Positions 1 through 64,000 of a DNA stretch of 64,000 bases are shown here, in pieces. The stretch lies in contig NZ_JARHTQ010000002.1 in assembly GCF_029223525.1 (NCBI RefSeq), positions 434,001 through 498,000 of the forward strand, given 5' to 3'. Position 1 is the first letter of the stretch, and each line of letters begins with the position of its first letter. This stretch comes from Streptantibioticus ferralitis. Lineage in GTDB: Bacteria; Actinomycetota; Actinomycetes; Streptomycetales; Streptomycetaceae. A program made the translations under genes and the position numbers. The notes below the pieces were generated by a model, which was not told where the DNA came from, searched no databases, and saw only the letters and a list, made by a program, of their open reading frames with translations.

Positions 1-148
1 GAGCGCGGCATCATGCCGTATCTACGCCGCCGGCTGCCGCAACGGCAGCCCGCACAACGCTGAATCCGACAACCCGTGACGGGGACGTTCCGGTGGCGAA
101 AGCAGGCGTACCGGGCCCGCGCCCACCCCGAGGAGTGAGAACGGACAA

Positions 149-183
149 GCCCCGGGGCGCACGGTGGTGCCGTCACCCGGGGC
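149..183. terminator. Hairpin terminator downstream of the LCP gene
   Basis: A perfect 8-bp stem (GCCCCGGG at 149-156 with CCCGGGGC at 176-183) encloses an inner ACGG/CCGT pairing. It lies about 25 bases after the stop of the leftward LCP gene, where a terminator is expected. There is no T-run, as is usual in actinomycetes. The first 148 bases hold no gene I can support; two short open frames end near positions 63 and 79 and could be the tail of a gene entering from the left. Confidence 0.6.
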
Positions 184-207
184 CTGCCGTTCATGCTGTG
201 TCGGGCG

Positions 208-1797
208 TCAGTTGACGCAGGGGACGCCGCCCTCCTTCACCGAGTCACCCGCGAAGGCACTGTCGGGCGGCGTCGAAGGCGAGCTCGACGGGGAGCTCGA
301 CTGGGCCGTTCCGGAGGAACCGGTCGGGTCCGTGGCGGGCGGGGTGAAGTCCGTGCCAAGGGTGACCCGGACGTGACCGGCCGGAACCGAGGCGCTGGAG
401 ACGGCCGCGGCGGTACCGAGACGGGAGACGATCTGCTGGGCCGCCTGCTGTGCGCCCGCGCCGTAGACGATCGTGGTCTTGAGCTGCGTCGCGGCGTTGG
501 ACGTCTGTCCCGCCGTGTAGCCGAGCGCGGTCAGGGCCTTGAGCTCGTCGGCGGCCGCGCCGGTCTTGCCCGAGCCGTTGAACACGTCGACGGTGGCGGG
601 CTTGGCCTTGGCGGACGGTTTGGCGCCGCCGCTGCCGGGGGAGGGAGACGGGTCATGGCCGATCGTCGCCTGCACGATGGACCTGATCTGGTCGACGTTG
701 ACGAGGTTGACGTCCTCGTTGTTGCGGTTGCCGAAGCCGGCGATCGGCAGGGTGTGGAAGACCACGTTGCCGCCGGTGAGGTTGGTGGCCTGCTGGGCGA
801 AGTCGAGCACGTCGAACTTGTTGTCGATGACCAGGTCCTTCTTCACCACGCCGAACAGCCCCTGGAGCTTGCCCAGATCACCGAAGACCCCCTCGGTCTT
901 CAGCTTGTGGGTCACCGAGGAGATGAACGCCTGCTGGCGGTGGGTGCGGTCCAGGTCTCCGCCGTCGAGTCCGTGCCGCTGCCGGACGAACGCCAGTGCC
1001 TGCTTGGGGTTGAGGTCCTGGACTCCGGCGTGGAAGTTCGCACCGGAGTACCAGTCGTGGACCGGGTGCTTGAGGCAGACCTGGATGGGCTGGAGGACCT
1101 TGGCGATGTCGTAGAAGCCGAGCAGGTTCACTTCCGCGAAGTGGTCGATCGGCACGCCCAGGAAGTTCTGCACGGTGGCCAGCGTCGCCTCGCGTCCGGC
1201 CTCGCGGCTCTGCGCCTCCAGGTCGGCGCCCTTGACGCCCTGGCCGGCAAGCTTGTCGTGGGCGCCCGTGTAGGCGTTGGCGTACGCCTCCTTGATCTTG
1301 AAGTGCCCCTGCGCCGAGCCGTCTCCGTTGAAGGTCTGCACGTAGTCGTCGCGGGGGATGGAGAACGCGGTGACCTTGCCGCCGTCCGCGGGTATGTGCA
1401 TCAGGATCAGCGTGTTGGTGTTGTAGTACCCGATGTCGCTTGATCCGGCGTGCAGTTGGTCCTGGACGAACTCCTTGGGGAGGTCGTTGCCGTTCATGTC
1501 CTTGCGCGAGTCCAGGCCGATCAACAGCAGGTTCACCGAGTTGTCGAGGTGCTTCGGCGCGTGCTGGCCCAGCTTGTCGAGCGCGTCCGAGGTGTTCAGG
1601 CCGCTGGTGATCCAGTGGTACGCGGCCCAGGAGACCCCGCTGGCCGCCAGCACCGCCGCTGAGGACAGGCACACCGCGACCCGCCCGACGACCACCAGCG
1701 GAGAGCGTCGCGCCGCGCCCCGGGCCGACTTGCTGTTCCGCCGAGCGGCCCGCCCGCCCGCTCGCCTGGGTGACTCGGCACCGTGTTCGTCACGCAC
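208..1797 (-). CDS. LytR-CpsA-Psr (LCP) family cell-wall ligase with LytR_C domain
   Basis: 529 aa, GTG start preceded by GGGAGGAAT inside the end of the upstream gene. An Arg-rich cytoplasmic N-terminus is followed by one membrane segment (about residues 31-65). The LCP domain (about 85-370) begins NLLLIGLDSR and carries the arginine/aspartate motifs SIPRDDYV and FVRQRHGLDGGDLDR, which bind polyprenyl pyrophosphate in this family. A LytR_C domain follows (about 405-490, starting TVDVFNGSGKTG), then a Ser/Pro-rich tail. LCP enzymes transfer lipid-linked wall polymers to peptidoglycan on the outer face of the membrane; the exact polymer here cannot be told. The gene overlaps the DUF6542-type membrane gene by 8 bp, so the two are almost certainly co-transcribed. 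Confidence 0.9.
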   Translation of the reverse strand: MRDEHGAESPRRAGGRAARRNSKSARGAARRSPLVVVGRVAVCLSSAAVLAASGVSWAAYHWITSGLNTSDALDKLGQHAPKHLDNSVNLLLIGLDSRKDMNGNDLPKEFVQDQLHAGSSDIGYYNTNTLILMHIPADGGKVTAFSIPRDDYVQTFNGDGSAQGHFKIKEAYANAYTGAHDKLAGQGVKGADLEAQSREAGREATLATVQNFLGVPIDHFAEVNLLGFYDIAKVLQPIQVCLKHPVHDWYSGANFHAGVQDLNPKQALAFVRQRHGLDGGDLDRTHRQQAFISSVTHKLKTEGVFGDLGKLQGLFGVVKKDLVIDNKFDVLDFAQQATNLTGGNVVFHTLPIAGFGNRNNEDVNLVNVDQIRSIVQATIGHDPSPSPGSGGAKPSAKAKPATVDVFNGSGKTGAAADELKALTALGYTAGQTSNAATQLKTTIVYGAGAQQAAQQIVSRLGTAAAVSSASVPAGHVRVTLGTDFTPPATDPTGSSGTAQSSSPSSSPSTPPDSAFAGDSVKEGGVPCVN

Positions 1798-2344
1798 CGC
1801 TATTCCTCCCGTTACGCCTGGACCGGATGAGTCGCACCGCCAGCACGGCGATCAGCGTGACCTCGGCCGCCCCCATGGCCGGGAACGCGTCAACTGCCCA
1901 GTGCACCGCTGATGTTGTCAGCTTGCCATGGGACCCGGAGGTGTTCGCCACCTGCTCGGCGACAATGGTGATCGCCGCCACCACCAGCGGTGGCGCGGAC
2001 AACACCCACCAGGTGCTCGCGCGCGTGCAGTTCATCGCCGCCAGCACCGCCGCGAGGACCGCGGTGATCGCGAAGGCCCACCCCAGCGCGGAGCCCACCA
2101 GCTCGTCCACGATGGCACCGGCCACCGGCAGCCCCAGGGCCAGGAGGACGATCCTGCTGGTCGGCGCTGCGCCTCGTTCGTCGTGCCGGGCCCGTGAGGC
2201 ACGGCCGGAGGGCCGCCCCACGCCCGCTCTGCGCGAGCCTCCCGCCGCTTGGCCGCGCGGACCCGGCACACGGCGTGACTGCCGTGCCGCGTCTCGGGGC
2301 AGATACGTGGACTCGCTCGGGGCTTCGGCGCTCTGGCCTGTCAT
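1790..2344 (-). CDS. Small integral membrane protein, DUF6542-like
   Basis: 184 aa. I chose the ATG at 2342-2344 because GAGGAAGG lies 3 bases upstream; the open frame extends further but that part is low-complexity and has no ribosome site. The N-terminal half is basic and hydrophilic; the C-terminal half has four hydrophobic segments (about residues 76-96, 100-118, 127-147, 161-175) and ends in a positive tail. This is the layout of the DUF6542 proteins often found beside LCP genes in streptomycetes. Its function is unknown; co-translation with the LCP ligase suggests a role in the same envelope step. Confidence 0.75.
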   Translation of the reverse strand: MTGQSAEAPSESTYLPRDAARQSRRVPGPRGQAAGGSRRAGVGRPSGRASRARHDERGAAPTSRIVLLALGLPVAGAIVDELVGSALGWAFAITAVLAAVLAAMNCTRASTWWVLSAPPLVVAAITIVAEQVANTSGSHGKLTTSAVHWAVDAFPAMGAAEVTLIAVLAVRLIRSRRNGRNSGA

Positions 2345-2460
2345 TCGCCTTCCTCGTCCGGCCGGTCGGCGCGTCCGTCCAGCAGCGTGCTCGCCCTGCC
2401 CCGTGGATGGTGCAGGAACTGGTGCCCCCGGCTGTAAGGACGACTCGCGTCGACTCCTGG

Positions 2461-2484
2461 TTGCATGGTTGCGCAATGTAGCAA
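2461..2484. promoter_or_regulatory. Symmetric operator candidate for the ArsR-type regulator
   Basis: The block reads TTGC-N4-TTGCGCAA-N4-GCAA, a dyad centred between 2472 and 2473. It lies between the leftward DUF6542 gene and the rightward ArsR-type gene. ArsR/SmtB repressors usually bind such AT-richer dyads over their own promoter, so autoregulation and possibly control of the divergent LCP operon are inferred. Confidence 0.5.
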
Positions 2485-2579
2485 GCATGGAGGCTAAGCT
2501 GTCCGGGCGCCCGGAAGCAATCCCGGGCGCGGCGAGCGGAAACGGGGACGCGAACCAGGGCGGGGAAGGGGCCACGGCG

Positions 2580-2921
2580 ATGGCGGCAGGGGTGGGACGC
2601 GACGATCCCCCGACGCAGGCGTTCGTTCTGGCGGCTGAGGCGTTCGGCCTCCTGGCCTCCCCCTTGCGGCTGCACATCGTCCTGGCACTCACCGAGCGCG
2701 AAAGCGGGGTCTCGCAGCTGGCGCTGCGGGTGGGTGCGACGCCGCAGGCCGTCAGCCAGCACCTGGCCAAGCTCAAACTCGCCGGTGCGGTGCGCCTGCG
2801 CAGCGAAGGCCGCTACCACGTCTACCAGGCGACCGACCCACGGTTGGCGACGGTGGCCCGGATGATGCTGGACAAGACCATCGCGGAGCCGGTCGACGGG
2901 GACACCAGGCTGCCGGCCTGA
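2580..2921 (+). CDS. ArsR/SmtB-type winged-helix regulator
   Basis: 113 aa from ATG 2580, which follows GGGGAAGGGG at a slightly long spacing; an in-frame ATG at 2487 directly after the dyad would give 144 aa with a low-complexity N-terminus, so the start is uncertain. The winged helix covers about residues 20-90, with VSQLALRVGATPQAVSQHLAKLKLAG as helix-turn-helix and EGRYHVYQ as the wing. No cysteines and no ELCVC-type metal site are present, so a metal sensor of the classical kind is unlikely. It is divergent from the DUF6542/LCP pair and ends 31 bases before the convergent PP2C gene. Confidence 0.8.
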   Translation: MAAGVGRDDPPTQAFVLAAEAFGLLASPLRLHIVLALTERESGVSQLALRVGATPQAVSQHLAKLKLAGAVRLRSEGRYHVYQATDPRLATVARMMLDKTIAEPVDGDTRLPA

Positions 2922-2952
2922 CGATGGCAGGGCGCGAGCCGTGCGGTCGTCG

Positions 2953-5112
2953 TCAGGTGGCGGTGAGTGCCAGGGCGGCCTGGTCGTCGCCGGTGGAATC
3001 ACCCGCGAAGGCGCTGACCGCGGCGGTGACCGACTCCACGAGGGTGGCGGCGGTGGGGGAGGCGGTGCGTAGCGTGCCGAGGGCGTCGGCCAGGCGGTCC
3101 TCGCCGAAGAACTCACCGCTGGGGGAGCGGGCTTCGGTGATGCCGTCGGTGACCAGGACCAGGCCGTCACCTGGATACAGGTCCACGCTGCACGGGGACC
3201 CGTCGGTGTCGGGGCCGATGCCCAGGAGCAGGCCCGGTTGGGCGAGTTCTTCGACGGTGCCGTCGGCGCGGCGTACCAGCGGCGGCACATGACCCGCGCG
3301 GATCAGGTCCAGTGCGAGGTGGGACGCGGCGTGCCGCAGCTCGCCGTAGACGAGTGAGACGAAGCAGTCGTCGCTGGTGTCGCCCTCGGTCAGGGCCTCG
3401 TTGATGGCGGCGACCACCGCCGCCGGATCGTTGAGCAGGCGGGCTGCCGCGCGTGCGGTGTGGCGGACCATGCCGGTCGTGGTGGCGGCCAGCGCGCCGC
3501 GCCCGCACACGTCACCGATCATCAGCGCCCAGCGGTCGCCGGGCAGCGGGAAGACGTCGTAGAAGTCGCCGCCGACGTCCAGTCCTTCCCCGGCCGGATG
3601 GTAGGAGGCCGCCAGGGTTGCGCCCGGAATCCTGGGCAACTCGGGCGGCAGCAGACCTGCTTGCAGGTCCCGGGACAGTTGGACGCGGTCGGTGAACTGA
3701 TGGGCGTTGTCCGCACTGGAAGCCGCCCGGCGGGCCAGCTCCTCGGCCAGGGCGACGACGTGGCCGTCCAACGGCCGGTGGGTGGACAGCAGCGTCAGTA
3801 CGCCGAAGGTGCGGCCGCGGGTGGCCAGCGGCACGCTCACGTATCCGTTGATGCCGCGCTGCGCCGACAGACCGTCCGGACGGGCGCCGACGTGGCCGGT
3901 TTCGGTGGCGCCGGAGACCAGCACACGGGCGACCGCGGTGTCGATCTCGTCACGCAGCGCGGGGGAGCCGAGGAGGTCCTCCTCGGCCCGGGTGGCGGCG
4001 GCCACGGCGATCCGCCGGGTCTTGCCGCGCTCGACCACATGGACGACACACAGCGGCGCCAACGCCGGTACGGTCAGCCGGGCCATGCACTGCAGGCAGT
4101 CGAAATAGTGCGGCTCGCGGGTGATCGCGGTGCTGGCGTCCAACACGAAGGCCAAGTCCTCATGGGCGACCTTCTCCCGCTCCTGAGCCGCGTGGCCCGC
4201 CTCCATCGTGCGATGGCGTTCGATGGCCAGGGCGGCGATGCGGGCGAACGCGGCGCTGAGCGCCAGGTCCGTGCCCTCGGGGGCCTTCGGGGTGCGGTGG
4301 TACATCGCGAACGTGCCCAGCAGCCGACCGTCCATGCCCTCGATCGGGGTGGACCAGCACGCCGCCACCCCGGCCCGCTGTGCCAGGTCGCGGTAGTCCG
4401 CCCACCGGGGGTCGGTGGCGATGTCGGTGACGATCACCGGCGCGCGCAGATGGGCGGCGGTGCCGCATGAGCCGACGTCCTGGCCGATGGCGATCCCGTC
4501 GACCGCCTCGTTGTAGAAGTCGGGCAGGCTCGGCCCGGTTCCGTGCCGCAGGTTCTTGCCACTGGGATCGGCCAGCAGCACCGAGACGATCATTTCCGGC
4601 GACAGTTCCTCGATCGCGCGGGCCATGCCGTTCAGGATCTCGTCCAGCGGGGCGTCGCGCGCGATCTGCTCCAGCAGGATGCGCTGCTCGGCGGCCAGCA
4701 GCTGGGCGTGGTGGTACGCGGTGGTGTCCACCGCGATCACCAGCACTCCGTCGACCTGGCCGTCCGCGTCCCGGCGGGGCTCGTAGGTGTAGTCGAAGTA
4801 GCCCTCCCGCTCGGCACCGAGTCCACCGTGCACGAACCGCCAACCGCGGGCGCGGCAGGCGATGCCGGTGCCGTACACCCCGTCGAGCTGGTGGAGGTTG
4901 CCGTGCCTGGTCAGTTCCGGAATCAGCTGGGCGACGGGCGCACCGATCCCCTCGTGGGCGATGCCGAAGGTTTCGAAGAACGCCGAGTTCGCCGCCTCCA
5001 GCAGATGGTCCGGGCCGCTCAGCGCAGCGAAGATCACCGGGGCCTGCCCGAACAGGTCCGCGTACTCCTCGCTCCTCCGGTGCGGGGGCCTGGGTTCTGC
5101 AGTGGCCGACAT
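2953..5112 (-). CDS. PAS-GAF-GAF-PP2C (SpoIIE/RsbU-type) serine phosphatase
   Basis: 719 aa, ATG start. Domain order: PAS (about 15-130), GAF (150-300), second GAF (325-475), PP2C/SpoIIE (490-715). Metal-binding aspartates of the phosphatase are visible in GGDFYD, GDVCGRG, TDGITEA and DDQAALAL. No HATPase domain follows, unlike the phosphatase at 44284. Enzymes of this class dephosphorylate anti-anti-sigma proteins to release a sigma factor, or act on other Ser/Thr-phosphorylated partners. No anti-sigma or anti-anti-sigma gene is adjacent, so the target is unknown. It is one of four PP2C/SpoIIE proteins in this window. Confidence 0.9.
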   Translation of the reverse strand: MSATAEPRPPHRRSEEYADLFGQAPVIFAALSGPDHLLEAANSAFFETFGIAHEGIGAPVAQLIPELTRHGNLHQLDGVYGTGIACRARGWRFVHGGLGAEREGYFDYTYEPRRDADGQVDGVLVIAVDTTAYHHAQLLAAEQRILLEQIARDAPLDEILNGMARAIEELSPEMIVSVLLADPSGKNLRHGTGPSLPDFYNEAVDGIAIGQDVGSCGTAAHLRAPVIVTDIATDPRWADYRDLAQRAGVAACWSTPIEGMDGRLLGTFAMYHRTPKAPEGTDLALSAAFARIAALAIERHRTMEAGHAAQEREKVAHEDLAFVLDASTAITREPHYFDCLQCMARLTVPALAPLCVVHVVERGKTRRIAVAAATRAEEDLLGSPALRDEIDTAVARVLVSGATETGHVGARPDGLSAQRGINGYVSVPLATRGRTFGVLTLLSTHRPLDGHVVALAEELARRAASSADNAHQFTDRVQLSRDLQAGLLPPELPRIPGATLAASYHPAGEGLDVGGDFYDVFPLPGDRWALMIGDVCGRGALAATTTGMVRHTARAAARLLNDPAAVVAAINEALTEGDTSDDCFVSLVYGELRHAASHLALDLIRAGHVPPLVRRADGTVEELAQPGLLLGIGPDTDGSPCSVDLYPGDGLVLVTDGITEARSPSGEFFGEDRLADALGTLRTASPTAATLVESVTAAVSAFAGDSTGDDQAALALTAT

Positions 5113-5208
5113 GCTGGGCCGCCCTCGCGTTCGCGCCGTCGCGTTCTATCCCCACTTTGACACACCACTGTCCGGATTCCGGGCGTCAGGCGTGACCGGT
5201 CCGGATGG

Positions 5209-5745
5209 TCAGTCGCGGCCGCGGCGGCCCGCGTGCGACGGGCGGGCGCCCCGGGCGCCTTTCTCCGCGGCTCTGCGCAGCAGTTCGGTCAGGCGGTGCG
5301 GTACCAGTTCGCGCATCGCCAGGGCCGTGCTGGTGCGTTCGACACCGGGGCAGTCGAGGATCTTCCCGGCGACCCGGTACAGGTCCTCGGTGTCCGCGGC
5401 GACGACCCGTACCAGCAGGTCGGTCTGGCCGCTGAGGCCGAACACCTCGACGATCTCCGGGATGTCCTTGAGCCGGTCCGCCACTTCGGCCAGCCGGTGT
5501 TGGTCCGCCTGCGCGGTGACGAACGCGGTGAGCGGATAGCCCAGTGCGCCCGGGTCCACCCGGCGTTCGAAGGAGCCGAGCGCGCCGTTCTCGTCCAGTT
5601 TGGCCAGCCGCGCCTGGACCGTGTTGCGGGACAGCCGCAACCGCTCGGCCAGGGCGAGGACGGTGGCGCGCGGGTCGTCGGCCAGCGCAAGCAGGATCCT
5701 GGCGTCGGTGGCGTCGACGACCGGGCTGCTGTTCACACTGCTCAC
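5209..5745 (-). CDS. Lrp/AsnC family transcriptional regulator
   Basis: 178 aa, GTG start with GGGGGTC five bases upstream. The N-terminal AsnC helix-turn-helix (about residues 10-60, LALAERLRLSRNTVQARLAKLDENG) is followed by an AsnC/Lrp ligand-binding domain (about 75-150). The tail is basic. It is transcribed divergently from the pyruvate dehydrogenase E1-like gene, and the gap contains a 19-bp palindrome plus a half site over its own start codon. This suggests an amino- or keto-acid-responsive regulator of itself and of the neighbouring enzyme. That pairing is inferred from gene order. Confidence 0.88.
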   Translation of the reverse strand: MSSVNSSPVVDATDARILLALADDPRATVLALAERLRLSRNTVQARLAKLDENGALGSFERRVDPGALGYPLTAFVTAQADQHRLAEVADRLKDIPEIVEVFGLSGQTDLLVRVVAADTEDLYRVAGKILDCPGVERTSTALAMRELVPHRLTELLRRAAEKGARGARPSHAGRRGRD

Positions 5746-5770
5746 TCAAGACCCCCTTTCGTCTCATGCG

Positions 5771-5789
5771 AGTGAGCACAATGCTCACT
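5771..5789. promoter_or_regulatory. Palindromic operator, probably for the Lrp/AsnC regulator
   Basis: AGTGAGCA-CAA-TGCTCACT is a perfect 8-bp inverted repeat with a 3-base spacer. A further half site, TGCTCACT, lies at 5739-5746 across the start codon of the regulator. The two sites are about 40 bases apart centre to centre (roughly four helical turns), fitting Lrp-type wrapping. The site is in the divergent promoter gap with the E1-like gene. Confidence 0.65.
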
Positions 5790-5892
5790 TGATGGGAGGG
5801 ACGTTGTGCAGATGGTGAGTCGTGTGTCTACATACGGAGCATAGAGCGGAATCAACGGGTGACGGTGTGTATGGCATCGGAGGTGGTGGAGC

Positions 5893-8235
5893 GTGATCAC
5901 TAGTGCCGCGTCGGCGGAAGCGCGTGTCACGGGCGGTTCCCGGCAGGACACACTGGCGGTGCTAGGCGCGGTCGAGCGCCGGGTGCTGTGGCTGTCGTCG
6001 GCGATCATCGATCACGCGAACCGGGTACGGCCGAATCCCTCAGGACTGAAGGTCGGCGGCCATCAGGCGTCCAGCGCCTCGATGGCCTCGATCATGACGG
6101 CACTGTGGTTCCATGAACTCACCGCGCACGACCGGGTCTCGGTCAAGCCGCACGCCTCGCCCGTGCTGCACGCGATCAACTATCTGCTGGGGGAGTTGGA
6201 CCCGTCGTACCTGACGACCCTGCGGTCCTTCGGCGGCCTGCAGAGTTACCCCAGCCGCTCGAAGGACCCCGATCCCGTCGACTACTCCACCGGATCGGTG
6301 GGCATCGGCGCCACCGCCCCCATCTGGGGTGCCATCGCCCGGCGTTACGTCGAGGGCCGCTTCGGCGGGGCGGGCGTCGGACGGCAGTACTCGCTGCTCG
6401 GCGACGCCGAACTCGACGAGGGCGCCATCTGGGAGGCCATCCAGGATCCGATGGTCCCCGACCTCGGCGAGATCGTCTGGATCGTCGACTTCAACCGGCA
6501 GTCGCTGGACCGCGTGGTGCCGGAGATCGCCGCCGGTCGGCTGCAGGGCATGTTCGCGGCCGCGGGCTGGCAAGTGATCACCGTGAAGTACGGGCAGTTG
6601 CTGGAGGAGCTGTTCACCCGCCCCGGCGGTGAGATGCTGCGCAAGCGCCTGGACACCATGGGCAACCCGGAGTACCAGCGGCTGCTGCGGTGCACCGCGC
6701 AGCAGTTGCGCGAGCGGCTGCCCGGCGCGGGTTCGACGGCCGCGCCCATCGCCCGGCTGATCGCGGAGCTGGACGACGACACCCTTCGGGCCGCTGTGCG
6801 CAACCTCGGCGGCCATGACCTCGGCGCGCTCCTGGAGGCGTACCGGAGCATCGACGACACCCGCCCGACCGTCATCTTCGGCTACACGGTGAAGGGCTAC
6901 GGCCTGTCCAGCGAGGGACACCCGCAGAACCACTCCTCCTTGCTGACCGCCGACCAGATGGCTGATCTGGCGCGCCGTCTGGGGACCGACCTGGACGACC
7001 CGTGGGCGGGCTTCGCCGACGGCAGCGCGGAGGCGGCCCTGTGCAAGCAGGCCGCCGACCGGCTGCGGCGCACGGACTTCCCGCGCCAGCGGCCCCCGGC
7101 ACTGCCCGCCGACATCGGCCGCACCCCCACCGGTACCGGCAACACACAGCAGGCCCTCGGGCGGCTGCTGCTGGACCTGACCCGGCAGGCGCCGCAGGCG
7201 GCGGCCCGGATCGTGACCGTCAGCCCCGATGTCAGCTCCTCCACCAACCTCGGCGGCTGGCTGAACAAGGCCGGGGTGTGGTCGCACGCGGAGCGCCCCG
7301 ACTGGTTCGCCGACGACGCCGAGACCATCCTGCACTGGCGGGAGAAGCCCACCGGTCAGCACCTGGAGCTCGGCATCGCCGAGACCAACCTGGTGGGACT
7401 GCTCGGCGAGCTCGGCGCCACCTGGAGCCGCTGGGGCGAGCCGTTGCTGCCGATCGGCGTGGTGTACGACCCGTTCGTCAACCGCGCCTTGGAACCCTGG
7501 TCGTTCGGGATGTACGCGGGCGGGCAGTCGATCCTGGTGGGTACCCCGTCGGGTGTCACCCTGGCCCCGGAGGGCGGGGCACACCAGTCGATCACCACTC
7601 CGTCGCTGGGCATCGAACAGCCCGGCTGCGTCAGTTACGAGCCCGCGTTCGCGATCGAGACGGAATGGTGTCTGCTGGCCGCGCTGGCCAACCTGGGCAA
7701 ACCTGACGGGAGTTCGGCCTATCTGCGGCTGTCCACCCGCCCGGTGGACCAGACGCTTGCCGCGGTGCCCGCCGACCCGGCCGCCCGCGAGCGCCGCCGT
7801 CGCCAGGCCGTCGCCGGTGCGTACGCGCTGCGGCGGCCGGAGAAGCCCGCGGTGACCATTGCGGTGATGGGCGCCATGGTCCCCGAGGCCCTCGCCGCGG
7901 CCGATCGGCTGGCCGCCCTAGGCTTCCCCGCCGACGTGGTCTGCGTGACCAGCCCAGACCTGCTCTTCCGGGCCGTGCAGGGCAGGCGCGGTCTGCAGGA
8001 CGGCCCCGGCTGGCTGCTCGACCAGGTCTTCCCGGCCGAGCGGGCGGTCCCGATGGTCACGCTCCTCGACGGCCACCCGCATACGCTGGCGTTCCTCGCC
8101 ACGATCAACAACGTGCCGGTGACCACGCTGGGCGTGAGCCGCTTCGGCCAGTCCGGCGCCATCGACGACGTCTACCGCTACCACGGCATCGACACCGACA
8201 GCGTCGTCCGGGCCGCCCTGGACCTGGTCGACTGA
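5893..8235 (+). CDS. Pyruvate dehydrogenase E1-like (AceE-type) thiamine diphosphate enzyme
   Basis: 780 aa, GTG start after GGAGGTGGTGGAG. It shows the order of single-chain AceE-type E1 proteins: substrate-channel motif SSASMASIMTALW, FGGLQSYPS, then the ThDP/Mg motif GDAELDEG with the downstream VDFNRQS (the third residue of the usual GDG is Ala), a TK-type pyrimidine domain with ELGIAETN, and a C-terminal transketolase-like domain (about 640-775). E. coli AceE is about 890 aa, so this is a shorter relative. The expected reaction is oxidative decarboxylation of pyruvate or a similar 2-oxo acid; no E2 or E3 gene is adjacent, so the partner complex and substrate are uncertain. The divergent Lrp-type gene probably controls it. 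Confidence 0.75.
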   Translation: MITSAASAEARVTGGSRQDTLAVLGAVERRVLWLSSAIIDHANRVRPNPSGLKVGGHQASSASMASIMTALWFHELTAHDRVSVKPHASPVLHAINYLLGELDPSYLTTLRSFGGLQSYPSRSKDPDPVDYSTGSVGIGATAPIWGAIARRYVEGRFGGAGVGRQYSLLGDAELDEGAIWEAIQDPMVPDLGEIVWIVDFNRQSLDRVVPEIAAGRLQGMFAAAGWQVITVKYGQLLEELFTRPGGEMLRKRLDTMGNPEYQRLLRCTAQQLRERLPGAGSTAAPIARLIAELDDDTLRAAVRNLGGHDLGALLEAYRSIDDTRPTVIFGYTVKGYGLSSEGHPQNHSSLLTADQMADLARRLGTDLDDPWAGFADGSAEAALCKQAADRLRRTDFPRQRPPALPADIGRTPTGTGNTQQALGRLLLDLTRQAPQAAARIVTVSPDVSSSTNLGGWLNKAGVWSHAERPDWFADDAETILHWREKPTGQHLELGIAETNLVGLLGELGATWSRWGEPLLPIGVVYDPFVNRALEPWSFGMYAGGQSILVGTPSGVTLAPEGGAHQSITTPSLGIEQPGCVSYEPAFAIETEWCLLAALANLGKPDGSSAYLRLSTRPVDQTLAAVPADPAARERRRRQAVAGAYALRRPEKPAVTIAVMGAMVPEALAAADRLAALGFPADVVCVTSPDLLFRAVQGRRGLQDGPGWLLDQVFPAERAVPMVTLLDGHPHTLAFLATINNVPVTTLGVSRFGQSGAIDDVYRYHGIDTDSVVRAALDLVD

Positions 8236-8277
8236 TCGTCCGACCGCGACCGGGTCGGCGGCGCCCCGGCGAGCCGC

Positions 8278-10194
8278 TCACGCCTGCTGCTTGCGTTCCT
8301 GGGGCGTCCCGTCGGCCGGGGCGGGCGTCAGCGGTTCCGCGGCGTAGCGGTTCTGCTCGGTGAGCAGGCGGGCGAAGGGCCCGCCCTGCGCCTGCAGTTG
8401 CCGGTAGGTTCCGCGTTCGGCGATCCGTCCGGCCTGCAGGACGGCGATTTCGTCGACCTGTCCCAGGGTGCTGAGCCGGTGCGAGATGACGATGACCGTA
8501 CGGCCGCGGGTGAGGCGCTCCAGCGCGCGCAGCACCTCGGCCTCGGCTTCGACGTCGAGGTTCGTGGTCGGCTCGTCGAGGATGAGGATCGGCGCGTCCC
8601 GCAGCAGCGCGCGGGCGATGGCGATGCGCTGACGCTGGCCGCGGGAGAAGTTCTTGCCCAGTTCCCGGACCGCGGAGTGGTAGCCGCCGGGCAGTCCCGT
8701 GATCGTGTCGTGGATGTGGGCCTGCCGGGCGGCGGTGATCACCTGGTCGTCGGTCGCGCCCGGCCGACCGATGGCGATGTTGTCGCGGACGGTCCCCTCG
8801 AACAGGATCGAGTCCTCCGGCACGATGGCGATGTTGTCGCGCAGGACGCCCAGCGGGTAGTCGCGGACGTCCACGCCGTCGACGGTGACGCTGCCCTGCC
8901 AGGACTCGTAGAAGCGGGGCAGTAGGCGGGTGAGGGTGGTCTTCCCGCTGCCGGACAGTCCGACGAGGGCGAGGCGGGTGCCGACCCGGATGTGCAGATC
9001 GATGCCGTGCAGCACCGGGCGGTGCGGGTCGTAGCCGAACACCACGCCGCGGTAGGCGATTTCACCGCGGATGCGCGGCGGACCGGCGTAGCGGCGGGAG
9101 GCCAGGCGGTGGTCCTCCCGGGGTTGGTCGAGGATCTCCTGGATGCGCCCGGCGGCCGCGGCCGCCGTGGAGGCCAGCAACGTGAGCTTGGACAGGTCGC
9201 GCATGGGTTGGTAGAGCTGCTTGGAGTAGGCGAGGAAGACGGTCAGGGTGCCGATGGTGAGGCTGGCCGCGGGGATGGTGAGGATCCCCAGCGTGTAGCC
9301 CTGCTCGTGGCCGGCGGCGATCCAGGCGCCCAAGGTGATGATCACGACGTCGCTCACCGTGATGAAGACGATGACCAGGGGGTTGAACTCGGCCTGGCGC
9401 CGCCCGGCCTGGAGACCGAAGCGCCGCTGCCGGTCGACATGGCCTCCGAAGGCACGGGCCGCCCAGCGCTCCAGGGTGAACGCCTTGAGCTCGACGATCG
9501 CCGTGATGGAGGCACTGGCCACCCGGGCGACATGGCCCGCGGCACGGGCAGCCTCCTTGGAGGCCCGCTTGACCCATCGGGTGTAGAGCAGCACGGTCAC
9601 GAACAGCAGCGGCGCCATGCACATCGCCAGGACGGTGAACTGCCAGTTGAGCACCAGCATCACGGTGAGGATCCCGGCGAGGGTCAGCACCCCGGACAGC
9701 AGGTCGACCAGCCCGTCGGTGACCAGCTTCTCGATGTCGGTGATGTTGCCGCTGACCCGCTGGACGACCTCGCCGACCTGCTGGCGTACATGCCAGTCGA
9801 GCGGCAGGTGCTCGATGTGCGCGAACAGCTTCTTGCGTAGCTTCGCTCCCAGGTCCTGGCCGACGAACGCGGCGACGGACAGCTGTACGAAGGCGACCAC
9901 CGCGCTGATCAGCCCGAGGGCGAGGAACATCAGCCCGGCGAAGAGGAGTACCCCGAGTTGGGTGTGCTCCTCCGTGGCGTCCGTTCCGCCGCGGTTCCCG
10001 AAACGGTCGAAGTAGTCGATGAGCCAGTCGGTGAAGGGGATGTCCGGATCCCGATGGTTGACGATCTTGTCCAGGATGATCTTGAAGGGGAAGGCCGCCA
10101 GGACGTCGCTGGCCACCGCGACGAAGGTGAGCGCGACCGCGAGGCAGACGAGCAGCCGACGGCCCCGCAGGTGCCGATAGAGAAAGCGGATCAT
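8278..10194 (-). CDS. ABC exporter half-transporter (membrane domain fused to ATPase)
   Basis: 638 aa. The N-terminal type I exporter membrane domain (about 10-340) has six hydrophobic segments; the ATPase domain (about 375-610) has Walker A GLSGSGKTT, signature FSRGQRQRIAIA, Walker B ILILDEPTTNLD and the switch His in VISHRLST. There is no N-terminal C39 peptidase domain, so it does not cleave a leader peptide itself. Its ATG overlaps the stop of the ATP-grasp/kinase fusion (ATGA), so it is translated from the same operon. It probably works as a homodimer exporting the product of the two ATP-grasp enzymes or an envelope lipid/glycoconjugate; the substrate is unknown. Confidence 0.88.
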   Translation of the reverse strand: MIRFLYRHLRGRRLLVCLAVALTFVAVASDVLAAFPFKIILDKIVNHRDPDIPFTDWLIDYFDRFGNRGGTDATEEHTQLGVLLFAGLMFLALGLISAVVAFVQLSVAAFVGQDLGAKLRKKLFAHIEHLPLDWHVRQQVGEVVQRVSGNITDIEKLVTDGLVDLLSGVLTLAGILTVMLVLNWQFTVLAMCMAPLLFVTVLLYTRWVKRASKEAARAAGHVARVASASITAIVELKAFTLERWAARAFGGHVDRQRRFGLQAGRRQAEFNPLVIVFITVSDVVIITLGAWIAAGHEQGYTLGILTIPAASLTIGTLTVFLAYSKQLYQPMRDLSKLTLLASTAAAAAGRIQEILDQPREDHRLASRRYAGPPRIRGEIAYRGVVFGYDPHRPVLHGIDLHIRVGTRLALVGLSGSGKTTLTRLLPRFYESWQGSVTVDGVDVRDYPLGVLRDNIAIVPEDSILFEGTVRDNIAIGRPGATDDQVITAARQAHIHDTITGLPGGYHSAVRELGKNFSRGQRQRIAIARALLRDAPILILDEPTTNLDVEAEAEVLRALERLTRGRTVIVISHRLSTLGQVDEIAVLQAGRIAERGTYRQLQAQGGPFARLLTEQNRYAAEPLTPAPADGTPQERKQQA

Positions 10195-12494
10195 CCGTCA
10201 CGTCCTTCAGCGAACCGTTCCAGGCACCGGTCGATCTCGGCCACAACAGCTTGCACCTCGGCGGGACGGGGACTGCCCAGGCGGCGCACCCGCCGCGAAG
10301 CGACCTTCAGCAGCAAGGCGGCGTCGAACAGGGCGGCCCGTCGGCGTACCGCGGCGAGGTGCGCCTGGTCGGCGCCGTGGCGGGCCAGCGCGGCCAGGTA
10401 GGCATCGAGGAAGACGTCCCTGGCCGCTTCGTACCAGCCCCGGACACCCGGCCGCGCGAGTTCCGGATGGGGTGGGCGCAGATAGGCGAGGAAGTACCCC
10501 ACGTCGAGCGCCGGGTCGCCCTGGCCGACACCGTCCAGGTCGGTGATGACCGGATGGCAGGGCGGGCAGAACACCAGCTGGCTGGGTTTGAACGCCCCGT
10601 GGACCAGAGCGAGATCGTCGCTTTCGGCATGAGTGAGCGCCTCGGCGAGCGGATGAACGGCCTGGTCCAGCGCTCCGTTGAGTCCGTGGACCGTGTCGGA
10701 CAGGGCCTGTGCCCACCGCCGCGCCCGGGCCGCGTAGGCGGCGCCGCGGGGCGCGGCACGCCCGGACGCCACTCCGCTGGTGTGCATCCAGGCCAGCGCC
10801 GCCGCGCTGGCGGCGAGTGCCGCGGACGGTGGGCCCACTGCGGCGCGCAGGCGCCGGGGCGGGCGCAGGAGAGCCGTCCCGGCCAACTGGCCGCCGTGGT
10901 GGGCACCGCCCGCGGTCTCGGTGATCACCAGACCGAGTTCCGCCGCCAGCGCCAGCGGGCGCGGTACGACGGCGGGTGCGGCTGGCCGACCGTCCGCCGC
11001 CGGTTGGAGCGGGCCCGAGCGGTCGTGTGCCGCCCACAGTTGCTCGGCGAGGCGGTAGGCCGCCGCGGCGTCGGCGGGGTCGCGGTAGAGCTTGCCGAAG
11101 AAGACGAGTTCGTGCTGGCCGGGCAGCCGCACCTGGTAGCGCAGTACACATCGGGCCGCGGGCTTGTAGCGGACCGGGCTGACCCGCAGCTCGCTGACGC
11201 GGGCGCCGGGGTCGTCCAGCACCGTTCTGGCCGCGGCCGTCAGCGCCGAGGCCAGCCTGCCGTCCAGCGGGGAGGTGGCGCACGCGGCGGACAGGGTGGG
11301 CAGGTCGGCGTCGTGGGGGAAGGACTGCAGGGTGAGGCCGACCCGGGGGCAGCGCAGGATGCCGGGCCAGTAACCGCGGAACTCGGCCGGGTCGGCGGAG
11401 GAAAGCAACTCGCCGACACGGGAGTCGGCAAGGGCAGAGTCGGTGAGTAGGACGGTCACCAGCGGCCACGGCGTGCCCGCCGTTCCGCGCCGGTCGTGCG
11501 GTCGGTAGCTCGCGGTCAGCCCCCGGCCGGGCTTGCGGCGCACCGAAGCGACATGCAGGGCCACCGGGGCCGGACCGCTCTCGGCTCCGCCGTCGAGCGC
11601 GCTGATCAGGTCGCGTACCGCCTCATGGAGCACGGCCACCGGGGATGCCGACGACCGGCGCCGCTCCTTGGAACGGCGGGCGGGCACGTAAGGCGGGGAC
11701 TCGGCCTGCTGGATGAACGTGGCGAGTGCCCGGGGAGCGCCGGGGACGCCACGGCACCCGGGGAAGGGATTGACGTCGACAACCATCGGCCCGTCGGCGG
11801 TGGCGAGGATGTCGACCCCGTAGATCCGCAGGTCGAACACCTCCCCGGCGGCCCGGGCCAGGTCGAGCCAGCCCGGCGGGAGTTGCTGGGGGTTGAGCGT
11901 TCGGGTCACGGTCGGCACCCTGCCGTCCAGCGTGCTGTGGCGCAGGCCGGCGAAGACCTGCTTGCCGATCAACCACAGCTTGTAGTCCCAACCGTCGTTG
12001 GCGATGAAGTCCTGGACGACGACGGGCTCACCGGTCCAGTCCCCCTCCAGCGACCGCAGACGGTCCGGACCGTCGAGCCGGGCCACCAGGTCCATCCGGC
12101 GGCTGGTCCGGCTTTTGACGACGAGCGGGAAACCCGGCGCCGACGAGTCCGCGAGCCCACCGCTGAGTTCGGACAACTGGGTGAAGTGGTGGGTGTCGGG
12201 GAACGGCAGGCCCGCCTTGCGTGCGAGGTCGGCCATCTGGACCCGGTCCTGGCACAGTGCGGTCGCGGCGGCGCCGTTCACCACATGGCTGCCCAGGCGC
12301 TCCACCTGCCGGGCGAGCGCGACCGCCTGCGGCGAGTGGGCTTTGAGCAGGTACAGATCGGCGGTTGGACGAGGGTCCGCGGTTGGCACGTCGTCGGGGT
12401 TGAACACCGCGACGCTGTGCCGCTCGCCCAGCAGATCGGGCAGCGTGGCGAGCAACGGATGGGCCGGGTTGTCGGTGAGCAGGCAGACCCTCAT
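10191..12494 (-). CDS. ATP-grasp ligase fused to an aminoglycoside-phosphotransferase-fold domain
   Basis: 767 aa. The N-terminal third (about 1-270) is a RimK-like ATP-grasp: a pre-ATP-grasp domain starting MRVCLLTDN, then FPLVVKSRTSRRMD, EPVVVQDFIAND, and the metal site VVDVNPFPG. The C-terminal half (about 300-750) looks like a kinase-fold phosphotransferase: an N-lobe (VRYKPAARCVLRY, FFGKLYRD) and a C-lobe with VHGAFKPSQLVF and ITDLDGVGQGDPALDVG. In the usual HxDxxxxN catalytic loop Asp is Ala and Asn is Gln, so phosphotransfer activity is doubtful although the later Asp of ITDLDG is kept. ATP-grasp enzymes form amide or ester bonds by acyl-phosphate chemistry; the substrates here are unknown. 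It overlaps both neighbours by 4 bp. Confidence 0.75.
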   Translation of the reverse strand: MRVCLLTDNPAHPLLATLPDLLGERHSVAVFNPDDVPTADPRPTADLYLLKAHSPQAVALARQVERLGSHVVNGAAATALCQDRVQMADLARKAGLPFPDTHHFTQLSELSGGLADSSAPGFPLVVKSRTSRRMDLVARLDGPDRLRSLEGDWTGEPVVVQDFIANDGWDYKLWLIGKQVFAGLRHSTLDGRVPTVTRTLNPQQLPPGWLDLARAAGEVFDLRIYGVDILATADGPMVVDVNPFPGCRGVPGAPRALATFIQQAESPPYVPARRSKERRRSSASPVAVLHEAVRDLISALDGGAESGPAPVALHVASVRRKPGRGLTASYRPHDRRGTAGTPWPLVTVLLTDSALADSRVGELLSSADPAEFRGYWPGILRCPRVGLTLQSFPHDADLPTLSAACATSPLDGRLASALTAAARTVLDDPGARVSELRVSPVRYKPAARCVLRYQVRLPGQHELVFFGKLYRDPADAAAAYRLAEQLWAAHDRSGPLQPAADGRPAAPAVVPRPLALAAELGLVITETAGGAHHGGQLAGTALLRPPRRLRAAVGPPSAALAASAAALAWMHTSGVASGRAAPRGAAYAARARRWAQALSDTVHGLNGALDQAVHPLAEALTHAESDDLALVHGAFKPSQLVFCPPCHPVITDLDGVGQGDPALDVGYFLAYLRPPHPELARPGVRGWYEAARDVFLDAYLAALARHGADQAHLAAVRRRAALFDAALLLKVASRRVRRLGSPRPAEVQAVVAEIDRCLERFAEGRDG

Positions 12495-13441
12495 GGCAGC
12501 CTCGCGCCGGTGTGCTCGTCAGCCGCCGGGACGAGCGGGCTCGGCCCCGCCTGCCCGTCGCCCTCGCGGTCGTCGGCGCTGACCCGGGCGGTGGTCAGCA
12601 GGGTGGCGGCGCCCTCCGCACGTTGTGTACGGCCCGCCGCGGCCAGCCGAAGGATCTTCCTGGCGACCCGCTGGACCGCGTTGGGGACACACCGGAAGCT
12701 GGGGAAGTCGTTGACGTCGACCACGACCCACCCGTCCGGCCCCTCCAACAGGTCCACCCCGAACAGGTCGAGACCGAACACCTCGCCCACGGCGGTGGTG
12801 ACCTGGGCCAACTCGGCTGTCAGCGCCGTCCGGTGGCCCCGCACCGGAAGACCGGGGTGCAACGGCGAGCGGTGGATGGTGGCGTGCAACTCCCCGCCGA
12901 TGCTGTAGACCTTGACGTCCACGCCGGGGTTGACGACATACGGCTGCGCGAGCAGGAATCCTTCACCGGCGAGCGAACTGGCGATGCCGCTCAGCTCGGC
13001 GGGCTTGCTCACCAGATGGACCGCGCGGCCCGAGTTGCCGCCCGTGGGCTTGACGACCAGCGGGTAGTGCTCGTCCGGTATCTGGTGCAGAAGCGCGGGA
13101 CCGGCCGCGAAATACGTCAGGGGGAATGCCAGTCCGGCCCGGCGGGCGATGGCCGCCGCGACCGCCTTGTCACGCACCAGCCGGATCGCGCGGGCGTCGT
13201 TTATCGTGTTCAGCCCGCTGGCCGCCACCGCCTCCAGCACGCTCAACCCAGGGCCGCCCGAAACGGTCTTGAGGATCCAGGCGTCATGGGAGCCTTCGTG
13301 GGCCGGATCGGAGATCTTGGCGATGGACCGTCCCGGCTCGAACACGTCGATGTGATGGTTCCACTCTGCCAGTTGGCGGGCCACAGCCAGGGGCATGCTG
13401 TCGCGGCGGTAGCAATCCTCGACGATGAAACACAGCCTCAT
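12491..13441 (-). CDS. Stand-alone ATP-grasp ligase (RimK-like)
   Basis: 316 aa from ATG 13441; an upstream in-frame extension to 13486 lacks family features. The protein begins MRLCFIVEDC, paralogous to the start of the next gene. ATP-binding YPLVVKPTGGNSGR (about 135-150), the lid FLLAQPYV, and the metal-binding VVVDVNDFPSF near residue 250 are all present. The last 60 residues are a hydrophilic extension. It is first of a three-gene operon and overlaps the ATP-grasp/kinase fusion by ATGA. Two ATP-grasp proteins in tandem followed by an exporter suggests stepwise ligation of amino acids onto a carrier peptide or small molecule, then export; no product is known to me. Confidence 0.8.
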   Translation of the reverse strand: MRLCFIVEDCYRRDSMPLAVARQLAEWNHHIDVFEPGRSIAKISDPAHEGSHDAWILKTVSGGPGLSVLEAVAASGLNTINDARAIRLVRDKAVAAAIARRAGLAFPLTYFAAGPALLHQIPDEHYPLVVKPTGGNSGRAVHLVSKPAELSGIASSLAGEGFLLAQPYVVNPGVDVKVYSIGGELHATIHRSPLHPGLPVRGHRTALTAELAQVTTAVGEVFGLDLFGVDLLEGPDGWVVVDVNDFPSFRCVPNAVQRVARKILRLAAAGRTQRAEGAATLLTTARVSADDREGDGQAGPSPLVPAADEHTGARLP

Positions 13442-13596
13442 CGGACCGCACCCTCTCGTCGTCGGCGGCATAACACCGCAGAGCATCGTTATGCCGGGGC
13501 CTAATCGGCGGTACGCCGGCTAGATTCCGAGGCAACCAGTGGCACGACCGTGGCGCCCACTCAACTAGGCCATTCGGTTAACGGAGGGCGGATCTG

Positions 13597-13745
13597 GTGA
13601 ATCCGGAACATGGCGTGGAAGTGAACCACCGGAGCGCTGTTCGTTTAGCCCTCGTCGCCTGGTACGTCGGCTTCGTTGCGGGGGAGCGTGATCGGCTCCC
13701 CAGGCTGGGCGCGGACCTCGGCGGGGACGGGCCGTCGGAATCCTG
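13597..13745 (+). CDS. Small ORF (49 aa) divergent from the ATP-grasp operon, with a TTA codon
   Basis: GTG start with GGAGGG nine bases upstream, encoding 49 residues. It begins MNPEHGVEVNHRS, has a hydrophobic stretch LALVAWYVGFVAG (about 17-29) and a charged Gly-rich tail ending DGPSES. It carries a TTA leucine codon (rare in streptomycetes, decoded by the bldA tRNA) and its third-position GC is lower than neighbours. A strong 13-bp hairpin begins 31 bases after its stop. I do not recognise a family. It could be a small membrane-associated peptide or a substrate of the divergent enzymes; the acidic tail alone does not make it a graspetide-type precursor. It may also be a chance ORF. Confidence 0.4.
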
Positions 13746-13775
13746 ATCCCGGGTCAACTGGTGTGCCGGGAGGTG

Positions 13776-13810
13776 CCGGTCCCCGGCCGGTTGGCATGGC
13801 CGGGGACCGG
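13776..13810. terminator. Bidirectional hairpin terminator
   Basis: A perfect 13-bp stem (13776-13788 with 13798-13810, CCGGTCCCCGGCC and its complement) with a 9-base loop. It lies between the end of the small rightward ORF and the end of the leftward IPT/TIG gene, so it can serve both. Confidence 0.75.
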
Positions 13811-13836
13811 AACATGGGTGACGCTGTGAGGGGACG

Positions 13837-14661
13837 TCACACGAAGGTGAAGCCACCCGCCACCGTGGTGCTGCCGCCCGGGGCGGTGACGCCCACGGCG
13901 ACGTTGCCCGCTGCGTGCGGGGGGGTCACGCCGGCCAGCACCGTGCCCGCGCCGTTCACCACGATGCCGGTCGCCGGGACGCCGCCGAAGGTGACGGTGG
14001 CGCCGGTGAGGTTGCTGCCGATGATGACGAACGGCGTGCCACCGGCGACCGGACCGGTGATGGGCGTGATGGTGGTGGCCACCGGCGGAAGCACCGCGAC
14101 ATAGGTGAAGCCGCCGGCGACGGTGGTGCTGCCGCCCGGAGTGGTGACCACGACGGTCGCGTTGCCGGCCGCACCCACCGGGGTGACACCGGTCAGAATC
14201 GTGCCGGTCGGGTCCACCGTCACACCTGTGGCGGCAACGCCGTTGAAGGTGACGGTGGCACCGGTGAGGTTGGTGCCGATGATGGTGAACGTCGTACCGC
14301 CGGTGACCGGGCCGGTGATCGGGGTGAGGCTGACCACGACGGGAGCCATCGGGGGCAGGTACGTGTACATGGCCGGGGCACTCGTACCGCCGGCGTTCGT
14401 GACCACCACCGGTACCGTTCCGGCGGCGTGGGCCGGGGCCAGGACGATGATCACGACCCCGATCGGGTCCTGGAACAGGATGGTCGCCGGTGTGCCGCCG
14501 AAGGTGACCGACGAGGCGTTGGCGAGTCCCGATCCGAGGATCAGGACGGGGTTGCCGCCGGCGGCGGGCCCGGACATGGGGACGACGAGCCCGATGCTCG
14601 GGGCGCCGGGGAAGGGGAATCCGGTCGGGAACCCGGGAATCTGCAGGGCGGGGGTGGACAT
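13837..14661 (-). CDS. IPT/TIG repeat protein
   Basis: 274 aa from ATG 14661, which has GAGGAGG seven bases upstream. A longer in-frame GTG at 14778 also has AGGAGG and would add 39 low-complexity residues. After a short leader (TPALQIPGFPTGF) come three immunoglobulin-like IPT/TIG repeats of about 83 residues (roughly 22-105, 106-190, 191-274), each opening with P-x-x-G-P-x-x-GG and containing a V-T-F-G/N-G-V/T motif, closing GGSTTVAGGFTYV in the last two. There is no signal peptide and no membrane segment. Such all-beta repeats usually mediate binding or assembly; the partner is unknown. The near-identity of the last two repeats suggests recent internal duplication. Confidence 0.75.
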   Translation of the reverse strand: MSTPALQIPGFPTGFPFPGAPSIGLVVPMSGPAAGGNPVLILGSGLANASSVTFGGTPATILFQDPIGVVIIVLAPAHAAGTVPVVVTNAGGTSAPAMYTYLPPMAPVVVSLTPITGPVTGGTTFTIIGTNLTGATVTFNGVAATGVTVDPTGTILTGVTPVGAAGNATVVVTTPGGSTTVAGGFTYVAVLPPVATTITPITGPVAGGTPFVIIGSNLTGATVTFGGVPATGIVVNGAGTVLAGVTPPHAAGNVAVGVTAPGGSTTVAGGFTFV

Positions 14662-15092
14662 GGAGGTTCCTCCTCGTTGAGGTGGCAAGGTGGGACTGAT
14701 TGCCGCCCGCGAACTGCCCTGGCCGGTCATGGGCGGAACGGGGGCTGATGGCAGGACGAAGGTGAGGCGCGAGCTCACATGACGCCTCCTGGGACGTCGT
14801 TCGAGCCGCCCGCCCGCTGGTGCCCGTGAGCGGCACCGACCGCGAATCCGGGTCCTCCACGAGGGTGTTGTCCACGTCGCCGTCAGGCTGCGAACTGCGC
14901 GTACCTGTCAACGAGGTCATCCGCACGAGTTCATGTGGGAGACCGGCAGGCCGCGTCATTCCCCCGGAGAGGAATGGGCGACCCACCGGTTTGGATGAAT
15001 CCAGTACTCCACAAGGGTGCGGTGTGGAACAAGAGAGTTGACGGTGGTTCACCTGAATGGCGCAGTATGGCGCGTGGTGCGGGGTTGCCGCG
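14662..15092. other. Gene-free stretch between the IPT/TIG and nucleotidyltransferase genes
   Basis: About 430 bases with no ORF that shows family features or sensible codon bias. The right part is somewhat less GC-rich. It holds the ribosome binding sites of the IPT/TIG gene and the possible alternative GTG start at 14778. I see no clear repeat, RNA or operator. Confidence 0.5.
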
Positions 15093-15926
15093 TCACTCGC
15101 TGCTGTCGAGCCGCTCGCGCCACGCGAGGAAATCCGCGGCGAGATCAGAACCGGCCTTGCGAAGTTCGGCGAGTTGACTGTCGATGTAGTGCAGATACAG
15201 CGGAATCAGCCGGGCGTTGAGTAGCGCGGTCGCCCGTGCCGTGTTCACGGGGTCACCGTGCCGCCACCGCATGGTCGTACGGATGAGTTCAGCAGCCACG
15301 GGCTGTGGGTCTGCCAGATACCGGTCCACGGCCTCGTCGGTGGCGGCGAGGCGTCCGGTCGCCGTGGTGTGCAGGAACCGCACCGGGAGCAGGACGACCC
15401 TGGTGAGTGGAACGAGCGCGTCCAGGAGCATGGCCGGCTGGTGGAACGCGCCGACGACGCGATCGGTCGCGAGTTTGGCCAACGCGAAGCGGGCGCTTTC
15501 CTTGAGGAGTTGGGCGCGATCGGGGCGTGGAAGCTTCGCGGTGATGTCCTCTCCGTGCAGTATCTTGACGTTCTCGGCCAGGTCCAGACGGTCGATCGCG
15601 GGGAACCTGCCGTCGTCCCGGTTTTCCCGCAGTGCGGCCAGCGAGCTCCAGAACACCGAAAGCCGCTGGTGCAGCGCACCGCCGCGAGCGCACAGGTTCT
15701 GCCGCACCCGGTCGATCGTGGCCTGATCGTCCGGGGATCGACCATCGAGGACCAACGCCAGGTCCACATCGCTGACCGTGGGGGCGAAACCTCCGTGCGC
15801 CAGACTGCCCAGCGCGCAGGCGGCCACCAGCCGATCGCCGAAGGCGGTTCGATACGCGGCGGTGGCTTCGGTCAACACCGCCCAGCCGGGCTCGTCCGCC
15901 GAGACGCCTGAGAATGCGTATGCCAT
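15093..15926 (-). CDS. Nucleotidyltransferase-fold protein
   Basis: 277 aa from ATG 15926 (MAYAFSGVSADEPGW); an extension to 16001 is possible but unsupported. The polymerase-beta type nucleotidyltransferase motif is clear at about residues 35-60: GSLAHGGFAPTVSDVDLALVL, with the G-S and D-x-D catalytic features. A helical C-terminal domain follows. Enzymes with this layout adenylylate or nucleotidylate small molecules, for example aminoglycosides, or proteins; the substrate is unknown. It is divergent from the ArsR-MFS operon, and the operator region between them could affect both. Confidence 0.75.
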   Translation of the reverse strand: MAYAFSGVSADEPGWAVLTEATAAYRTAFGDRLVAACALGSLAHGGFAPTVSDVDLALVLDGRSPDDQATIDRVRQNLCARGGALHQRLSVFWSSLAALRENRDDGRFPAIDRLDLAENVKILHGEDITAKLPRPDRAQLLKESARFALAKLATDRVVGAFHQPAMLLDALVPLTRVVLLPVRFLHTTATGRLAATDEAVDRYLADPQPVAAELIRTTMRWRHGDPVNTARATALLNARLIPLYLHYIDSQLAELRKAGSDLAADFLAWRERLDSSE

Positions 15927-16030
15927 GTCGGGACACTCTTGTCGGCACTTCGCCGCGCGCAAGGGGGCGATGGGCCGGGCCGCCGCGGCGACATGGCGCA
16001 CGTGGCGAAGTCGCCATATGGCGGGGGAAG

Positions 16031-16076
16031 TTGCAGAGGAATCTCTCCAGAGGACTCTATGCAGAGAGTTCTCTGC
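16031..16076. promoter_or_regulatory. Operator candidates upstream of the ArsR-MFS operon
   Basis: Position 16061-16076 is a palindrome, GCAGAGA-GT-TCTCTGC, 16 bases before the ATG at 16093. A related, degenerate copy, GCAGAGGAATCTCT, lies at 16033-16046. Outer TTGCAGAG (16031) and CTCTGCAA (to 16078) form a further inverted pair. This is the expected place for the ArsR-type repressor to bind; the assignment to that protein is inferred. Confidence 0.6.
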
Positions 16077-16092
16077 AACTTACGATGCTGGT

Positions 16093-16698
16093 ATGTCCGA
16101 CGAAGTCGAGAGCACACCAGAGCCCGCCAGGCCCGCCCGGCGCATCGATGCGCGCAGCCTGCGGGGGTTGGCCCATCCGCTGCGGATGAGGATCTTCGAA
16201 CTGCTCAGCCTCGACGGCCCCGCCACCGCCACCAGGCTCGCCGAACGCCTCGGGGAGAACACCGGGACCGTCAGCTGGCACCTGCGGCACCTCGCCGAGC
16301 ACGGCTTCATCGAGGAGGAAGCCGGGCGGGGCACCAAGCGCGAGCGCTGGTGGCGAAGGGCCGGCGTCTCGAACGAGCTGAACACCGCTGATTTCCGCGA
16401 CGATCCCGACACCCGGGGCGCGCTCTCGGTCTACGTCCACGAACTGGTGCAGCAGTACTTCAACCGGGTCATGAACTACGTCGGCGAGGACTGGGACGAC
16501 GGCTGGCGGAACGCCGGTACCCTCGCGGACTGGCCGGACCTTCGGTTGACCCCCGGTCAGCTGGCGGCGCTCAACGCGGAACTGGCGGCCGTCATCGCCC
16601 GGCACACCCTCGCTCCGGGCACGGCGCCCGCACCCGGCGCGCTCCCGGTCGTCGTGCAGCTCCAGTCCTTCCCCCGCAGGGAGCGGGGCACCGTATGA
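16093..16698 (+). CDS. ArsR-like winged-helix regulator of the adjacent MFS exporter
   Basis: 201 aa. ATG 16093 lies close behind the palindrome, so the mRNA may be nearly leaderless. The winged helix (about residues 15-95) reads LRGLAHPLRMRIFELL, then TATRLAERLGENTGTVSWHLRHLAEHGFIEE and the wing TKRERWWRR. The remaining hundred residues are helical and typical of the ArsR proteins paired with drug exporters. The stop overlaps the MFS start by 4 bp (ATGA), so the two are translationally coupled, and the regulator probably represses both until an inducer binds. Confidence 0.85.
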   Translation: MSDEVESTPEPARPARRIDARSLRGLAHPLRMRIFELLSLDGPATATRLAERLGENTGTVSWHLRHLAEHGFIEEEAGRGTKRERWWRRAGVSNELNTADFRDDPDTRGALSVYVHELVQQYFNRVMNYVGEDWDDGWRNAGTLADWPDLRLTPGQLAALNAELAAVIARHTLAPGTAPAPGALPVVVQLQSFPRRERGTV

Positions 16699-18023
16699 GC
16701 CAGGGCATGCGCGGTGGCCTGCTGCGTCGCCACCGCGACTTCCGGCTGCTGTGGTGCGGTGAGACCGCGGGCAAGTTCGGTGCGTCCGTCACCGGGGTGG
16801 CCATGCCGCTGATCGCCGTCTCCAACCTGCACGCCAGCACGTTCGAGGTCGGTCTGCTGAGCGCTGCCACCTGGAGCCCGTGGCTGATCATCGGCCTTCC
16901 GGTCGGCGCCTGGGTGGACCGGCTGCGGCGCAGGCCGATCATGCTGGTCAGCGCCGCGGTCTCGCTCGTACTGTTCGCCAGCGTCCCGGTCGCCGCGTGG
17001 TTCGGCTGGTTGAGCATTGGTCTGCTGCTGGGCGTCGCGCTGCTCACCGGCACGGCGGCGGTGTTCTTCCAGACCGCGTACAGCGCCTACCTCCCCAGCG
17101 TTGTGGAACCTGACGACCAGCCCGAGGGCAACGCCAAACTGCATGGCAGCGCATCCGCGGCGCAGATCGCCGGGCAGGGATCCGGCGGTCTCATAGCGCA
17201 GTTGGCGGGTGCGGCGAACGGGATGTTCGCCAACGCCGCGACATTCCTGGTCTCCCTGATCTGCCTGGCGGGCATCCGGCACCGCGAGCCACGTCTCACC
17301 AGGTCCGGGCACCGCTCCGGGTCACTGGTCGGCGAGGTCGGTGAAGGCCTGCGGCTGATCGCCGGCGACCCCTGGTTGCGCACACTGGCGCTTTTCGGGG
17401 CCGCCTCCAATCTGGCCCTCATGGGATACCAGTCGCTCCAGGTGGTCTTCCTGGTCCGCGGCGTCGGCCTGGCTCCCGGGGTGGTCGGTTCACTCGTCGC
17501 GGCTGTCAGTACCGGAGGGGTGGTCGGGGCCTTCGCCGCGCGAAGGGTGGCCGGGCGGGTCGGCACCGCCCGCGCGACGCTGCTGTTCGAACTCGGTCTT
17601 GCGGTGTTCGCGCTGCTCATCCCGCTGACCGTCGGCGGAGCCGGGACCCTGCTCTTCGTGACCGGCGGATTCTGTGTCTCCGCGGGCGTGGTGGCGGGCA
17701 ATGTGATCAAGGCCGGCTTCCAGCAGCGCTACTGCCCGCCGGACCTCCTCGGCCGCCTCACCGCGAGCACGGCGTTCCTCAGCTACGGGACGATCCCGCT
17801 CGGGGCACTCCTCGGCGGCGCGCTCGGCACCGTGTTCGGCGCCCGTACCGCACTGTGGATCACCACGGCCGGCGTCCCGCTCGCCGCACTGATCCTGTTC
17901 TTCTCCCCGATCCGGGGAGCCCGGGACCTGCCGACGTCCCGTCAACCGGAGAAGTGCCCGCGGCCATCGCCGGGTCCGGACGGCGAGCCGGCCCACCTCG
18001 TCGATGACCACGACCGCCGCTGA
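16695..18023 (+). CDS. MFS transporter, drug/macrolide efflux type
   Basis: 442 aa with about twelve hydrophobic segments. It starts with the typical RRHRDFRLLWCGETAGKFG of the MFS_3/enterobactin-exporter and macrolide-efflux group, has the loop motif GAWVDRLRRRPIM after the second segment, and ends in a hydrophilic 35-residue tail. Co-transcribed with and presumably repressed by the ArsR-type gene upstream. It is expected to export a hydrophobic toxic compound by proton antiport; the substrate is not predictable. Confidence 0.88.
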   Translation: MSQGMRGGLLRRHRDFRLLWCGETAGKFGASVTGVAMPLIAVSNLHASTFEVGLLSAATWSPWLIIGLPVGAWVDRLRRRPIMLVSAAVSLVLFASVPVAAWFGWLSIGLLLGVALLTGTAAVFFQTAYSAYLPSVVEPDDQPEGNAKLHGSASAAQIAGQGSGGLIAQLAGAANGMFANAATFLVSLICLAGIRHREPRLTRSGHRSGSLVGEVGEGLRLIAGDPWLRTLALFGAASNLALMGYQSLQVVFLVRGVGLAPGVVGSLVAAVSTGGVVGAFAARRVAGRVGTARATLLFELGLAVFALLIPLTVGGAGTLLFVTGGFCVSAGVVAGNVIKAGFQQRYCPPDLLGRLTASTAFLSYGTIPLGALLGGALGTVFGARTALWITTAGVPLAALILFFSPIRGARDLPTSRQPEKCPRPSPGPDGEPAHLVDDHDRR

Positions 18024-18287
18024 ATCCGTCGGCAGCCGCGGGCGGCGGACACGACGGTCGAAGAGGCGCTGTTCGTCACTCGTCTGCGCGCGCTGGCGTG
18101 CCGAAAGCCGTTCCGCCCAACAGGCTGGAGTTCGTCACCGACCGCGGGGAAGCCGTCCCGCTCGGCCTGCCGGGCACCGGCACGACCCGCTCCGCGGCGG
18201 TGACGTCCTGTTTCCCGTCCGCCTGCGGGGCCGGCCCCGAGCGCGAGGCCGGCGCCGCGGCGGGGTGTTCCACGAGGGAGGAACGGG

Positions 18288-18914
18288 ATGTCGCACAGCC
18301 TCGGCAGGACGCGCTGGAAGCTCTTCGCCGCCATCATGGTGCCGGGCATAGCGGTCGCCACAGCCCTTGGCATCGGTATGGCACAAGGGGCGCTGGCCGC
18401 TTCGTTCTTCATCTCCGGCCGCAGGTTCCAGCTCTCCACCGCCTCGCTGGTGGGACACGGGCTGAGCGTCTACAGCACCGTGGACGTGACCAGGGAGGGT
18501 GTCCTTGTGCCGGTGGTGGTCACGGGGCTGAGGTCGGCAGTGATCCGCGGGTTGTGCGAGTCGGTGGTGACTCCGGTTCCCTTCCTGGGCCCCTACACCC
18601 TGCGGCTGACCGGTGCGGACCGGCTGCGCCGGGCCGAGGCGAGGGACATCTTCATCGACGCGACGGCCCTGAACGCCACTCAGCAGTCCGCCCACGACCT
18701 GAACGTCGGCGTCGCGGCGGGCTCCATCACCAAGGGGCCGGTCAACCCGGGCGACCGGCACTCGCGGTTCTTCGACCCCAACGGCTTCGCTCAGCAGGCC
18801 TCGACGACCTTCCTGGCCAACGCACGCTGGCAGGCGGTCGCGGTCTCGGCCGTCACCCTCGATGTGCCCGATGTCAGGGTGCGGGTCCTGGCGGGCCGTC
18901 ATGAGTGCTTCTGA
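18288..18914 (+). CDS. DUF6230 family exported/membrane-anchored protein
   Basis: 208 aa, ATG with GAGGGAGGAACGGG upstream. A basic N-terminus (SLGRTRWK) is followed by a hydrophobic helix (about 12-36) ending in ALAASFFISG, then a beta-rich exported domain with the motif FQLSTASLVGHGLSVYSTVD. This matches the DUF6230 proteins that in streptomycetes sit directly before a DUF6114 membrane gene, as here. Function unknown; some database names call them cholesterol esterases without support. Its end overlaps the start of the DUF6114 gene by 14 bases. The 264 bases upstream contain no gene. Confidence 0.85.
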   Translation: MSHSLGRTRWKLFAAIMVPGIAVATALGIGMAQGALAASFFISGRRFQLSTASLVGHGLSVYSTVDVTREGVLVPVVVTGLRSAVIRGLCESVVTPVPFLGPYTLRLTGADRLRRAEARDIFIDATALNATQQSAHDLNVGVAAGSITKGPVNPGDRHSRFFDPNGFAQQASTTFLANARWQAVAVSAVTLDVPDVRVRVLAGRHECF

Positions 18915-19371
18915 TCCCCGGACCGCGGCCGCTACGCCGCGGCTGCCGCAGGTGACCCGAGAACCGTCCGAAAGCAGCCAGGGACCGCGCGCCGCGGTCG
19001 TCAAGGCCCGGCGGGGGTTCAGGACCTGGCGCGGTACCCGGCCCTTCTGGGCCGGCGTGTTCACCCTTGCGGCGGGTGTGCCCGTCATCTACTTCCCCTT
19101 CGCCCGCCTCAGCCTGGGCGGCCTCCCTCTGGCGCTGTCCACCACGGCCGGGGCCGGGTCACTGGTCATCGGGATCCTGCTCATCGTCCTGGGCGTCATC
19201 CTCTGGCTGCAGCAGCACGTGCGGGTCTTCGCCGGGATCGCGGCCATTCTGCTGGCCCTCGTCTCCCTGCCCCTGGCCAACTTCGGGGGCTTCCTGCTCG
19301 GGCTGCTCTGCGGCCTCGTCGGTGGTTCGCTGGCCTGCTCCTGGGCGCCGCCGGACACCGACGAGCCATAG
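18901..19371 (+). CDS. DUF6114 family membrane protein
   Basis: 156 aa, ATG within the last codons of the DUF6230 gene. A hydrophilic 45-residue N-terminus (ending FRTWRGTRPFWAG) precedes four hydrophobic segments (about 47-65, 75-92, 96-116, 118-140). The RGTRPFWAG motif and four-helix layout fit DUF6114. It is translationally coupled to the DUF6230 gene, which suggests a two-part membrane unit whose role is unknown. Confidence 0.85.
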   Translation: MSASDPRTAAATPRLPQVTREPSESSQGPRAAVVKARRGFRTWRGTRPFWAGVFTLAAGVPVIYFPFARLSLGGLPLALSTTAGAGSLVIGILLIVLGVILWLQQHVRVFAGIAAILLALVSLPLANFGGFLLGLLCGLVGGSLACSWAPPDTDEP

Positions 19372-19396
19372 CCCGCGGCGCAGGCGGTGCGGCGGC

Positions 19397-19640
19397 TCAG
19401 TCGAGATGGCCGGTGATCTCGGCGAGGCGCCGCAACTGCCCGGCGAACTGGGTCCGTTCGTCGGGAGTGAAGTCGGCGCAGCCGCGTCGCTGGTGCTCGC
19501 GCCGGTGGTCGCGGAGCCGGGCGAGTTGGTCGGCGCCCTCCTCGGTGAGGCGGACGAGGACGCGGCGTTCGTCCTCGGGGGAGCGGCGGCGTCTCACGAC
19601 GCCCTTGTTCTCCAGTTGCTGGAGCATGCGGGCGGCGGCG
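19397..19640 (-). pseudogene. MarR-type regulator, C-terminal remnant
   Basis: The leftward frame encodes the C-terminal half of a MarR protein: end of the recognition helix RMLQQLENKGVVRR, wing SPEDERRVLVRLTEEG, and a final dimerisation helix ending LRRLAEITGHLD. About 80 residues are recognisable against about 150 in the family. The first half of the domain, including the first HTH helices, is missing; upstream in the same frame the sequence turns into the promoter region of the rightward SMP-30 gene. An ATG at 19627 could still start a 76-aa product, but it could not bind DNA normally. Confidence 0.7.
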
Positions 19641-19777
19641 CGGAGGCGCTCTTCCCGCGCCTCGCCCGCGACTGGCCCCCCGGGACATGGCGCGCCATCT
19701 GGCCGGAAGCCCGGCGGTTGCCTCTCCGCCGTCCTACTCTGCGGCGAGGAGCAAGTCCGAGCGGGTACGGAGGCGTG

Positions 19778-20791
19778 ATGGCGTCGATGAGCAAACCTGA
19801 ACTGCGGCCTGTCGCCTGGCGCCCACCGCCCCGCCCGGGTCCGGCCGGCGGTGACCGGGTACCGGTATCCGCGCCGCGCCTTCTTCCGCTCGGCGGGACC
19901 GGTCCCGAACATGTGGTCGTCGACACCGCGGGGCGGCTGCTCACCGGCGTGGCCGACGGCAGGATCCTGCGGGTCGATCCGGAAACCGGCGAGGTGACGA
20001 CCGTCGCCGACACCGGTGGACGGCCGCTGGGTCTCCAACTCCAGCCGGACGGGCGGCTGCTGGTGTGTGACGCACGGGCCGGTCTGCTTCGCGTCGTGCC
20101 CGAGACGGGGGAGACCGAGGTGCTCCTGCGGTCCGCGGGCGGTGAGCCGCTTGGCTTCTGCAGCAATGTCGTGGTCACCCGCGACGGCACGATCTACGTC
20201 AGCGACGCCAGTCGGCGGTTCGGCATCGACCACTGGCTGGGCGACCTGCTCGAACACTCCGGAACCGGCCGGCTCATCCGCATCGCGCCCGGTGCCGTCG
20301 AGCCCGAAGTCGTCCTGGACGGGCTGTACTTCGCCAACGGCCTCGCGCTCCCGGCCGACGAGTCGTTCGTCACCGTCGCGGAGACCGGAGCGTACCGACT
20401 GACCCGGCTCTGGCTGACCGGCCCGCGCGCCGGGCATCGAGACACCTTCCTCGAAGATCTGCCGGGCTTCCCCGACAACCTGACCACCGGGCCCGGCGGG
20501 CTCATCTGGATCGCCTACGCCGCACCGCGCGACCCCCTGATGGACTGGCTGCACCGCACGCCCCCGGTGCTGCGACGGGCGCTGTGGAAGCTGCCCGAGT
20601 CGATGCGGCCGGGACCGCGCCGCACGCTGCGGGTCACGGCGGTGGACAGCGCGGGACGCACCGCCCACGACCTGCGATGGCCACGCGCTCGCTACCGGAC
20701 GGCCACCAGTGCGTGCGAGCACGGCGGGCGGCTCTATCTGGGCAGCCTCGTGGAGGACGCCATCGCCGTGCTGGAGCTGCCGGAACGCTGA
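19778..20791 (+). CDS. SMP-30/gluconolactonase-like (strictosidine synthase-type) beta-propeller protein
   Basis: 337 aa from ATG 19778 with GGAGG four bases away; ATG 19787 is an alternative at longer spacing. The propeller shows repeating blades: GPEHVVVDTAGRLLTG, GRILRVDPETGEVT, GLQLQPDGRLLVCDARAGLLRV, NVVVTRDGTIYVSDASRRFG, FANGLALPADESFVTVAETG, and FPDNLTTGPGGLIWIAY. It resembles the strictosidine-synthase/SMP-30 group, which contains lactonases and hydrolases that bind a metal at the propeller centre. No signal peptide is evident. The substrate is unknown. It may formerly have been controlled by the truncated MarR gene that abuts it. Confidence 0.8.
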   Translation: MASMSKPELRPVAWRPPPRPGPAGGDRVPVSAPRLLPLGGTGPEHVVVDTAGRLLTGVADGRILRVDPETGEVTTVADTGGRPLGLQLQPDGRLLVCDARAGLLRVVPETGETEVLLRSAGGEPLGFCSNVVVTRDGTIYVSDASRRFGIDHWLGDLLEHSGTGRLIRIAPGAVEPEVVLDGLYFANGLALPADESFVTVAETGAYRLTRLWLTGPRAGHRDTFLEDLPGFPDNLTTGPGGLIWIAYAAPRDPLMDWLHRTPPVLRRALWKLPESMRPGPRRTLRVTAVDSAGRTAHDLRWPRARYRTATSACEHGGRLYLGSLVEDAIAVLELPER

Positions 20792-20797
20792 CGACAC

Positions 20798-20826
20798 GGC
20801 CGCCCGGTCAGCTGAACCGGGCGGCC
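20798..20826. terminator. Bidirectional hairpin terminator
   Basis: A perfect 11-bp stem, GGCCGCCCGGT with its complement, and a 7-base loop. It lies right after the SMP-30 stop and overlaps the stop codon of the convergent SDR gene, so it can end both transcripts. Confidence 0.75.
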
Positions 20827-21650
20827 AAGTGGCGGAACAGCGATGGGGCGGCGCCTCTCAGGCGGGCCGGGAACCACAGCCATCCGGGTACGAAGGCCTC
20901 GCTGCGGTCGTGCGCCACGGCGTCCCAGACGGCGTCGGCGACCCGCATCGGCTCGACCGGCCGGGGGTGGGAGCGCTGGTAGAGGCTCCCGCGACGGGCG
21001 AAGAACGGGGTCTTCACGGCCCCCGGCACCACCATGGAGATCCGTACCCGGCTGCCCATGAGTTCGTAGCGCAGGCTGTCCGCGAACGTGGTCAGCGCGG
21101 CTTTGGCGGCCGAGTAGACGGCTTCCTCCCGCACCCCCACGGATCCGGCGATCGATCCCACCAGCACCAGGTGCCCGGTGTTGCGGTGCATCATCTGCGG
21201 CAGCACCAGACGGACCAGGTGCACGACGGCGGCCAGGTCGACGGCGAGGATCTCGTCGATCGCCGCGTCGGGCATCTCCGCGAAGGGACCGGCCCAGCCG
21301 ATGCCCGCCGCGGCGACCAGCAGATCCACCCGTCCGCTCACGCCGACGGCGGCCTCCACCAACCGCCTGCATCCGTCCCGGTCACTGAGGTCGCCGGGTA
21401 CGGGATGGCCGCCGATGGCCGCGGCGACCTGGTCCAGGCGGGTGTGGTCACGGCCGTTGAGCACCACGCGCCAGGTTCCCTCGGTGGCGAACCGGGCGGC
21501 GACCGCGGCACCGATCCCCGACGACGCCCCGGTGATCAGCGCCACGGGTGTGCTGGCAGGGTCGGTCATGGAACGTTCCGTGGTCCGCCGGGCCACCGGG
21601 TTCCCGCCGTGCGGCAGCGCACTGCCCGCAGACGCTCGGGCGGCTTCCAT
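20808..21650 (-). CDS. Short-chain dehydrogenase/reductase
   Basis: 280 aa from ATG 21650, chosen because GAGGAGGG lies six bases upstream; an internal ATG at 21569 would remove a 27-residue leader and match the usual SDR length better. NAD(P)-binding TGASSGIG near residue 40, NAG-like AAAGIGWAG, and the catalytic S-Y-K set in LVGSIAGSVGVREEAVYSAAK are all present. A C-terminal extension WLWFPARLRG is typical of the SDRs that act on fatty or ketone substrates. Substrate unknown. Confidence 0.85.
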   Translation of the reverse strand: MEAARASAGSALPHGGNPVARRTTERSMTDPASTPVALITGASSGIGAAVAARFATEGTWRVVLNGRDHTRLDQVAAAIGGHPVPGDLSDRDGCRRLVEAAVGVSGRVDLLVAAAGIGWAGPFAEMPDAAIDEILAVDLAAVVHLVRLVLPQMMHRNTGHLVLVGSIAGSVGVREEAVYSAAKAALTTFADSLRYELMGSRVRISMVVPGAVKTPFFARRGSLYQRSHPRPVEPMRVADAVWDAVAHDRSEAFVPGWLWFPARLRGAAPSLFRHLAARFS

Positions 21651-21894
21651 CAGGAGCCCTCCTCGGATATGCGATCAACAGCAGGCTCTTGTGCTGCCAG
21701 GCAGAGGGTCGTCCGGCCATCGTCCGTGTTCCGGCACGTGCCACGGTCATTCTTCCCCAGGCGTGTCATAACGGACAGTTGGGCGGGCCGTCAGGGTTCA
21801 ACCCTTCTGTTCTGTGCCACCGACACCGGACGACGGGTCCGCCGAGCGGATGAGTGGACTGCGCGCGACGGGTGCTGACGTCGTGCTGACGTCG

Positions 21895-23040
21895 TCACCC
21901 AGGACCGCCCGGCACCCGGTCGCGCACCGGCGCGCCCTCCCGCGCGGCCGTCGCGACGATGTCCACGGCGTCCGCGGTGAACAGCGCCCGTCCCGCGTCG
22001 ATCCGCGCCTGCCGGACCGGCCCGTCGCACCCCAGGTCACTCAGCGCCTGGAGCAGCTCCCGTGGCGAACGGGCGTAGGCACACAGCCCGGCCTCGGCCA
22101 TGCCGCGGGCGCTGTGCACGCCGTGCCCCGCGATCGGCCGGTAGCTCACCACCGGCACCCCGGCCGCCAGCGCCTGCGCCGCGGTCTGTCCGGCGGCGTT
22201 CATCACCAGCACACCGACGGCGGACATCAGCGCCGGCACATCGCTCACCCAGCCGAGCGCGACCGCACCGGACACCCGCTGGAGCCGCCGCCGCAGTGCC
22301 CGCCCGCGGCCGCACATGACGACCGGCAACCAGCCGTGGCCGCTGAGCAGGGCGGCGGTCTCCGCCAGCTGCGACCCCAGCCCCCACGCACCGGTGGAGA
22401 GCAGCACCGGGACGCGGCCGGGTCCCCGCGCCGCGAACTCACGGGCGAAGGCACCGACCCGCGCCGGTCGCGACGGGGTGTGGAAGGCCTCGGGCACCAC
22501 CGGTCCGACCGCCAGAGCGCGTCGGCCACCGCCGCGCCGGACGTCCTCGGCGGTCTGAGGGGTCGGGCACAGATGGATGTCGTTGCCAGGGTGGAGCCAC
22601 TGCCGGTGCACGGCGAAGTCGGTGATCACCACGACACTGGGCACCCGCAGCGCCCCCTCGTCCCGCAACCGGCCGCCGATCTGCGCGCCCAGGTGGAACG
22701 TGGAGACCAGCGCGTCCGGCGGATCGGCGGCCAGGCGGCGTCGCAGCGCCCGGGCCGCGGGCACCACAACGGGGCTGGTGTCCAGGTTCGGCCGCCCCTG
22801 GCCAGGCGGCGACGACATGAAGTACGCCTGGTAGATCGCGTCGTAGACGAACGGGGCATGGCGGATGGTCGCGGCGTAGCAGCCGCGCAGCGCGGTCCCC
22901 AGACGGACCGGCAGCAGGTCGAGCACGTCGATGGTCTGCGTCAGATGCCCGCGATCCGACAGCCGCCGCGCCAGCTCGGCGGCCACCGTGTCATGCCCGG
23001 CCCCCATGGCTGCGCTCAGGATCACGAATCGCCGGCCCAC
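21895..23040 (-). CDS. Glycosyltransferase, MGDG synthase/GT28-like
   Basis: 381 aa, GTG start. The N-terminus reads VILSAAMGAGHDTVAAELARRL with DVLDLLP, the signature of monogalactosyldiacylglycerol-synthase-type transferases; the acceptor-side motif FVYDAIYQAYF follows at about 65-75. The C-terminal half has the GT28 nucleotide-sugar region (VLLSTGAWGLGSQLAE, GWVSDVPALMSAVGVLVMNAAGQTAAQALAAGVPVV). It probably glycosylates a lipid or polyprenol at the inner membrane face. It is divergent from a polysaccharide deacetylase, hinting at a shared envelope glycan or glycolipid. Confidence 0.82.
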   Translation of the reverse strand: MGRRFVILSAAMGAGHDTVAAELARRLSDRGHLTQTIDVLDLLPVRLGTALRGCYAATIRHAPFVYDAIYQAYFMSSPPGQGRPNLDTSPVVVPAARALRRRLAADPPDALVSTFHLGAQIGGRLRDEGALRVPSVVVITDFAVHRQWLHPGNDIHLCPTPQTAEDVRRGGGRRALAVGPVVPEAFHTPSRPARVGAFAREFAARGPGRVPVLLSTGAWGLGSQLAETAALLSGHGWLPVVMCGRGRALRRRLQRVSGAVALGWVSDVPALMSAVGVLVMNAAGQTAAQALAAGVPVVSYRPIAGHGVHSARGMAEAGLCAYARSPRELLQALSDLGCDGPVRQARIDAGRALFTADAVDIVATAAREGAPVRDRVPGGPG

Positions 23041-23241
23041 ACTCTCACCGCCCTTTCGGGAAAACCCTTCACGCTGCGGCGGACTTCCGCCAGTGCTGCG
23101 GCGACCTTCCCGCTCAGGGAGACGCGGCGCGTCCCGCGCTACCGGTGTCCGCCATCCGGGCCGCCACTACCTCCTGTCAGGTGACCGATCCGGATCGGCT
23201 CCGGTCGCAGGTGGCCGCCGCGGCGCGGGAGACTGGTCACC

Positions 23242-23988
23242 GTGCGTGCCGACCGCCCACCATCCACGTTCCCGGCCCGGTGCGCGCTGTCAACGTGCGC
23301 GCTCGCCGGGGCGGCCGCGCACATCGGCCCGGCCGGCACCTGGCTGGCGCCGGTGCGCCGGGTGCTGTTCCCAGCACTGGACGGCCGCGGTCACCCGGAG
23401 CACATCGCCCTCACCTTCGACGACGGCCCCGACCGAGCCAGCACGCCGTACTTCCTGGACGCCTTGGACCGGCTCGCGGTCCGCGCCACGTTCTTCGTCC
23501 TCGGCCGCGCCCTGCTGGAGGCCCCCGAAACCGGCCGGGAACTGGCCGCCCGGGGACACGAGGTCGCCGTGCACGGCTGGGACCACCGCCGCCCCTGGTG
23601 CCCCACGCCGCTGCGCGATCTGCGTGAGCTGCGGCGCACCGCCGAGGCCGTCACCGTCGTGTGCGGCAGCCGGCCCCGGTGGTACCGGCCGCCGTACGGC
23701 GTCCTCACCGGCGGCCGGTGGGCCGCGGCCCGTCATGTGGGGCTGCGGCCGGTGCTGTGGTCCGCGTGGGGCCGGGAGTGGGAGGCCGGGGCCACCGCCC
23801 GCACCGTCGTCGGCAACGTGGGTCGCGACCTGCGTGGTGGTGGCACCGTCCTGCTGCACGACACGGATCGCGCGGCCGCCCCCGGCTCATGGCGGGTCAC
23901 CCTCCAGGCCCTGCCGGAACTGGTGGAACGCTGCCGCCGCCAGGGCCTCACTGTGGGACCGCTGCGCGATCACGGCATCGCGGGGTAG
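23242..23988 (+). CDS. Polysaccharide deacetylase (NodB/CE4 family)
   Basis: 248 aa, GTG start. A short hydrophobic N-terminal region (about 12-27) may anchor it weakly. The CE4 motifs are in order: TFDDGPD (motif 1), HGWDHRRPW (metal-binding H...H, motif 2), RPPYG (motif 3), and LLHDTD near the end (motif 5). These indicate a metal-dependent de-N-acetylase of chitin-, peptidoglycan- or glycolipid-linked sugars. The divergent glycosyltransferase gene may act on the same molecule. Confidence 0.85.
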   Translation: MRADRPPSTFPARCALSTCALAGAAAHIGPAGTWLAPVRRVLFPALDGRGHPEHIALTFDDGPDRASTPYFLDALDRLAVRATFFVLGRALLEAPETGRELAARGHEVAVHGWDHRRPWCPTPLRDLRELRRTAEAVTVVCGSRPRWYRPPYGVLTGGRWAAARHVGLRPVLWSAWGREWEAGATARTVVGNVGRDLRGGGTVLLHDTDRAAAPGSWRVTLQALPELVERCRRQGLTVGPLRDHGIAG

Positions 23989-24029
23989 CGCGGGGGCCCG
24001 TCAGATCCGCTGCCCTACCGGGCCCCGCG
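23989..24029. terminator. Hairpin terminator after the deacetylase gene
   Basis: An 11-bp stem with one extra G (CGCGGGGGCCCG at 23989-24000 with CGGGCCCCGCG at 24019-24029) begins directly after the deacetylase stop codon. The following 190 bases up to the DMT gene hold no gene I can support. Confidence 0.6.
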
Positions 24030-24218
24030 ACGGCAGCCTCGCCCCAGGGCCACCCTGCGGACGGCGCGCAGGCGTAGGCGCGCGTTTGACCTGGGCGGTT
24101 TCCTGGGACTGGTGGTAGCGGCGGAATCCGGCAACGGGGACACCAACGGGCAGGAAGCAGTTGATCAAGGTGAGCATCGCTCGCCCCGCGGGCGTGTTCG
24201 GGAGCGAATGGGACCCTC

Positions 24219-25136
24219 GTGCTGACATATGTGTTGGCCGTCCTCGCTGCCTGTGCCAATGCGGCGGCGTCTGTGCTGCAGCGTTGGGCCAGCATCGGAC
24301 TTCCCGCGCAGGACAGTCTGAGTCTGCGGCTGATCAAGGGGCTGTTGCGACGCCCGGTGTGGTTCGCGGGGGTCCTTGGCGTGACGGCGGGCTTTGTGCT
24401 GCAGGCCGCGGCGCTGTCCGTCGGTGAGCTGTCGGTCGTGGAGCCGATCCTGGTCTTCGAACTCCCGCTGACCCTGATCCTCGCCGCACGGGTGTTCCAC
24501 GCCCCGCTGCACCGGCGTGAATGGCTCTCGGTCGGCGGGATGACCCTCGGCCTCGCCGTGATGCTGTTCTCCCTCGCGCCGTCGGGCGGCGACCCGCGGG
24601 CGGCCGACTGGATCGTCTGGTCGACCGGCATCGGCGTGAATCTGGCGGTGGTGGTGGCAGCGGTGCTGTGGGGGCGCACCGGAAAGGTGGCGCCGCGGGC
24701 GGAGCTCGGGGGACGGCGAGCGGCGTGCCTCGGTGCGGCGGCGGGCTGCCAGTTCGGGCTGACCGCCGCGTTGATGAAAGGTGCGGTGTCCGAAAGCCCA
24801 CACGGCATCGCTGCCGTCTGCACCTCCTGGCAGCTCTACGCCATGATCGCCGCCGGTATCACGGCGATGTTCCTGCTGCAGTCGGCGATGCATGCCGGAA
24901 GACTGCTCGCCGCCCAGCCGGGCCTGACGTTGTCCGATCCGCTGATCTCCGTCCTGTGGGGCGTGCTCGCCTTCCACGAACAGGTCCGGGACGGCCTGTG
25001 GTTGCTGCCCGCACTCGCCGGTGCTGCCGCCGTCACCGTCTGTGTGGCCCTACTGGCTCGCTCCCCGTTGCCGGGAACCGAAGACCGTTCCGCGGCGCCC
25101 AGCCGACCGGGCGAGTCAGCGAGCCGGGGGTGTTGA
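24219..25136 (+). CDS. DMT-superfamily (EamA-like) membrane protein
   Basis: 305 aa, GTG start. About ten hydrophobic segments; it begins TYVLAVLAACANAAASVLQRWAS, a feature of the actinobacterial DMT group with an N-A-x-x-x-V-L-Q-R motif. Two repeats of five helices are visible: ELSVVEPILVFELPLTLILA in the first and LAAQPGLTLSDPLISVLWGVLAFHEQV in the second. The tail is hydrophilic. It is a paralogue of the protein at 57462-58343. Role (metabolite export or small-cation transport) unknown. Confidence 0.8.
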   Translation: MLTYVLAVLAACANAAASVLQRWASIGLPAQDSLSLRLIKGLLRRPVWFAGVLGVTAGFVLQAAALSVGELSVVEPILVFELPLTLILAARVFHAPLHRREWLSVGGMTLGLAVMLFSLAPSGGDPRAADWIVWSTGIGVNLAVVVAAVLWGRTGKVAPRAELGGRRAACLGAAAGCQFGLTAALMKGAVSESPHGIAAVCTSWQLYAMIAAGITAMFLLQSAMHAGRLLAAQPGLTLSDPLISVLWGVLAFHEQVRDGLWLLPALAGAAAVTVCVALLARSPLPGTEDRSAAPSRPGESASRGC

Positions 25137-25302
25137 ACCCGCCCCAACACACCGTCAACCACTGGCTGAGAAGGCGTAGATCCAGTATCCCCGCGCGGGG
25201 CCATGCCGGTCACCGTTCCGCGGAATGATCTTTGTGGCGGCTTGCGGCCCTACCGTTGCGGGGACAGCGCAACGCACCGATCTGACCCCTGGAGTACGAA
25301 CA

Positions 25303-25815
25303 GTGGCGCACGACATGGCCGTTGCCGCACTGGCAGCGGAACTGGTGAGCATGGCGGCGGCGGACCACCAGACCTCGCCCCGCGCGAACAGTTCAGACCC
25401 GGCAGAGCAGTTGGCGTGGCGTCGGCTGACCGCACGACACGGTGACCGGCTCAACGAGATCATGGATGAGTACGGCTGGCCGACGACGGAACTGGTCGGG
25501 GCCGAGGCGGCGCGCGGCGCATGGCTGATCGCACAGCACGCCGACCGGCAGCTCGATGTGCAGCGGCGCGCGGTCCAGCTGCTGCGACAGGCGGTGGAGG
25601 CGGGCTCGGCCAGCCCCCGCGAGCTGGCCTTCCTGCGCGACCGGGTGCTGGTGAACGAGGGGCGCGAGCAGATCTACGGCACGCAGATCGCCGGGGTGCG
25701 GGACGGCTCGCCCGTGCCCTGGCCCTGTCAGGATCCCGAGCGCGTGAACGAACTGCGGGCGGAAGTCGGCATCGAGCCGTTCGCCGCGTACGTCGCCAAG
25801 TTCCCCCTGACCTGA
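25303..25815 (+). CDS. DUF6624 family protein
   Basis: 170 aa from GTG 25303, preceded by GGAG at about nine bases; a longer frame to 25225 contains a Cys that could mimic a lipobox but has no ribosome site. The DUF6624 pattern is clear: GWPTTELVGAEAARGAWLIAQHAD, then SPRELAFLRDRVLVNEGREQIYGTQ. It is soluble and alpha-helical. Function unknown; members are common in actinomycetes as isolated genes. Its stop codon lies in the first unit of an 18-bp tandem duplication. Confidence 0.8.
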   Translation: MAHDMAVAALAAELVSMAAADHQTSPRANSSDPAEQLAWRRLTARHGDRLNEIMDEYGWPTTELVGAEAARGAWLIAQHADRQLDVQRRAVQLLRQAVEAGSASPRELAFLRDRVLVNEGREQIYGTQIAGVRDGSPVPWPCQDPERVNELRAEVGIEPFAAYVAKFPLT

Positions 25816-25842
25816 CGGCGGCAGCTGACCTGACGGCGGCAG
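25807..25842 (+). repeat. Perfect tandem duplication of 18 bp across a stop codon
   Basis: The 18-bp unit CTGACCTGACGGCGGCAG occurs twice head to tail (25807-25824 and 25825-25842). The DUF6624 stop codon lies in the first copy; the second is in the non-coding gap before the PP2C gene. Confidence 0.9.
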
Positions 25843-25960
25843 CGGGACCCGCAGCGGAAAGCCGCACAGGGGGTGAACGGTAGAATATGGGGCAGCGTGT
25901 GAGGGAGATCCCGCACGTCCAGCGCTGAGCTTCGTGCCTGCGGCTGTGGCGGAGGCCGAC

Positions 25961-27685
25961 ATGAAACGGCACAGCATCTCGTACCGGCGGCAGAGTCCCG
26001 GTGGGTCCGGTCGGACGATCCCGCGTGCCGCCAGCCCTGGAAGCGTCCGGGCGACCCTGGCCCTGAACGGCATGGGCAGCTTCGAGTGGGATCTGGATGC
26101 CGAAGCCTTCATCCTCGATGCTGGCGGACTCGCCGTGATGGGGCTGCGCGCCGGTGAGTACGACGGCCGTACCCGCACCCTCGGCCGCCGGATCCTGCCC
26201 GACGACCTGCCCGGCCTGGAGGCGGCCATCGGGCGTGCCCTGGCATCCCACCCGAGCTACGGCGGCTACTTCCGCGTACGTCACCCCGACGGAACGGTTC
26301 GCTGGACCCATGTCCAGGGCCGCATCCTGCGTGATGCCAGCGGGCGGGCCCGGCGCGTGGTGGGAATCGTCCGGGACGCAAGCGAAGAACTTCAGCACTT
26401 CGCCGAACAGACGGCGCTCAGAGTCGACCGGCAACGCCAGGCCGACGTCGTCCAGGGACTCACCTACGCACTGTCCCAGGCGCTCAGCGTCGAGGACGTC
26501 ACCATGGCCGTGACCAGCGAGGAAACCCGCAGACGCATCGGCGCCACGGCCATCGCCCTCGGCATCGTCGAGCAGGGCCACACCCGGGTGGTCGGCGCGG
26601 CCGGCCTGCCCGAGGGGCTCGTCCGCGACATGTCCGTGTCCCGGCTGAACGCCGCCACGCCCTTCGCCGAAGCCGTGCGCAGCCGCACCCCGCGCTTCCT
26701 GAGCCGCCACGAGCTACGCGACCGCTACCCGAGGATGTGGCCCTATCTGAAGGCCACGGCCTTCACCAGGGCCGCCATCCTGCCGCTGGTCGCCCAGGCG
26801 CAGCCGAACGGCGCCCTCGCGATCGCCTTCCAGGACCGCCCCGGATTCACCTCCGGAGAGCGCAACCTACTCCTTGCCCTGAGCTCCACCATCGCCCAGT
26901 CGCTCCAGCGTTCCGTGCTGTACGACCATGAACACGAACTGGCCGTCGGCCTGCAGCACGCCATGCTGCCCGCCCGTATCCCCGACTGCCTGGGTGCCCG
27001 GATCGCCGTCCGGTACCGACCCTCGCAAAGGGGCCGGGAGATCGGAGGCGACTGGTACGACGTCATCTCGCTGGCCGCCAACCGCATCGGCATCGTGGTG
27101 GGCGACGTCGAAGGCCATGACGTCCATGCGGCCGCCATCATGGGACAGTTGCGTATCGTCCTGCGCGCATACGCCGCCGAAGGCCACTCGCCGTCCACCG
27201 TGATCGCCCGCGTATCCGCGTTCCTGCGCGATCTCGACACCGAGCGCTTCGCCACCTGCATCTACGCGGACCTCGACACCGCCACCGGAAACGCCAGCAT
27301 CGTACGAGCCGGGCATCTGGGGCCGCTCGTCAGACGTGCGGACGGCACCTGCGGCCGTCCCCCTGTCCCCGGCGGTCCACCGCTCGGACTGCTCGACAAC
27401 GCCGACACCTCCCCGTACCCGACCGTCCCGTTGCAGATGCGGCCCTGGGACATGCTCCTGTTGTGCACCGACGGACTGGTGGAGTTCCACGGCATGGACC
27501 TCGACGAGGGCGTGCAGCAACTCGAAACCGTCGTCCTCGACGGGCCGAGTTCGTTGGAGGATCTCGCAGACCACATCATCGACACCATCGAAGCCCGGTC
27601 GGAACTGCTCGATGACGCGGCCCTGCTCCTCGCCGAACTCGGATCGCCGGGCCAGGGCCTGACCGGCCGCTTGCCGAACTGCTGA
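25961..27685 (+). CDS. PAS-GAF-PP2C (SpoIIE-type) serine phosphatase
   Basis: 574 aa from ATG 25961 with GGAGG five bases upstream. Domains: PAS (about 30-130, ending VRDASEELQ), GAF (about 150-320) and PP2C/SpoIIE (about 335-565). Metal aspartates are in GGDWYD, GDVEGHD, CTDGLVEF and DDAALLLAEL. There is no HATPase domain and no membrane segment, so it is a cytosolic sensor-phosphatase of the RsbU type. The partner is not encoded nearby. A beta-lactamase gene follows in the same direction after 84 bases. Confidence 0.9.
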   Translation: MKRHSISYRRQSPGGSGRTIPRAASPGSVRATLALNGMGSFEWDLDAEAFILDAGGLAVMGLRAGEYDGRTRTLGRRILPDDLPGLEAAIGRALASHPSYGGYFRVRHPDGTVRWTHVQGRILRDASGRARRVVGIVRDASEELQHFAEQTALRVDRQRQADVVQGLTYALSQALSVEDVTMAVTSEETRRRIGATAIALGIVEQGHTRVVGAAGLPEGLVRDMSVSRLNAATPFAEAVRSRTPRFLSRHELRDRYPRMWPYLKATAFTRAAILPLVAQAQPNGALAIAFQDRPGFTSGERNLLLALSSTIAQSLQRSVLYDHEHELAVGLQHAMLPARIPDCLGARIAVRYRPSQRGREIGGDWYDVISLAANRIGIVVGDVEGHDVHAAAIMGQLRIVLRAYAAEGHSPSTVIARVSAFLRDLDTERFATCIYADLDTATGNASIVRAGHLGPLVRRADGTCGRPPVPGGPPLGLLDNADTSPYPTVPLQMRPWDMLLLCTDGLVEFHGMDLDEGVQQLETVVLDGPSSLEDLADHIIDTIEARSELLDDAALLLAELGSPGQGLTGRLPNC

Positions 27686-27769
27686 TCGCGGAAGTCCCGG
27701 AACCACATGGGCCTGTTGCGATGTCCCGATGGGCAAGATCTTGGTCGTTGTGTGAAGGAGAAGCCGATC

Positions 27770-28684
27770 GTGGATGCGCGCCGAGCCCGTCCGACCCGTC
27801 GTAGGATCCTTGGCATCGGAGCCGGGACCACGCTGGCAGCCTGTGTTCCCGCGGGTGGCACGGCATTCGCGGCCTCGCCGGTCGGTGAGGGGATCCGTCG
27901 ACGGCTGAGAGAGCTGGAGCGCGCGCACTCGGCCCGTCTGGGAGTCTTCGCGCGCAACCTGGCCACCGGCGCAACGGTGTTGCATCGTGCCGATGAGCTC
28001 TTCCCGATCTGCTCGGTATGGAAGCCGCTTGCCGCGGCGGCCGTGCTGAGAGACCTTGACCGGCACGGAGAGTTCCTTGCCAGGAGGGTTCACTACACCA
28101 CAGCGGATCTGGTGGCCTACTCCCCGATCACGGGGACGGCCGAGCACCTCGCGGACGGGATGACCGTGTCGGAACTGTGCGCCGCCGCCATCTGCTACAG
28201 CGACAACACCGCGGGAAATCTGCTGCTGCGCGAAATCGGCGGCCCCTCGGGGATCACCCGCTTCTGCCGCTCCATCGGGGACCCGGTCACCCGGCTCGAC
28301 CGCTGGGAGACCGAGTTGAACTCGGCGGAACCATGGCGGCTCACGGACACCACCAGCCCCCGCCACATCGCGCAGACCTTCACGAAGCTCACCGTCGGCA
28401 ATGCGCTGGGACAACAGGACCGGCGGCGGTTGACCGAGTGGCTGCTGCACAACACCACCAGCGGCAAGCAGTTCCGCGCCGGACTCCCCAAGGACTGGAC
28501 CGTCGCCGACAAGACCGGCGCCGGGGACTACGGAACCGACAACAACGTGGGCATCGCCTGGCCCCCGGACCAATCACCGATCACATTGGCCGTTCTCACG
28601 ACCAAGCCGGATCACCCCAAGGCACCGGCGGACAACCCGCTGGTCGCACAGACCGCCGCACTACTGGCGACGGCACTCACCTGA
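27770..28684 (+). CDS. Class A beta-lactamase
   Basis: 304 aa from GTG 27770 with AAGGAG upstream; GTG 27752 would add six residues but lacks a ribosome site. The N-terminus has a Tat-like signal (RPTRRRILGIGAGTTLAAC) ending near AFAAS. All class A active-site elements are intact: SVWK (Ser70-x-x-Lys73), SDN (130 loop) in CYSDNTAGN, WETELN (Glu166 and Asn170 of the omega loop) and KTG (234). It should therefore be a secreted, active penicillin-hydrolysing enzyme. No BlaR/BlaI-type regulator is adjacent. A bidirectional terminator separates it from the convergent serine hydrolase. Confidence 0.93.
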   Translation: MDARRARPTRRRILGIGAGTTLAACVPAGGTAFAASPVGEGIRRRLRELERAHSARLGVFARNLATGATVLHRADELFPICSVWKPLAAAAVLRDLDRHGEFLARRVHYTTADLVAYSPITGTAEHLADGMTVSELCAAAICYSDNTAGNLLLREIGGPSGITRFCRSIGDPVTRLDRWETELNSAEPWRLTDTTSPRHIAQTFTKLTVGNALGQQDRRRLTEWLLHNTTSGKQFRAGLPKDWTVADKTGAGDYGTDNNVGIAWPPDQSPITLAVLTTKPDHPKAPADNPLVAQTAALLATALT

Positions 28685-28702
28685 CCGGTACCGGTAGCTG
28701 GT

Positions 28703-28736
28703 GGTCAAGGCCCGGTTACCACCTCGGGCCTTGACC
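28703..28736. terminator. Bidirectional hairpin terminator
   Basis: A perfect 12-bp stem, GGTCAAGGCCCG with its complement, and a 10-base loop between two convergent genes (class A beta-lactamase and class C-like hydrolase). Confidence 0.8.
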
Positions 28737-28755
28737 CGCGCATCACATCACGGAC

Positions 28756-30054
28756 TTACGAGATCGAAGCCCGGGAGCGGTCGCTCGGCATTTCCTGTTG
28801 CGCTATGCGCTGGGTGTCAACGACCTGGCGCTGTTGCTGAACCGCGGGGGCGGCCTTTCCGCAGAACACTGGTTCCAGAGCCTTTCGTTCGGCGCTGAAG
28901 ATGTCGCTGTTGTTGGAGGCGTTGGCGGAGATGGTGACCTGTCGTGTGCCGTCCTTGGTGGTGTAGGTGTAGGTCTGGTAGCCCTCGATGATGCCGTCGT
29001 GGCCGATGACGCTGGTGCCGCAGGAGAGGTCGTACTGGCGTAGGCCCAGGCCATAGTGGGACGTCGGGCTCACCGACTCCATGGTCTCCATCTCGGCGAG
29101 CTGTGCCGGTGGCAGCAGATGACCGGTGGCGAGCGCACGGAGGAAGCGGTTGAGGTCCGAAGTGCTGGAGATCGCGGCGCCAGCGGTCCAGATCCATGAG
29201 GCGGTCTGGTTGGTCGCGTCGAACAGCGGCTTGGACCGGTCGTCGTTGGTGAGATAGCCGATGGCGTGCGGGCTGTCGATCGTCGTGTGCGGCACGACGA
29301 AACGGGTGTGGGTCATCCCGAGCGGCGCGATGATGCGCTGGTTGAGCACCTGCGCGTACGGCTTGCCGGTGATGTGCTCGATCAGCATGCCGAGGACGAC
29401 GAAGTTGGTGTTGGAATAGCTGTACCGGGCGCCCGGCGGGAACTGCTGCCCGTGCTTGAGGGCGTCCGCGACGAGGGCCTGTGGCCGGAACGTCTGGTAC
29501 CGGAACTTCTGGTAGCCGGTGACGGTGTCGCCGGTCAGCAGGTCGTTCGTGTAGTCGTAGAGGCCGCTGGTGTGGTTCAGCAGCTGGCGTACGGTGATGG
29601 TGGAGTTGGCGGGCAGCACGCCGGACGGCAGGTAGTGGATCGCCGCGGTGTCCAGGCTGACCTTGTGCTGCGCGACCAGTTGCAGGACGAGCACCGCGCT
29701 GAAGGTCTTGGTGATGCTGCCCACCCGGAAGACCCCGTTGGGGTTGACGGGGGCGTGCGTGGCGATGTTGCCCGTGCCCACGCTCACCGTGCTGGCGGAG
29801 CGCCCGCTGTTGTCCTCCACTCGTGCGAAGACCCCCGGGGCGCCAGCGGTGACCACACCTTCGAGTGCCTGCTTCAACGCTCCCAGGTTGGGAGCGGGAG
29901 CCTGCGCCTGGTTGGCCTGCTGGGTGCTGGCAACGGTGGGCTTGCCGGGGGCCGCGCTGGCTGGCGCGGCTGCGGCGAGCAAGGAACCGAGTGTTCCCGC
30001 AACCACCGCCGCTGCCAGTGGGCGTCTGGTGGAGCGGGCGAGAGATCGAGTCAT
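28756..30054 (-). CDS. Secreted class C beta-lactamase-like serine hydrolase / D-Ala-D-Ala carboxypeptidase
   Basis: 432 aa from ATG 30054 (GGAG five bases upstream). Signal peptide: RSTRRPLAAAVVAGTLGSLLAAAAPASAAPG, probably cut after ASA. The serine-hydrolase motifs are SITK (nucleophile Ser and Lys), YSN in RYSYSNTNF and HDG in VIGHDGIIEGY, as in S12 peptidases and class C enzymes. The long C-terminal tail after the second Cys is Gln-rich. Likely substrates are D-Ala-D-Ala peptides or beta-lactam-like esters outside the cell. It is convergent with a class A beta-lactamase. Confidence 0.88.
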   Translation of the reverse strand: MTRSLARSTRRPLAAAVVAGTLGSLLAAAAPASAAPGKPTVASTQQANQAQAPAPNLGALKQALEGVVTAGAPGVFARVEDNSGRSASTVSVGTGNIATHAPVNPNGVFRVGSITKTFSAVLVLQLVAQHKVSLDTAAIHYLPSGVLPANSTITVRQLLNHTSGLYDYTNDLLTGDTVTGYQKFRYQTFRPQALVADALKHGQQFPPGARYSYSNTNFVVLGMLIEHITGKPYAQVLNQRIIAPLGMTHTRFVVPHTTIDSPHAIGYLTNDDRSKPLFDATNQTASWIWTAGAAISSTSDLNRFLRALATGHLLPPAQLAEMETMESVSPTSHYGLGLRQYDLSCGTSVIGHDGIIEGYQTYTYTTKDGTRQVTISANASNNSDIFSAERKALEPVFCGKAAPAVQQQRQVVDTQRIAQQEMPSDRSRASIS

Positions 30055-30435
30055 GAAGTCTCCGGTGTTCCTTTCTGCCTGTGTCATGGAGCAATGCCGA
30101 GTCGGCAACGGAAAGGCCTCGGGCGACCGTTGAAGTCTCATGCCCACCTCTTTCGGTCACCTGGGCGAGCATATTTCTATCGCACCGGACTGTGCCCTGG
30201 CAGCACGGCCCGCGCCAGGGGCCGGGCTCACTCTCGTGGAGCAGGCGCGTCGCGTCCCGGACGGCTCAGTCGCGTGGGCTGCCGCGCCGAGCCGCCGAAT
30301 AAGTCGGTTGTCCCTCGGGGCACCATCTGTTGCACTTCCCAGCTACAGCCCGTCGATCAGGGGAGACCGTAATGCGCAAGGCGTTCATGTCCGCCCAGCA
30401 GGAAATCACCACCTCTCCAAAGGACATGACGCTCA
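30055..30435. other. Gene-free stretch upstream of the serine hydrolase gene
   Basis: About 380 bases with no recognisable gene. The part near 30150-30180 is less GC-rich (AGCATATTTCTATCGC) and probably holds the leftward promoter of the serine hydrolase. The right end leads into the broken GTPase gene. Confidence 0.45.
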
Positions 30436-30590
30436 GTGCACACGTTGAACCTGGGAATTTTGGCGCACATCGACGCCGGTAGGACCAGCCTGACCGAGCG
30501 GCTGCTCCACACCGCCGTCAACAAGATCGACCGCAGCAGAGCGCGGATCGAACACGTGCTGCGCGGCATGGCTGAGAAACTCACCCCGGC
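30436..30590 (+). pseudogene. TetM/OtrA-type ribosomal-protection GTPase, internally deleted remnant
   Basis: GTG start followed by MHTLNLGILAHIDAGRTSL, TERLLHTA, the exact N-terminus of translational GTPases of the tetracycline-resistance type, but the P-loop GKTS Lys is Arg (GRTS). It jumps directly to VNKIDRSRARIEHVLRGMAEKLTPA, which in intact proteins lies about a hundred residues later. The whole C-terminal three quarters (about 500 residues) is absent. The product cannot be functional. Intact copies give resistance to tetracyclines or act as an accessory elongation factor. Confidence 0.75.
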
Positions 30591-30691
30591 GACGCCGCGA
30601 TCAGACCACGTTTCTCCACTTCGGCGAACAGCTGGGCGGCCTTCGCCTGGGCGTCCAACAACCGTGCCGCGCGTGTGGATTCGTCAGACAT
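30581..30691 (-). pseudogene. M24-type metallopeptidase, N-terminal remnant
   Basis: The leftward frame MSDESTRAARLLDAQAKAA, QLFAEVEKRGLIA (36 aa) matches the start of the M24 aminopeptidase-like proteins common in streptomycetes. It breaks off after GLIA where the usual PGVSE-type continuation should follow, and runs into the end of the convergent GTPase remnant. The two remnants overlap by a few bases, marking a deletion joint. The assignment rests on recall of the N-terminus only. Confidence 0.5.
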
Positions 30692-30871
30692 ACCGCCGAC
30701 CGTATGGACCAACTCGATTGTGGGCAACCGGAATTGATCTCTTTCGGTCCGCTGTCAGCAGACATGGAGTTCGGGCGGGAAGCCGGTGTGGGACCTCTTC
30801 GCGCCAACTCGGGTCCGTCTTCGGGGGATTCGGCCGAGAGGCTGGGCCAGGCGGTCGAGCATGGCCTCGGC

Positions 30872-31153
30872 CTACTGCGAAGGCAGCTCATGTCTTCGCG
30901 GTAGACAGGGCACGTAATCTCCGGCCAGTTCAGACGATTGCAGGGGAACGCCGTCGAGTTGGTCGCAGATCAGCCGGGCGGTTTGCTCCGCTCGCGGGAG
31001 CGGGCCGTGGTAGATCGCCGAGAGGGGACTGCGCTTGAGCCGCTCACCAAGCAACATGGCCTGACGGCGACCATTGTCCGTCAGCGTGCTCTCGTCTGGT
31101 GAAGCCTCACCATGCCGCGTGAGGCAGAGGTAGCGGGTAGCAGACTCAGGCAT
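30872..31153 (-). pseudogene. Histidine phosphatase (phosphoglycerate mutase-like), truncated
   Basis: 93 aa from ATG 31153 with GAGGA upstream. The N-terminus is intact: YLCLTRHGEASPDES with the catalytic RHG, then GRRQAMLLGERLKRSPLSAIYHGPLPRAEQTARLI. It ends after AGDYVPCLPRRHELPSQ, about half the normal length of 190-200 residues; the second catalytic His region is missing. No continuation is found in any frame of 30690-30870, which is 180 bases without a gene. It is probably inactive. Confidence 0.7.
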
Positions 31154-31419
31154 ATCCAAGTTCCTCTGCCAGCGTATGTGATCTCCGGACGCTCGGACGG
31201 ACGCTGACTATTGCCGGGCGGTTCCGCCGGCGACCGGCGCCGGACCGCACCTCAGCGTGAGCGCGGTGCGGCGCAACGCCAGTCAGCATGGGCCGGGTCG
31301 CCGGGGTGGCGCCGGGGTGCGAACCTGGTGGGAAGGCTGTGGTGGCTGGCGGTGGGGGTGCCTTTCGGGGGCCGTGCCAGCCGCGAGGGCCTGTCCGGCA
31401 GCCTGCTGCGGAGTGTGTC

Positions 31420-31950
31420 ATGCCGACGAGGATCCTGCTTGAGGGGCGCCCTGGCGTGGGCAAGACGACAGCTGTCCGTCGAATGGCCAGCCTGCTGTGT
31501 ACGCGTGAGGTCGGGGGGTTCACCACGGAGGAGATACGGGACGCCGGCGCGCGAGCCGGTTTCGCGTTGGAGACGTTGGCGGGTCAGCGAGCCGTGCTCG
31601 CCCATGTGGACTTTCCGGGGCCGCCGCGGGTCGGGCGCTACGGCGTTGACCTGCAGGTCATGGAACAGCTGGCGCTGCCCTCGCTGAACGCGGCGTCAGC
31701 GGGTCCGGCCGCTGGGCGTCTCGTACTCATCGATGAACTCGGGCGGATGGAACTGGCCTGTACGGCGTTCAAGGACGCGGTCCGGTCCCTGTTCCGAGGC
31801 GACGTCGATGTCGTCGCCACCGTGCAGGCGCACCACGACCCGTTCACCGACGCCCTCAAGCGGCGTACCGACATCGAACTCATCCACCTGACCGTGGCCA
31901 ATCGCGATTCCATGCCTTCGGAGCTGGTGGCACGGCTGGAGATGCGTTGA
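31420..31950 (+). CDS. THEP1-type nucleoside-triphosphatase
   Basis: 176 aa, ATG with GGAG six bases upstream. It begins TRILLEGRPGVGKTTAVRR (Walker A), followed by VGGFTTEEIRDAGARAGFAL, typical of the NTPase_1/THEP1 family, and Walker B LVLIDELGRMEL. The length matches the family (about 175-190 aa). THEP1 proteins hydrolyse nucleoside triphosphates in vitro; the cellular role is not settled. It lies alone between the decayed-gene cluster and the MFS operon. The 260 bases upstream are GC-rich and contain no recognisable gene. Confidence 0.85.
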   Translation: MPTRILLEGRPGVGKTTAVRRMASLLCTREVGGFTTEEIRDAGARAGFALETLAGQRAVLAHVDFPGPPRVGRYGVDLQVMEQLALPSLNAASAGPAAGRLVLIDELGRMELACTAFKDAVRSLFRGDVDVVATVQAHHDPFTDALKRRTDIELIHLTVANRDSMPSELVARLEMR

Positions 31951-32049
31951 GCCGTAGGCCCTGGTGAGGTCCCAGAACGACCGAATCCGGGCCGGAGAGT
32001 TAGTTTGGGAGAAGCAACTGATTCAGCCTCCTCGTTTGAGGACGTGCCC

Positions 32050-34329
32050 ATGAATGCGACGTCTGCCGTGTCCCGTGCGGCGCGGCGGCGGGCCAGGGCC
32101 GCCGCCGACGTCTCCCGTCCGCGTTACAAGTGGATCGCGCTGTCCAACACCACGCTGGGCGTGTTGATGGCCACCATCAACGCGTCGATCATGCTGATCG
32201 CGCTGCCGGACATCTTCCGGGGAATCCGGATCGACCCGCTGCAGCCAGGGAACACGAGTCTGCTGTTGTGGCTGATCATGGGGTATCTGGTGGTCACCGC
32301 CGTACTCGTGGTCAGCTTCGGCCGGATGGGCGACATGTTCGGCCGGGTCCGTATGTACAACGCGGGGTTCGCGATCTTCAGCGTGTTCTCGGTGCTGTTG
32401 TCGGTGACATGGATGCACGGCACGGCGGGCGCGCTGTGGTTGATCCTGATGCGGGTGGCCCAGGGAGTCGGCGGCGCGATGCTGATGGCCAACTCCAACG
32501 CGATCATCACCGATGCGTTCCCCGTCGACCAGCGCGGCCTGGCGCTGGGGCTCAACCAGGTCGCGGGCATCGCGGGCTCGTTCGTGGGGCTGGTGCTCGG
32601 AGGGCTGCTCGCCCCGGTGGAGTGGCGGCTGGTGTTCCTGGTGTCGGTGCCGTTCGGGGTCTTCGGCACGTTCTGGGCGTACCGGAAACTGCACGACACC
32701 GGTGTCCGGCGGCCCGCCCGGCTGGACTGGTGGGGCAATGTGACCTTCGCCGTCGGGCTGATCGCGGTGCTGGTGGGCATCACCTACGGCATCCAGCCGT
32801 ACCGCGGGCACACGATGGGCTGGACCAACCCATGGGTACTGGCCGCCCTGCTCGGCGGTGTGGCCGTGCTGGTGGTCTTCGGCATCGTGGAGACCAGGGT
32901 GGCCGAGCCGATGTTCCGGATGAACTTGTTCCGCATCCGGGCGTTCACCGCCGGGAACCTCGCGAGCCTGCTGTCCGGGATGGGCCGCGGCGGGCTGATG
33001 TTCATCCTGATCATCTGGCTACAGGGCATCTGGCTGCCCCGGCACGGCTACGGCTTCACCCAGACCCCGCTGTGGGCGGGGATCTACATGCTGCCGCTCA
33101 CCGTGGGATTCCTGGTCGCCGGACCTGTCTCCGGGTGGCTGTCCGACCGCTTCGGCGCACGGCCGTTCGCCACCGGAGGCATGGTCGTGGCCGCGGGCAG
33201 CTTCGTGCTACTCGCGCTCCTGCCGGTCGACTTCCAGTACTGGGCCTTCGCCGCGATCCTGCTGCTCAACGGAGTGGGAATGGGACTGTTCGCCTCGCCG
33301 AACCGGGCCGGGATCATGAACAGCCTGCCCGCGGACCAGCGCGGTGTCGGCGGCGGTATGAGCACCACCTTCCAGAACTCGGCGATGGTGCTGTCGATCG
33401 GCGTGTTCTTCAGCCTGATGATCCTCGGTCTGGCCGGCACCCTGCCGCACACGCTGTCCAGCGGCCTGGTCGCCCAGGGTGTGCCCGCCGCCGACGCGAA
33501 CCGGCTCGCGGCCCTGCCGCCGGTCTCGGTGCTGTTCGCCACCCTGCTGGGCTACAACCCGGTCCAGACACTGCTCGGCCCGAACGTGCTGGCCCACCTG
33601 CCCGCGAACCACGCCGGCTACTTGACCGGCCGCGCGTTCTTCCCCGCCTTGATCTCCGGTCCGTTCGCGAAGGGCCTTGACGCCGCCTTCGCGTTCGCCA
33701 TCGCCGCCTGCCTGGTCGCCGCCGTCGCCTCCTGGCTTCGCGGCGGCAAGTACGTGCATACCGATCAGCCGCCCGTCCTGGCCGCCGCGGGTACGGGCAC
33801 GGCACGCACCAGCGTCGGGGCACCGGAGCCAGCGGCCGTCCCGCTCCGGGCCGACGGCCGTGCCCCGGGCGCCGTACGGTCGTCCGCGCCCTCGGCAGTC
33901 GGCCCCGGTATCGCGCGGGCCATTCAGCGCGGCGACCAGCCGCCCGCCACCGGTGACCCGCCTCCCGACGGGTACACGGTGATCGTCACCGCGCACGGCT
34001 ACCGCCCGGCCAGGTACGCCATGATGATCAGCGGCAACGGCCAACCCACCACCGAGTACCCGGATCCCCGGGGGAACGGGCAGATCAGCGGCGTGGTCTG
34101 CGGCCCGAGCCCGGACCGCCCGCTGCCGGGTGCGGTGCTGCGGGCCGTCGATCCGACGGGCAGGGTGCTGGCGGACACCACCACTGACCGCGACGGCCGG
34201 TTCCAGCTCACCGCCCTGCCGCCCGGCCTCTCCGCGGTGACCAGGGCCGAAGCCCCGCCGACCGAACCGGACACCCACGGCAGGGCCGGTGCCACCCTGC
34301 ACCTCACACTGGACGGAATGTGGCCATGA
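32050..34329 (+). CDS. DHA2-type MFS exporter fused to a carboxypeptidase-regulatory-like beta-sandwich domain
   Basis: 759 aa, ATG 32050 with GAGG eight bases upstream. The first 560 residues form a 14-helix drug:H+ antiporter (ALSNTTLGVLMATINASIMLIALP, motif A GRMGDMFGRVRMY, motif C-like GGAMLMANSNAIITD). After a 90-residue Ala/Pro-rich linker come about 100 further residues: DGYTVIVTAHGYRPARYAMM, then GQISGVVCGPSPDRPLPGAV and TTDRDGRFQLTALPPG, a CarboxypepD_reg/CNA-B-like fold. This extension is absent from ordinary DHA2 exporters. The stop overlaps the ATG of a MarR regulator. Export of a drug-like compound is expected; the role of the extra domain is unknown. Confidence 0.85.
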   Translation: MNATSAVSRAARRRARAAADVSRPRYKWIALSNTTLGVLMATINASIMLIALPDIFRGIRIDPLQPGNTSLLLWLIMGYLVVTAVLVVSFGRMGDMFGRVRMYNAGFAIFSVFSVLLSVTWMHGTAGALWLILMRVAQGVGGAMLMANSNAIITDAFPVDQRGLALGLNQVAGIAGSFVGLVLGGLLAPVEWRLVFLVSVPFGVFGTFWAYRKLHDTGVRRPARLDWWGNVTFAVGLIAVLVGITYGIQPYRGHTMGWTNPWVLAALLGGVAVLVVFGIVETRVAEPMFRMNLFRIRAFTAGNLASLLSGMGRGGLMFILIIWLQGIWLPRHGYGFTQTPLWAGIYMLPLTVGFLVAGPVSGWLSDRFGARPFATGGMVVAAGSFVLLALLPVDFQYWAFAAILLLNGVGMGLFASPNRAGIMNSLPADQRGVGGGMSTTFQNSAMVLSIGVFFSLMILGLAGTLPHTLSSGLVAQGVPAADANRLAALPPVSVLFATLLGYNPVQTLLGPNVLAHLPANHAGYLTGRAFFPALISGPFAKGLDAAFAFAIAACLVAAVASWLRGGKYVHTDQPPVLAAAGTGTARTSVGAPEPAAVPLRADGRAPGAVRSSAPSAVGPGIARAIQRGDQPPATGDPPPDGYTVIVTAHGYRPARYAMMISGNGQPTTEYPDPRGNGQISGVVCGPSPDRPLPGAVLRAVDPTGRVLADTTTDRDGRFQLTALPPGLSAVTRAEAPPTEPDTHGRAGATLHLTLDGMWP

Positions 34330-34865
34330 CCGGGCCCACGCAGGCAGCGACCGGACAGGCGGCGCCGTCCTCCGGCCGCGACGAGATCGCGGCCCGACTG
34401 CGGATGGCGGCCCTGCGCCTGGCCCACGGGCTGCGCGCCCCGGCAGGGCGGTACGACCTGACGCCCAGTCGTCTGACCGCGCTCGGCGTCCTGTCGGTGC
34501 ACGGCCCGCTGCGAATCGGCAGCCTGGCCCGCCATATGGGCATCAGCATGCCCAGTGCCTCCCGACTGGTCGACATCCTGGTGGCCACCGATCTCGTCGG
34601 CCGCCGCCCCGACCCGCAGGACCAGCGCGCCTCCCTCCTCGCCCTCACCCCGAACGGCGCGGCCGTCCTGGACAGCATCCGCCGCGAAAGCCTGCACAGC
34701 CTGACGAGCCGCCTCGCCGCGCTCCCCGACGACCAACTCGGCACGCTCGCCGCCGCCCTGCCCCTACTGGAGACACTGGCCCACCAACTGGCCCCCGGTG
34801 ACCTGCCGCCACCCGAACTCCACGCCCGCCGCGAACCGACCGCATCACCGCGTGGGGAGCGCTGA
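34326..34865 (+). CDS. MarR family regulator of the upstream MFS exporter
   Basis: 179 aa from ATG 34326 (ATGA overlap with the MFS stop); GTG 34320 is an alternative. The MarR fold runs from about 20 to 155: helices LRMAALRLAHGLR and YDLTPSRLTALGVLSVHGPL, HTH RIGSLARHMGISMPSASRLVDILVATDLV, wing RRPDPQDQRASLLALTPNG. Encoded last in the operon, it probably controls the exporter by feedback. No palindrome stood out upstream of 32050. Confidence 0.88.
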   Translation: MTGPTQAATGQAAPSSGRDEIAARLRMAALRLAHGLRAPAGRYDLTPSRLTALGVLSVHGPLRIGSLARHMGISMPSASRLVDILVATDLVGRRPDPQDQRASLLALTPNGAAVLDSIRRESLHSLTSRLAALPDDQLGTLAAALPLLETLAHQLAPGDLPPPELHARREPTASPRGER

Positions 34866-35190
34866 ACCCCACCACGGCGGACAGTTGACGCGTCCGGCTC
34901 GCACGCGATCCGTGCGGCCGCCGATCAGCGTCACGAGTGAACCCGGCGGACCCCGAGCGTCCGCGGGGCGCGGCGCACAGGATGCGTCCGCGGGCCGCGG
35001 CAGCCATCGTGGAATGACCCGGCCGCTCCGCCCCCGGCCGCACCGCCGGGCACGGCCACGACCGGAGGGAGCGTGCCATGGCACCGTGGCAGCGGCGCCA
35101 CGGCATCGCGGCGGCCGAGCCCCGATCCACGGGCCTTCCGCGCGCCGCGCGCCGCACCCGGGCGACATCACCCGCCGAGAAAGGCACTAC
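34866..35190. other. Gene-free stretch between the MarR and PPOX genes
   Basis: About 325 bases of GC-rich DNA with no ORF of recognisable family or consistent codon bias. It presumably holds the promoter for the two oxidoreductase genes that follow. No hairpin or operator was evident. Confidence 0.45.
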
Positions 35191-35628
35191 ATGACAGATC
35201 TGAAGGACGTGGCCCGGATCGCCGCGGCCGACCACAACCTGGCCGTCGTGGCGACGACCCGCGCCGACGGCTCGGTCCAGGCGTCGGTGGTCAACGCCGG
35301 GATCACCGACCACCCGGTGACCGGCGAGCCCGTGGTCGCGCTCGTCACCTACGGCCGTGCCAAGCTCGCCAACCTGCGTGCCCGACCGCGTGCCACCCTC
35401 ACCTTCCGCGCCGGGTGGAACTGGGCCACCGTCGAGGGGCGCGCCGAGATCGTCGGCCCCGACGACCCGTTCGAGGGCATCGACGCCGAACGGCTCCGCC
35501 TGCTGCTGCGCGAGATCTTCACCGCCGCGGGCGGCAGCCACGACGACTGGGCGGCGTACGACCGCACGATGGCCGAAGAACGCCGTGCCGCCGTCCTGGT
35601 CCACCCGGAGCGCGTCTACAGCAACTGA
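35191..35628 (+). CDS. Pyridoxamine 5'-phosphate oxidase-fold (PPOX class) F420/FMN-dependent protein
   Basis: 145 aa, ATG start. Split-barrel flavin-binding pattern: HNLAVVATTRADGSVQASVVNAGI, then PVVALVTYGRAKLANLRARPRATLTF, and WATVEGRAEIVGPDDPFEG. This matches the PPOX-class F420-dependent group of actinomycetes. Likely a cofactor-dependent reductase or a flavin/F420-binding protein. It is followed after 65 bases by an LLM-class oxidoreductase in the same direction, a pairing that supports F420 chemistry. Confidence 0.82.
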   Translation: MTDLKDVARIAAADHNLAVVATTRADGSVQASVVNAGITDHPVTGEPVVALVTYGRAKLANLRARPRATLTFRAGWNWATVEGRAEIVGPDDPFEGIDAERLRLLLREIFTAAGGSHDDWAAYDRTMAEERRAAVLVHPERVYSN

Positions 35629-35693
35629 CGCCGAGGACGTCAGGAACGGCACCCCGCGAGCAAGACCAGCACCAGGCCAGCGAGGAGCCCCCC

Positions 35694-36617
35694 ATGGCTG
35701 AGCGCACCACATCCCCGCCCGTCGATCTGCCCGCCCTGAAACAGCGACTCGGCCGCACCGGCGTGTGGCTCTCATCGCTGTCCACGGTGGCCGCGGACGA
35801 GGAACGGCGCGCCGTCGCCGTCATCGAGGAACTCGGCTACGGGACACTGTGGTTCGGCGAGGGACCCACCGGAAAGGAGGCGCTGACCCATGCGGCCGTG
35901 CTGCTGTCCGCAAGTCGGCGCCTGATGATCGCCACCGGCATCGCCAATATCTACGGACGTGACGCGACGGCCGCGGCCAGTGGCGCCAACACCCTGTCCG
36001 AAGCGTGGCAGAGCCGATTCCTGCTGGGCCTCGGCGTCAGTCACCTGCCGTTGGTGAGCGGCCGCGGACACGACTACGGCAAGCCGGTCTCCACCATGCG
36101 GGCCTACCTCGACGCCATGGACGCCACCCCCTTCGACGCGCCGTTGCCCGAGCCGGTGCCGCGGGTGCTCGCCGCGCTTCGTCCGAAGATGCTGGAGCTC
36201 GCCGCCACACGGGCCCAGGGCGCCCACCCCTACTTCGTCACCCCCGAACACACCCGCAGGGCCCGGGAGGTCCTCGGCCCCGATCCCCTCCTCGCCCCCG
36301 AGCAGGCCGTGGTGGTGGACACCGACCCCGAGCGGGCGCGGGCCACCGCCCGCGACTACGCGGCCAGCTACCTGGCCCTGCCCAACTACCTGAACAACCT
36401 GCGCACGCTGGGCTTCTCCGACGCCGACTTCGAAGACGGAGGCAGCGATGCGCTCATCGACACCGTGGTCGCCTGGGGCGACCTGGCGAGCTTGCGCGAG
36501 CGCGTCCAGGAGCACCACCGGGCCGGTGCTGACCATGTCGCCGTGCAGCCCATCGCACAGACACTCGACCGGCAACTCGACGACCTGCGCCTACTCGCTC
36601 CCGTTCTGATCCCCTGA
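35694..36617 (+). CDS. LLM-class (luciferase-like, F420-dependent) oxidoreductase
   Basis: 307 aa, ATG with GAGGAG six bases upstream. TIM-barrel luciferase-like features: GTLWFGEGPTGKEALTHAAVLLSAS, IATGIANIYGRD, RFLLGLGVSH, and the C-terminal GADHVAVQPI. The family uses F420 or FMN to oxidise or reduce a wide range of substrates. It matches the TIGR03620-like group of about 300 residues. Probably co-transcribed with the PPOX gene; substrate unknown. Confidence 0.85.
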   Translation: MAERTTSPPVDLPALKQRLGRTGVWLSSLSTVAADEERRAVAVIEELGYGTLWFGEGPTGKEALTHAAVLLSASRRLMIATGIANIYGRDATAAASGANTLSEAWQSRFLLGLGVSHLPLVSGRGHDYGKPVSTMRAYLDAMDATPFDAPLPEPVPRVLAALRPKMLELAATRAQGAHPYFVTPEHTRRAREVLGPDPLLAPEQAVVVDTDPERARATARDYAASYLALPNYLNNLRTLGFSDADFEDGGSDALIDTVVAWGDLASLRERVQEHHRAGADHVAVQPIAQTLDRQLDDLRLLAPVLIP

Positions 36618-36719
36618 CCCGTTCGGCTCAGACCCGGCCGCCGGTGCGAGTGCGACGCCGGGCTCGCCCGGCCTGGTGCTCCAACCTGTCGTTGCTCCAT
36701 CAATTTCCGCGATGACGGC

Positions 36720-37511
36720 TCACAACGTCATGCCGCCGTCGACCGGCAGGGTCACCCCGGTGACGTAGGAGGCGCGGTCGCTCAGCAGCCAGGCGACGGC
36801 CTCGGCGATCTCCTCGGGGTCCGCCACGCGGCGTAGCGCGGTGCGGACGCTGAACTGGTCGGCGGCGCCGGGCTCCTGGGTGATGAACTCCTGGAACATC
36901 GCGGTCATGGTGGTGCCGGGGGCGACGGCGTTGACGCGAATGCCCTGCGGCCCGTACTCGACAGCGGCGGTCTCGGTGAGGCTGTTGACCGCCCGCTTGG
37001 CCGCGGAGTAGGGCCCGAGCCGCGGATAGGCCGCCAGGCTGGCGCCACTGCTGTTGTTGACGATAGCGCCGGTTCCGGCCGTCGCACGGATGGCACGGAC
37101 TTCAGCGGCCATGGCCAGCCAGACACCCTTGTAGTCGATCGAGGTGACGCGGTCGAAGGTCTCCTCGGGTACGTCGGCCAGCGGAGCGGGCGGACCGGAG
37201 ATGCCCGCGTTGTTGAAGGCGACGTCCAGCCGTCCATGGCGCTCCGCCACCGTGTCGACCGCCTTCTGGACGCTCGCGGCGTCGGTCACGTCGGCGACCA
37301 CGTAGTCCGCGGTGCCGCCCGCCTTCCGGATCCCGTCGGCCACGGTGCTCAGTTCGGACTCGGTCCGCGAGGCCAGGACGACCGTTGCGCCCTCCTGGGC
37401 GAACAGCCGAGCCGCGGCGGCGCCGATGCCTCGTCCCGCGCCGGTGATCAGTGCGACCTTGTGCGCTAGCAGCCCGACGGGGGCATGGTCCGGTGAAGTC
37501 GCATCGCTCAT
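36720..37511 (-). CDS. SDR family oxidoreductase (glucose/alcohol dehydrogenase-like)
   Basis: 263 aa, ATG start. Classical SDR: TGAGRGIG (about residues 24-31), FNNAGISG, active-site NNSSGASLAAYPRLGPYSAAK with S-Y-K, VNAVAPGTT and the C-terminal SYVTGVTLPVDGGMTL. Length is standard for NAD(P)-dependent dehydrogenases acting on small alcohols or ketones. The broken ArsR gene lies directly upstream in the same direction, with 70 bases between them, and may once have been its regulator. Confidence 0.9.
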   Translation of the reverse strand: MSDATSPDHAPVGLLAHKVALITGAGRGIGAAAARLFAQEGATVVLASRTESELSTVADGIRKAGGTADYVVADVTDAASVQKAVDTVAERHGRLDVAFNNAGISGPPAPLADVPEETFDRVTSIDYKGVWLAMAAEVRAIRATAGTGAIVNNSSGASLAAYPRLGPYSAAKRAVNSLTETAAVEYGPQGIRVNAVAPGTTMTAMFQEFITQEPGAADQFSVRTALRRVADPEEIAEAVAWLLSDRASYVTGVTLPVDGGMTL

Positions 37512-37581
37512 GCGTACAAGCCTTTGTCAGGTCGCCCACACCCGCCACACGGGGCGCGGTGCGGGCCGCCCCGCCGGACGG

Positions 37582-37985
37582 TCAGCCGGTCGCGCTCGGC
37601 GTTCCGCTACATCGCTGGACCAGCAGGCTTCCCAGAGCGGTGCGCTGGTGCAGGACCGATCGTCCGGCGCGGACCGTGGTGATCAGGCCCGCGCCGCGCA
37701 GTGCGGCGGTGTGCGCGGAAGCGGTGGCATTGCTGACCTTCAGCCGACGGGCGAGCTCGCTGGTGGTGTGCTCCGCCGCGAGCAGCAGCAGTGTCTCGAC
37801 GCGGGTCCGCCCGCGGGGACCAGATCCCTCAGCGGCCCGACGCTGGTCGGCAGGGAGTGGAGCAACCGCCTTCTCCAGCGGCCGAAGAGCAACTCCTCAT
37901 CGGGGTGGCACATCTTCATGAGGGCCGCGTTCAGCTCCTGCAATGGTGCCGGACGGTCCGCGGACCGCACGCGGGCGGACGGGTG
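37582..37985 (-). pseudogene. ArsR/DUF5937-type regulator with internal deletion and frameshift
   Basis: Two pieces of one regulator lie in different frames. The upstream piece (about 37810-37985) reads RSADRPAPLQELNAALMKM, GRWRRRLLHSLPTSVGPLRDLVPAG, the N-terminal part of actinobacterial ArsR proteins with an extra sensing domain. The downstream piece (37582-37810) reads RVETLLLLAAEHTTSELARR, LKVSNATASAHTAALRGAG, LITTVRAGRSVLHQRT, an intact winged-helix. The roughly 150-200 residues that normally lie between them are missing and the frame changes at the joint near 37810. No start codon with a ribosome site is seen. Confidence 0.65.
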
Positions 37986-39240
<1,255 letters not shown>

Positions 39241-39248
39241 CTGTCGGA

Positions 39249-39285
39249 CCACCGCGAGCGGCGTCGGCCGACGCCCTCGCGGTGG
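39249..39285. terminator. Long hairpin terminator after the Rpf-LysM gene
   Basis: CCACCGCGAG (39249-39258) pairs with CTCGCGGTGG (39276-39285), and the inner 16 bases GGCGTCGG-CCGACGCC are themselves a perfect inverted repeat. It starts nine bases after the stop codon. Confidence 0.85.
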
Positions 39286-39429
39286 GACTCGCCGCTCGGC
39301 CACGGCGGCGGAAACCGCTGTAGCCGGAACGCCGGACTTATGGTGTGAAGTGATCGGCTGCCCACCAGGCCGCCGTCGGCATCGCCTCGCACGAGGGAGC
39401 ACCGCCGCACAGGAAGGGCTGGGCCAGGC

Positions 39430-39834
39430 ATGGATTCGGAACGCGCCAACCGGCTGGTGTCGGCGCTGCGCGCCCGCGGGGTGATGGCGCACCTGGCCGA
39501 GGTGGGCGTCTACGAGTTCGGCGTCCGCGTCGTCCTCGACGAGGACATCGAGGCGCTCTGGGACACCGACGGCGCGGCGGGCCTGGACGCGGAAGTCGTC
39601 AGCGAGGGGGTACTCGTCGGCTACGTCCCGCACATCGCCGGGTCGGCGAACTTCACCGAACAGCAGCTCGTGGACGCCATCGCGACAACGAACTATTCCG
39701 TGGAAGGCCTCCACCCGCCGGCGGACGCTCCCGATCAGCCCCGGTCCGACGCCGGTCAGCAAGCCCCGGCCACGCCGCCCGCGGAACAACCCGCCCCCCG
39801 GCATCGCCGCAAGCCTCCCTGGTGGCGTCGCTGA
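39430..39834 (+). CDS. Conserved hypothetical protein
   Basis: 134 aa, ATG with GGAAGGG somewhat far upstream. It begins MDSERANRLVSALRARGVMAHLAEVGVYE and contains VVLDEDIEALWDTDGAAGLDAEVV, GVLVGYVPHIAGS and FTEQQLVDAIATTNYSVEG; I recall similar short acidic proteins in streptomycetes but no known function. The C-terminal 45 residues are Pro/Ala-rich and end in a basic RHRRKPPWWRR. It is convergent with the nSTAND-WD40 fragment, whose open frame runs through its 3' half on the other strand. Confidence 0.7.
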   Translation: MDSERANRLVSALRARGVMAHLAEVGVYEFGVRVVLDEDIEALWDTDGAAGLDAEVVSEGVLVGYVPHIAGSANFTEQQLVDAIATTNYSVEGLHPPADAPDQPRSDAGQQAPATPPAEQPAPRHRRKPPWWRR

Positions 39835-39880
39835 CCGCGGGCCCTGAGCAGTGCGACACCGTCGGCCGGGAAATCAGCAC

Positions 39881-41254
39881 GACGTCCCAGAGGCGTACGG
39901 TTCCGTCGTTGCTCGCGGTCGCCATCGTGTGGCCGTGGGCGCCGAGCGCCACCGCGGCGAAGGCGTTGACGTCGATGCGGCCGGTCAGCAGGGTGGCGTA
40001 GGGCGTGGCGAAGGTGCTCAGCAGACTGCTGCGGGTCTGGGCGGTCGGGGCGATGCGGTAGGCGGCCAAGGCGAGTTGGGCGGCCAGGGCGGGAGAAGTG
40101 GCGCGTAACGCGGTGGTCTCGGCGGCCACTTGCTGGGAGACCGCGATGTCGCGCTGCTGGTCCGAGGTCCGTTGCGCCCGTACCGCCAGCACGGTGGAGG
40201 CGGCGGCCACCAGGAACGCGGCGGTGAGGAGGGCGACGAGTTGTCGTAGCCGACGGGTACGGCGGCGGACGGCGGTGCGTTCGGCTTCCTCGGCGGCCGT
40301 GCTGGCGTCGATGAACTCCTGTTCCTGGGCAGACAGCGAGTCCGCGGTGGCCGCGGACCATTCGTGGGCGAGGGCGAGCCGGGTGCCCCGGTAGAGCGCG
40401 CCCGGCTCACGATCGAGGTTCTCCCAGGTCCGCGCGGCCTCGCTCAGCTGGCTGTGGATCCGCGGGCTGTCGCGGTCCCTGACCAGCCAGTCCCGTAACC
40501 GCGGCCAGGCGCGCAACAACACCTCGTGAGCCAACTGCACATGATCGGCGTCCAGGGTCAGCAACCGTGCCTGGGCGAAGACGTCCAGGACGGCGGCGGT
40601 GGTCTCGGGAGTGGCGCTGCCTGCCACGAGACGGCGGCGCTCGGCGCGTCCGCTTGTCTCGGTGTCCTCGCCGAAATGGACCAGCCGCAGCAGAACCCTG
40701 CGGGCCACCACCTGTTGGTCGACCGGCAGCGAGGTGTAGACCCGCTCGGCCGTGGCGGCCACCGCGCCCGCGATGCCGCCGGTCAACTGATATCCGGCCA
40801 CTGTGAGTACGTTGTCGGCGCGGTGCTGCCAGGTGCTCAGCAGCGCGTGCGAGAGCAGAGGCAGGACTCCGGGACGCGCGGCGCCCGCGCCGGAGTCCTC
40901 GGCATGCGGCGCAAACCCCGCATCGCGCAGCAGGATCTCCACCAGACTATGCTCGATGTGCAGACCCGTTGCCGCGGCGGGTCGTGTGACGGCCTCGCGC
41001 AACTCGGCCAGGCTCATCGGCCCCACCGGGCCATGGCCGTGCCGCAGTGTCTCCACCAGTTCGGGATAGGCCAGGCACCGGCCGTAGAAGTCGGCGCGCA
41101 CACCCAGCACGACCATAGCCGTCGAACCTGACTGCGCGTTCCCAGCGCGCTGTTCGGCCGACAGGGCGTGCAGGGCACGGACGAAAAGCAACCGATCGTC
41201 CTCGTGCTGGCACAGCGTGAACAACTCCTCGAACTGGTCCACCACGACGATCAA
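39881..41254 (-). pseudogene. nSTAND-type NTPase/WD40 protein, truncated at both ends
   Basis: The fragment starts exactly at the Walker B motif (IVVVDQFEELFTLC), continues through the nSTAND helical region (VVLGVRADFYGRCLAYPELV, LLSHALLSTWQHR, VQLAHEVLLRAWPRLRDWL), a membrane segment (about residues 340-362, LVALLTAAFLVAAASTVLAV) and only one WD40 repeat (TMATASNDGTVRLWDV). The Walker A region and N-terminal effector domain are missing, as are the several WD repeats that should follow. The open frame continues to 39653 but that part is only the antisense of the neighbouring gene. Such proteins are signal-sensing NTPases; this copy cannot bind ATP. Confidence 0.8.
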
Positions 41255-41378
41255 TCAGTGGCAGGACGGCCACATCATCAATGCGGTGTCCGGGGGATGC
41301 CTGGACAGCGCAGGCGACGGCAGCATCGGCGTCAACCCCTGCAATGACGGCGACTACCAGAACTGGCACTTGGGCTGA
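41253..41378 (+). pseudogene. Ricin-type beta-trefoil lectin domain, C-terminal fragment
   Basis: The rightward frame reads NQWQDGHIINAVSGGCLDSA, GDGSIGVNPCNDGDYQNWHLG and stops. The C-L-D and C-N-x-G-x-x-Q-x-W spacing is the signature of one ricin-B lectin repeat. No start or upstream part exists; it begins at the point where the oppositely oriented nSTAND fragment begins. It is the tail of a lectin-containing, probably secreted, protein left after a rearrangement. Confidence 0.65.
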
Positions 41379-41477
41379 CCGCGGCCAGGCCCGGTCGGCA
41401 GGCCGTGGGTTACCGCTTCATTGCCGTTTCCCTCCGGCCCTATGCCGGGGATGGGTGCGACGGCATACTGCGGGGTC

Positions 41478-41876
41478 ATGACGGTCTTGGCTGAAACCAT
41501 TCCCCTCGAACGGCTTGAAGAGCTCCTCGCCGACGACTCCATCGACGCCGTGCACCGGGCGCTGTGGCTGTTGCTGTGGGAGGGCGAGATGCGGGTCATG
41601 GACCTGCTCTCCCTAGACGTGTGCGACGTTCACCTCGATGAGGGGCGGGTCGGCACCCTGACGGGGCAGGCCGAGCCCGACGGGCAGATGGTGCTGAGCG
41701 AACGAGCGGTCCGGTTGCTGCGTGAGCTGATCGGTGATCGGGAGGCCGGGCCGCTGTTCGCCGTCGGCGACCGGGCGTTGAGCTGGGAGCAGGCGACGCA
41801 GGCCGCCCAGGAACAGGGCCATGGCATCCACGCGTTCCGCACCGGCGGCAAGCGCCTACGCCAGGAGCCCGAGTAG
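41478..41876 (+). CDS. Tyrosine-recombinase-like catalytic domain protein lacking the tyrosine region
   Basis: 132 aa, ATG 41478. It resembles the middle of an integrase catalytic domain: LLWEGEMRVMDLLSLDVCDV has the first catalytic Arg position, LSERAVRLLRELIGD follows, and GHGIHAFRTGGKRL has the H-x-x-R box. The chain ends before the region that would hold the nucleophilic Tyr, and there is no N-terminal core-binding domain. Proteins of this size and start (MTVLA.TIPL) recur in streptomycetes, so it may be a stable domesticated family rather than a fresh truncation. Function unknown. Confidence 0.6.
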   Translation: MTVLAETIPLERLEELLADDSIDAVHRALWLLLWEGEMRVMDLLSLDVCDVHLDEGRVGTLTGQAEPDGQMVLSERAVRLLRELIGDREAGPLFAVGDRALSWEQATQAAQEQGHGIHAFRTGGKRLRQEPE

Positions 41877-42032
41877 CGGCCGAGGTACACCGACCCCAAC
41901 ATCGGCGGCTGCAACGACTGTTGCCGTCCGGTACGGCCGAGGTCCGGGCTGTTGGGGGGGGGGAGGGGCAGTGACCAAGCCCACGGCCTCGCGCCGGTGC
42001 CGCCGTCGGGCACACCCACTACAGTCGGCGCC

Positions 42033-43010
42033 GTGGACTTCCGTACCGACATCCTGGGCGAGCCCTACCAGGCCGTTGACCTGCCGCTCGCCGCCGATGA
42101 GGAGGGCGAGGTCGTCGCGACCCTCGTCCGTCGCCGGGCGCGTCCCGCCAGCACGGCCGAAGGCGGCCGCCGGGCCGTGCTCTATGTCCACGGATACGTC
42201 GACTACTTCTTCCAGACCCATCTGGCCGACTTCTATGTCGAGCGCGGCTATGACTTCTACGCCCTCGACCTGCGCAAGTACGGCCGCTCGCTCCGTCCCC
42301 ACCATTCGCCGAACTTCACCCGGACCCTCGACGTCTACGACGAGGAACTGGACGAGGCCGTCCGGGTCATCCGCGAAGTCGACGGCCATGACACGCTGCT
42401 GCTCAACGGCCACTCCACCGGCGGCCTGGTCAGCGCCCTGTACGCGGACCGGCGCGCCGGGCACGGGACGATCGACGGGTTGTTCCTCAACAGCCCGTTC
42501 CTGTCCATGCCCGCCGCCTATCTGGTACGGACCCTCGGCGCCCCCGTCGTCGACGCCCTTGGGCGGTTCGCGGCCACCCGCAAGCTTCCGGCGCCGCTCA
42601 ACCCCCACTACGTACACAGCCTGCACAAGAGTTTCCGCGGCAGTTGGGAATTCGACCTCACGCTCAAGCCCGCCGAGGGCTTTCCGCTGTACGCCGGTTG
42701 GCTGGCCGCGATCCAGCAGGGTCACCGCCGGGTCCGCGGCGGGCTGCGCATCGATTGCCCGGTCCTGCTGATGGCGTCCACCGCCAGCACGGTCACCAGC
42801 AGATGGGACGACGCGCTGCACCGCGCCGACGGGGTACTGCGCGCCGACGACATCGCCGCTCTCGCCCCGCGGCTGGGTCCGCATGTCGCCACCGTGCGCA
42901 TCCAGGGCGGCGTGCACGACCTGGTGCTCTCCGGCCCCGAGGCGCGAGAGCAGGTCTTCAACGAGCTTGACCGCTGGCTCACCACGTACCTGCCGGTGAA
43001 ATCCGTGTGA
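42033..43010 (+). CDS. Alpha/beta hydrolase (serine lysophospholipase-like)
   Basis: 325 aa from GTG 42033. Typical fold: AVLYVHGYVDYFF (oxyanion-side HG), GYDFYALDLRKYGRS, the nucleophile elbow LNGHSTGG, an acid in DCPVLLMAS-type strand context and the catalytic His in IQGGVHDLVLSG. The GHSxGG plus LNSPFLSMP pattern resembles lysophospholipase/monoacylglycerol lipase relatives. Cytosolic; no signal peptide. The gap before it holds a run of nine Gs at 41955-41963. A terminator follows at 43033. Confidence 0.85.
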   Translation: MDFRTDILGEPYQAVDLPLAADEEGEVVATLVRRRARPASTAEGGRRAVLYVHGYVDYFFQTHLADFYVERGYDFYALDLRKYGRSLRPHHSPNFTRTLDVYDEELDEAVRVIREVDGHDTLLLNGHSTGGLVSALYADRRAGHGTIDGLFLNSPFLSMPAAYLVRTLGAPVVDALGRFAATRKLPAPLNPHYVHSLHKSFRGSWEFDLTLKPAEGFPLYAGWLAAIQQGHRRVRGGLRIDCPVLLMASTASTVTSRWDDALHRADGVLRADDIAALAPRLGPHVATVRIQGGVHDLVLSGPEAREQVFNELDRWLTTYLPVKSV

Positions 43011-43032
43011 CGGTCCACCAGGCCGGCTAGCT

Positions 43033-43066
43033 GACGGCCCGGTGCCACCGGTGGAACGGGGCCGTC
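43033..43066. terminator. Hairpin terminator after the hydrolase gene
   Basis: GACGGCCC (43033-43040) pairs with GGGCCGTC (43059-43066); the loop has an inner CCACCGGTGG palindrome. It separates the hydrolase from the cyclase-family gene. Confidence 0.6.
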
Positions 43067-43129
43067 CAGTTCAGCATGATGGGTAGGGGGCTCTTCACCA
43101 CCTCCGGCCTTCGGAGCGCCGAGCACGAG

Positions 43130-44101
43130 ATGAGCGACAAACCCACCGATGCCCCGCATCCTCCGCCGACCGGTTCCGGCGGCGGGCGGCCAACCCTGTC
43201 GCGCCAGGAGTTCGACGACCTCTTCGCTGCGGTCCGCACGTGGGGGCGCTGGCGGCCGGCCGACCGCGGTGCCTGGAACCGGGTGACCGAGGACCATGTA
43301 CGGCGGGCCGCCGCCCTGGTCCGCTCCGGCGTGGTCGTCCCGATGGCGCTGCCCTGGAACACCGAGCCCGGCCCGGACAACCGCAGGCCCGCCCTGCACT
43401 ACATGTCCGACCTCGGCGATGTGGAGGCGCCGGAACCAGCCACCCACAAGGACTTCATCGCGGTCGACTACCACGGCAAGAGCGTCAGCCACCTCGACGC
43501 GCTGTCGCACATCGCCTACCGGGGACAGCTCTACGACGGCCGTGCGGCGCGCGAGGTCGTGGACGCCGGGGGTGCCCGCTTCGGCGCCGTCTCGGCCCTC
43601 GGCCCCCTCGTCACCAGGGGCGTACTCCTCGATCTGCCCGCCGCGCTGGGGGTGAAATGGCTGGAGCCGGGACAGGCCGTGCACGCCGATGACGTCATCG
43701 CCGTGGAGAGGGCGCTCGATGTGACGATCGGCGACGGCGACGCGGTGCTGCTGCGCTCCGGTCACTTCCGACGCCGCCGGGAGCTCGGTGCGTGGGACCC
43801 CGACGCGGCGAGCGCGGGGTTCCACGTGGACGCCATGCCCCTGCTGGCCGAGCGCGGCATCGCCCTGCTCGGCGGCGACGGCGACAGCGACGTACGGCCC
43901 TCGCCGGTCGACGGCGTGCACTCTCCCGTCCACGCGCTCGCCATCGCCGCGATGGGGGTGCCGCTGCTGGACAACCTCGACCTGGAGGCGCTCTCCGCCG
44001 CCTGCGCCGAGCTGGGTCGCTCTGCGTTCCTGCTGGTCGTGGCGCCGCTGAAGGTGCCCGGCGGTACGGGCTCGCCCGTCAACCCGGTCGCGGTCCTGTG
44101 A
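43130..44101 (+). CDS. Cyclase family protein (kynurenine formamidase-like)
   Basis: 323 aa from ATG 43130 (MSDKPTDAP); ATG 43076 is an in-frame alternative but lies directly behind the terminator. The metal-binding motif of the cyclase/KynB family, HLDALSH (HxDxxxH), is at about residues 120-126. Further family blocks are VRSGVVVPMALPWN, GVLLDLPAALG and DAVLLRSGHFRRR, with HSPVHALAIAAMGVPLLDN near the end. The family hydrolyses amides or cyclises polyketides; the length (over 300 aa) fits the larger bacterial branch. Substrate unknown; not obviously in an operon. Confidence 0.82.
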   Translation: MSDKPTDAPHPPPTGSGGGRPTLSRQEFDDLFAAVRTWGRWRPADRGAWNRVTEDHVRRAAALVRSGVVVPMALPWNTEPGPDNRRPALHYMSDLGDVEAPEPATHKDFIAVDYHGKSVSHLDALSHIAYRGQLYDGRAAREVVDAGGARFGAVSALGPLVTRGVLLDLPAALGVKWLEPGQAVHADDVIAVERALDVTIGDGDAVLLRSGHFRRRRELGAWDPDAASAGFHVDAMPLLAERGIALLGGDGDSDVRPSPVDGVHSPVHALAIAAMGVPLLDNLDLEALSAACAELGRSAFLLVVAPLKVPGGTGSPVNPVAVL

Positions 44102-44283
44102 CGGCCGTCCGGCCCCGGCCGCTGCCGGATCCCCGTCGAACATCACCGCACCAGCCGGCGGCGAGGCCGTAGTGCCCTTCTGCGGCTAGCCTGGCGTCAT
44201 CGGCAAAGTAGGATAAACGGTGCATTTGCTTGAGGGTGAGTGTGTGGCGGCCGTGACGTGTTCCGGTGAGGGAAGTGGTCCGG

Positions 44284-47121
44284 ATGGGGCTCGCGGGGAC
44301 CGGCATCGGGCCGGTGCGTGTCCGTGAGCGGTTCCTGCGTGGCGGGCCGGTCGAGAAAGGCGTACGGGGCCCGATCCTGAGCTCCTGGCAGCGCTGTCGG
44401 ATGCTGGGGATCTCGCCGGACCGGTCCGACCTTCCCTATCGGTCGGATCTTGATTTCGACGGGCGGCTGGTCCGTGCGGCCCAGCCGGTGCTCGACTGGC
44501 TGGAAGCCAGGTTCGCGGGCAGCCCGGTCAATGTGTCCCTGGCCGACGGATACGGGGCGGTGCTGCAACGCCGTTTCGGCGAGTCCTCCTTGCCCAGGCG
44601 ACTCCCCGAGATCCAGGTCGTTCCCGGTTTCGTGTTCGCCGAGCAGTACGCCGGGACCAACGGCATCGGTCTCGCGCTCGCGGAACGCAAGCTCTGCCAT
44701 GTCTACGGCGCGGAGCACTTCGCCGAGCGCGCGCAAACGAATGCCTGTTCGGCTATTCCCGTCCGTGACCTGCTCAGCGGGCGCATCGAGGGCGTCCTTT
44801 GCTTCGGCTACCCGCCCAGCTACGCCGACCCGCTGATGGAGTCCCTGATACGCAAAGCGGCCGAAGCCATCGAAGGGCAGCTGCTGGAGCAGAGCACTGC
44901 GCGGGAGCGCGCCTTGCTGGAGGCGTACCTCGACGGCAGGAGCCGCGCACAGGCCGGTGAGCAGGCCGGGAACGGGCATCCGATCGGGGTGGACGAGCTG
45001 GTCCGCGGCGGAGTGGACTGGCGCGACCAGATGATCCTGCGGGAGAAGGCCGCCGAGCTGATCTCCTTCGCCCAGCGGGCTGCCGTCGAGGTGTCCCTGT
45101 CCGGTGATCGGTGGGTCACCCTGCTGAGCCGCCCGGTGACCAGCCCCTCCGGGGTGGAGGGCGTCGCCATCGAGGCGGTCCTGCCCATCACCTCGCCGCA
45201 GCCGCGTCCCGCTGTCGCCACGCACACCGGCGGGTCGCCCGGCTTCTTTGCGCAGCACGTCGCGGCACACGCCGTCGTCCCGCCGACGGCCCCTGTCGCC
45301 GGCGTACCCGAGGCCACCGTCGGCGCTGACAACGGCGGGGCCGGCGGACTGCTGCTGGTCGGCGAGCCGGGCGTGGGCAAGTACGCCGTCGCGGCACGAA
45401 GCCGCCTGGAGCTGCTGTCCGAGGCCAGCACCCGCATCGGCACCACCTTGGACGTGAGCCGCACCGCCTGGGAACTCGCCGAGATGGCCGTGCCGCGCCT
45501 GGCCGACTTCGTCACCATCGACCTGCCCGAAGCCGTACTGCGCGGTGAGGAGTCCGCCGACCCGTACACCGACCTGCTCCGTACGGTGGTGCACGGCATC
45601 CATGACGACTGCCCCTTCTACCCGGCGGGGGAGCGGGTCGACCTTCGCCCCACCACGCCGCAGCTGCGCTGTCTGGCCAGCCGGCAGGCCGTGCTGGAGC
45701 CCGACCTTCGGGCTGCCGCCGGTTGGCTGGCCCAGGACCCCCAGCACGCAGAGGACCTCCTCGCGCACAAACTCCACTCCCTGATCACCGTGCCGCTGCT
45801 GGCCCGCGGCGTCGTGCTGGGCATCGCCAGCTTCTACCGCGCGCTGGACCCCGCACCCTTCGGGGACGACGACCGCTCGCTGGCCCAGGAACTCGCCACT
45901 CGCGCCGCCATCTGCATAGACAACGCCCGCCGCTACACCCGCGAACACACCATGGTCCTGGCTCTGCAGCGCAGCCTGCTCCCGCACGCCCTGCCCGAGC
46001 AGAGCGCCGTCGAGGCCGCCCATCGCTATGTGCCCGCCGAGTCCGGCGTGGGCGGGGACTGGTTCGACGTCATCCCCCTGTCCGGCGCCCGCGTAGCCCT
46101 GGTCGTCGGCGATGTCGTCGGCCACGGCATGCACGCCGCCGCCACCATGGGCCGACTGCGCATCGCCGCACACAACTTCGCCGAACTGGACCTTCCTCCC
46201 GACGAGGTCCTCACCCACCTCGACAACCTCGTGGGACGCCTCGACCGGGACGAGAACAGCGACGAGACCGACGCCGACGGTGTCGGCATCATCGGCGCCA
46301 CCTGCCTGTACGCCGTCTACGACCCCACTTCGCAGCAGTGCACGCTCGCCCGCGCCGGCCACCCGCCGCCCGCGCTGGTCAGCCCCGACGGCACCGTGAC
46401 ATTCCCCGAACTACCGGCCGGACCGCCGCTCGGGCTGGGCGGCCTCCCGTTCGAAACCGCCGAAATCGACGTGCCGGAAGGCAGCCAGTTGGTGCTGTAC
46501 ACCGACGGGCTCATCGAAGACCGCCACCGCGACGTCGACACGGTGCTCGACCAGCTGCGCCGCGCCCTGGCCCACCCGGACCGCTCGCCCGACGACACCT
46601 GCCGGGAGGTCCTGGACACCGTGGTTCCCGACCACCCGCACGACGACGTCGCACTGCTCGTCGCCCGCACCCACGCCCTGGACCCCGAGCGGATCGCCAC
46701 CTGGGAACTGCCCAGCGACCCGGCCGTCGTCTCGGACATCCGCCGCGCCGTCACCCGCCAACTGGCCGACTGGGGCCTGGACGAGGCCTCCTTCGTCGCC
46801 GAACTGCTGCTCAGCGAACTGGTCACCAACGCCATCCGCTACGGCACCGGCCCCATCCAGGTACGGCTGCTCCATGACCGCACCCTGATCTGCGAGGTCT
46901 CCGACGCCAGCAGCACCGCGCCGCACCTGCGCCAGGCGGCCAGCACCGACGAGGGCGGTCGCGGCCTGTTCCTCGTCGCACAGCTCGCCCAGGCCTGGGG
47001 CACCCGCTACACCGCCAACGGCAAGGTCATCTGGGCGGAATGCACCCTGGACGGTCCCGGGGCCATCCCCGCAACCGCCGGGTGGAGTTTGGATCTGGAA
47101 GGTGTCGCCGACATCGAATGA
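44284..47121 (+). CDS. GAF-GAF-PP2C-HATPase multi-domain phosphatase/anti-sigma-type kinase
   Basis: 945 aa from ATG 44284 (GAGGGAAG upstream); GTG 44266 would add six residues. The N-terminus (PILSSWQRCRMLGISPD) and a GAF-like domain with EQYAGTNGIGLAL resemble AcoR-type sensor modules; a second region around residue 225 may be PAS-like. A further GAF (about 370-550), PP2C/SpoIIE (about 560-790; GGDWFD, GDVVGHG, YTDGLIED, DDVALLVA) and a C-terminal HATPase (about 800-930; ELLLSELVTNAIRYG, DEGGRGLFLV) follow. A phosphatase and an RsbW-like kinase in one chain suggests it both phosphorylates and dephosphorylates anti-anti-sigma factors in response to a small ligand. Confidence 0.9.
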   Translation: MGLAGTGIGPVRVRERFLRGGPVEKGVRGPILSSWQRCRMLGISPDRSDLPYRSDLDFDGRLVRAAQPVLDWLEARFAGSPVNVSLADGYGAVLQRRFGESSLPRRLPEIQVVPGFVFAEQYAGTNGIGLALAERKLCHVYGAEHFAERAQTNACSAIPVRDLLSGRIEGVLCFGYPPSYADPLMESLIRKAAEAIEGQLLEQSTARERALLEAYLDGRSRAQAGEQAGNGHPIGVDELVRGGVDWRDQMILREKAAELISFAQRAAVEVSLSGDRWVTLLSRPVTSPSGVEGVAIEAVLPITSPQPRPAVATHTGGSPGFFAQHVAAHAVVPPTAPVAGVPEATVGADNGGAGGLLLVGEPGVGKYAVAARSRLELLSEASTRIGTTLDVSRTAWELAEMAVPRLADFVTIDLPEAVLRGEESADPYTDLLRTVVHGIHDDCPFYPAGERVDLRPTTPQLRCLASRQAVLEPDLRAAAGWLAQDPQHAEDLLAHKLHSLITVPLLARGVVLGIASFYRALDPAPFGDDDRSLAQELATRAAICIDNARRYTREHTMVLALQRSLLPHALPEQSAVEAAHRYVPAESGVGGDWFDVIPLSGARVALVVGDVVGHGMHAAATMGRLRIAAHNFAELDLPPDEVLTHLDNLVGRLDRDENSDETDADGVGIIGATCLYAVYDPTSQQCTLARAGHPPPALVSPDGTVTFPELPAGPPLGLGGLPFETAEIDVPEGSQLVLYTDGLIEDRHRDVDTVLDQLRRALAHPDRSPDDTCREVLDTVVPDHPHDDVALLVARTHALDPERIATWELPSDPAVVSDIRRAVTRQLADWGLDEASFVAELLLSELVTNAIRYGTGPIQVRLLHDRTLICEVSDASSTAPHLRQAASTDEGGRGLFLVAQLAQAWGTRYTANGKVIWAECTLDGPGAIPATAGWSLDLEGVADIE

Positions 47122-47292
47122 CCCGCCCGCCGCACCCGAAAGGTGCCGCCACAGGCCGCAGAAGCGGTGGCCAGGACACGGCACCGGCAACGGTGCACCG
47201 CCAAACCGTGCAATACGGCGAAATCGCACCGCCGCTCAGTAGTATTCCGGATGCCGTCGGGAAGAACTCGGAGCCGAACCCCGGAGAACTCT

Positions 47293-48840
47293 GTGCACGA
47301 CGCTCCCGACACCCCCACGGGCCCGCCCGCGCGCCGCGGACCACAGCCTCTCGTGCGGATACGCGGTCTCAGCAAGCGATTCGGCGGCACCCGCGCGCTT
47401 GCCGCGGTCGACCTGGACATCAACTCCGGCAGTGTCCTCGCCCTGCTGGGCCCCAACGGTGCCGGAAAGACCACCCTGATCAAGGTACTCGCGGGCGTCC
47501 TCCGTGCCGACGAAGGCGAGGTGACGGTGGCCGGGCATCCGCTCGGCACCGAGGCCGCCGCCGGGAGCATGTCGTTCATCCACCAGGACCTCGGTCTCGT
47601 CGACTGGATGACGGTCGCCGAGAACATCGCCCTGGGTATCGGCTACCCGCGCCGCCGCGGACTGGTCTCCTGGCGGCAGGCCCGGGAACGCTGCGCCGAG
47701 GTGCTGCGGATCGTCGGCGGTCATCTCGACGCCGACGCCCGGATCGCCGACCTCGCCCTCGCCGAGCGCTCGCTGGTCGCCATCGCCCGCGCCCTGGCGA
47801 CACGGGCGGAGCTCATCGTCCTGGACGAGCCGACCGCCAGCCTCCCCGCGGCGGACTGCGCCCGGCTCTTCGACGTACTGCACACCCTGCGCGACCGAGG
47901 GCACTCAATCGTCTATGTCACCCACCGGCTTGACGAGGTGTACAAGGTAGCCGACACCTTCGCCGTGCTGCGCGACGGCCACCTCATCAGCCACGGCCCG
48001 CTCGCCGGACACAGTCCCGCCCGGCTGGTGCGCGACATCGTCGGCCACGAGCCGGCCACCCACCAGCCCGCCCTCGCCCCCGCCGACGGCCCGGCCGTGC
48101 TGCGCCTCGACGGGGTGCGCACCGAGAACACCGGGCCAGTCAGACTGGAACTGCGTACCGGGGAGATCCTCGGCATGGTGGGTCTCACCGGCGCCGGCCA
48201 TATGGACCTGGGCCGCGCCCTCGCCGGTGCCCGGCCGATCCTCGGCGGGCGGGTACTGCTCGACGGACGACCGTACGACCCGCACACGGTCACCGCGGCC
48301 GTCGACTCCGGCGTCGGCTTCGTCACCAGCAACCGCCAGGCGGGGGGCTGCGCGGCGGAACTGACCGTACGTGAGAACTTCCTGGCCAACCTCCGGGCAG
48401 ACGGCCTGCCGCCGCTGCACTGGATCAGCCCCCGGCGCGAGCGCACCGAAGCCGCCGCGCTGATCGAGCGGTTCTGGGTGCACCCGCGCGACAGCGAGGC
48501 GCCGATCGCCACCCTCTCCGGCGGAAACCAGCAGAAGGTCATGGTCGGGCGATGGCTGCGGGTGAACCGGCGGCTGCTGATCCTTGAGGAGCCGACCGCG
48601 GGTGTGGACGTCGGCGCCAAGGCCGAGATCTACCGCCTGCTCGGGGAGGCGCTCGCCGCCGGCCTGGCGGTACTGCTCATCTCCACCGACTTCGAGGAGG
48701 TCGCCCACGTGTGCCACCGCGCCCTGGTGTTCGTCCGCGGGGCGGTCACCACCGAGCTGACCGGTGAAACGCTCACCGTCACCGAACTCACCCACACCGC
48801 CTCGGCGATGCCCGCCCTCACCGGACCCACGGCGCGGTGA
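47293..48840 (+). CDS. Sugar-type ABC importer ATPase (RbsA-like, two ATPase domains)
   Basis: 515 aa from GTG 47293 with GGAG six bases upstream. First ATPase domain: Walker A GPNGAGKTT, Q-loop HQDLGL, Walker B LIVLDEPTASLP, with a degenerate signature (ADLALAERSLVAIARAL). Second domain: weak Walker A-like GLTGAGHMDLG, intact signature TLSGGNQQKVMVGRWL, LLILEEPTAGVDVG. This asymmetry is normal for carbohydrate (CUT2) ATPases of about 500 aa. It is the first gene of an importer operon with the permease (4-bp overlap) and a lipoprotein. Imported sugar unknown. Confidence 0.9.
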   Translation: MHDAPDTPTGPPARRGPQPLVRIRGLSKRFGGTRALAAVDLDINSGSVLALLGPNGAGKTTLIKVLAGVLRADEGEVTVAGHPLGTEAAAGSMSFIHQDLGLVDWMTVAENIALGIGYPRRRGLVSWRQARERCAEVLRIVGGHLDADARIADLALAERSLVAIARALATRAELIVLDEPTASLPAADCARLFDVLHTLRDRGHSIVYVTHRLDEVYKVADTFAVLRDGHLISHGPLAGHSPARLVRDIVGHEPATHQPALAPADGPAVLRLDGVRTENTGPVRLELRTGEILGMVGLTGAGHMDLGRALAGARPILGGRVLLDGRPYDPHTVTAAVDSGVGFVTSNRQAGGCAAELTVRENFLANLRADGLPPLHWISPRRERTEAAALIERFWVHPRDSEAPIATLSGGNQQKVMVGRWLRVNRRLLILEEPTAGVDVGAKAEIYRLLGEALAAGLAVLLISTDFEEVAHVCHRALVFVRGAVTTELTGETLTVTELTHTASAMPALTGPTAR

Positions 48841-49898
48841 TGGCCCCGCCCCGCTCGCGCCGGTCCCCGCTCGGCCGTCTGCGCGGGCACCACATCGGGG
48901 CCTATGGTCTGCTCGCCCTCGCCGCCCTGCTGTTCCTCGTCTTCTCCATCATCGTGCCGAACACCTTCCCCACCCTGGAGAGCATCTCCTCGATCCTGGC
49001 CAACCAGTCGATCCCCGCGGTCCTCGCGCTCGGCGCGATGATCCCCATCACCACCGGCAAGTTCGACCTGTCCATCGGCTACGGTCTCGGGCTCGCGCAC
49101 GTCGTGGTGCTGTGGCTCATCCTCGACGACGGCTGGCCCTGGCCGCTCGCCTGCCTCGTGGTGATCCTGGGCGGCGCGGTCGTCGGCGCCCTCAACGGGG
49201 TCATCGTCGAGTTCGGGCAGATCGACTCCTTCATCGCCACCCTCGGCACCGGCAGCGTGCTGTACGCCTTCACCGGCTGGATCACCGGTGGGGCCAGGGT
49301 CGTCCCCGGCGCGCGCGGTCTGCCGACCGCCTTCACCGACATCTACGACTCGAAGTTCCTCGGCTTGCCGGTACCCGCCTTCTACGTACTCGGCCTCGCC
49401 GTCGCCCTCTGGCTGATCCTGGAGCGGCTACCGCTCGGACGGTACCTGTACGTCATCGGGTCCAACGTCCGCGCCGCCGAACTCGTCGGCATCCCCACCC
49501 GCAAGTACTCCGTCTACGCGTTCACCGGCGCCGGCCTGGTGGTCGGCTTCGCCGGTGTGCTGCTCGCCGCCCAGCAGCAGATCGGCAACCCGAGTGTCGG
49601 CATGGACTACCTGCTGCCCGCCTTCGTCGGCGCCCTGCTCGGCTGTACGGCCATCAAACCCGGCCGCGCCAACGCCCTGGGCACCCTCGTCGCCGTCGCC
49701 GTCCTCGCCATCGGACTTGCCGGCATCGGCCAACTGGGCGCCGAGTTCTGGACGACCCCGCTGTTCAACGGAGGCACCCTGCTCATCGCCGTCGGCCTGG
49801 CCGGGTACTCCGCCCGCCGTCAACTGCGCGCCGGCGCCAGCGCGACCCGCCGGACCTCGGCGACGACGAACGGCGACCCATCGGAGAACACACCATGA
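48837..49898 (+). CDS. Sugar-type ABC importer permease (RbsC-like)
   Basis: 353 aa, GTG overlapping the ATPase stop. About ten hydrophobic segments; the CUT2 permease blocks are present: ANQSIPAVLALGAMIPITTGKFDLSIGYGL, LNGVIVEFGQIDSFIATLGTGSVLYAFTGWITGG, and the cytoplasmic coupling motif GSNVRAAELVGIPTRKY. The tail is hydrophilic. It forms the membrane channel with the upstream ATPase; the encoded protein count (one ATPase, one permease, one lipoprotein) is a complete CUT2 importer. Confidence 0.9.
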   Translation: MMAPPRSRRSPLGRLRGHHIGAYGLLALAALLFLVFSIIVPNTFPTLESISSILANQSIPAVLALGAMIPITTGKFDLSIGYGLGLAHVVVLWLILDDGWPWPLACLVVILGGAVVGALNGVIVEFGQIDSFIATLGTGSVLYAFTGWITGGARVVPGARGLPTAFTDIYDSKFLGLPVPAFYVLGLAVALWLILERLPLGRYLYVIGSNVRAAELVGIPTRKYSVYAFTGAGLVVGFAGVLLAAQQQIGNPSVGMDYLLPAFVGALLGCTAIKPGRANALGTLVAVAVLAIGLAGIGQLGAEFWTTPLFNGGTLLIAVGLAGYSARRQLRAGASATRRTSATTNGDPSENTP

Positions 49899-49967
49899 CC
49901 CGCCCCGCGTCATCTCCGTGCCCGCGACCACATTCCGCGCTGCCATCCCCTGTGCAACGGAGCACCC

Positions 49968-51119
49968 GTGTACCCGAACCGCAAGACCGCCCTCAGAGCA
50001 GCAGCCCTGCTGGCAGCGGCAGTCGCTGTCATCGGCGGCTGCCAGCGCGGGGTGACGACCGGTGAGAGGTCGCCCTCCACCGGTCCGTCGAGCCCGGGCT
50101 GCCCCACCACCCTGGCCAGGGCCAAGGCAGCCGTCCAGCAGGCGGAGAACACCAACGCCCGCTGGAACGGGCCCACCAGCGGCCCGACCGCGGTCTCCGG
50201 CAAGACCGTCGTCTACGTCGCCCAGACCATGACCAACCCCGGTGTCGCAGGCGTCACGAACGGCGTGGCGGAAGCCACCAAGGTCATCGGCTGGAACACC
50301 CGGGTGATCGACGGACAGGGCACACCCGCCGGCCTCCAGGCAGCCCTCAGTGAAGCCGTCGCCCTCAGGCCCTCCGGCATCGTCATCGGCGGCTTCGACC
50401 CCGATCTGACCTCGCGGCAGGTCGCGCAGGCCGACGCGGCGCACATCCCGCTCATCGGCTGGCACGCGGTCGAGGCGCCCGGGCCGAGCCGGCGACCCAA
50501 GCTCTTCAGCAACATCACCTCCAAGGTGCAGGACGTCGCGAAGGCCAGCGCTGACTGGATCATCGCGCGTTCCGACGGCGACGCGGGAGTCGTGGTGTTC
50601 ACCGACGCCTCGATCCCGTTCGCCAGGAGCAAGTCAGAACTCATCACGAGGGAACTCACCACCTGCTCCGGTGTGCAGCTCCTGGCCTACGAGAACATCC
50701 CGATCCCGGACGCGGGTAGCCGCACCCCCCAGGAGGTCTCCTCCCTTCTCTCCCGCTTCTCGAACACGTGGACCTACTCCGTCGCCATCAACGACCTGTA
50801 CTTCGCCGACGCCGCCCCGGCCCTGCGCGCGGCAGGCAAGCAGGGCGACGCGGCCCCCTTCAACATCGGTGCGGGCGACGGCGACCCCTCGGCCTTCCAA
50901 CGCATCAACAGCGGCCAGTTCCAGGCCGCCACCGTTCCCGAGCCACTCACCGAGCAGGGCTGGCAGATCATCGACGAGTTCAACCGCGCCTTCTCCGCCA
51001 AGCCGGCCACCGGATACACCGCCCCGGTCCACATCGCCACGGCCGCCAACAGCCACGGCACCACGACCTGGGACCCGGCGGGCTACCGCGAGGCGTACCG
51101 GAGGATCTGGGGTAGGTAG
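49968..51119 (+). CDS. Sugar-binding lipoprotein of the CUT2-type ABC importer
   Basis: 383 aa, GTG with GGAG seven bases upstream. Lipoprotein signal: RKTALRAAALLAAAVAVIGGC with the lipobox IGGC. The periplasmic-binding-protein type 1 fold follows: TVVYVAQTMTNPGVAGVTNGV, LRPSGIVIGGFDP, HIPLIGWHAVEAPG, NITSKVQDVAKASADWII, WTYSVAINDLYFADAAPAL. It delivers the ligand to the RbsA/RbsC-like pair upstream. No LacI/ROK regulator is adjacent, so its inducer is not indicated. Confidence 0.9.
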   Translation: MYPNRKTALRAAALLAAAVAVIGGCQRGVTTGERSPSTGPSSPGCPTTLARAKAAVQQAENTNARWNGPTSGPTAVSGKTVVYVAQTMTNPGVAGVTNGVAEATKVIGWNTRVIDGQGTPAGLQAALSEAVALRPSGIVIGGFDPDLTSRQVAQADAAHIPLIGWHAVEAPGPSRRPKLFSNITSKVQDVAKASADWIIARSDGDAGVVVFTDASIPFARSKSELITRELTTCSGVQLLAYENIPIPDAGSRTPQEVSSLLSRFSNTWTYSVAINDLYFADAAPALRAAGKQGDAAPFNIGAGDGDPSAFQRINSGQFQAATVPEPLTEQGWQIIDEFNRAFSAKPATGYTAPVHIATAANSHGTTTWDPAGYREAYRRIWGR

Positions 51120-51256
51120 TCCGGCCTGGCGCGACCGCCGAAGCTCCGGATCTCCCGCCAGTGACCGATGCCACCGCACAGCGCAGCCAACGGCGTGATC
51201 GAATTCAGGCACAGGACCGGCCAACGGGCGCCGGTCGCCGGAGGACAGGAGCGCAC

Positions 51257-52141
51257 ATGCCCACGACCGCCATGACAGTGGCCATCCTCGGACCGGGCGG
51301 CGTCGGTGGCCTGATCGGCGGGCTGCTCGCCCGCGACGGACACCGCGTCATCTGCCTGGCGGGCGAGGAGACCACGGCCGTGCTGCGCCGCGCGGGCCTG
51401 CGCGTCCAAAGCGCGCAGTACGGCGACTTCACGGCGCAGGTCGAGGCCGACACCGAGTTGCGCGAGCCGGTGGACGTCGCCTTCGTGACGGTCAAGCAGA
51501 CCGCGCTGTCCGCCGCACTCGACCGCGTCCCGCCGCAGATCCTCGGCGACGGGATCGTGCTGCCGCTGCTCAACGGCTTGGACCACCTCGCGGCGCTGCG
51601 TCAGCGCTACCGGGCCGAGCGGGTCGTAGCCGGAACCATCAGGGTCGAGGCCACCCGCACTTCGCCCGGACACATCGCGCACACCAGCCCCTTCGCGGCC
51701 CTCGAACTGGCCGCCCCGCTCGACGACCTCGCAGCCCGACTCCGGCACGCCGGCCTTGATGTGACCCTGCGTACCGACGAGATCGCGATGCTGTGGGACA
51801 AGCTCTCCTTCCTCGCCCCGTTCGCGCTGCTGACCACCCGCTATCAGGCCGCCGTAGGAGCCATTCGTAACGAGCGGCGGGCCGAACTGCTCGCCGTACT
51901 CGGTGAGATCACCGCGGTAGCCCGCGCCGCGGGCGCTCCGGTGACCGCCGAGGCCGTGCTCGCGTTCTTCGACCGCGCGCCGGAGACGATGAAGTCCTCG
52001 ATGCTGCGCGACGCGCAGGCAGGCCGCCCGATCGAACTCGACGCCATCGGCGGCGCGGTCCTACGGGCGGCGGCCGCGCACGGGATCGAAACCCCGACCA
52101 CCGCCCGCCTCGTCGCGGAACTGGCCACCACCGCGGACTAG
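51257..52141 (+). CDS. panE: Ketopantoate reductase family protein (ApbA/PanE)
   Basis: 294 aa, ATG with GGAGGACAGGAG upstream. NADPH-binding VAILGPGGVGGLIGGLLARDGH at the N-terminus, VDVAFVTVKQTALSAAL, LPLLNGLDHL and the helical C-terminal domain with DKLSFLAPFALLTTRYQ and MKSSMLRDAQAGRPIELDAIGGAVL match PanE, including the conserved Lys and the S-S-M-x-x-D block. The reaction would be reduction of 2-dehydropantoate to pantoate for coenzyme A, but streptomycetes carry several paralogues, so an alternative keto-acid substrate is quite possible. Confidence 0.8.
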   Translation: MPTTAMTVAILGPGGVGGLIGGLLARDGHRVICLAGEETTAVLRRAGLRVQSAQYGDFTAQVEADTELREPVDVAFVTVKQTALSAALDRVPPQILGDGIVLPLLNGLDHLAALRQRYRAERVVAGTIRVEATRTSPGHIAHTSPFAALELAAPLDDLAARLRHAGLDVTLRTDEIAMLWDKLSFLAPFALLTTRYQAAVGAIRNERRAELLAVLGEITAVARAAGAPVTAEAVLAFFDRAPETMKSSMLRDAQAGRPIELDAIGGAVLRAAAAHGIETPTTARLVAELATTAD

Positions 52142-52249
52142 TTGCGTTGCTCGACCGTCTGCCCACCGGGAACTGGGCGGCCGATCGACGATCGGTGGAC
52201 GCCTTGCGGCGGAGTGCACCGGGTGTGCCCCCTCCGCACGGCTGCGGGG

Positions 52250-52441
52250 CTATCTGTCGTCGCCGGTGGGCGGGTGGTCGGTGCCCAGTTGCTCGTTGAC
52301 CCTGCGCTGGGCTTCGTCGACCTGGCTCTGGTACTTGTTGCCCGTCCGCGCGTCGAACGCGTCGCCGGCCTTCTCCACGCCTTGCCGGGCCGTGTCCTCG
52401 TGTCCTTTGAGCAAGCCCTTGAGCTTGTCGAGCATGGACAT
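52250..52441 (-). CDS. MT0933-like antitoxin/stress protein (small)
   Basis: 63 aa, ATG with GAGGAGG seven bases upstream. Sequence MSMLDKLKGLLKGHEDTAR, QGVEKAGDAFDARTGNKYQ then a charged helix. This matches the MT0933_antitox family of short, highly charged proteins (KGHED...KAGD..D..TGNKY). No toxin gene is adjacent, so antitoxin activity is only a family label; many such genes are orphans in streptomycetes and may be stress-induced. Confidence 0.8.
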   Translation of the reverse strand: MSMLDKLKGLLKGHEDTARQGVEKAGDAFDARTGNKYQSQVDEAQRRVNEQLGTDHPPTGDDR

Positions 52442-52577
52442 GGGTGGACCTCCTCACGGTTGCCTGGCGTTTCCAGCATCTCCAAGATGGCCGACGTACG
52501 CATCCGGAGCGCCCGTACCCCAGGAGCAAACCGTTCCGGGCCCGGAGCCGCCGTACGGGGTCAATGGGTCGTCAGGC

Positions 52578-52910
52578 GAGTTGGAGATGATGGCCGCGGG
52601 CATCGTCAACTACGGCACGGAGCTGAAGAACCCCGACTTCGCCGCCCAGGCTCGCGCCGCCGGTCTGCTCGGCGCCCGCGTCGAGCGCGCCGAGGAACTG
52701 GAGGACGCCCTGCGCGCGGCCTTCGCGCACGACGGGCCCGCGCTGGTCGATGCCAGCACCGCACGCCAGGAGCTGTCGCTGCGCCCGAAGATCACCCTTG
52801 AGCAGCTCAAGGGCTTCACCCTGTTCGCGACCCGCGCCATCCTCTCCGGCCGGGGAGACGAGATCCTCGAACCGACCAAGACCAACCTGCGCGAACTCAG
52901 CCTGGAATAG
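52578..52910 (+). pseudogene. Pyruvate oxidase/dehydrogenase (PoxB-type), C-terminal remnant
   Basis: About 110 residues starting ELEMMAAGIVNYGTELKNPD, continuing ARAAGLLGARVERAEELEDA, FAHDGPALVDASTARQELS, FTLFATRAILSGRGDEIL. This is the last fifth of a PoxB-type thiamine-diphosphate enzyme (normally about 580 aa). No start codon, ribosome site or upstream domain is present; the sequence before 52578 is unrelated. It must be a decayed or rearranged copy. Confidence 0.8.
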
Positions 52911-53052
52911 GGCACGTTGGCCAGCTCACGCGGAGGAGTGGCCCCTGACCTCGCCCGCATACCGCATGCCATTCGTGGCCCCGGGAGGCCGGGGGCGGTA
53001 CCTCGTCGGCGTCGCCGCGCTCCGTGGTCGGACGGGAGAACGCCCCGGCGTG

Positions 53053-53964
53053 CTATTGCTCGGTCGGCTCGCAGATGGCCTGGAGCTGCTCGCGGACCTG
53101 GGCGCGCAGCCAGGTATGGGCCTTGTCGGTGTCATAGCGGTGGTGCCAGGCGTGGTTGACGCGGGCGGGGGCCAGGTCGAGTGGGATGGCCAGCGTGCGC
53201 AGGCCGAGCGCGGTCACAGTGGGGCGGCACATCCGCTCGGGGACCGCGACGACCAGGTCGCTGTGGCGGACGAGGTGCAGGGCCGCCGCACTGGTCGGGG
53301 CCGCCACGACGACCCGGCGGTGCAGACCGCGGGCGGTCAGGGCGTCGTCGACGGCGTCCTGCGGGCGGCCGCGGCGGGAGACGGTGATGTGGCGGGCCTG
53401 CGCATAGCGGTCGACGTTCAACTCGCCCCGGGTCAGCGGGTGTTGCGGGCGGACGGCCGCGACGAGGTGGTCGTGTCCGAGGGCCTCGAAGTTGATCTCC
53501 GGGAGATCCGGTTCGGTGCCGCCGATCTCCAGATCCACTCGACCGCGACGCAGGTCACCGGTGTCGACGGGAGCCTCGCCGAGCAGCCTCAGGGTCACAC
53601 CGGGAGCCCTGGACTCGATGGCCGCCAGGAGCCCCGGGCCGATCGCGGTGGTCACGGCGTCGTGGCACTGGAGGGTGAAGGTGCGCTCCAGCGTTCCCAG
53701 ATCAAGGGCGTGATCAGGGCTCAGTACGTCGTGGGCGCGCTGAACCAGGCTGTGCACTTCGTCGCGTAGGGCGAGGGCGCGAGGTGTGGGGGTCATGGTC
53801 CTGCCCGTGCGGACCAGGATCTGGTCACCGGTGGCGCGTCTGATCCGGCCGAGCGTGCGGCTCATGGCGGGCGCCGACAGGTGCAGACGGTCCGCCGCCC
53901 CGGCAACGCTGCCCTCTTCGAGCAGCGCGTTCAGGGCGGTGAGCAGATTGAGGTCCAGTTGCAT
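53053..53964 (-). CDS. LysR family transcriptional regulator
   Basis: 303 aa from ATG 53964 (AAGGA upstream); an extension to 53991 is not family-like. Winged HTH: LDLNLLTALNALLEEGSVAG, AADRLHLSAPAMSRTLGRIRRATGD, QILVRTGRTMTPTPRA, then a LysR substrate domain (about 90-295). It belongs to the NodD/LinR-like branch by its VRTGR...TPRA pattern. It is divergent from the IMPase-fold gene and its NADP-binding neighbour, which are its likely targets. The gap has an imperfect TGCA-N5-TGCA block at 53981-53993 (GTGCACAACATGCAT). Confidence 0.87.
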   Translation of the reverse strand: MQLDLNLLTALNALLEEGSVAGAADRLHLSAPAMSRTLGRIRRATGDQILVRTGRTMTPTPRALALRDEVHSLVQRAHDVLSPDHALDLGTLERTFTLQCHDAVTTAIGPGLLAAIESRAPGVTLRLLGEAPVDTGDLRRGRVDLEIGGTEPDLPEINFEALGHDHLVAAVRPQHPLTRGELNVDRYAQARHITVSRRGRPQDAVDDALTARGLHRRVVVAAPTSAAALHLVRHSDLVVAVPERMCRPTVTALGLRTLAIPLDLAPARVNHAWHHRYDTDKAHTWLRAQVREQLQAICEPTEQ

Positions 53965-54090
53965 GGGGGTAATCCTTGACGTGCACAACATGCATTTGAA
54001 GTCGTATGCGCTGAAGCCTACCGTCGGATGACGTCAGCGGTTCGGCGCGGCAGCAGGCCCGCGGACCGTGCACTTCCCGAGAGGCGACCG

Positions 54091-54954
54091 ATGTCCACCG
54101 ATGCCGACAACCGGGGCCGCACCATGCCCGGAACCCACCACTCCGCTGGAGCTGGAGCCGCAGCCGCCGACCAGGCCCTGCTGCCCGCCGTAGCAGCCGC
54201 CGTCCAGGCCGCCGGGGCCCGTATGCTCCAGGACTTCTCCTACGATGCCCGACCGCAGGACCGAACCGCGGTCGCCCAAGCGATCCAGGCGGGCGACGCG
54301 GTGTCGCTGCAGGTGCTACGTGACGCGTTGCTGGCGGCGCGCCCAGGGGCCGGATGGGTCGAGGACGAGTTGGAGTCCGGTGACCTGCCCGAGGGCGAGT
54401 GGTGGATCTGCGACCCGGTGGAAGGCGCCATCAACCACGTCCACGGGATGACCAACTGGTGCGTGACGGCCACCCTGGTGCGCGACAACGTGCCCGTCGT
54501 CACCGCGGTGAGCCAGCCGACCACCGGAAACCTCTACACCGCCGTCCGAGGCGGCGGCGCCCATCTCGACGGGGTACGGCTGCGTCCGTCGGCCAAGACC
54601 GCTCTGGACGCCGCCTACGTCTCCACCGGCCAGGCCGCACCTGGCGAGGGCAGCGAAACCCACCGCCGTATCGGCCAGTCGGTCACCGCGATGCTGGCGG
54701 ACGCTCTGCTGGTGTGCGTCGCCGTGCCCGCCACCTCGCAGCTGGTACACGTCGCGGCCGGGCGGATGGACGCCTTCTGGCAGCACAGCCAGGTGCGCTC
54801 CGGCCTGGTGCCGGGCGCGCTGCTGGTCTCGGAGGCGGGCGGCACCGTCACCGACACGCACGGGCGCCCATGGACCCTGGCCAGCCCGGACTTCCTGGCC
54901 GCCGCCCCCGGCATCCATCAGGCCGCCGTCGACATCCTCTCCACCATCGCCTGA
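54091..54954 (+). CDS. Inositol monophosphatase-fold protein with altered metal site
   Basis: 287 aa from ATG 54091 with GAGAGGCGACCG upstream. It has the IMPase fold: AAAVQAAGARMLQDFS, VEDELESGDLPEGEWW (first Glu motif), WWICDPVEGAINHVHGM, where the usual DPIDGT is DPVEGA (second Asp to Glu, Thr to Ala), and the C-terminal motif that is normally W-D-x-A-A-G reads VRSGLVPGALLVSEAGG, lacking the Asp. Three metal ligands of the family are therefore changed. It may bind a phosphate sugar without hydrolysis or use another mechanism. It starts an operon with the NADP-binding gene and is divergent from LysR. Confidence 0.75.
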   Translation: MSTDADNRGRTMPGTHHSAGAGAAAADQALLPAVAAAVQAAGARMLQDFSYDARPQDRTAVAQAIQAGDAVSLQVLRDALLAARPGAGWVEDELESGDLPEGEWWICDPVEGAINHVHGMTNWCVTATLVRDNVPVVTAVSQPTTGNLYTAVRGGGAHLDGVRLRPSAKTALDAAYVSTGQAAPGEGSETHRRIGQSVTAMLADALLVCVAVPATSQLVHVAAGRMDAFWQHSQVRSGLVPGALLVSEAGGTVTDTHGRPWTLASPDFLAAAPGIHQAAVDILSTIA

Positions 54955-54991
54955 CCCGTCCGGCACACCCGCAGAAACGGAGCACACCGCC

Positions 54992-55630
54992 ATGACCAGC
55001 ATCGGCATCCTCGGATCCGGCCGAGTGGCCACCGCCCTGGCCGCCAAACTCGCCTCCACCGGCCATGAAGTGACCGTCGGATCCCGCAACCCCGCTGACA
55101 CCGCGGTGCGATGGACCGGTCCGACGGTCCGGCACCGCGACCACGCCCAGACCGCCCGCCACGCCTCGATCGTCATCAACGCGACCCCCGGCGACACCAC
55201 ACTGCAGCGGATCGCCACCCTGCGGGGCGAGTTGGACGGCAAGATCCTCGTCGACGTCTCCAACGCCACCGTGCGCGGCGCGGACGGACTGCCGGGCGGA
55301 CTGTGCTATCCGAACAGCAGTCTCGCCGAACACCTCCAGCAGGCGCTGCCCGCCACTCGCGTCGTCAAGACGCTGAACACCATGCTCTTCACGGTCATGA
55401 CCGACCCGCACAGTCTGACCACCCCGCCGACGGCGTTCCTGTCGGGTGACGACGAGGACGCCAAGGCGGCCGTCGGCCGCCTGCTCGTCGACCTCGGCTG
55501 GCGACCGGAGTGGATCGAAGACCTGGGCGACATCACCACCGCCCGGGCGACCGAGTCGCTGGTACTGCTTGTCCCACACCTGTTCCGCCGCCATGGGCCC
55601 AAGCCGTTCGCCCTGACGGTCGCCCGCTGA
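54992..55630 (+). CDS. NADPH-dependent F420 reductase-like NAD(P)-binding protein
   Basis: 212 aa, ATG with a modest GGAG upstream. Rossmann start SIGILGSGRVATALAAKLASTGHEVTVGSRNP, then ASIVINATPGDTTLQ, GKILVDVSNA, VVKTLNTMLFTVMTDP. This is the NADP_oxidored F420-dependent/6-phosphogluconate-like group of about 210 residues. It is 37 bases behind the IMPase-fold gene and probably co-transcribed. It may reduce F420 or a substrate linked to the LysR-controlled pathway; not certain. Confidence 0.82.
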   Translation: MTSIGILGSGRVATALAAKLASTGHEVTVGSRNPADTAVRWTGPTVRHRDHAQTARHASIVINATPGDTTLQRIATLRGELDGKILVDVSNATVRGADGLPGGLCYPNSSLAEHLQQALPATRVVKTLNTMLFTVMTDPHSLTTPPTAFLSGDDEDAKAAVGRLLVDLGWRPEWIEDLGDITTARATESLVLLVPHLFRRHGPKPFALTVAR

Positions 55631-55698
55631 AGCCGGTGCCCGGCTGCGGGTCTCCCGGCGGGCTCGCGAGCTGACCCGGGTCGGTGCAGTGTGGAGAC

Positions 55699-56886
55699 GT
55701 GGATTCCCGGCAGCTGTTTGCCGGTCTGCGGCAGCCATGGCAGTCGAGCCGTGCGATGCTGATGGTCCCCCTCGTGCTCATCGTGGTGATCACCCTGGCG
55801 GACATCCGCACCCCCACGGACGTCCATCTCGGTCCGGCACTGGTCATCGCCCCCGCGATCACCGCTTCGTTCGCCGGTCCCCGGCTGACCGGCCTCATCG
55901 GCGCTCTGGCCCTTGCGGCTCAGGTGATCATCGGCGTGTTTCACGGCGGGCTGACCACAACGAACCACCTGGTGCAGATCGCCACCCTCGGGGTGCTCTC
56001 GGTGCTGGTCGTGTTCCTCTGCGCGGTACGTGAGCGACGTAGTGCGCAGTTGGCCCAGGTGCGGTCGGTGGCCGAGGCCGCGCAGCACGTCCTGCTCTGG
56101 CCGCTGCCGGAACTGATCGGCCCGCTGCGGATCGCCTGCCTGTATCTGGCCGCCGAGGACGAGGCCCAGATCGGTGGCGACCTGTACGCGGCCACCCGCA
56201 TCGACGGCGGCGTCCGCGTGATGATCGGGGACGTACGGGGCAAAGGCCTGGCCGCCATCGGGGAGGCGGCCCTTCTGCTCGGCGCCTTCCGCGAGGCCGC
56301 CCACCAGCACACCACGCTGCCCGAACTGGCCGCAGCCCTGGAACAGAGCGTCTCGCGCTACCTGACCGACTTCGAGCCGGAGGACGAGGCCGGGGAACGC
56401 TTCGCCACCACCTTGCTGCTGGAGATCCCGGACGACGACAACATCACCCGGATGACCAGCTGCGGCCATCCGCCGCCCTTGCTGCTCAGCCCCGGCAGCG
56501 CCGTCACCGTTCCGAGCCTGCACCCCGCACCCCCGCTGGGGGTCGGCGCGATGGGACCGTCGGGCTACTCCCTCGACGTGTTCTCCTTCGAGCCCGGCGA
56601 CACCCTGCTGCTCTACACCGACGGTGTCGTCGAAGCCCGCGATCCAAGCGGTGCCTTCTATCCGTTCGTCGAACGGGCCGCCCAGTGGACCGAGAGCAAT
56701 CCCGAGACCCTTCTCCACCACGTGCGGCGGGATCTGCTCGCCCATGCGGGCGGCCGCCTCGACGACGACGCCGCACTCATCGCGGTCCACCGCACGCCCA
56801 CCGCGCACTCGGCCCACCATCGCGGAAAGGTCATCCATGCCGATGGCTTCCGCCACCGTGCCGGATCCGAACCACGAAAGTCATGA
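55699..56886 (+). CDS. Membrane-anchored PP2C (SpoIIE-type) serine phosphatase
   Basis: 395 aa from GTG 55699 (in-frame alternatives nearby). The N-terminus has three or four hydrophobic segments (about residues 22-40, 45-65, 68-90, 95-112), with no periplasmic domain of note, then a short coiled linker and a PP2C/SpoIIE domain (about 150-375): GGDLYAATRI, GDVRGKG, LYTDGVVEARD, DDDAALIAV. The architecture (MASE-like multi-helix sensor plus phosphatase) is common in streptomycetes. A membrane signal probably sets phosphatase activity toward an anti-anti-sigma factor. Confidence 0.9.
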   Translation: MDSRQLFAGLRQPWQSSRAMLMVPLVLIVVITLADIRTPTDVHLGPALVIAPAITASFAGPRLTGLIGALALAAQVIIGVFHGGLTTTNHLVQIATLGVLSVLVVFLCAVRERRSAQLAQVRSVAEAAQHVLLWPLPELIGPLRIACLYLAAEDEAQIGGDLYAATRIDGGVRVMIGDVRGKGLAAIGEAALLLGAFREAAHQHTTLPELAAALEQSVSRYLTDFEPEDEAGERFATTLLLEIPDDDNITRMTSCGHPPPLLLSPGSAVTVPSLHPAPPLGVGAMGPSGYSLDVFSFEPGDTLLLYTDGVVEARDPSGAFYPFVERAAQWTESNPETLLHHVRRDLLAHAGGRLDDDAALIAVHRTPTAHSAHHRGKVIHADGFRHRAGSEPRKS

Positions 56887-56973
56887 TCGGCAACCCGGGC
56901 GCTCGGTGAGCCGCGGCCCGCGCGGATGGCGGTGTCCGCGGCCCGGTTGAGCCGGTTCCCGGCCGGGACCGCG

Positions 56974-57371
56974 CTACAGCGCCGCGAGGTTGTCAGCCAG
57001 AGCGTCGAGGCCGAAGGAGCCCTGGGAGAGTGCCTTCATGTGCCAGCCTTGAGGTCGAAATCTGCGCCGTGGCGGCGTCGGGCCGCCTCGCGGCCTTGCA
57101 GCCAGGCCTGTTCTCCCAGCTTGTAGCCGATGGCCTGGCCGGGCCAGCCGAGGTAGCGGTCGATCTCGCCGGTACGGCGTGCGGCGGGGCTGCCGTGGTA
57201 GGTCGCCATGAACTCGGTGGCCAGCGCTGGGGTCCAGCGTTCGCCGGGGTGGAAGCCGGAGTCCGCGGGGACGGCCAGTTCCAGGTGCAAGCCGATGTCG
57301 GTGATCACCCGGATGATGCGGAGCATCTGCTTGTCCAGGTAGCCGAGGCGCTGGGCAGGGTCGGTGCCCGG
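56974..57371 (-). pseudogene. DUF885 family hydrolase, C-terminal remnant with a one-base frameshift
   Basis: The leftward frame reads GYLDKQMLRIIRVITDIGLHLEL, PADSGFHPGERWTP, EIDRYLGWPGQAIGYKLGE, AARRRHGADFDLKA, the characteristic end of DUF885 proteins (normally about 550 aa). At 57044-57047 one base is missing compared with the expected FDLKAWHMKAL, so the true last 23 residues (WHMKALSQGSFGLDALADNL) continue in another frame to the TAG at 56974. Upstream of about 57371 the homology stops, so roughly 400 residues are gone. Confidence 0.8.
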
Positions 57372-57461
57372 TGACCTTGCGGAGATCGGTGGTCGGGGAC
57401 GGATACCGCTCGGTGGTGGCCCGGCGAGGCCGCTGCGAGGTCAGCCGGGGACGGACGGAGC

Positions 57462-58343
57462 TCAGGCACGCTCGGGAGCCGCCGCCAACAGGGATTTGGC
57501 GAGGGGAGTGGTGGCCAGGACGAACGCCCCGGCCAGGGTCAGGGCGGCTCCCGACAGTTCGGGCACCAGCCACCATCCGACCCGGATCCGCTCTCCGTAC
57601 AGGGTCACCCCGAAGGCGATGCTCAGCAGCGCGTCACCCATGGTGAGAGCAGGCTGGGACGCCGCCAGCGGGCCGGACTGCAGGGCGTTCTCCAGCAGGA
57701 ACAACGCGGTCACGCCCACGGCCGCGAAACCGTACGTCTGCCAGCACAGGAAGAAGCCCCTGAGCCCCCCGGTGTCCATTGCGTGGGTGGCGGTCTTCAT
57801 CAGCGCGGCGGTGAGCGCGTAGCCGATGGCGGCCGTCGTGGCGAAGCAGGCGGCGCGGGTCTTGCCCGCGGGGCACCGTAGTGCGGTGCAGATCAGGAAA
57901 GTGGACACGGCCACACACAGGATGAGCACGGGGAACCATCTGGCCATCGACGCCGTCCTGGCTCCGGCCGAGGGAGCGGCCGCCGCCAGCGCGGTGCCGA
58001 CACCGACCACGATGCAGGCGACACCCACCCAGCCCCGGCCCGGAAGCCGACGCCGCAGAATCACACTCGCGATCATGAGGGCGAGCGGCAGCTCAAGAAC
58101 GAAGATCGGCTGGACGACCGACAACGTCCCGTTGAACAGCGCCAGAGCCTGGAAGCAGGCAGCGCACATCACGACGGCCATCCCGGCCAGCCAGATGCGC
58201 CGGTGGGCGAGGCTGGTGATGAGCTTGCTGCTGAAGCCCTGGGCGAGCGGCACGGTAAGTGCGGCGCGCCGCTGGAGGACGGTGGCGAGCGCATTGCTCG
58301 CGGCCGCCAGCAGTGCGAAGACGACAGACAACGCCATCCCCAC
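57462..58343 (-). CDS. DMT-superfamily membrane protein, paralogue of the one at 24219
   Basis: 293 aa from GTG 58343 with GGAAGGAG six bases upstream. About ten hydrophobic segments. The start MALSVVFALLAAASNALATVLQRRAAL, and blocks LSVVQPIFVLELPLALMIA, GYALTAALMKTATHA, and ASQPALTMGDALLSIAFGVTLYGERI parallel the gene at 24219-25136 (NAAASVLQR, ELSVVEPILVFELPL, LTLSDPLISVLWGV). Identity is high enough to call them paralogues but not recent copies. Role unknown. Confidence 0.82.
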   Translation of the reverse strand: MGMALSVVFALLAAASNALATVLQRRAALTVPLAQGFSSKLITSLAHRRIWLAGMAVVMCAACFQALALFNGTLSVVQPIFVLELPLALMIASVILRRRLPGRGWVGVACIVVGVGTALAAAAPSAGARTASMARWFPVLILCVAVSTFLICTALRCPAGKTRAACFATTAAIGYALTAALMKTATHAMDTGGLRGFFLCWQTYGFAAVGVTALFLLENALQSGPLAASQPALTMGDALLSIAFGVTLYGERIRVGWWLVPELSGAALTLAGAFVLATTPLAKSLLAAAPERA

Positions 58344-58656
58344 GGGCGACTCCTTCCCGTCGACGCCCACAGGTCGCACGCCGTGCGGCGCCGCTCACCA
58401 CAGGTAGGCCGAACACTCACGCATGTCCACCGTAGGTGTGTCCGTCCGGTGGAACATCTGCGCGGGGATTTCTCCGTGACGGCTACTCGGCGGTATCGAT
58501 CGGCGCCTCGGCTGATCGTGGGAGCAGGTCCGTCCCTGCGGGTGCACGTCCGCGTGGCTCGACTCGCCGGCCGGCCTGCCGCGTGCGACGGTGGTGGGGC
58601 CCGTAGTGCATCCGAGCGGAACGTCCCAGTGTCGCCCATCTGCCGGAGGCCCCACA

Positions 58657-59155
58657 GTGAGACGCGAGCGCCCAGGTCCGGGAACTGGCAGTCTGCTGCG
58701 CGGCGCGATACGGGGAGCGGCTGCGGGCGCTGCCGGTACGACCGCACTGAACGCCGTCGGCTATCTGGCACATGGCGGTACGAGGCCGCCCGGCGAGTGG
58801 CACGCCTGAGACCACCGTGGAAAGGCTGTTGGACAGGACACACCTGCGGTTGCCGGGTGCGGGCGAGGACCACGGCAACCGCGTCGCGGGGCTCGCCCCG
58901 CTGACCGGCATCGCCGCCGGTGTGGGCATCGGTGCGCTGCTCGGAGTCCTGCGCGCCGCAGGATGGCGCCCCGGAACGGCCATCGGCTGCGTCACCGCCA
59001 CGGTCGGGGCGCTGCTCGGCACCAACGGGCCCATGATGGCCCTCGGCATCACCGACCCCCGCACCTGGTCAGCCAAGGACTGGGCAGCGGACGTGGTACC
59101 GCACCTGGCGTACGGCGGGCTCACCATCGGCGTGCTGCACGGACTCGACCGCTAG
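58657..59155 (+). pseudogene. Small membrane protein gene split by one inserted base
   Basis: GTG 58657 starts MRRERPGPGTGSLLRGAIRGAAAGAAGTTALNAVGYL in one frame; the rest, MAVRGRPASGTPETTVERLL...GLAPLTGIAAGVGIGALLGVL, GTNGPMMALGITDPRTWSAKDW, VPHLAYGGLTIGVLHGLDR, is in the next frame to 59155. At 58769 an extra C turns CTGGACATG (L-D-M) into CTGGCACATG; removing it joins the frames as NAVGYLDMAVRGRPAS, the sequence expected for this streptomycete family of about 160 residues with three hydrophobic segments. The shift is either a recent mutation or a sequencing error. An ATG at 58772 could still give a 127-residue C-terminal product. Confidence 0.75.
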
Positions 59156-59506
59156 CGCGTCGTCCACGGTGGGCGACGGCGGGGACGGATCACTGCACCC
59201 GTGAGCTTCAGCGCTGTCCACTCTGTCTGTCGGAGATCTCCGCGCTGCCGGTCCAGGCCACGGGGGAGCGGCTCCGGGGCTCGCGTCGCCCTGGGCGGGT
59301 TTCGTAGACGCAGCGTCAGTCACCCCGCCAGTTTGCGCCCAGTGCTGAGCAGATCTGTGCGAATCTCTTGCCCGACGCCCCAGAAACTGTCAGCCTCTTT
59401 CAGAACTACGCAGAATCAACCACCAAGGGCTCTGGCAGGGCTCAGTACAACTGCCGATATCGCCCGTGCGCTACCGGGCCGTCACCAACCAACCAGGGAG
59501 TGACTC
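59156..59506. other. Gene-free stretch upstream of the GH35 gene
   Basis: About 350 bases without a supported gene. The last 120 bases (59380-59500) are clearly less GC-rich (TTTCAGAACTACGCAGAATCAACC), as expected for a promoter and operator region of the galactosidase. No palindrome long enough to name was seen. Confidence 0.5.
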
Positions 59507-61441
59507 TTGGACAGGCGTCGATTTCTGGCCGTGGCCGGGCTGAGCCCGCTCGCCGCCATGGCGGTCACCGCCAATCCGGCCTTCGCCTCGGAGCCGGGCC
59601 GGACCACCAAGCACGCCTTCGGCTTCGCCACGGACGGAAGTGGCTTCCTGCTCGACGGCCGCCCCTTCCAGATACGCAGCGGCGAGATGCATCCCGCCCG
59701 CATCCCGGTGCAGTACTGGCGCCACCGCATCCGGATGGCAAAGGCCATGGGGCTCAACACCGTCTCGATCTACATCATGTGGAACCACATCGAGGAGCGG
59801 CCCGGGATCTTCGACTTCCACACCGACCGCCGCAACGTCGAGGCCTTCATCCGGCTGTGCCAGGCCGAGGGCATGTGGGTGCTGCTACGGCCGGGACCCT
59901 ATGTCTGCGGCGAGTGGGACCTCGGCGGGATCCCGCCCTATCTGCTGCGCAACCCCGACATCCAACTACGGGTCAGATCAGCCGCCGACCCGCACTACAT
60001 GGCGGCCGTCAAACGGTACTTCGGCCAACTGATCCAGCGCGTCAAACCGCTGATGATCTCGCAGGGCGGCCCGGTCCTGATGGTCCAGATCGAGAACGAG
60101 TACGGCTCCTACGGCAGCGACGCGGCCTATCTGGAAGAACTGCGGCAGTTGTGGATCCGCGGTGGCATCGACGGACCGTTCTACACCGAGGACGGGCTGG
60201 GACAGGTCGAAGCCAACCACACCAACGTCAGGGGCGGAGCCATCGCGCTCAGCGGCGGTGACCCCGGGTCCATCGCGGCGGCCCGCACCGCCTTCCCGGC
60301 CGTGCCCGCGATGGCCGGAGAGGTGTATCCCGGCTGGCTGACCCACTGGGGCGACAACACGTTCCAGGGCGCCGACTCCGATGTGTCCGCCAGCCTCGAC
60401 GGGTTCATGAAGGGCGGGCTGTCGTTCAACCTCTACATGGTGCACGGCGGCACCAGCTTCGGGTTCTTCGCCGGTGCCAACGCCGACGACCTGTCCGGCA
60501 ACTACCAGCCGGACATCACCAGTTACGACTACAACGCACCCATCACCGAACAGGGCGCCCCCACCCCCCGCTACCACAAGTACCGAACGGTGATCGGCGG
60601 TCACCTCGGCACGCCGTTGCCCACCCCGCCGCCAGCAGTCCCCACCATCACCACGCCCGGCGGACCCCCGATCGTCCCCCGGCCGTACGCCTCGCTCTGG
60701 GACAACCTTCCCAAGCCGCTGCCCACTGCCCAGACGGTCGATCCGCGGCCGTTCGAGATGTACGGGCAGAACTCGGGATTCGTGCTCTACCGCAAGCGGC
60801 TGCCCGGCTACACCGGCGGCACCCTGGACATCCGATGGGTACACGACTACGCCACGGTCTTCGTCAACGGCGCCTACCAAGGCGGCTTCTCCCGCCCCGA
60901 CATCCCGGCCGGTGTCGCGACCGCGCTCAACGTCACCACCCGCAACGCCCCGCTGAAGCTGCGCCCCTCGGGCGCACCCGCGTCCGCGCCCCAACTCGAC
61001 ATCCTGGTCGAGGGGATGGGCCGCACCAACTACGGCCATGCGATGGTCGACCGCAAGGGCATCCTGGAGTCGGTGTCGCTGCTCGACGCCGGTTCGCAGA
61101 CCGGCATGCTCACCGGCTGGGAAGTCTGCCTGCTGCCCATGGACGACGACTTCGTCCGCAGCCTGAAGCCCCGTATCAGCGACCCACGGCGCCCCGGACT
61201 GTTCTTCCGGGCGGACATCCGACTGGACTCGGTCGGAGACACCTATGTCGACATGTCCCAGTGGACCAAGGGCGTGGTGTGGGTGAACGGCCACAACCTG
61301 GGCCGCTACTGGGAGATCGGCCCGCAGCACCGGCTGTACTGCCCAGCGCCCTGGCTGCGCCGCGGCACCAACCAGGTGCTGGTCTTCGACATGCACCAGA
61401 CCAAGTCCCAGCCGATCACCCTCGAACGCACTTTGCAGTGA
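59507..61441 (+). CDS. Secreted beta-galactosidase, glycoside hydrolase family 35
   Basis: 644 aa, TTG start with GGGAG six bases upstream. Tat signal peptide: MDRRRFLAVAGLSPLAAMAV, cut near AFAS. GH35 motifs are in order: FQIRSGEMHPARIPVQYWRHRI, NTVSIYIMWNHIEERPG, LLRPGPYVCGEWDLGG, acid/base Glu in MVQIENEYGS, nucleophile Glu in MAGEVYPGWLTHWG, and NLYMVHGGTSFGF. The C-terminal jelly-roll domains end DMSQWTKGVVWVNGHNLGRYWEIGPQ. It should cleave terminal beta-galactosides from plant or other polysaccharides after export folded by the Tat system. No sugar regulator is adjacent. Confidence 0.92.
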   Translation: MDRRRFLAVAGLSPLAAMAVTANPAFASEPGRTTKHAFGFATDGSGFLLDGRPFQIRSGEMHPARIPVQYWRHRIRMAKAMGLNTVSIYIMWNHIEERPGIFDFHTDRRNVEAFIRLCQAEGMWVLLRPGPYVCGEWDLGGIPPYLLRNPDIQLRVRSAADPHYMAAVKRYFGQLIQRVKPLMISQGGPVLMVQIENEYGSYGSDAAYLEELRQLWIRGGIDGPFYTEDGLGQVEANHTNVRGGAIALSGGDPGSIAAARTAFPAVPAMAGEVYPGWLTHWGDNTFQGADSDVSASLDGFMKGGLSFNLYMVHGGTSFGFFAGANADDLSGNYQPDITSYDYNAPITEQGAPTPRYHKYRTVIGGHLGTPLPTPPPAVPTITTPGGPPIVPRPYASLWDNLPKPLPTAQTVDPRPFEMYGQNSGFVLYRKRLPGYTGGTLDIRWVHDYATVFVNGAYQGGFSRPDIPAGVATALNVTTRNAPLKLRPSGAPASAPQLDILVEGMGRTNYGHAMVDRKGILESVSLLDAGSQTGMLTGWEVCLLPMDDDFVRSLKPRISDPRRPGLFFRADIRLDSVGDTYVDMSQWTKGVVWVNGHNLGRYWEIGPQHRLYCPAPWLRRGTNQVLVFDMHQTKSQPITLERTLQ

Positions 61442-61614
61442 GGCGGCGCAGGCTCCCAACCTCCGTCCACCGCAACGTCAACGCGGGCGGAGTCCGTCGG
61501 CCGGATCATCCAGGAGACTGTGCGGGAGCCGTCTCCGACCTCGGGGAACAACGGAACAGCCGTTGGCGCAAAGGGCTGATCTTGCCGTCTAGTACAGTGA
61601 TCCGCGGCTGTGCT

Positions 61615-61652
61615 GGGGTTCGTCGAAAGCCCCGTTGAGCGGGTCGGCGCAG
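61615..61652. repeat. Candidate Tn3-type terminal repeat
   Basis: GGGGTTCGTCGAAAGCCCCG and following bases sit 17-54 bases before the Tn3-type transposase remnant. Tn3 elements begin with GGGG and a repeat of about 38 bp, and the position fits. No matching right end was found in the window, so this is only suggestive; the block also forms an imperfect hairpin. Confidence 0.25.
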
Positions 61653-61668
61653 GGCTACGGTCCGGCGC

Positions 61669-61935
61669 ATGCCGGTGGCATTCCTGGCTGACGAGCAGGC
61701 CGAGGCGTACGGGAAGTTCGCCGAGGAGCCGACGGGGCCCGTGAGCGTGCTGGCGCGGCAGGCCGCGGAGGTCCGCTCGATCGCCGAGCAGCGGACCTCC
61801 GCGACGGTGGCGAACGCGGCCCGCCGGGCGGACCCGTCGCTTCCCGGCGATCTGATCGCGCTGCTGGACGTGCCGGAGGGCAAGCGGCTGTCCGAGCTGG
61901 AGCGGATGCGCCGGCCGCCGACGCGGACCACCTGA
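61669..61935 (+). pseudogene. Tn3-family transposase (DUF4158), internally deleted remnant
   Basis: 88 aa. The first 22 residues, MPVAFLADEQAEAYGKFAEE, match the start of the DUF4158 region of Tn3-type transposases; the rest, VSVLARQAAEVRSIAEQR, GDLIALLDVPEGKRLSELER, MRRPPTRTT, matches a part that normally lies about 170 residues further on. The catalytic DDE domain (over 600 residues) is absent. So an insertion once lay here and has decayed. The assignment is from recall of the family's conserved blocks. Confidence 0.55.
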
Positions 61936-61963
61936 GCCGGCACCGATGCGGCAGTTGCGACGG

Positions 61964-62905
61964 TCAGCCGACGGTGATGATGAGTTTGCCGCCCTTGGGT
62001 GTGCGGTTGCGTTCGAGCTCCGTGAGCGCCGCGATCGCTTCGGTGAGCGGAGCGGTGCGAGCGATCGGCAGCTGCAGTGTTCCCTGCCCGGCGGCTTGCG
62101 CGACCTCTTCGAGGTCCTGCGTGACGGGCTTGGCGATCATGACCTGGTAGGGCCCGGGCAGTGCACTTCTGGCGAATTTCGCGGGAGCGGGGTTGATGTC
62201 GATGATGCGGCCGCCGGGCTTCAGCAACGTCCGCGCTGCTTTGATCGGGAGCGTGCCGGCGGTGTCGAAGACGAGGTCGAACCGGCCGCTGAGCGTCGTG
62301 GGGTCGAAGTCGAACTCGGCGACCGGGTCGATGCCGAGGTCATGCGCGTCTCGCATGGCGGTTGCGCGGCAGCTGCCTCCCACCGAGGCGCCGCGTATCG
62401 AAGCGAACTGGGCAGCGGCTCGGCCGACTCCGCCGAGGCAGCCGTGGATGAAGACGGTTTGCCCGGGCTGCAGCTTGCCCCTACTGGTCATGGCCTGGAA
62501 GGCGGTGAGCCCGACGGTGGGGATCGCGGCGGCCTGTTCGAAGGAGAGGTCCGCAGGCTTCTTCACGACCGCCTTCTCCTCGGCGACGACCATCTCGGCG
62601 AACGCTCCAGCCGCCTTGAGGCCGGTCCCGCCGAGCACCGCGTCGCCGACGGCGAGTCGGGTGACGCCGTCGCCGACCGCCTCGACGACGCCTGCGAAGT
62701 CGTGGCCCAGTCCACGTGGGAAGCTCCTGCCGGTCATGATCTTCATGTCGCCGTTGCGGATCTTCCAGTCCATCGGGTTGGCTGCCGCTGCCCGCACGCG
62801 GACCAGGATCTCGCCAGGGCCGGGCCGTGCCGGCTCGAAGTCCTCAAGCCGCATGACCTCGGGCCCGCCGTACTGGTGGTACTGGATGCGCTTCATCGTC
62901 GCCAT
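61964..62905 (-). CDS. NADP-dependent quinone-oxidoreductase-like (zinc-less MDR) protein
   Basis: 313 aa from ATG 62905 with GGAGG six bases upstream. MDR fold: MKRIQYHQYGGPEVMRLED, AAAANPMDWKIRNGD, GHDFAGVVEAVG, nucleotide site TVFIHGCLGGVGRAAAQFA, FDLVFDTAGT, ending ERNRTPKGGKLIITVG. The structural zinc cysteines are lacking, so it belongs to the quinone oxidoreductase group (reducing quinones or reactive carbonyls with NADPH). Two copies of a palindromic operator lie just upstream and a TetR gene is divergent, so it is very likely its target. Confidence 0.9.
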   Translation of the reverse strand: MATMKRIQYHQYGGPEVMRLEDFEPARPGPGEILVRVRAAAANPMDWKIRNGDMKIMTGRSFPRGLGHDFAGVVEAVGDGVTRLAVGDAVLGGTGLKAAGAFAEMVVAEEKAVVKKPADLSFEQAAAIPTVGLTAFQAMTSRGKLQPGQTVFIHGCLGGVGRAAAQFASIRGASVGGSCRATAMRDAHDLGIDPVAEFDFDPTTLSGRFDLVFDTAGTLPIKAARTLLKPGGRIIDINPAPAKFARSALPGPYQVMIAKPVTQDLEEVAQAAGQGTLQLPIARTAPLTEAIAALTELERNRTPKGGKLIITVG

Positions 62906-62922
62906 TCGAGGCCTCCACCCAT

Positions 62923-62943
62923 TGATGTCATCTGCTGACATCA
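62923..62943. promoter_or_regulatory. TetR operator, copy 1 (perfect)
   Basis: TGATGTCA-N5-TGACATCA, a perfect 8-bp inverted repeat with spacer TCTGC, 18 bases upstream of the oxidoreductase ATG. It probably overlaps the ribosome-proximal promoter region. Confidence 0.75.
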
Positions 62944-62955
62944 CTCTATCACTAT

Positions 62956-62976
62956 TGATGTCATCTGATGACATGG
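62956..62976. promoter_or_regulatory. TetR operator, copy 2
   Basis: TGATGTCA-N5-TGACATGG with spacer TCTGA, the right arm matching at six of eight positions. Its centre is 33 bases from copy 1, about three helical turns, so two dimers could bind on the same DNA face. Confidence 0.7.
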
Positions 62977-63215
62977 GATTGCTTTGGTGTCGCCGGCCGA
63001 CGGCGAGCCGGCAACCGGGCAGCCGCGAGCGGGGTGGCATTCGGCGGCCCGCGTCCGATCGGACCAGGCCGATCACTCGGCGACCGGCGGGGAGTGTCAC
63101 GCGAGCCTCTTGGGCGCCGCGGCCGACCCGGTCCGGCCGGCTGCCCGGTTGACGAAGATGCATATGGGGACTCCTCCGGTGCGGCGATGCCGCTTGGCGA
63201 GATCGCACCGGCGCG
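62977..63215. other. Gene-free part of the oxidoreductase-TetR gap
   Basis: The gap between the two divergent genes (62906-63250) is about 345 bases. Apart from the three operators it contains no recognisable gene; the centre is GC-rich with no consistent codon bias. Confidence 0.5.
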
Positions 63216-63236
63216 TGTTGTCATCAAATGACATCG
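63216..63236. promoter_or_regulatory. TetR operator, copy 3, at the regulator's own promoter
   Basis: TGTTGTCA-TCAAA-TGACATCG shares the TGTCA-N5-TGACA core of the other two copies. It ends 14 bases before the TetR ATG. A TAGACT (-10-like) block follows at 63239-63244, so binding should block the regulator's own transcription; the mRNA may be nearly leaderless. Confidence 0.7.
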
Positions 63237-63250
63237 CCTAGACTCGTGGC

Positions 63251-63817
63251 ATGGGACGGTGGGAGCCTGGAGCCAGTGGCCGGTTGCGCGAGGCCGCGCT
63301 GGCGCTATATCTGGAACGCGGCTTCGAGCAGACCATGGTGGCCGATATAGCCGAACGGGCCGGCGTCACTGCCCGGACCTTCTTCCGATACTTCGGCGAC
63401 AAGCGTGAGGTTCTCTTCGACGGGTCGTCCGAACTGGAGGAGAGGTCGCTCGCCGCCCTGGAGGCAGCCCCGGCGACAGCGTCGGCGCTGGACGCCGTCT
63501 CGGCCGCGCTGGACGCCGCAGCCGAGACCATAGGCGATAACCGCGACCTTGCCCGGGCACGGCAGAGGGTGATCACGGCCAACGCGAGCCTCCGTGAACG
63601 CGAGCTGATCAAGCTCACGTCCATGTCGGCCGCCGTGGCCGGTGGGTTGCGACAGCGCGGTATCGGCGACGCCGAGGCCAGCCTGGCCGCCGAGACCGGC
63701 ATCGCCGTGTTCCGCGTCGCCTTCGAGCGATGGGTCAACGCCGCCGAAGACCGCGACTTCGGCGACGTCATCCACGAGACGCTGACCCAGCTGCGGACCC
63801 TGACCGCCGCCAGCTGA
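63251..63817 (+). CDS. TetR family transcriptional regulator
   Basis: 188 aa, ATG start without a strong ribosome site, consistent with a short or leaderless 5' end. HTH domain (about residues 9-55): RLREAALALYLERGFEQTMV, ADIAERAGVTARTFFRYFGDKREVLF. The ligand domain is helical and ends FERWVNAAEDRDFGDVIHETL. It is divergent from the quinone-oxidoreductase-like gene, with three shared operators in the gap, which strongly implies autorepression and control of the oxidoreductase. The inducer is probably an electrophile or quinone, by analogy with similar pairs. Confidence 0.92.
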   Translation: MGRWEPGASGRLREAALALYLERGFEQTMVADIAERAGVTARTFFRYFGDKREVLFDGSSELEERSLAALEAAPATASALDAVSAALDAAAETIGDNRDLARARQRVITANASLRERELIKLTSMSAAVAGGLRQRGIGDAEASLAAETGIAVFRVAFERWVNAAEDRDFGDVIHETLTQLRTLTAAS

Positions 63818-63822
63818 TCCAC

Positions 63823-64000
63823 TCATCGGCGATCCTCGGGGCGCCGGATGTACAGGGGAACCCGCAGCCAGCTGGTCTCGGTGACAGTGCAGCCCTCGGC
63901 GGTGGGTTCGATGTCGTACAGCCAGCGGGAGATGGGAATGCCGAGCGGTGCCGTCACCTCGTAGGCGAAGCGTCGGCCGGGGTCGGGGTCCGTGACGCGG
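63823..64000 (-). CDS. SRPBCC family protein, C-terminal part (runs off the window)
   Basis: 58 residues plus stop are visible, RVTDPDPGRRFAYEVTAPLG, ISRWLYDIEPTAEGCTVTET, SWLRVPLYIRRPEDRR. The R-F-A-Y/W-E-V plus W-x-Y-D/E-I-E-P-T-x-x-G-x-x-V-T-E pattern is typical of SRPBCC (START-like, polyketide cyclase/dehydrase) proteins. Its start lies beyond the right edge. It is convergent with the TetR gene, with only five bases between the stops. Confidence 0.7.
   Translation of the reverse strand, partial: RVTDPDPGRRFAYEVTAPLGIPISRWLYDIEPTAEGCTVTETSWLRVPLYIRRPEDRR

Follow-up and report, generated by a model that had tools for sequence, protein, structure and literature searches.

What does an operon that couples two ATP-grasp enzymes to an ABC exporter make, and does it send the product out of the cell? 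Such an operon lies in Streptantibioticus ferralitis (host genome of 8.8 Mb in 110 contigs), within a stretch of 64,000 nucleotides (assembly GCF_029223525.1, contig NZ_JARHTQ010000002.1, positions 434,001 to 498,000), which we call the window. An earlier note on this DNA had proposed that it encodes an uncharacterised pathway for an exported ligated peptide or amino-acid conjugate, with a divergent small ORF at its head. The features concerned, by position in the window, are these:

8278..10194, minus strand: gene C, 638 aa, MsbA-like ABC exporter (Pfam, NCBIfam).
10191..10194, minus strand: ATGA overlap of B and C (ORF coordinates and sequence).
10191..12494, minus strand: gene B, 767-aa fusion of ATP-grasp and probable APH-fold pseudokinase (ORF; Pfam RimK, Ins134_P3_kin).
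10194..11642, minus strand: APH-fold half of B (PF01636 in three of six members; ACAD11 kinase domain, 3.3e-8).
10578..10601, minus strand: HGAFKPSQ of B, catalytic Asp replaced by Ala and Asn by Gln in 6/6 relatives.
11700..12494, minus strand: ATP-grasp domain of B, about residues 1-265 (alignment).
11979..11987, minus strand: D-Y-K of B, residues 170-172, Lys in 27/27 B homologues.
12491..12494, minus strand: ATGA overlap of A and B (ORF coordinates and sequence).
12491..13441, minus strand: gene A, 316 aa, RimK-like ATP-grasp with an ITPK/PPIP5K-type catalytic segment (ORF; Pfam RimK, 8.4e-10).
12911..12919, minus strand: D-V-K of A, residues 175-177, Lys in 27/27 A homologues.
13442..13625, minus strand: upstream region, likely promoter or leader, conserved in the genus (blastn).
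13467..13495, no strand assigned: inverted repeat GGCATAAC-N13-GTTATGCC, 25 bases before gene A.
13597..13746, plus strand: 49-codon ORF with GTG start, judged a chance frame (no Pfam, NCBIfam or PADLOC match).

Genes A, B and C read leftward with ATGA at both joints, as the earlier note had described, and form a genuine operon. Gene C matched ABC_membrane and ABC_tran of Pfam, with overlapping AAA-type matches, and came closest to MsbA-type models, under their cut-offs. Pfam gave no peptidase (C39) domain at its N-terminus, in agreement with the earlier reading of this exporter. A defence system was considered and rejected, PADLOC giving no match for A, B, the 49-codon ORF or the neighbouring TIG protein; gene C received ATPase-type matches only. 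A search of the window for RNA elements gave no tRNA, and nothing in Rfam reached the gathering threshold. Convergent with the exporter gene is a lone pyruvate-dehydrogenase-E1/transketolase-like gene (5893-8235, plus strand), kept in the genus, whose aceE match (1.5e-56) was far under the equivalog cut-off.

The divergent 49-codon ORF would be the candidate source of a ligated peptide. Its frame, a GGAGG-like stretch and a TTA codon are present as the earlier note had them, but it did not hold as a gene: in both same-genus relatives a TAG closes the frame at codon 11, and the Shine-Dalgarno sequence is lost. In a tblastn search of 107 loci the best E value was 0.01, and the sole correctly placed match covered codons 1-10 in a sister species. 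GC by codon position was 0.78, 0.50 and 0.74; genes in such genomes usually have a third-position GC above this last value. From these comparisons the ORF is judged a chance open frame outside the system, and with the TAG in both sister species, and no conservation even in the genus, it was rejected as a peptide precursor.

The DNA before gene A is conserved. A block of 245 bases, the last 60 of which are gene A, aligned by blastn at 87% and 84% identity with two sister species; it reaches about 30 bases into the 49-codon ORF and then ends. The inverted repeat inside this block, intact in one sister species and altered in the other, may be an operator or a leader hairpin. The hairpin that the earlier note placed downstream of the small ORF does exist, as a strong GC-rich structure recognised by eye at 13779-13815. 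However, because it stands just beyond the stop of a leftward IPT/TIG gene (13837-14661, minus strand), it is more simply assigned to that gene, probably as its terminator. The IPT/TIG gene itself, directly upstream of the operon, encodes three IPT/TIG repeats (4.9e-28 for the frame) and is absent from that position in the sister loci L013 and L014.

Other short ORFs were surveyed around seven exporter operons (the window, L013, L014, L007, L008, L009 and L128), giving 117 ORFs of 20-100 aa that lie at most 3 kb away and in no called gene. Between genera they shared no more than short chance-like stretches (6 and 16 residues), and where they match inside the genus the DNA itself is conserved. 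The best conserved, of 31-32 codons (13425-13523, plus strand), spans the start of A and the inverted repeat and is open in three species of the genus only, at 84% and 75% identity. Outside gene A, 4 of 5, 8 of 10 and 5 of 7 changed codons alter the amino acid; it was rejected as a peptide gene, since the changes are mostly of this kind and give no sign of selection as protein.

Gene A and the ATP-grasp domain of B are paralogous, at about 30-32% identity, both exceed the cut-off of 21 bits for Pfam RimK (39 and 37.9 bits), and both retain the metal and phosphate residues, which bears out what had been read from their N-termini and motifs. All 54 A and B homologues scanned matched Pfam RimK at E values up to 1. 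No NCBIfam cut-off was reached by A or B, the rimK_fam scores (104.1 and 51.3 bits) being below the cut-off of 143.4 bits. The closest overall profile and fold matches were RimK, LysX and ArgX.

The likeness to these ligases is thus one of fold and profile, and it does not extend to the residues of the active site. These were counted in 27 A, 27 B and 18 distant homologues, with two true RimK genes as reference. Where the true RimK genes have DIR and EVN, the homologues have DxK and DxN: the Lys of DxK is present in all 72 (27/27, 27/27 and 18/18), as is its first Asp, and the second Asp and the Asn are each present in 71 of 72. The NxHRGG loop of the true RimK genes was found in 0/72. Two further differences from RimK, LysX and ArgX are that A and B occur as a pair and that B, by loop composition, has a basic SR-rich loop in place of the glycine-rich one.

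What A and B share with ITPK and PPIP5K (Vip1/Asp1) is the segment GxDxKxY...RxS and the DxNxFP motif, with the catalytic Lys, the two metal Asp and the Asn all present. An essential His in those kinases (His204 of Asp1) binds the ATP beta-phosphate. For the kinase Asp1, PMC9765450 gives Lys260, Asp321 and Asp333 as essential and the equivalent Asn as not essential. When the 36-residue catalytic segment, which was picked post hoc, was compared with 177,635 PDB sequences, ITPK1 7tn6 (3.3e-4) and PPIP5K2 (3.6e-3) came out on top, with LysX-type entries (0.0097-0.022) and RimK (1.4) below them. The Pfam family Ins134_P3_kin (cut-off 23 bits) gave 24.7 and 28.9 bits for B, above the cut-off, and 18.2 for A, and 17 of the 18 distant homologues matched it at 0.01. 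Searched at 1e-3 across 296 genomes of the same phylum, this family gave 10 matches, all within the triple-ATP-grasp operons of 4 genomes described below, and the controls gave 0/14; the host genome was without a match at this threshold.

Whole-length comparisons gave another order. ITPK was not among the 50 entries listed in a VIA search, an absence that does not speak against it. The structure 7drm matched A (1.7e-4), B (1.7e-8) and the distant homologues (3.8e-21); with 9bou, it is presumably a graspetide enzyme. RimK and LysX ranked above both for A, B and the distant homologues alike. Relative to ITPK, 7drm ranked lower for A and B and higher for the distant homologues, for which cyanophycin synthase also ranks above ITPK. 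Overall, then, A and B are nearest in sequence and fold to RimK/LysX ligases, yet by alignment their catalytic residues are of the inositol-phosphate-kinase type.

For the C-terminal half of B, the phosphotransferase fold proposed by the earlier note was recovered, and a working active site was not. PF01636 (APH) matched 3 of 6 relatives, weakly (best 2.6e-10), with no match for the window's own sequence, and a profile of the six halves matched the ACAD11 kinase domain (3.3e-8), the likeness covering about 120 residues around the HG.FK motif and the DxD region. Where this kinase fold has HGD....N, all six have HGAFKPSQ, so that Ala stands for the catalytic Asp and Gln for the Asn, with the DxD region retained. 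The better-scoring PDB entry was 8V3U, described in an excerpt of PMC12440821 as an ACAD11 mutant, catalytic Asp changed to Ala, that is kinase dead. Because the two residues are replaced in 6/6 and the best structural match is itself inactive, this half most likely is a pseudokinase; its site has possibly been repurposed for another use. A literature search on ACAD11 with D220A found nothing. Similarity to LxmK was very weak (1.3e-4, far under the cut-off). Among 197 genomes of the class, searched at 1e-8, the half was matched only in the window's own genome, the other 196 being without it.

How far A, B and C travel together was examined in 100 related genomes. At 1e-20, B matched 26 of them, 25 among the 61 members of the same family, and the distant G089; one of these (G023) holds a fragment of the C-terminal half only, at a contig end. 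In each of the 26 loci in which both could be located, A and B are adjacent and on one strand, with a 4-base overlap in 19 and gaps of 1 to 128 bases in the remainder. Gene calls of 50 aa and longer around 29 loci gave no widely recurring neighbour: A/B aside, a mixed ABC cluster is present in 11 loci and the largest other cluster in 7, and some smaller ones adjoin the pair in a single genus. The pair mostly stands alone, and it is widespread without the small ORF, a finding that the earlier note had itself named as counting against its proposal. The search of B for spread on plasmids gave 20 records, each of which covered less than 80% of the query.

The exporter behaves differently from this lone pair. 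At an E value of 1e-120 it was found in 5 of the 100 genomes, exactly those that match the kinase-fold half of B (5/5). The proposal of an uncharacterised pathway with its own exporter is upheld by this co-occurrence. B was found with its C-terminal half in Kutzneria viridogrisea, in the genus of the window and in one other genus (G009, identical in sequence to the Streptomyces humicola locus L007, plus the fragment in G023). A direct fusion of gene A to a C-terminal half of the B type is present in Actinomadura alba, and this fusion was the sole match of that genome to the B-type profile at 1e-10.

Kutzneria viridogrisea offers a pointer to the substrate. Directly after C lies a gene for myo-inositol-3-phosphate synthase (TIGR03450, 673 bits; cut-off 638), its likely start sharing ATGA with the stop of C. 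On another contig the whole operon occurs a second time, again with a synthase after C and with ATGA coupling. A synthase is thus attached in 2 of the 8 operons with C that were read (the window, L013, L014, L007, L070, L008, L009 and L128, from 7 genomes), both in this genome. It has three synthase genes, and the 13 kb that were read surrounding the third contain no A, B or C. At the protein level the operon copies share 76% identity in A, 55% in B and 76% in C, and the three synthases are about 99% identical to one another. This fits a synthase that joined the operon before duplication, followed by gene conversion or later renewal; whichever history holds, this genome ties the operon to the supply of myo-inositol 3-phosphate.

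Two other observations were made in this genome. Beside the first operon copy (L009, 16223-22763) is what looks like a poly-diaminobutyrate-type cluster, with genes for a Pls/PosA-family peptide synthetase, a diaminobutyrate-aminotransferase-family protein and an aspartokinase-like protein. Elsewhere (L129, 6029-8323, minus strand) a lone full-length B, with ATP-grasp and pseudokinase half, is 42% identical to P0002, and no A or C was present in the 18 kb read.

A polyol-phosphate context also appears at greater distance. In the same phylum, the B profile at 1e-20 matched 8 of 296 genomes: the window's own, G362 and G489 with true RimK, G499 with a lone homologue, and four with operons of three ATP-grasp genes. 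Including G089, six such triple operons were found in five genomes (L067, L094-L098), the third ATP-grasp gene of L098 being truncated by the contig end. All six contain a mannitol-1-phosphate-dehydrogenase-like gene, recognised by Pfam in L067, by NCBIfam in L067, L094 and L097, and by tblastn in the rest. With 132-150 bits, where the best model has a cut-off of 356, its product is a relative of MtlD by sequence, its identity as MtlD being putative. An MFS-like transporter gene is present in 5/5 triple operons where the contig continues (Pfam in L067, weak NCBIfam in L097, sequence reading in L094-L096). Five of the six operons (L094-L096, L098 and L067) are preceded by response-regulator-like genes, in some cases by two or three in succession. 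A literature search on mannitol dehydrogenase with ATP-grasp found nothing.

We think that the product probably derives from an inositol or polyol phosphate, on the strength of the Kutzneria synthase coupling and of the MtlD-like and MFS genes of the triple operons. The fuller reading, that the operon makes and exports such a compound by means of ATP-grasp kinases, is plausible and is offered as tentative. Under it, A and the ATP-grasp part of B would be related small-molecule phosphotransferases acting successively on myo-inositol 3-phosphate, with catalysis by the DxK lysine and the DxN metal site as in ITPK and PPIP5K; the catalytically dead APH-fold half of B would bind substrate or product, or dock the enzymes at the exporter; and gene C would carry the product out. 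The kinase chemistry is suggested by DxK and DxN being conserved in A, B and the distant homologues, with the equivalent Lys and Asp essential in Asp1, by the rank of ITPK1 7tn6 and PPIP5K2 above the ligases over the 36-residue segment, and by the Ins134_P3_kin matches of B and the distant homologues. Export is suggested by the exporter and the pseudokinase half co-occurring in 5/5.

It is a serious possibility, in spite of this, that A and B are true RimK/LysX-type ligases which couple a polyol, cyclitol phosphate or amine to an amino acid or another carboxylate, the conjugate being exported. Their top profile and fold matches are such ligases, 54/54 homologues match Pfam RimK, and a polyol context suits a conjugate no less than a phosphate ester. 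The change from DxR to DxK in 72/72 and from ExN to DxN in 71/72, the NxHRGG loop found in none, and the failure to reach any NCBIfam cut-off argue against it. Of the two products that the earlier note had in mind, the amino-acid conjugate is conceivable, given that the overall similarity is highest to RimK/LysX, and the peptide falls with the unconserved ORF. That a graspetide-like ribosomal peptide is made from a short ORF and exported by C we regard as very improbable. Microviridin-type clusters do have ATP-grasp genes near an ABC exporter, a short ORF is at hand, 7drm, presumably a graspetide enzyme, matches A, B and the distant homologues, and the APH half has its trace of LxmK similarity; however, no conserved precursor was found, neither in the 49-codon ORF nor convincingly among the 117 near seven exporter operons, the enzyme similarity is not the closest, and the exporter has no peptidase domain.

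Two further alternatives concern the context rather than the fold. If A and B tailed a protein (e.g. a ribosomal protein or a transporter) in the manner of RimK, with the exporter in the operon by chance, one would understand why RimK is among their nearest solved relatives and why the pair is mostly alone, as a housekeeping modifier might be. It is quite improbable, given that the exporter and the pseudokinase half are found only alongside the genes of the pair, and that the Kutzneria synthase and the MtlD-like genes speak for small molecules. These latter genes could themselves be accidental neighbours, the product being unrelated to them: the synthase is attached in one genome only, and most A/B pairs have no common neighbour. 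We consider this unlikely, as both operon copies, although differing by 24-45% in A, B and C, have the synthase with ATGA, and as the MtlD-like gene is present in 6/6 triple operons.

Returning to the kinase reading, ATP-grasp inositol phosphate kinases are described in excerpts of PMC8024741 and PMC10897400 as eukaryotic, with ITPK also in Lokiarchaeota. A narrow exact-phrase literature search found no paper on bacterial or prokaryotic inositol (poly)phosphate kinases, and, judged by title, none of the papers found on ITPK with Actinobacteria was about bacterial kinases. Compared with the known enzymes, A and B are bacterial, paired and less similar overall than they are to RimK, and their kinase activity is a prediction; the Kutzneria synthase coupling resembles a lipid-independent route. 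More specifically still, a bacterial lipid-independent pathway to inositol polyphosphates, or to a phosphorylated inositol conjugate, starting from the synthase product myo-inositol 3-phosphate, with two ITPK-like kinases acting successively, a pseudokinase scaffold, ABC export and a polyol-phosphate parallel in distant genomes of the phylum, is a speculative and rather doubtful possibility. Should A and B be kinases, a bacterial inositol polyphosphate chemistry with export would exist, and related enzyme pairs would offer a test of the DxK/DxN switch between ligase and kinase. If they are ligases, they would be ligases carrying kinase-type active-site residues, which is also of value.

Two neighbours of the A/B pair were each seen in one lineage. 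In Streptomyces natalensis (L012, 11639-13888, plus strand) a gene of 749 aa, judged geosmin synthase-like from reading its sequence, lies 97 bases past the pair, and was seen once. In six genomes of genus g14 (L048, L054, L056, L058, L059 and L061), and beside the pair in this genus only, a divergent gene adjoins A, which on reading of its sequence is P-loop ATPase-like.
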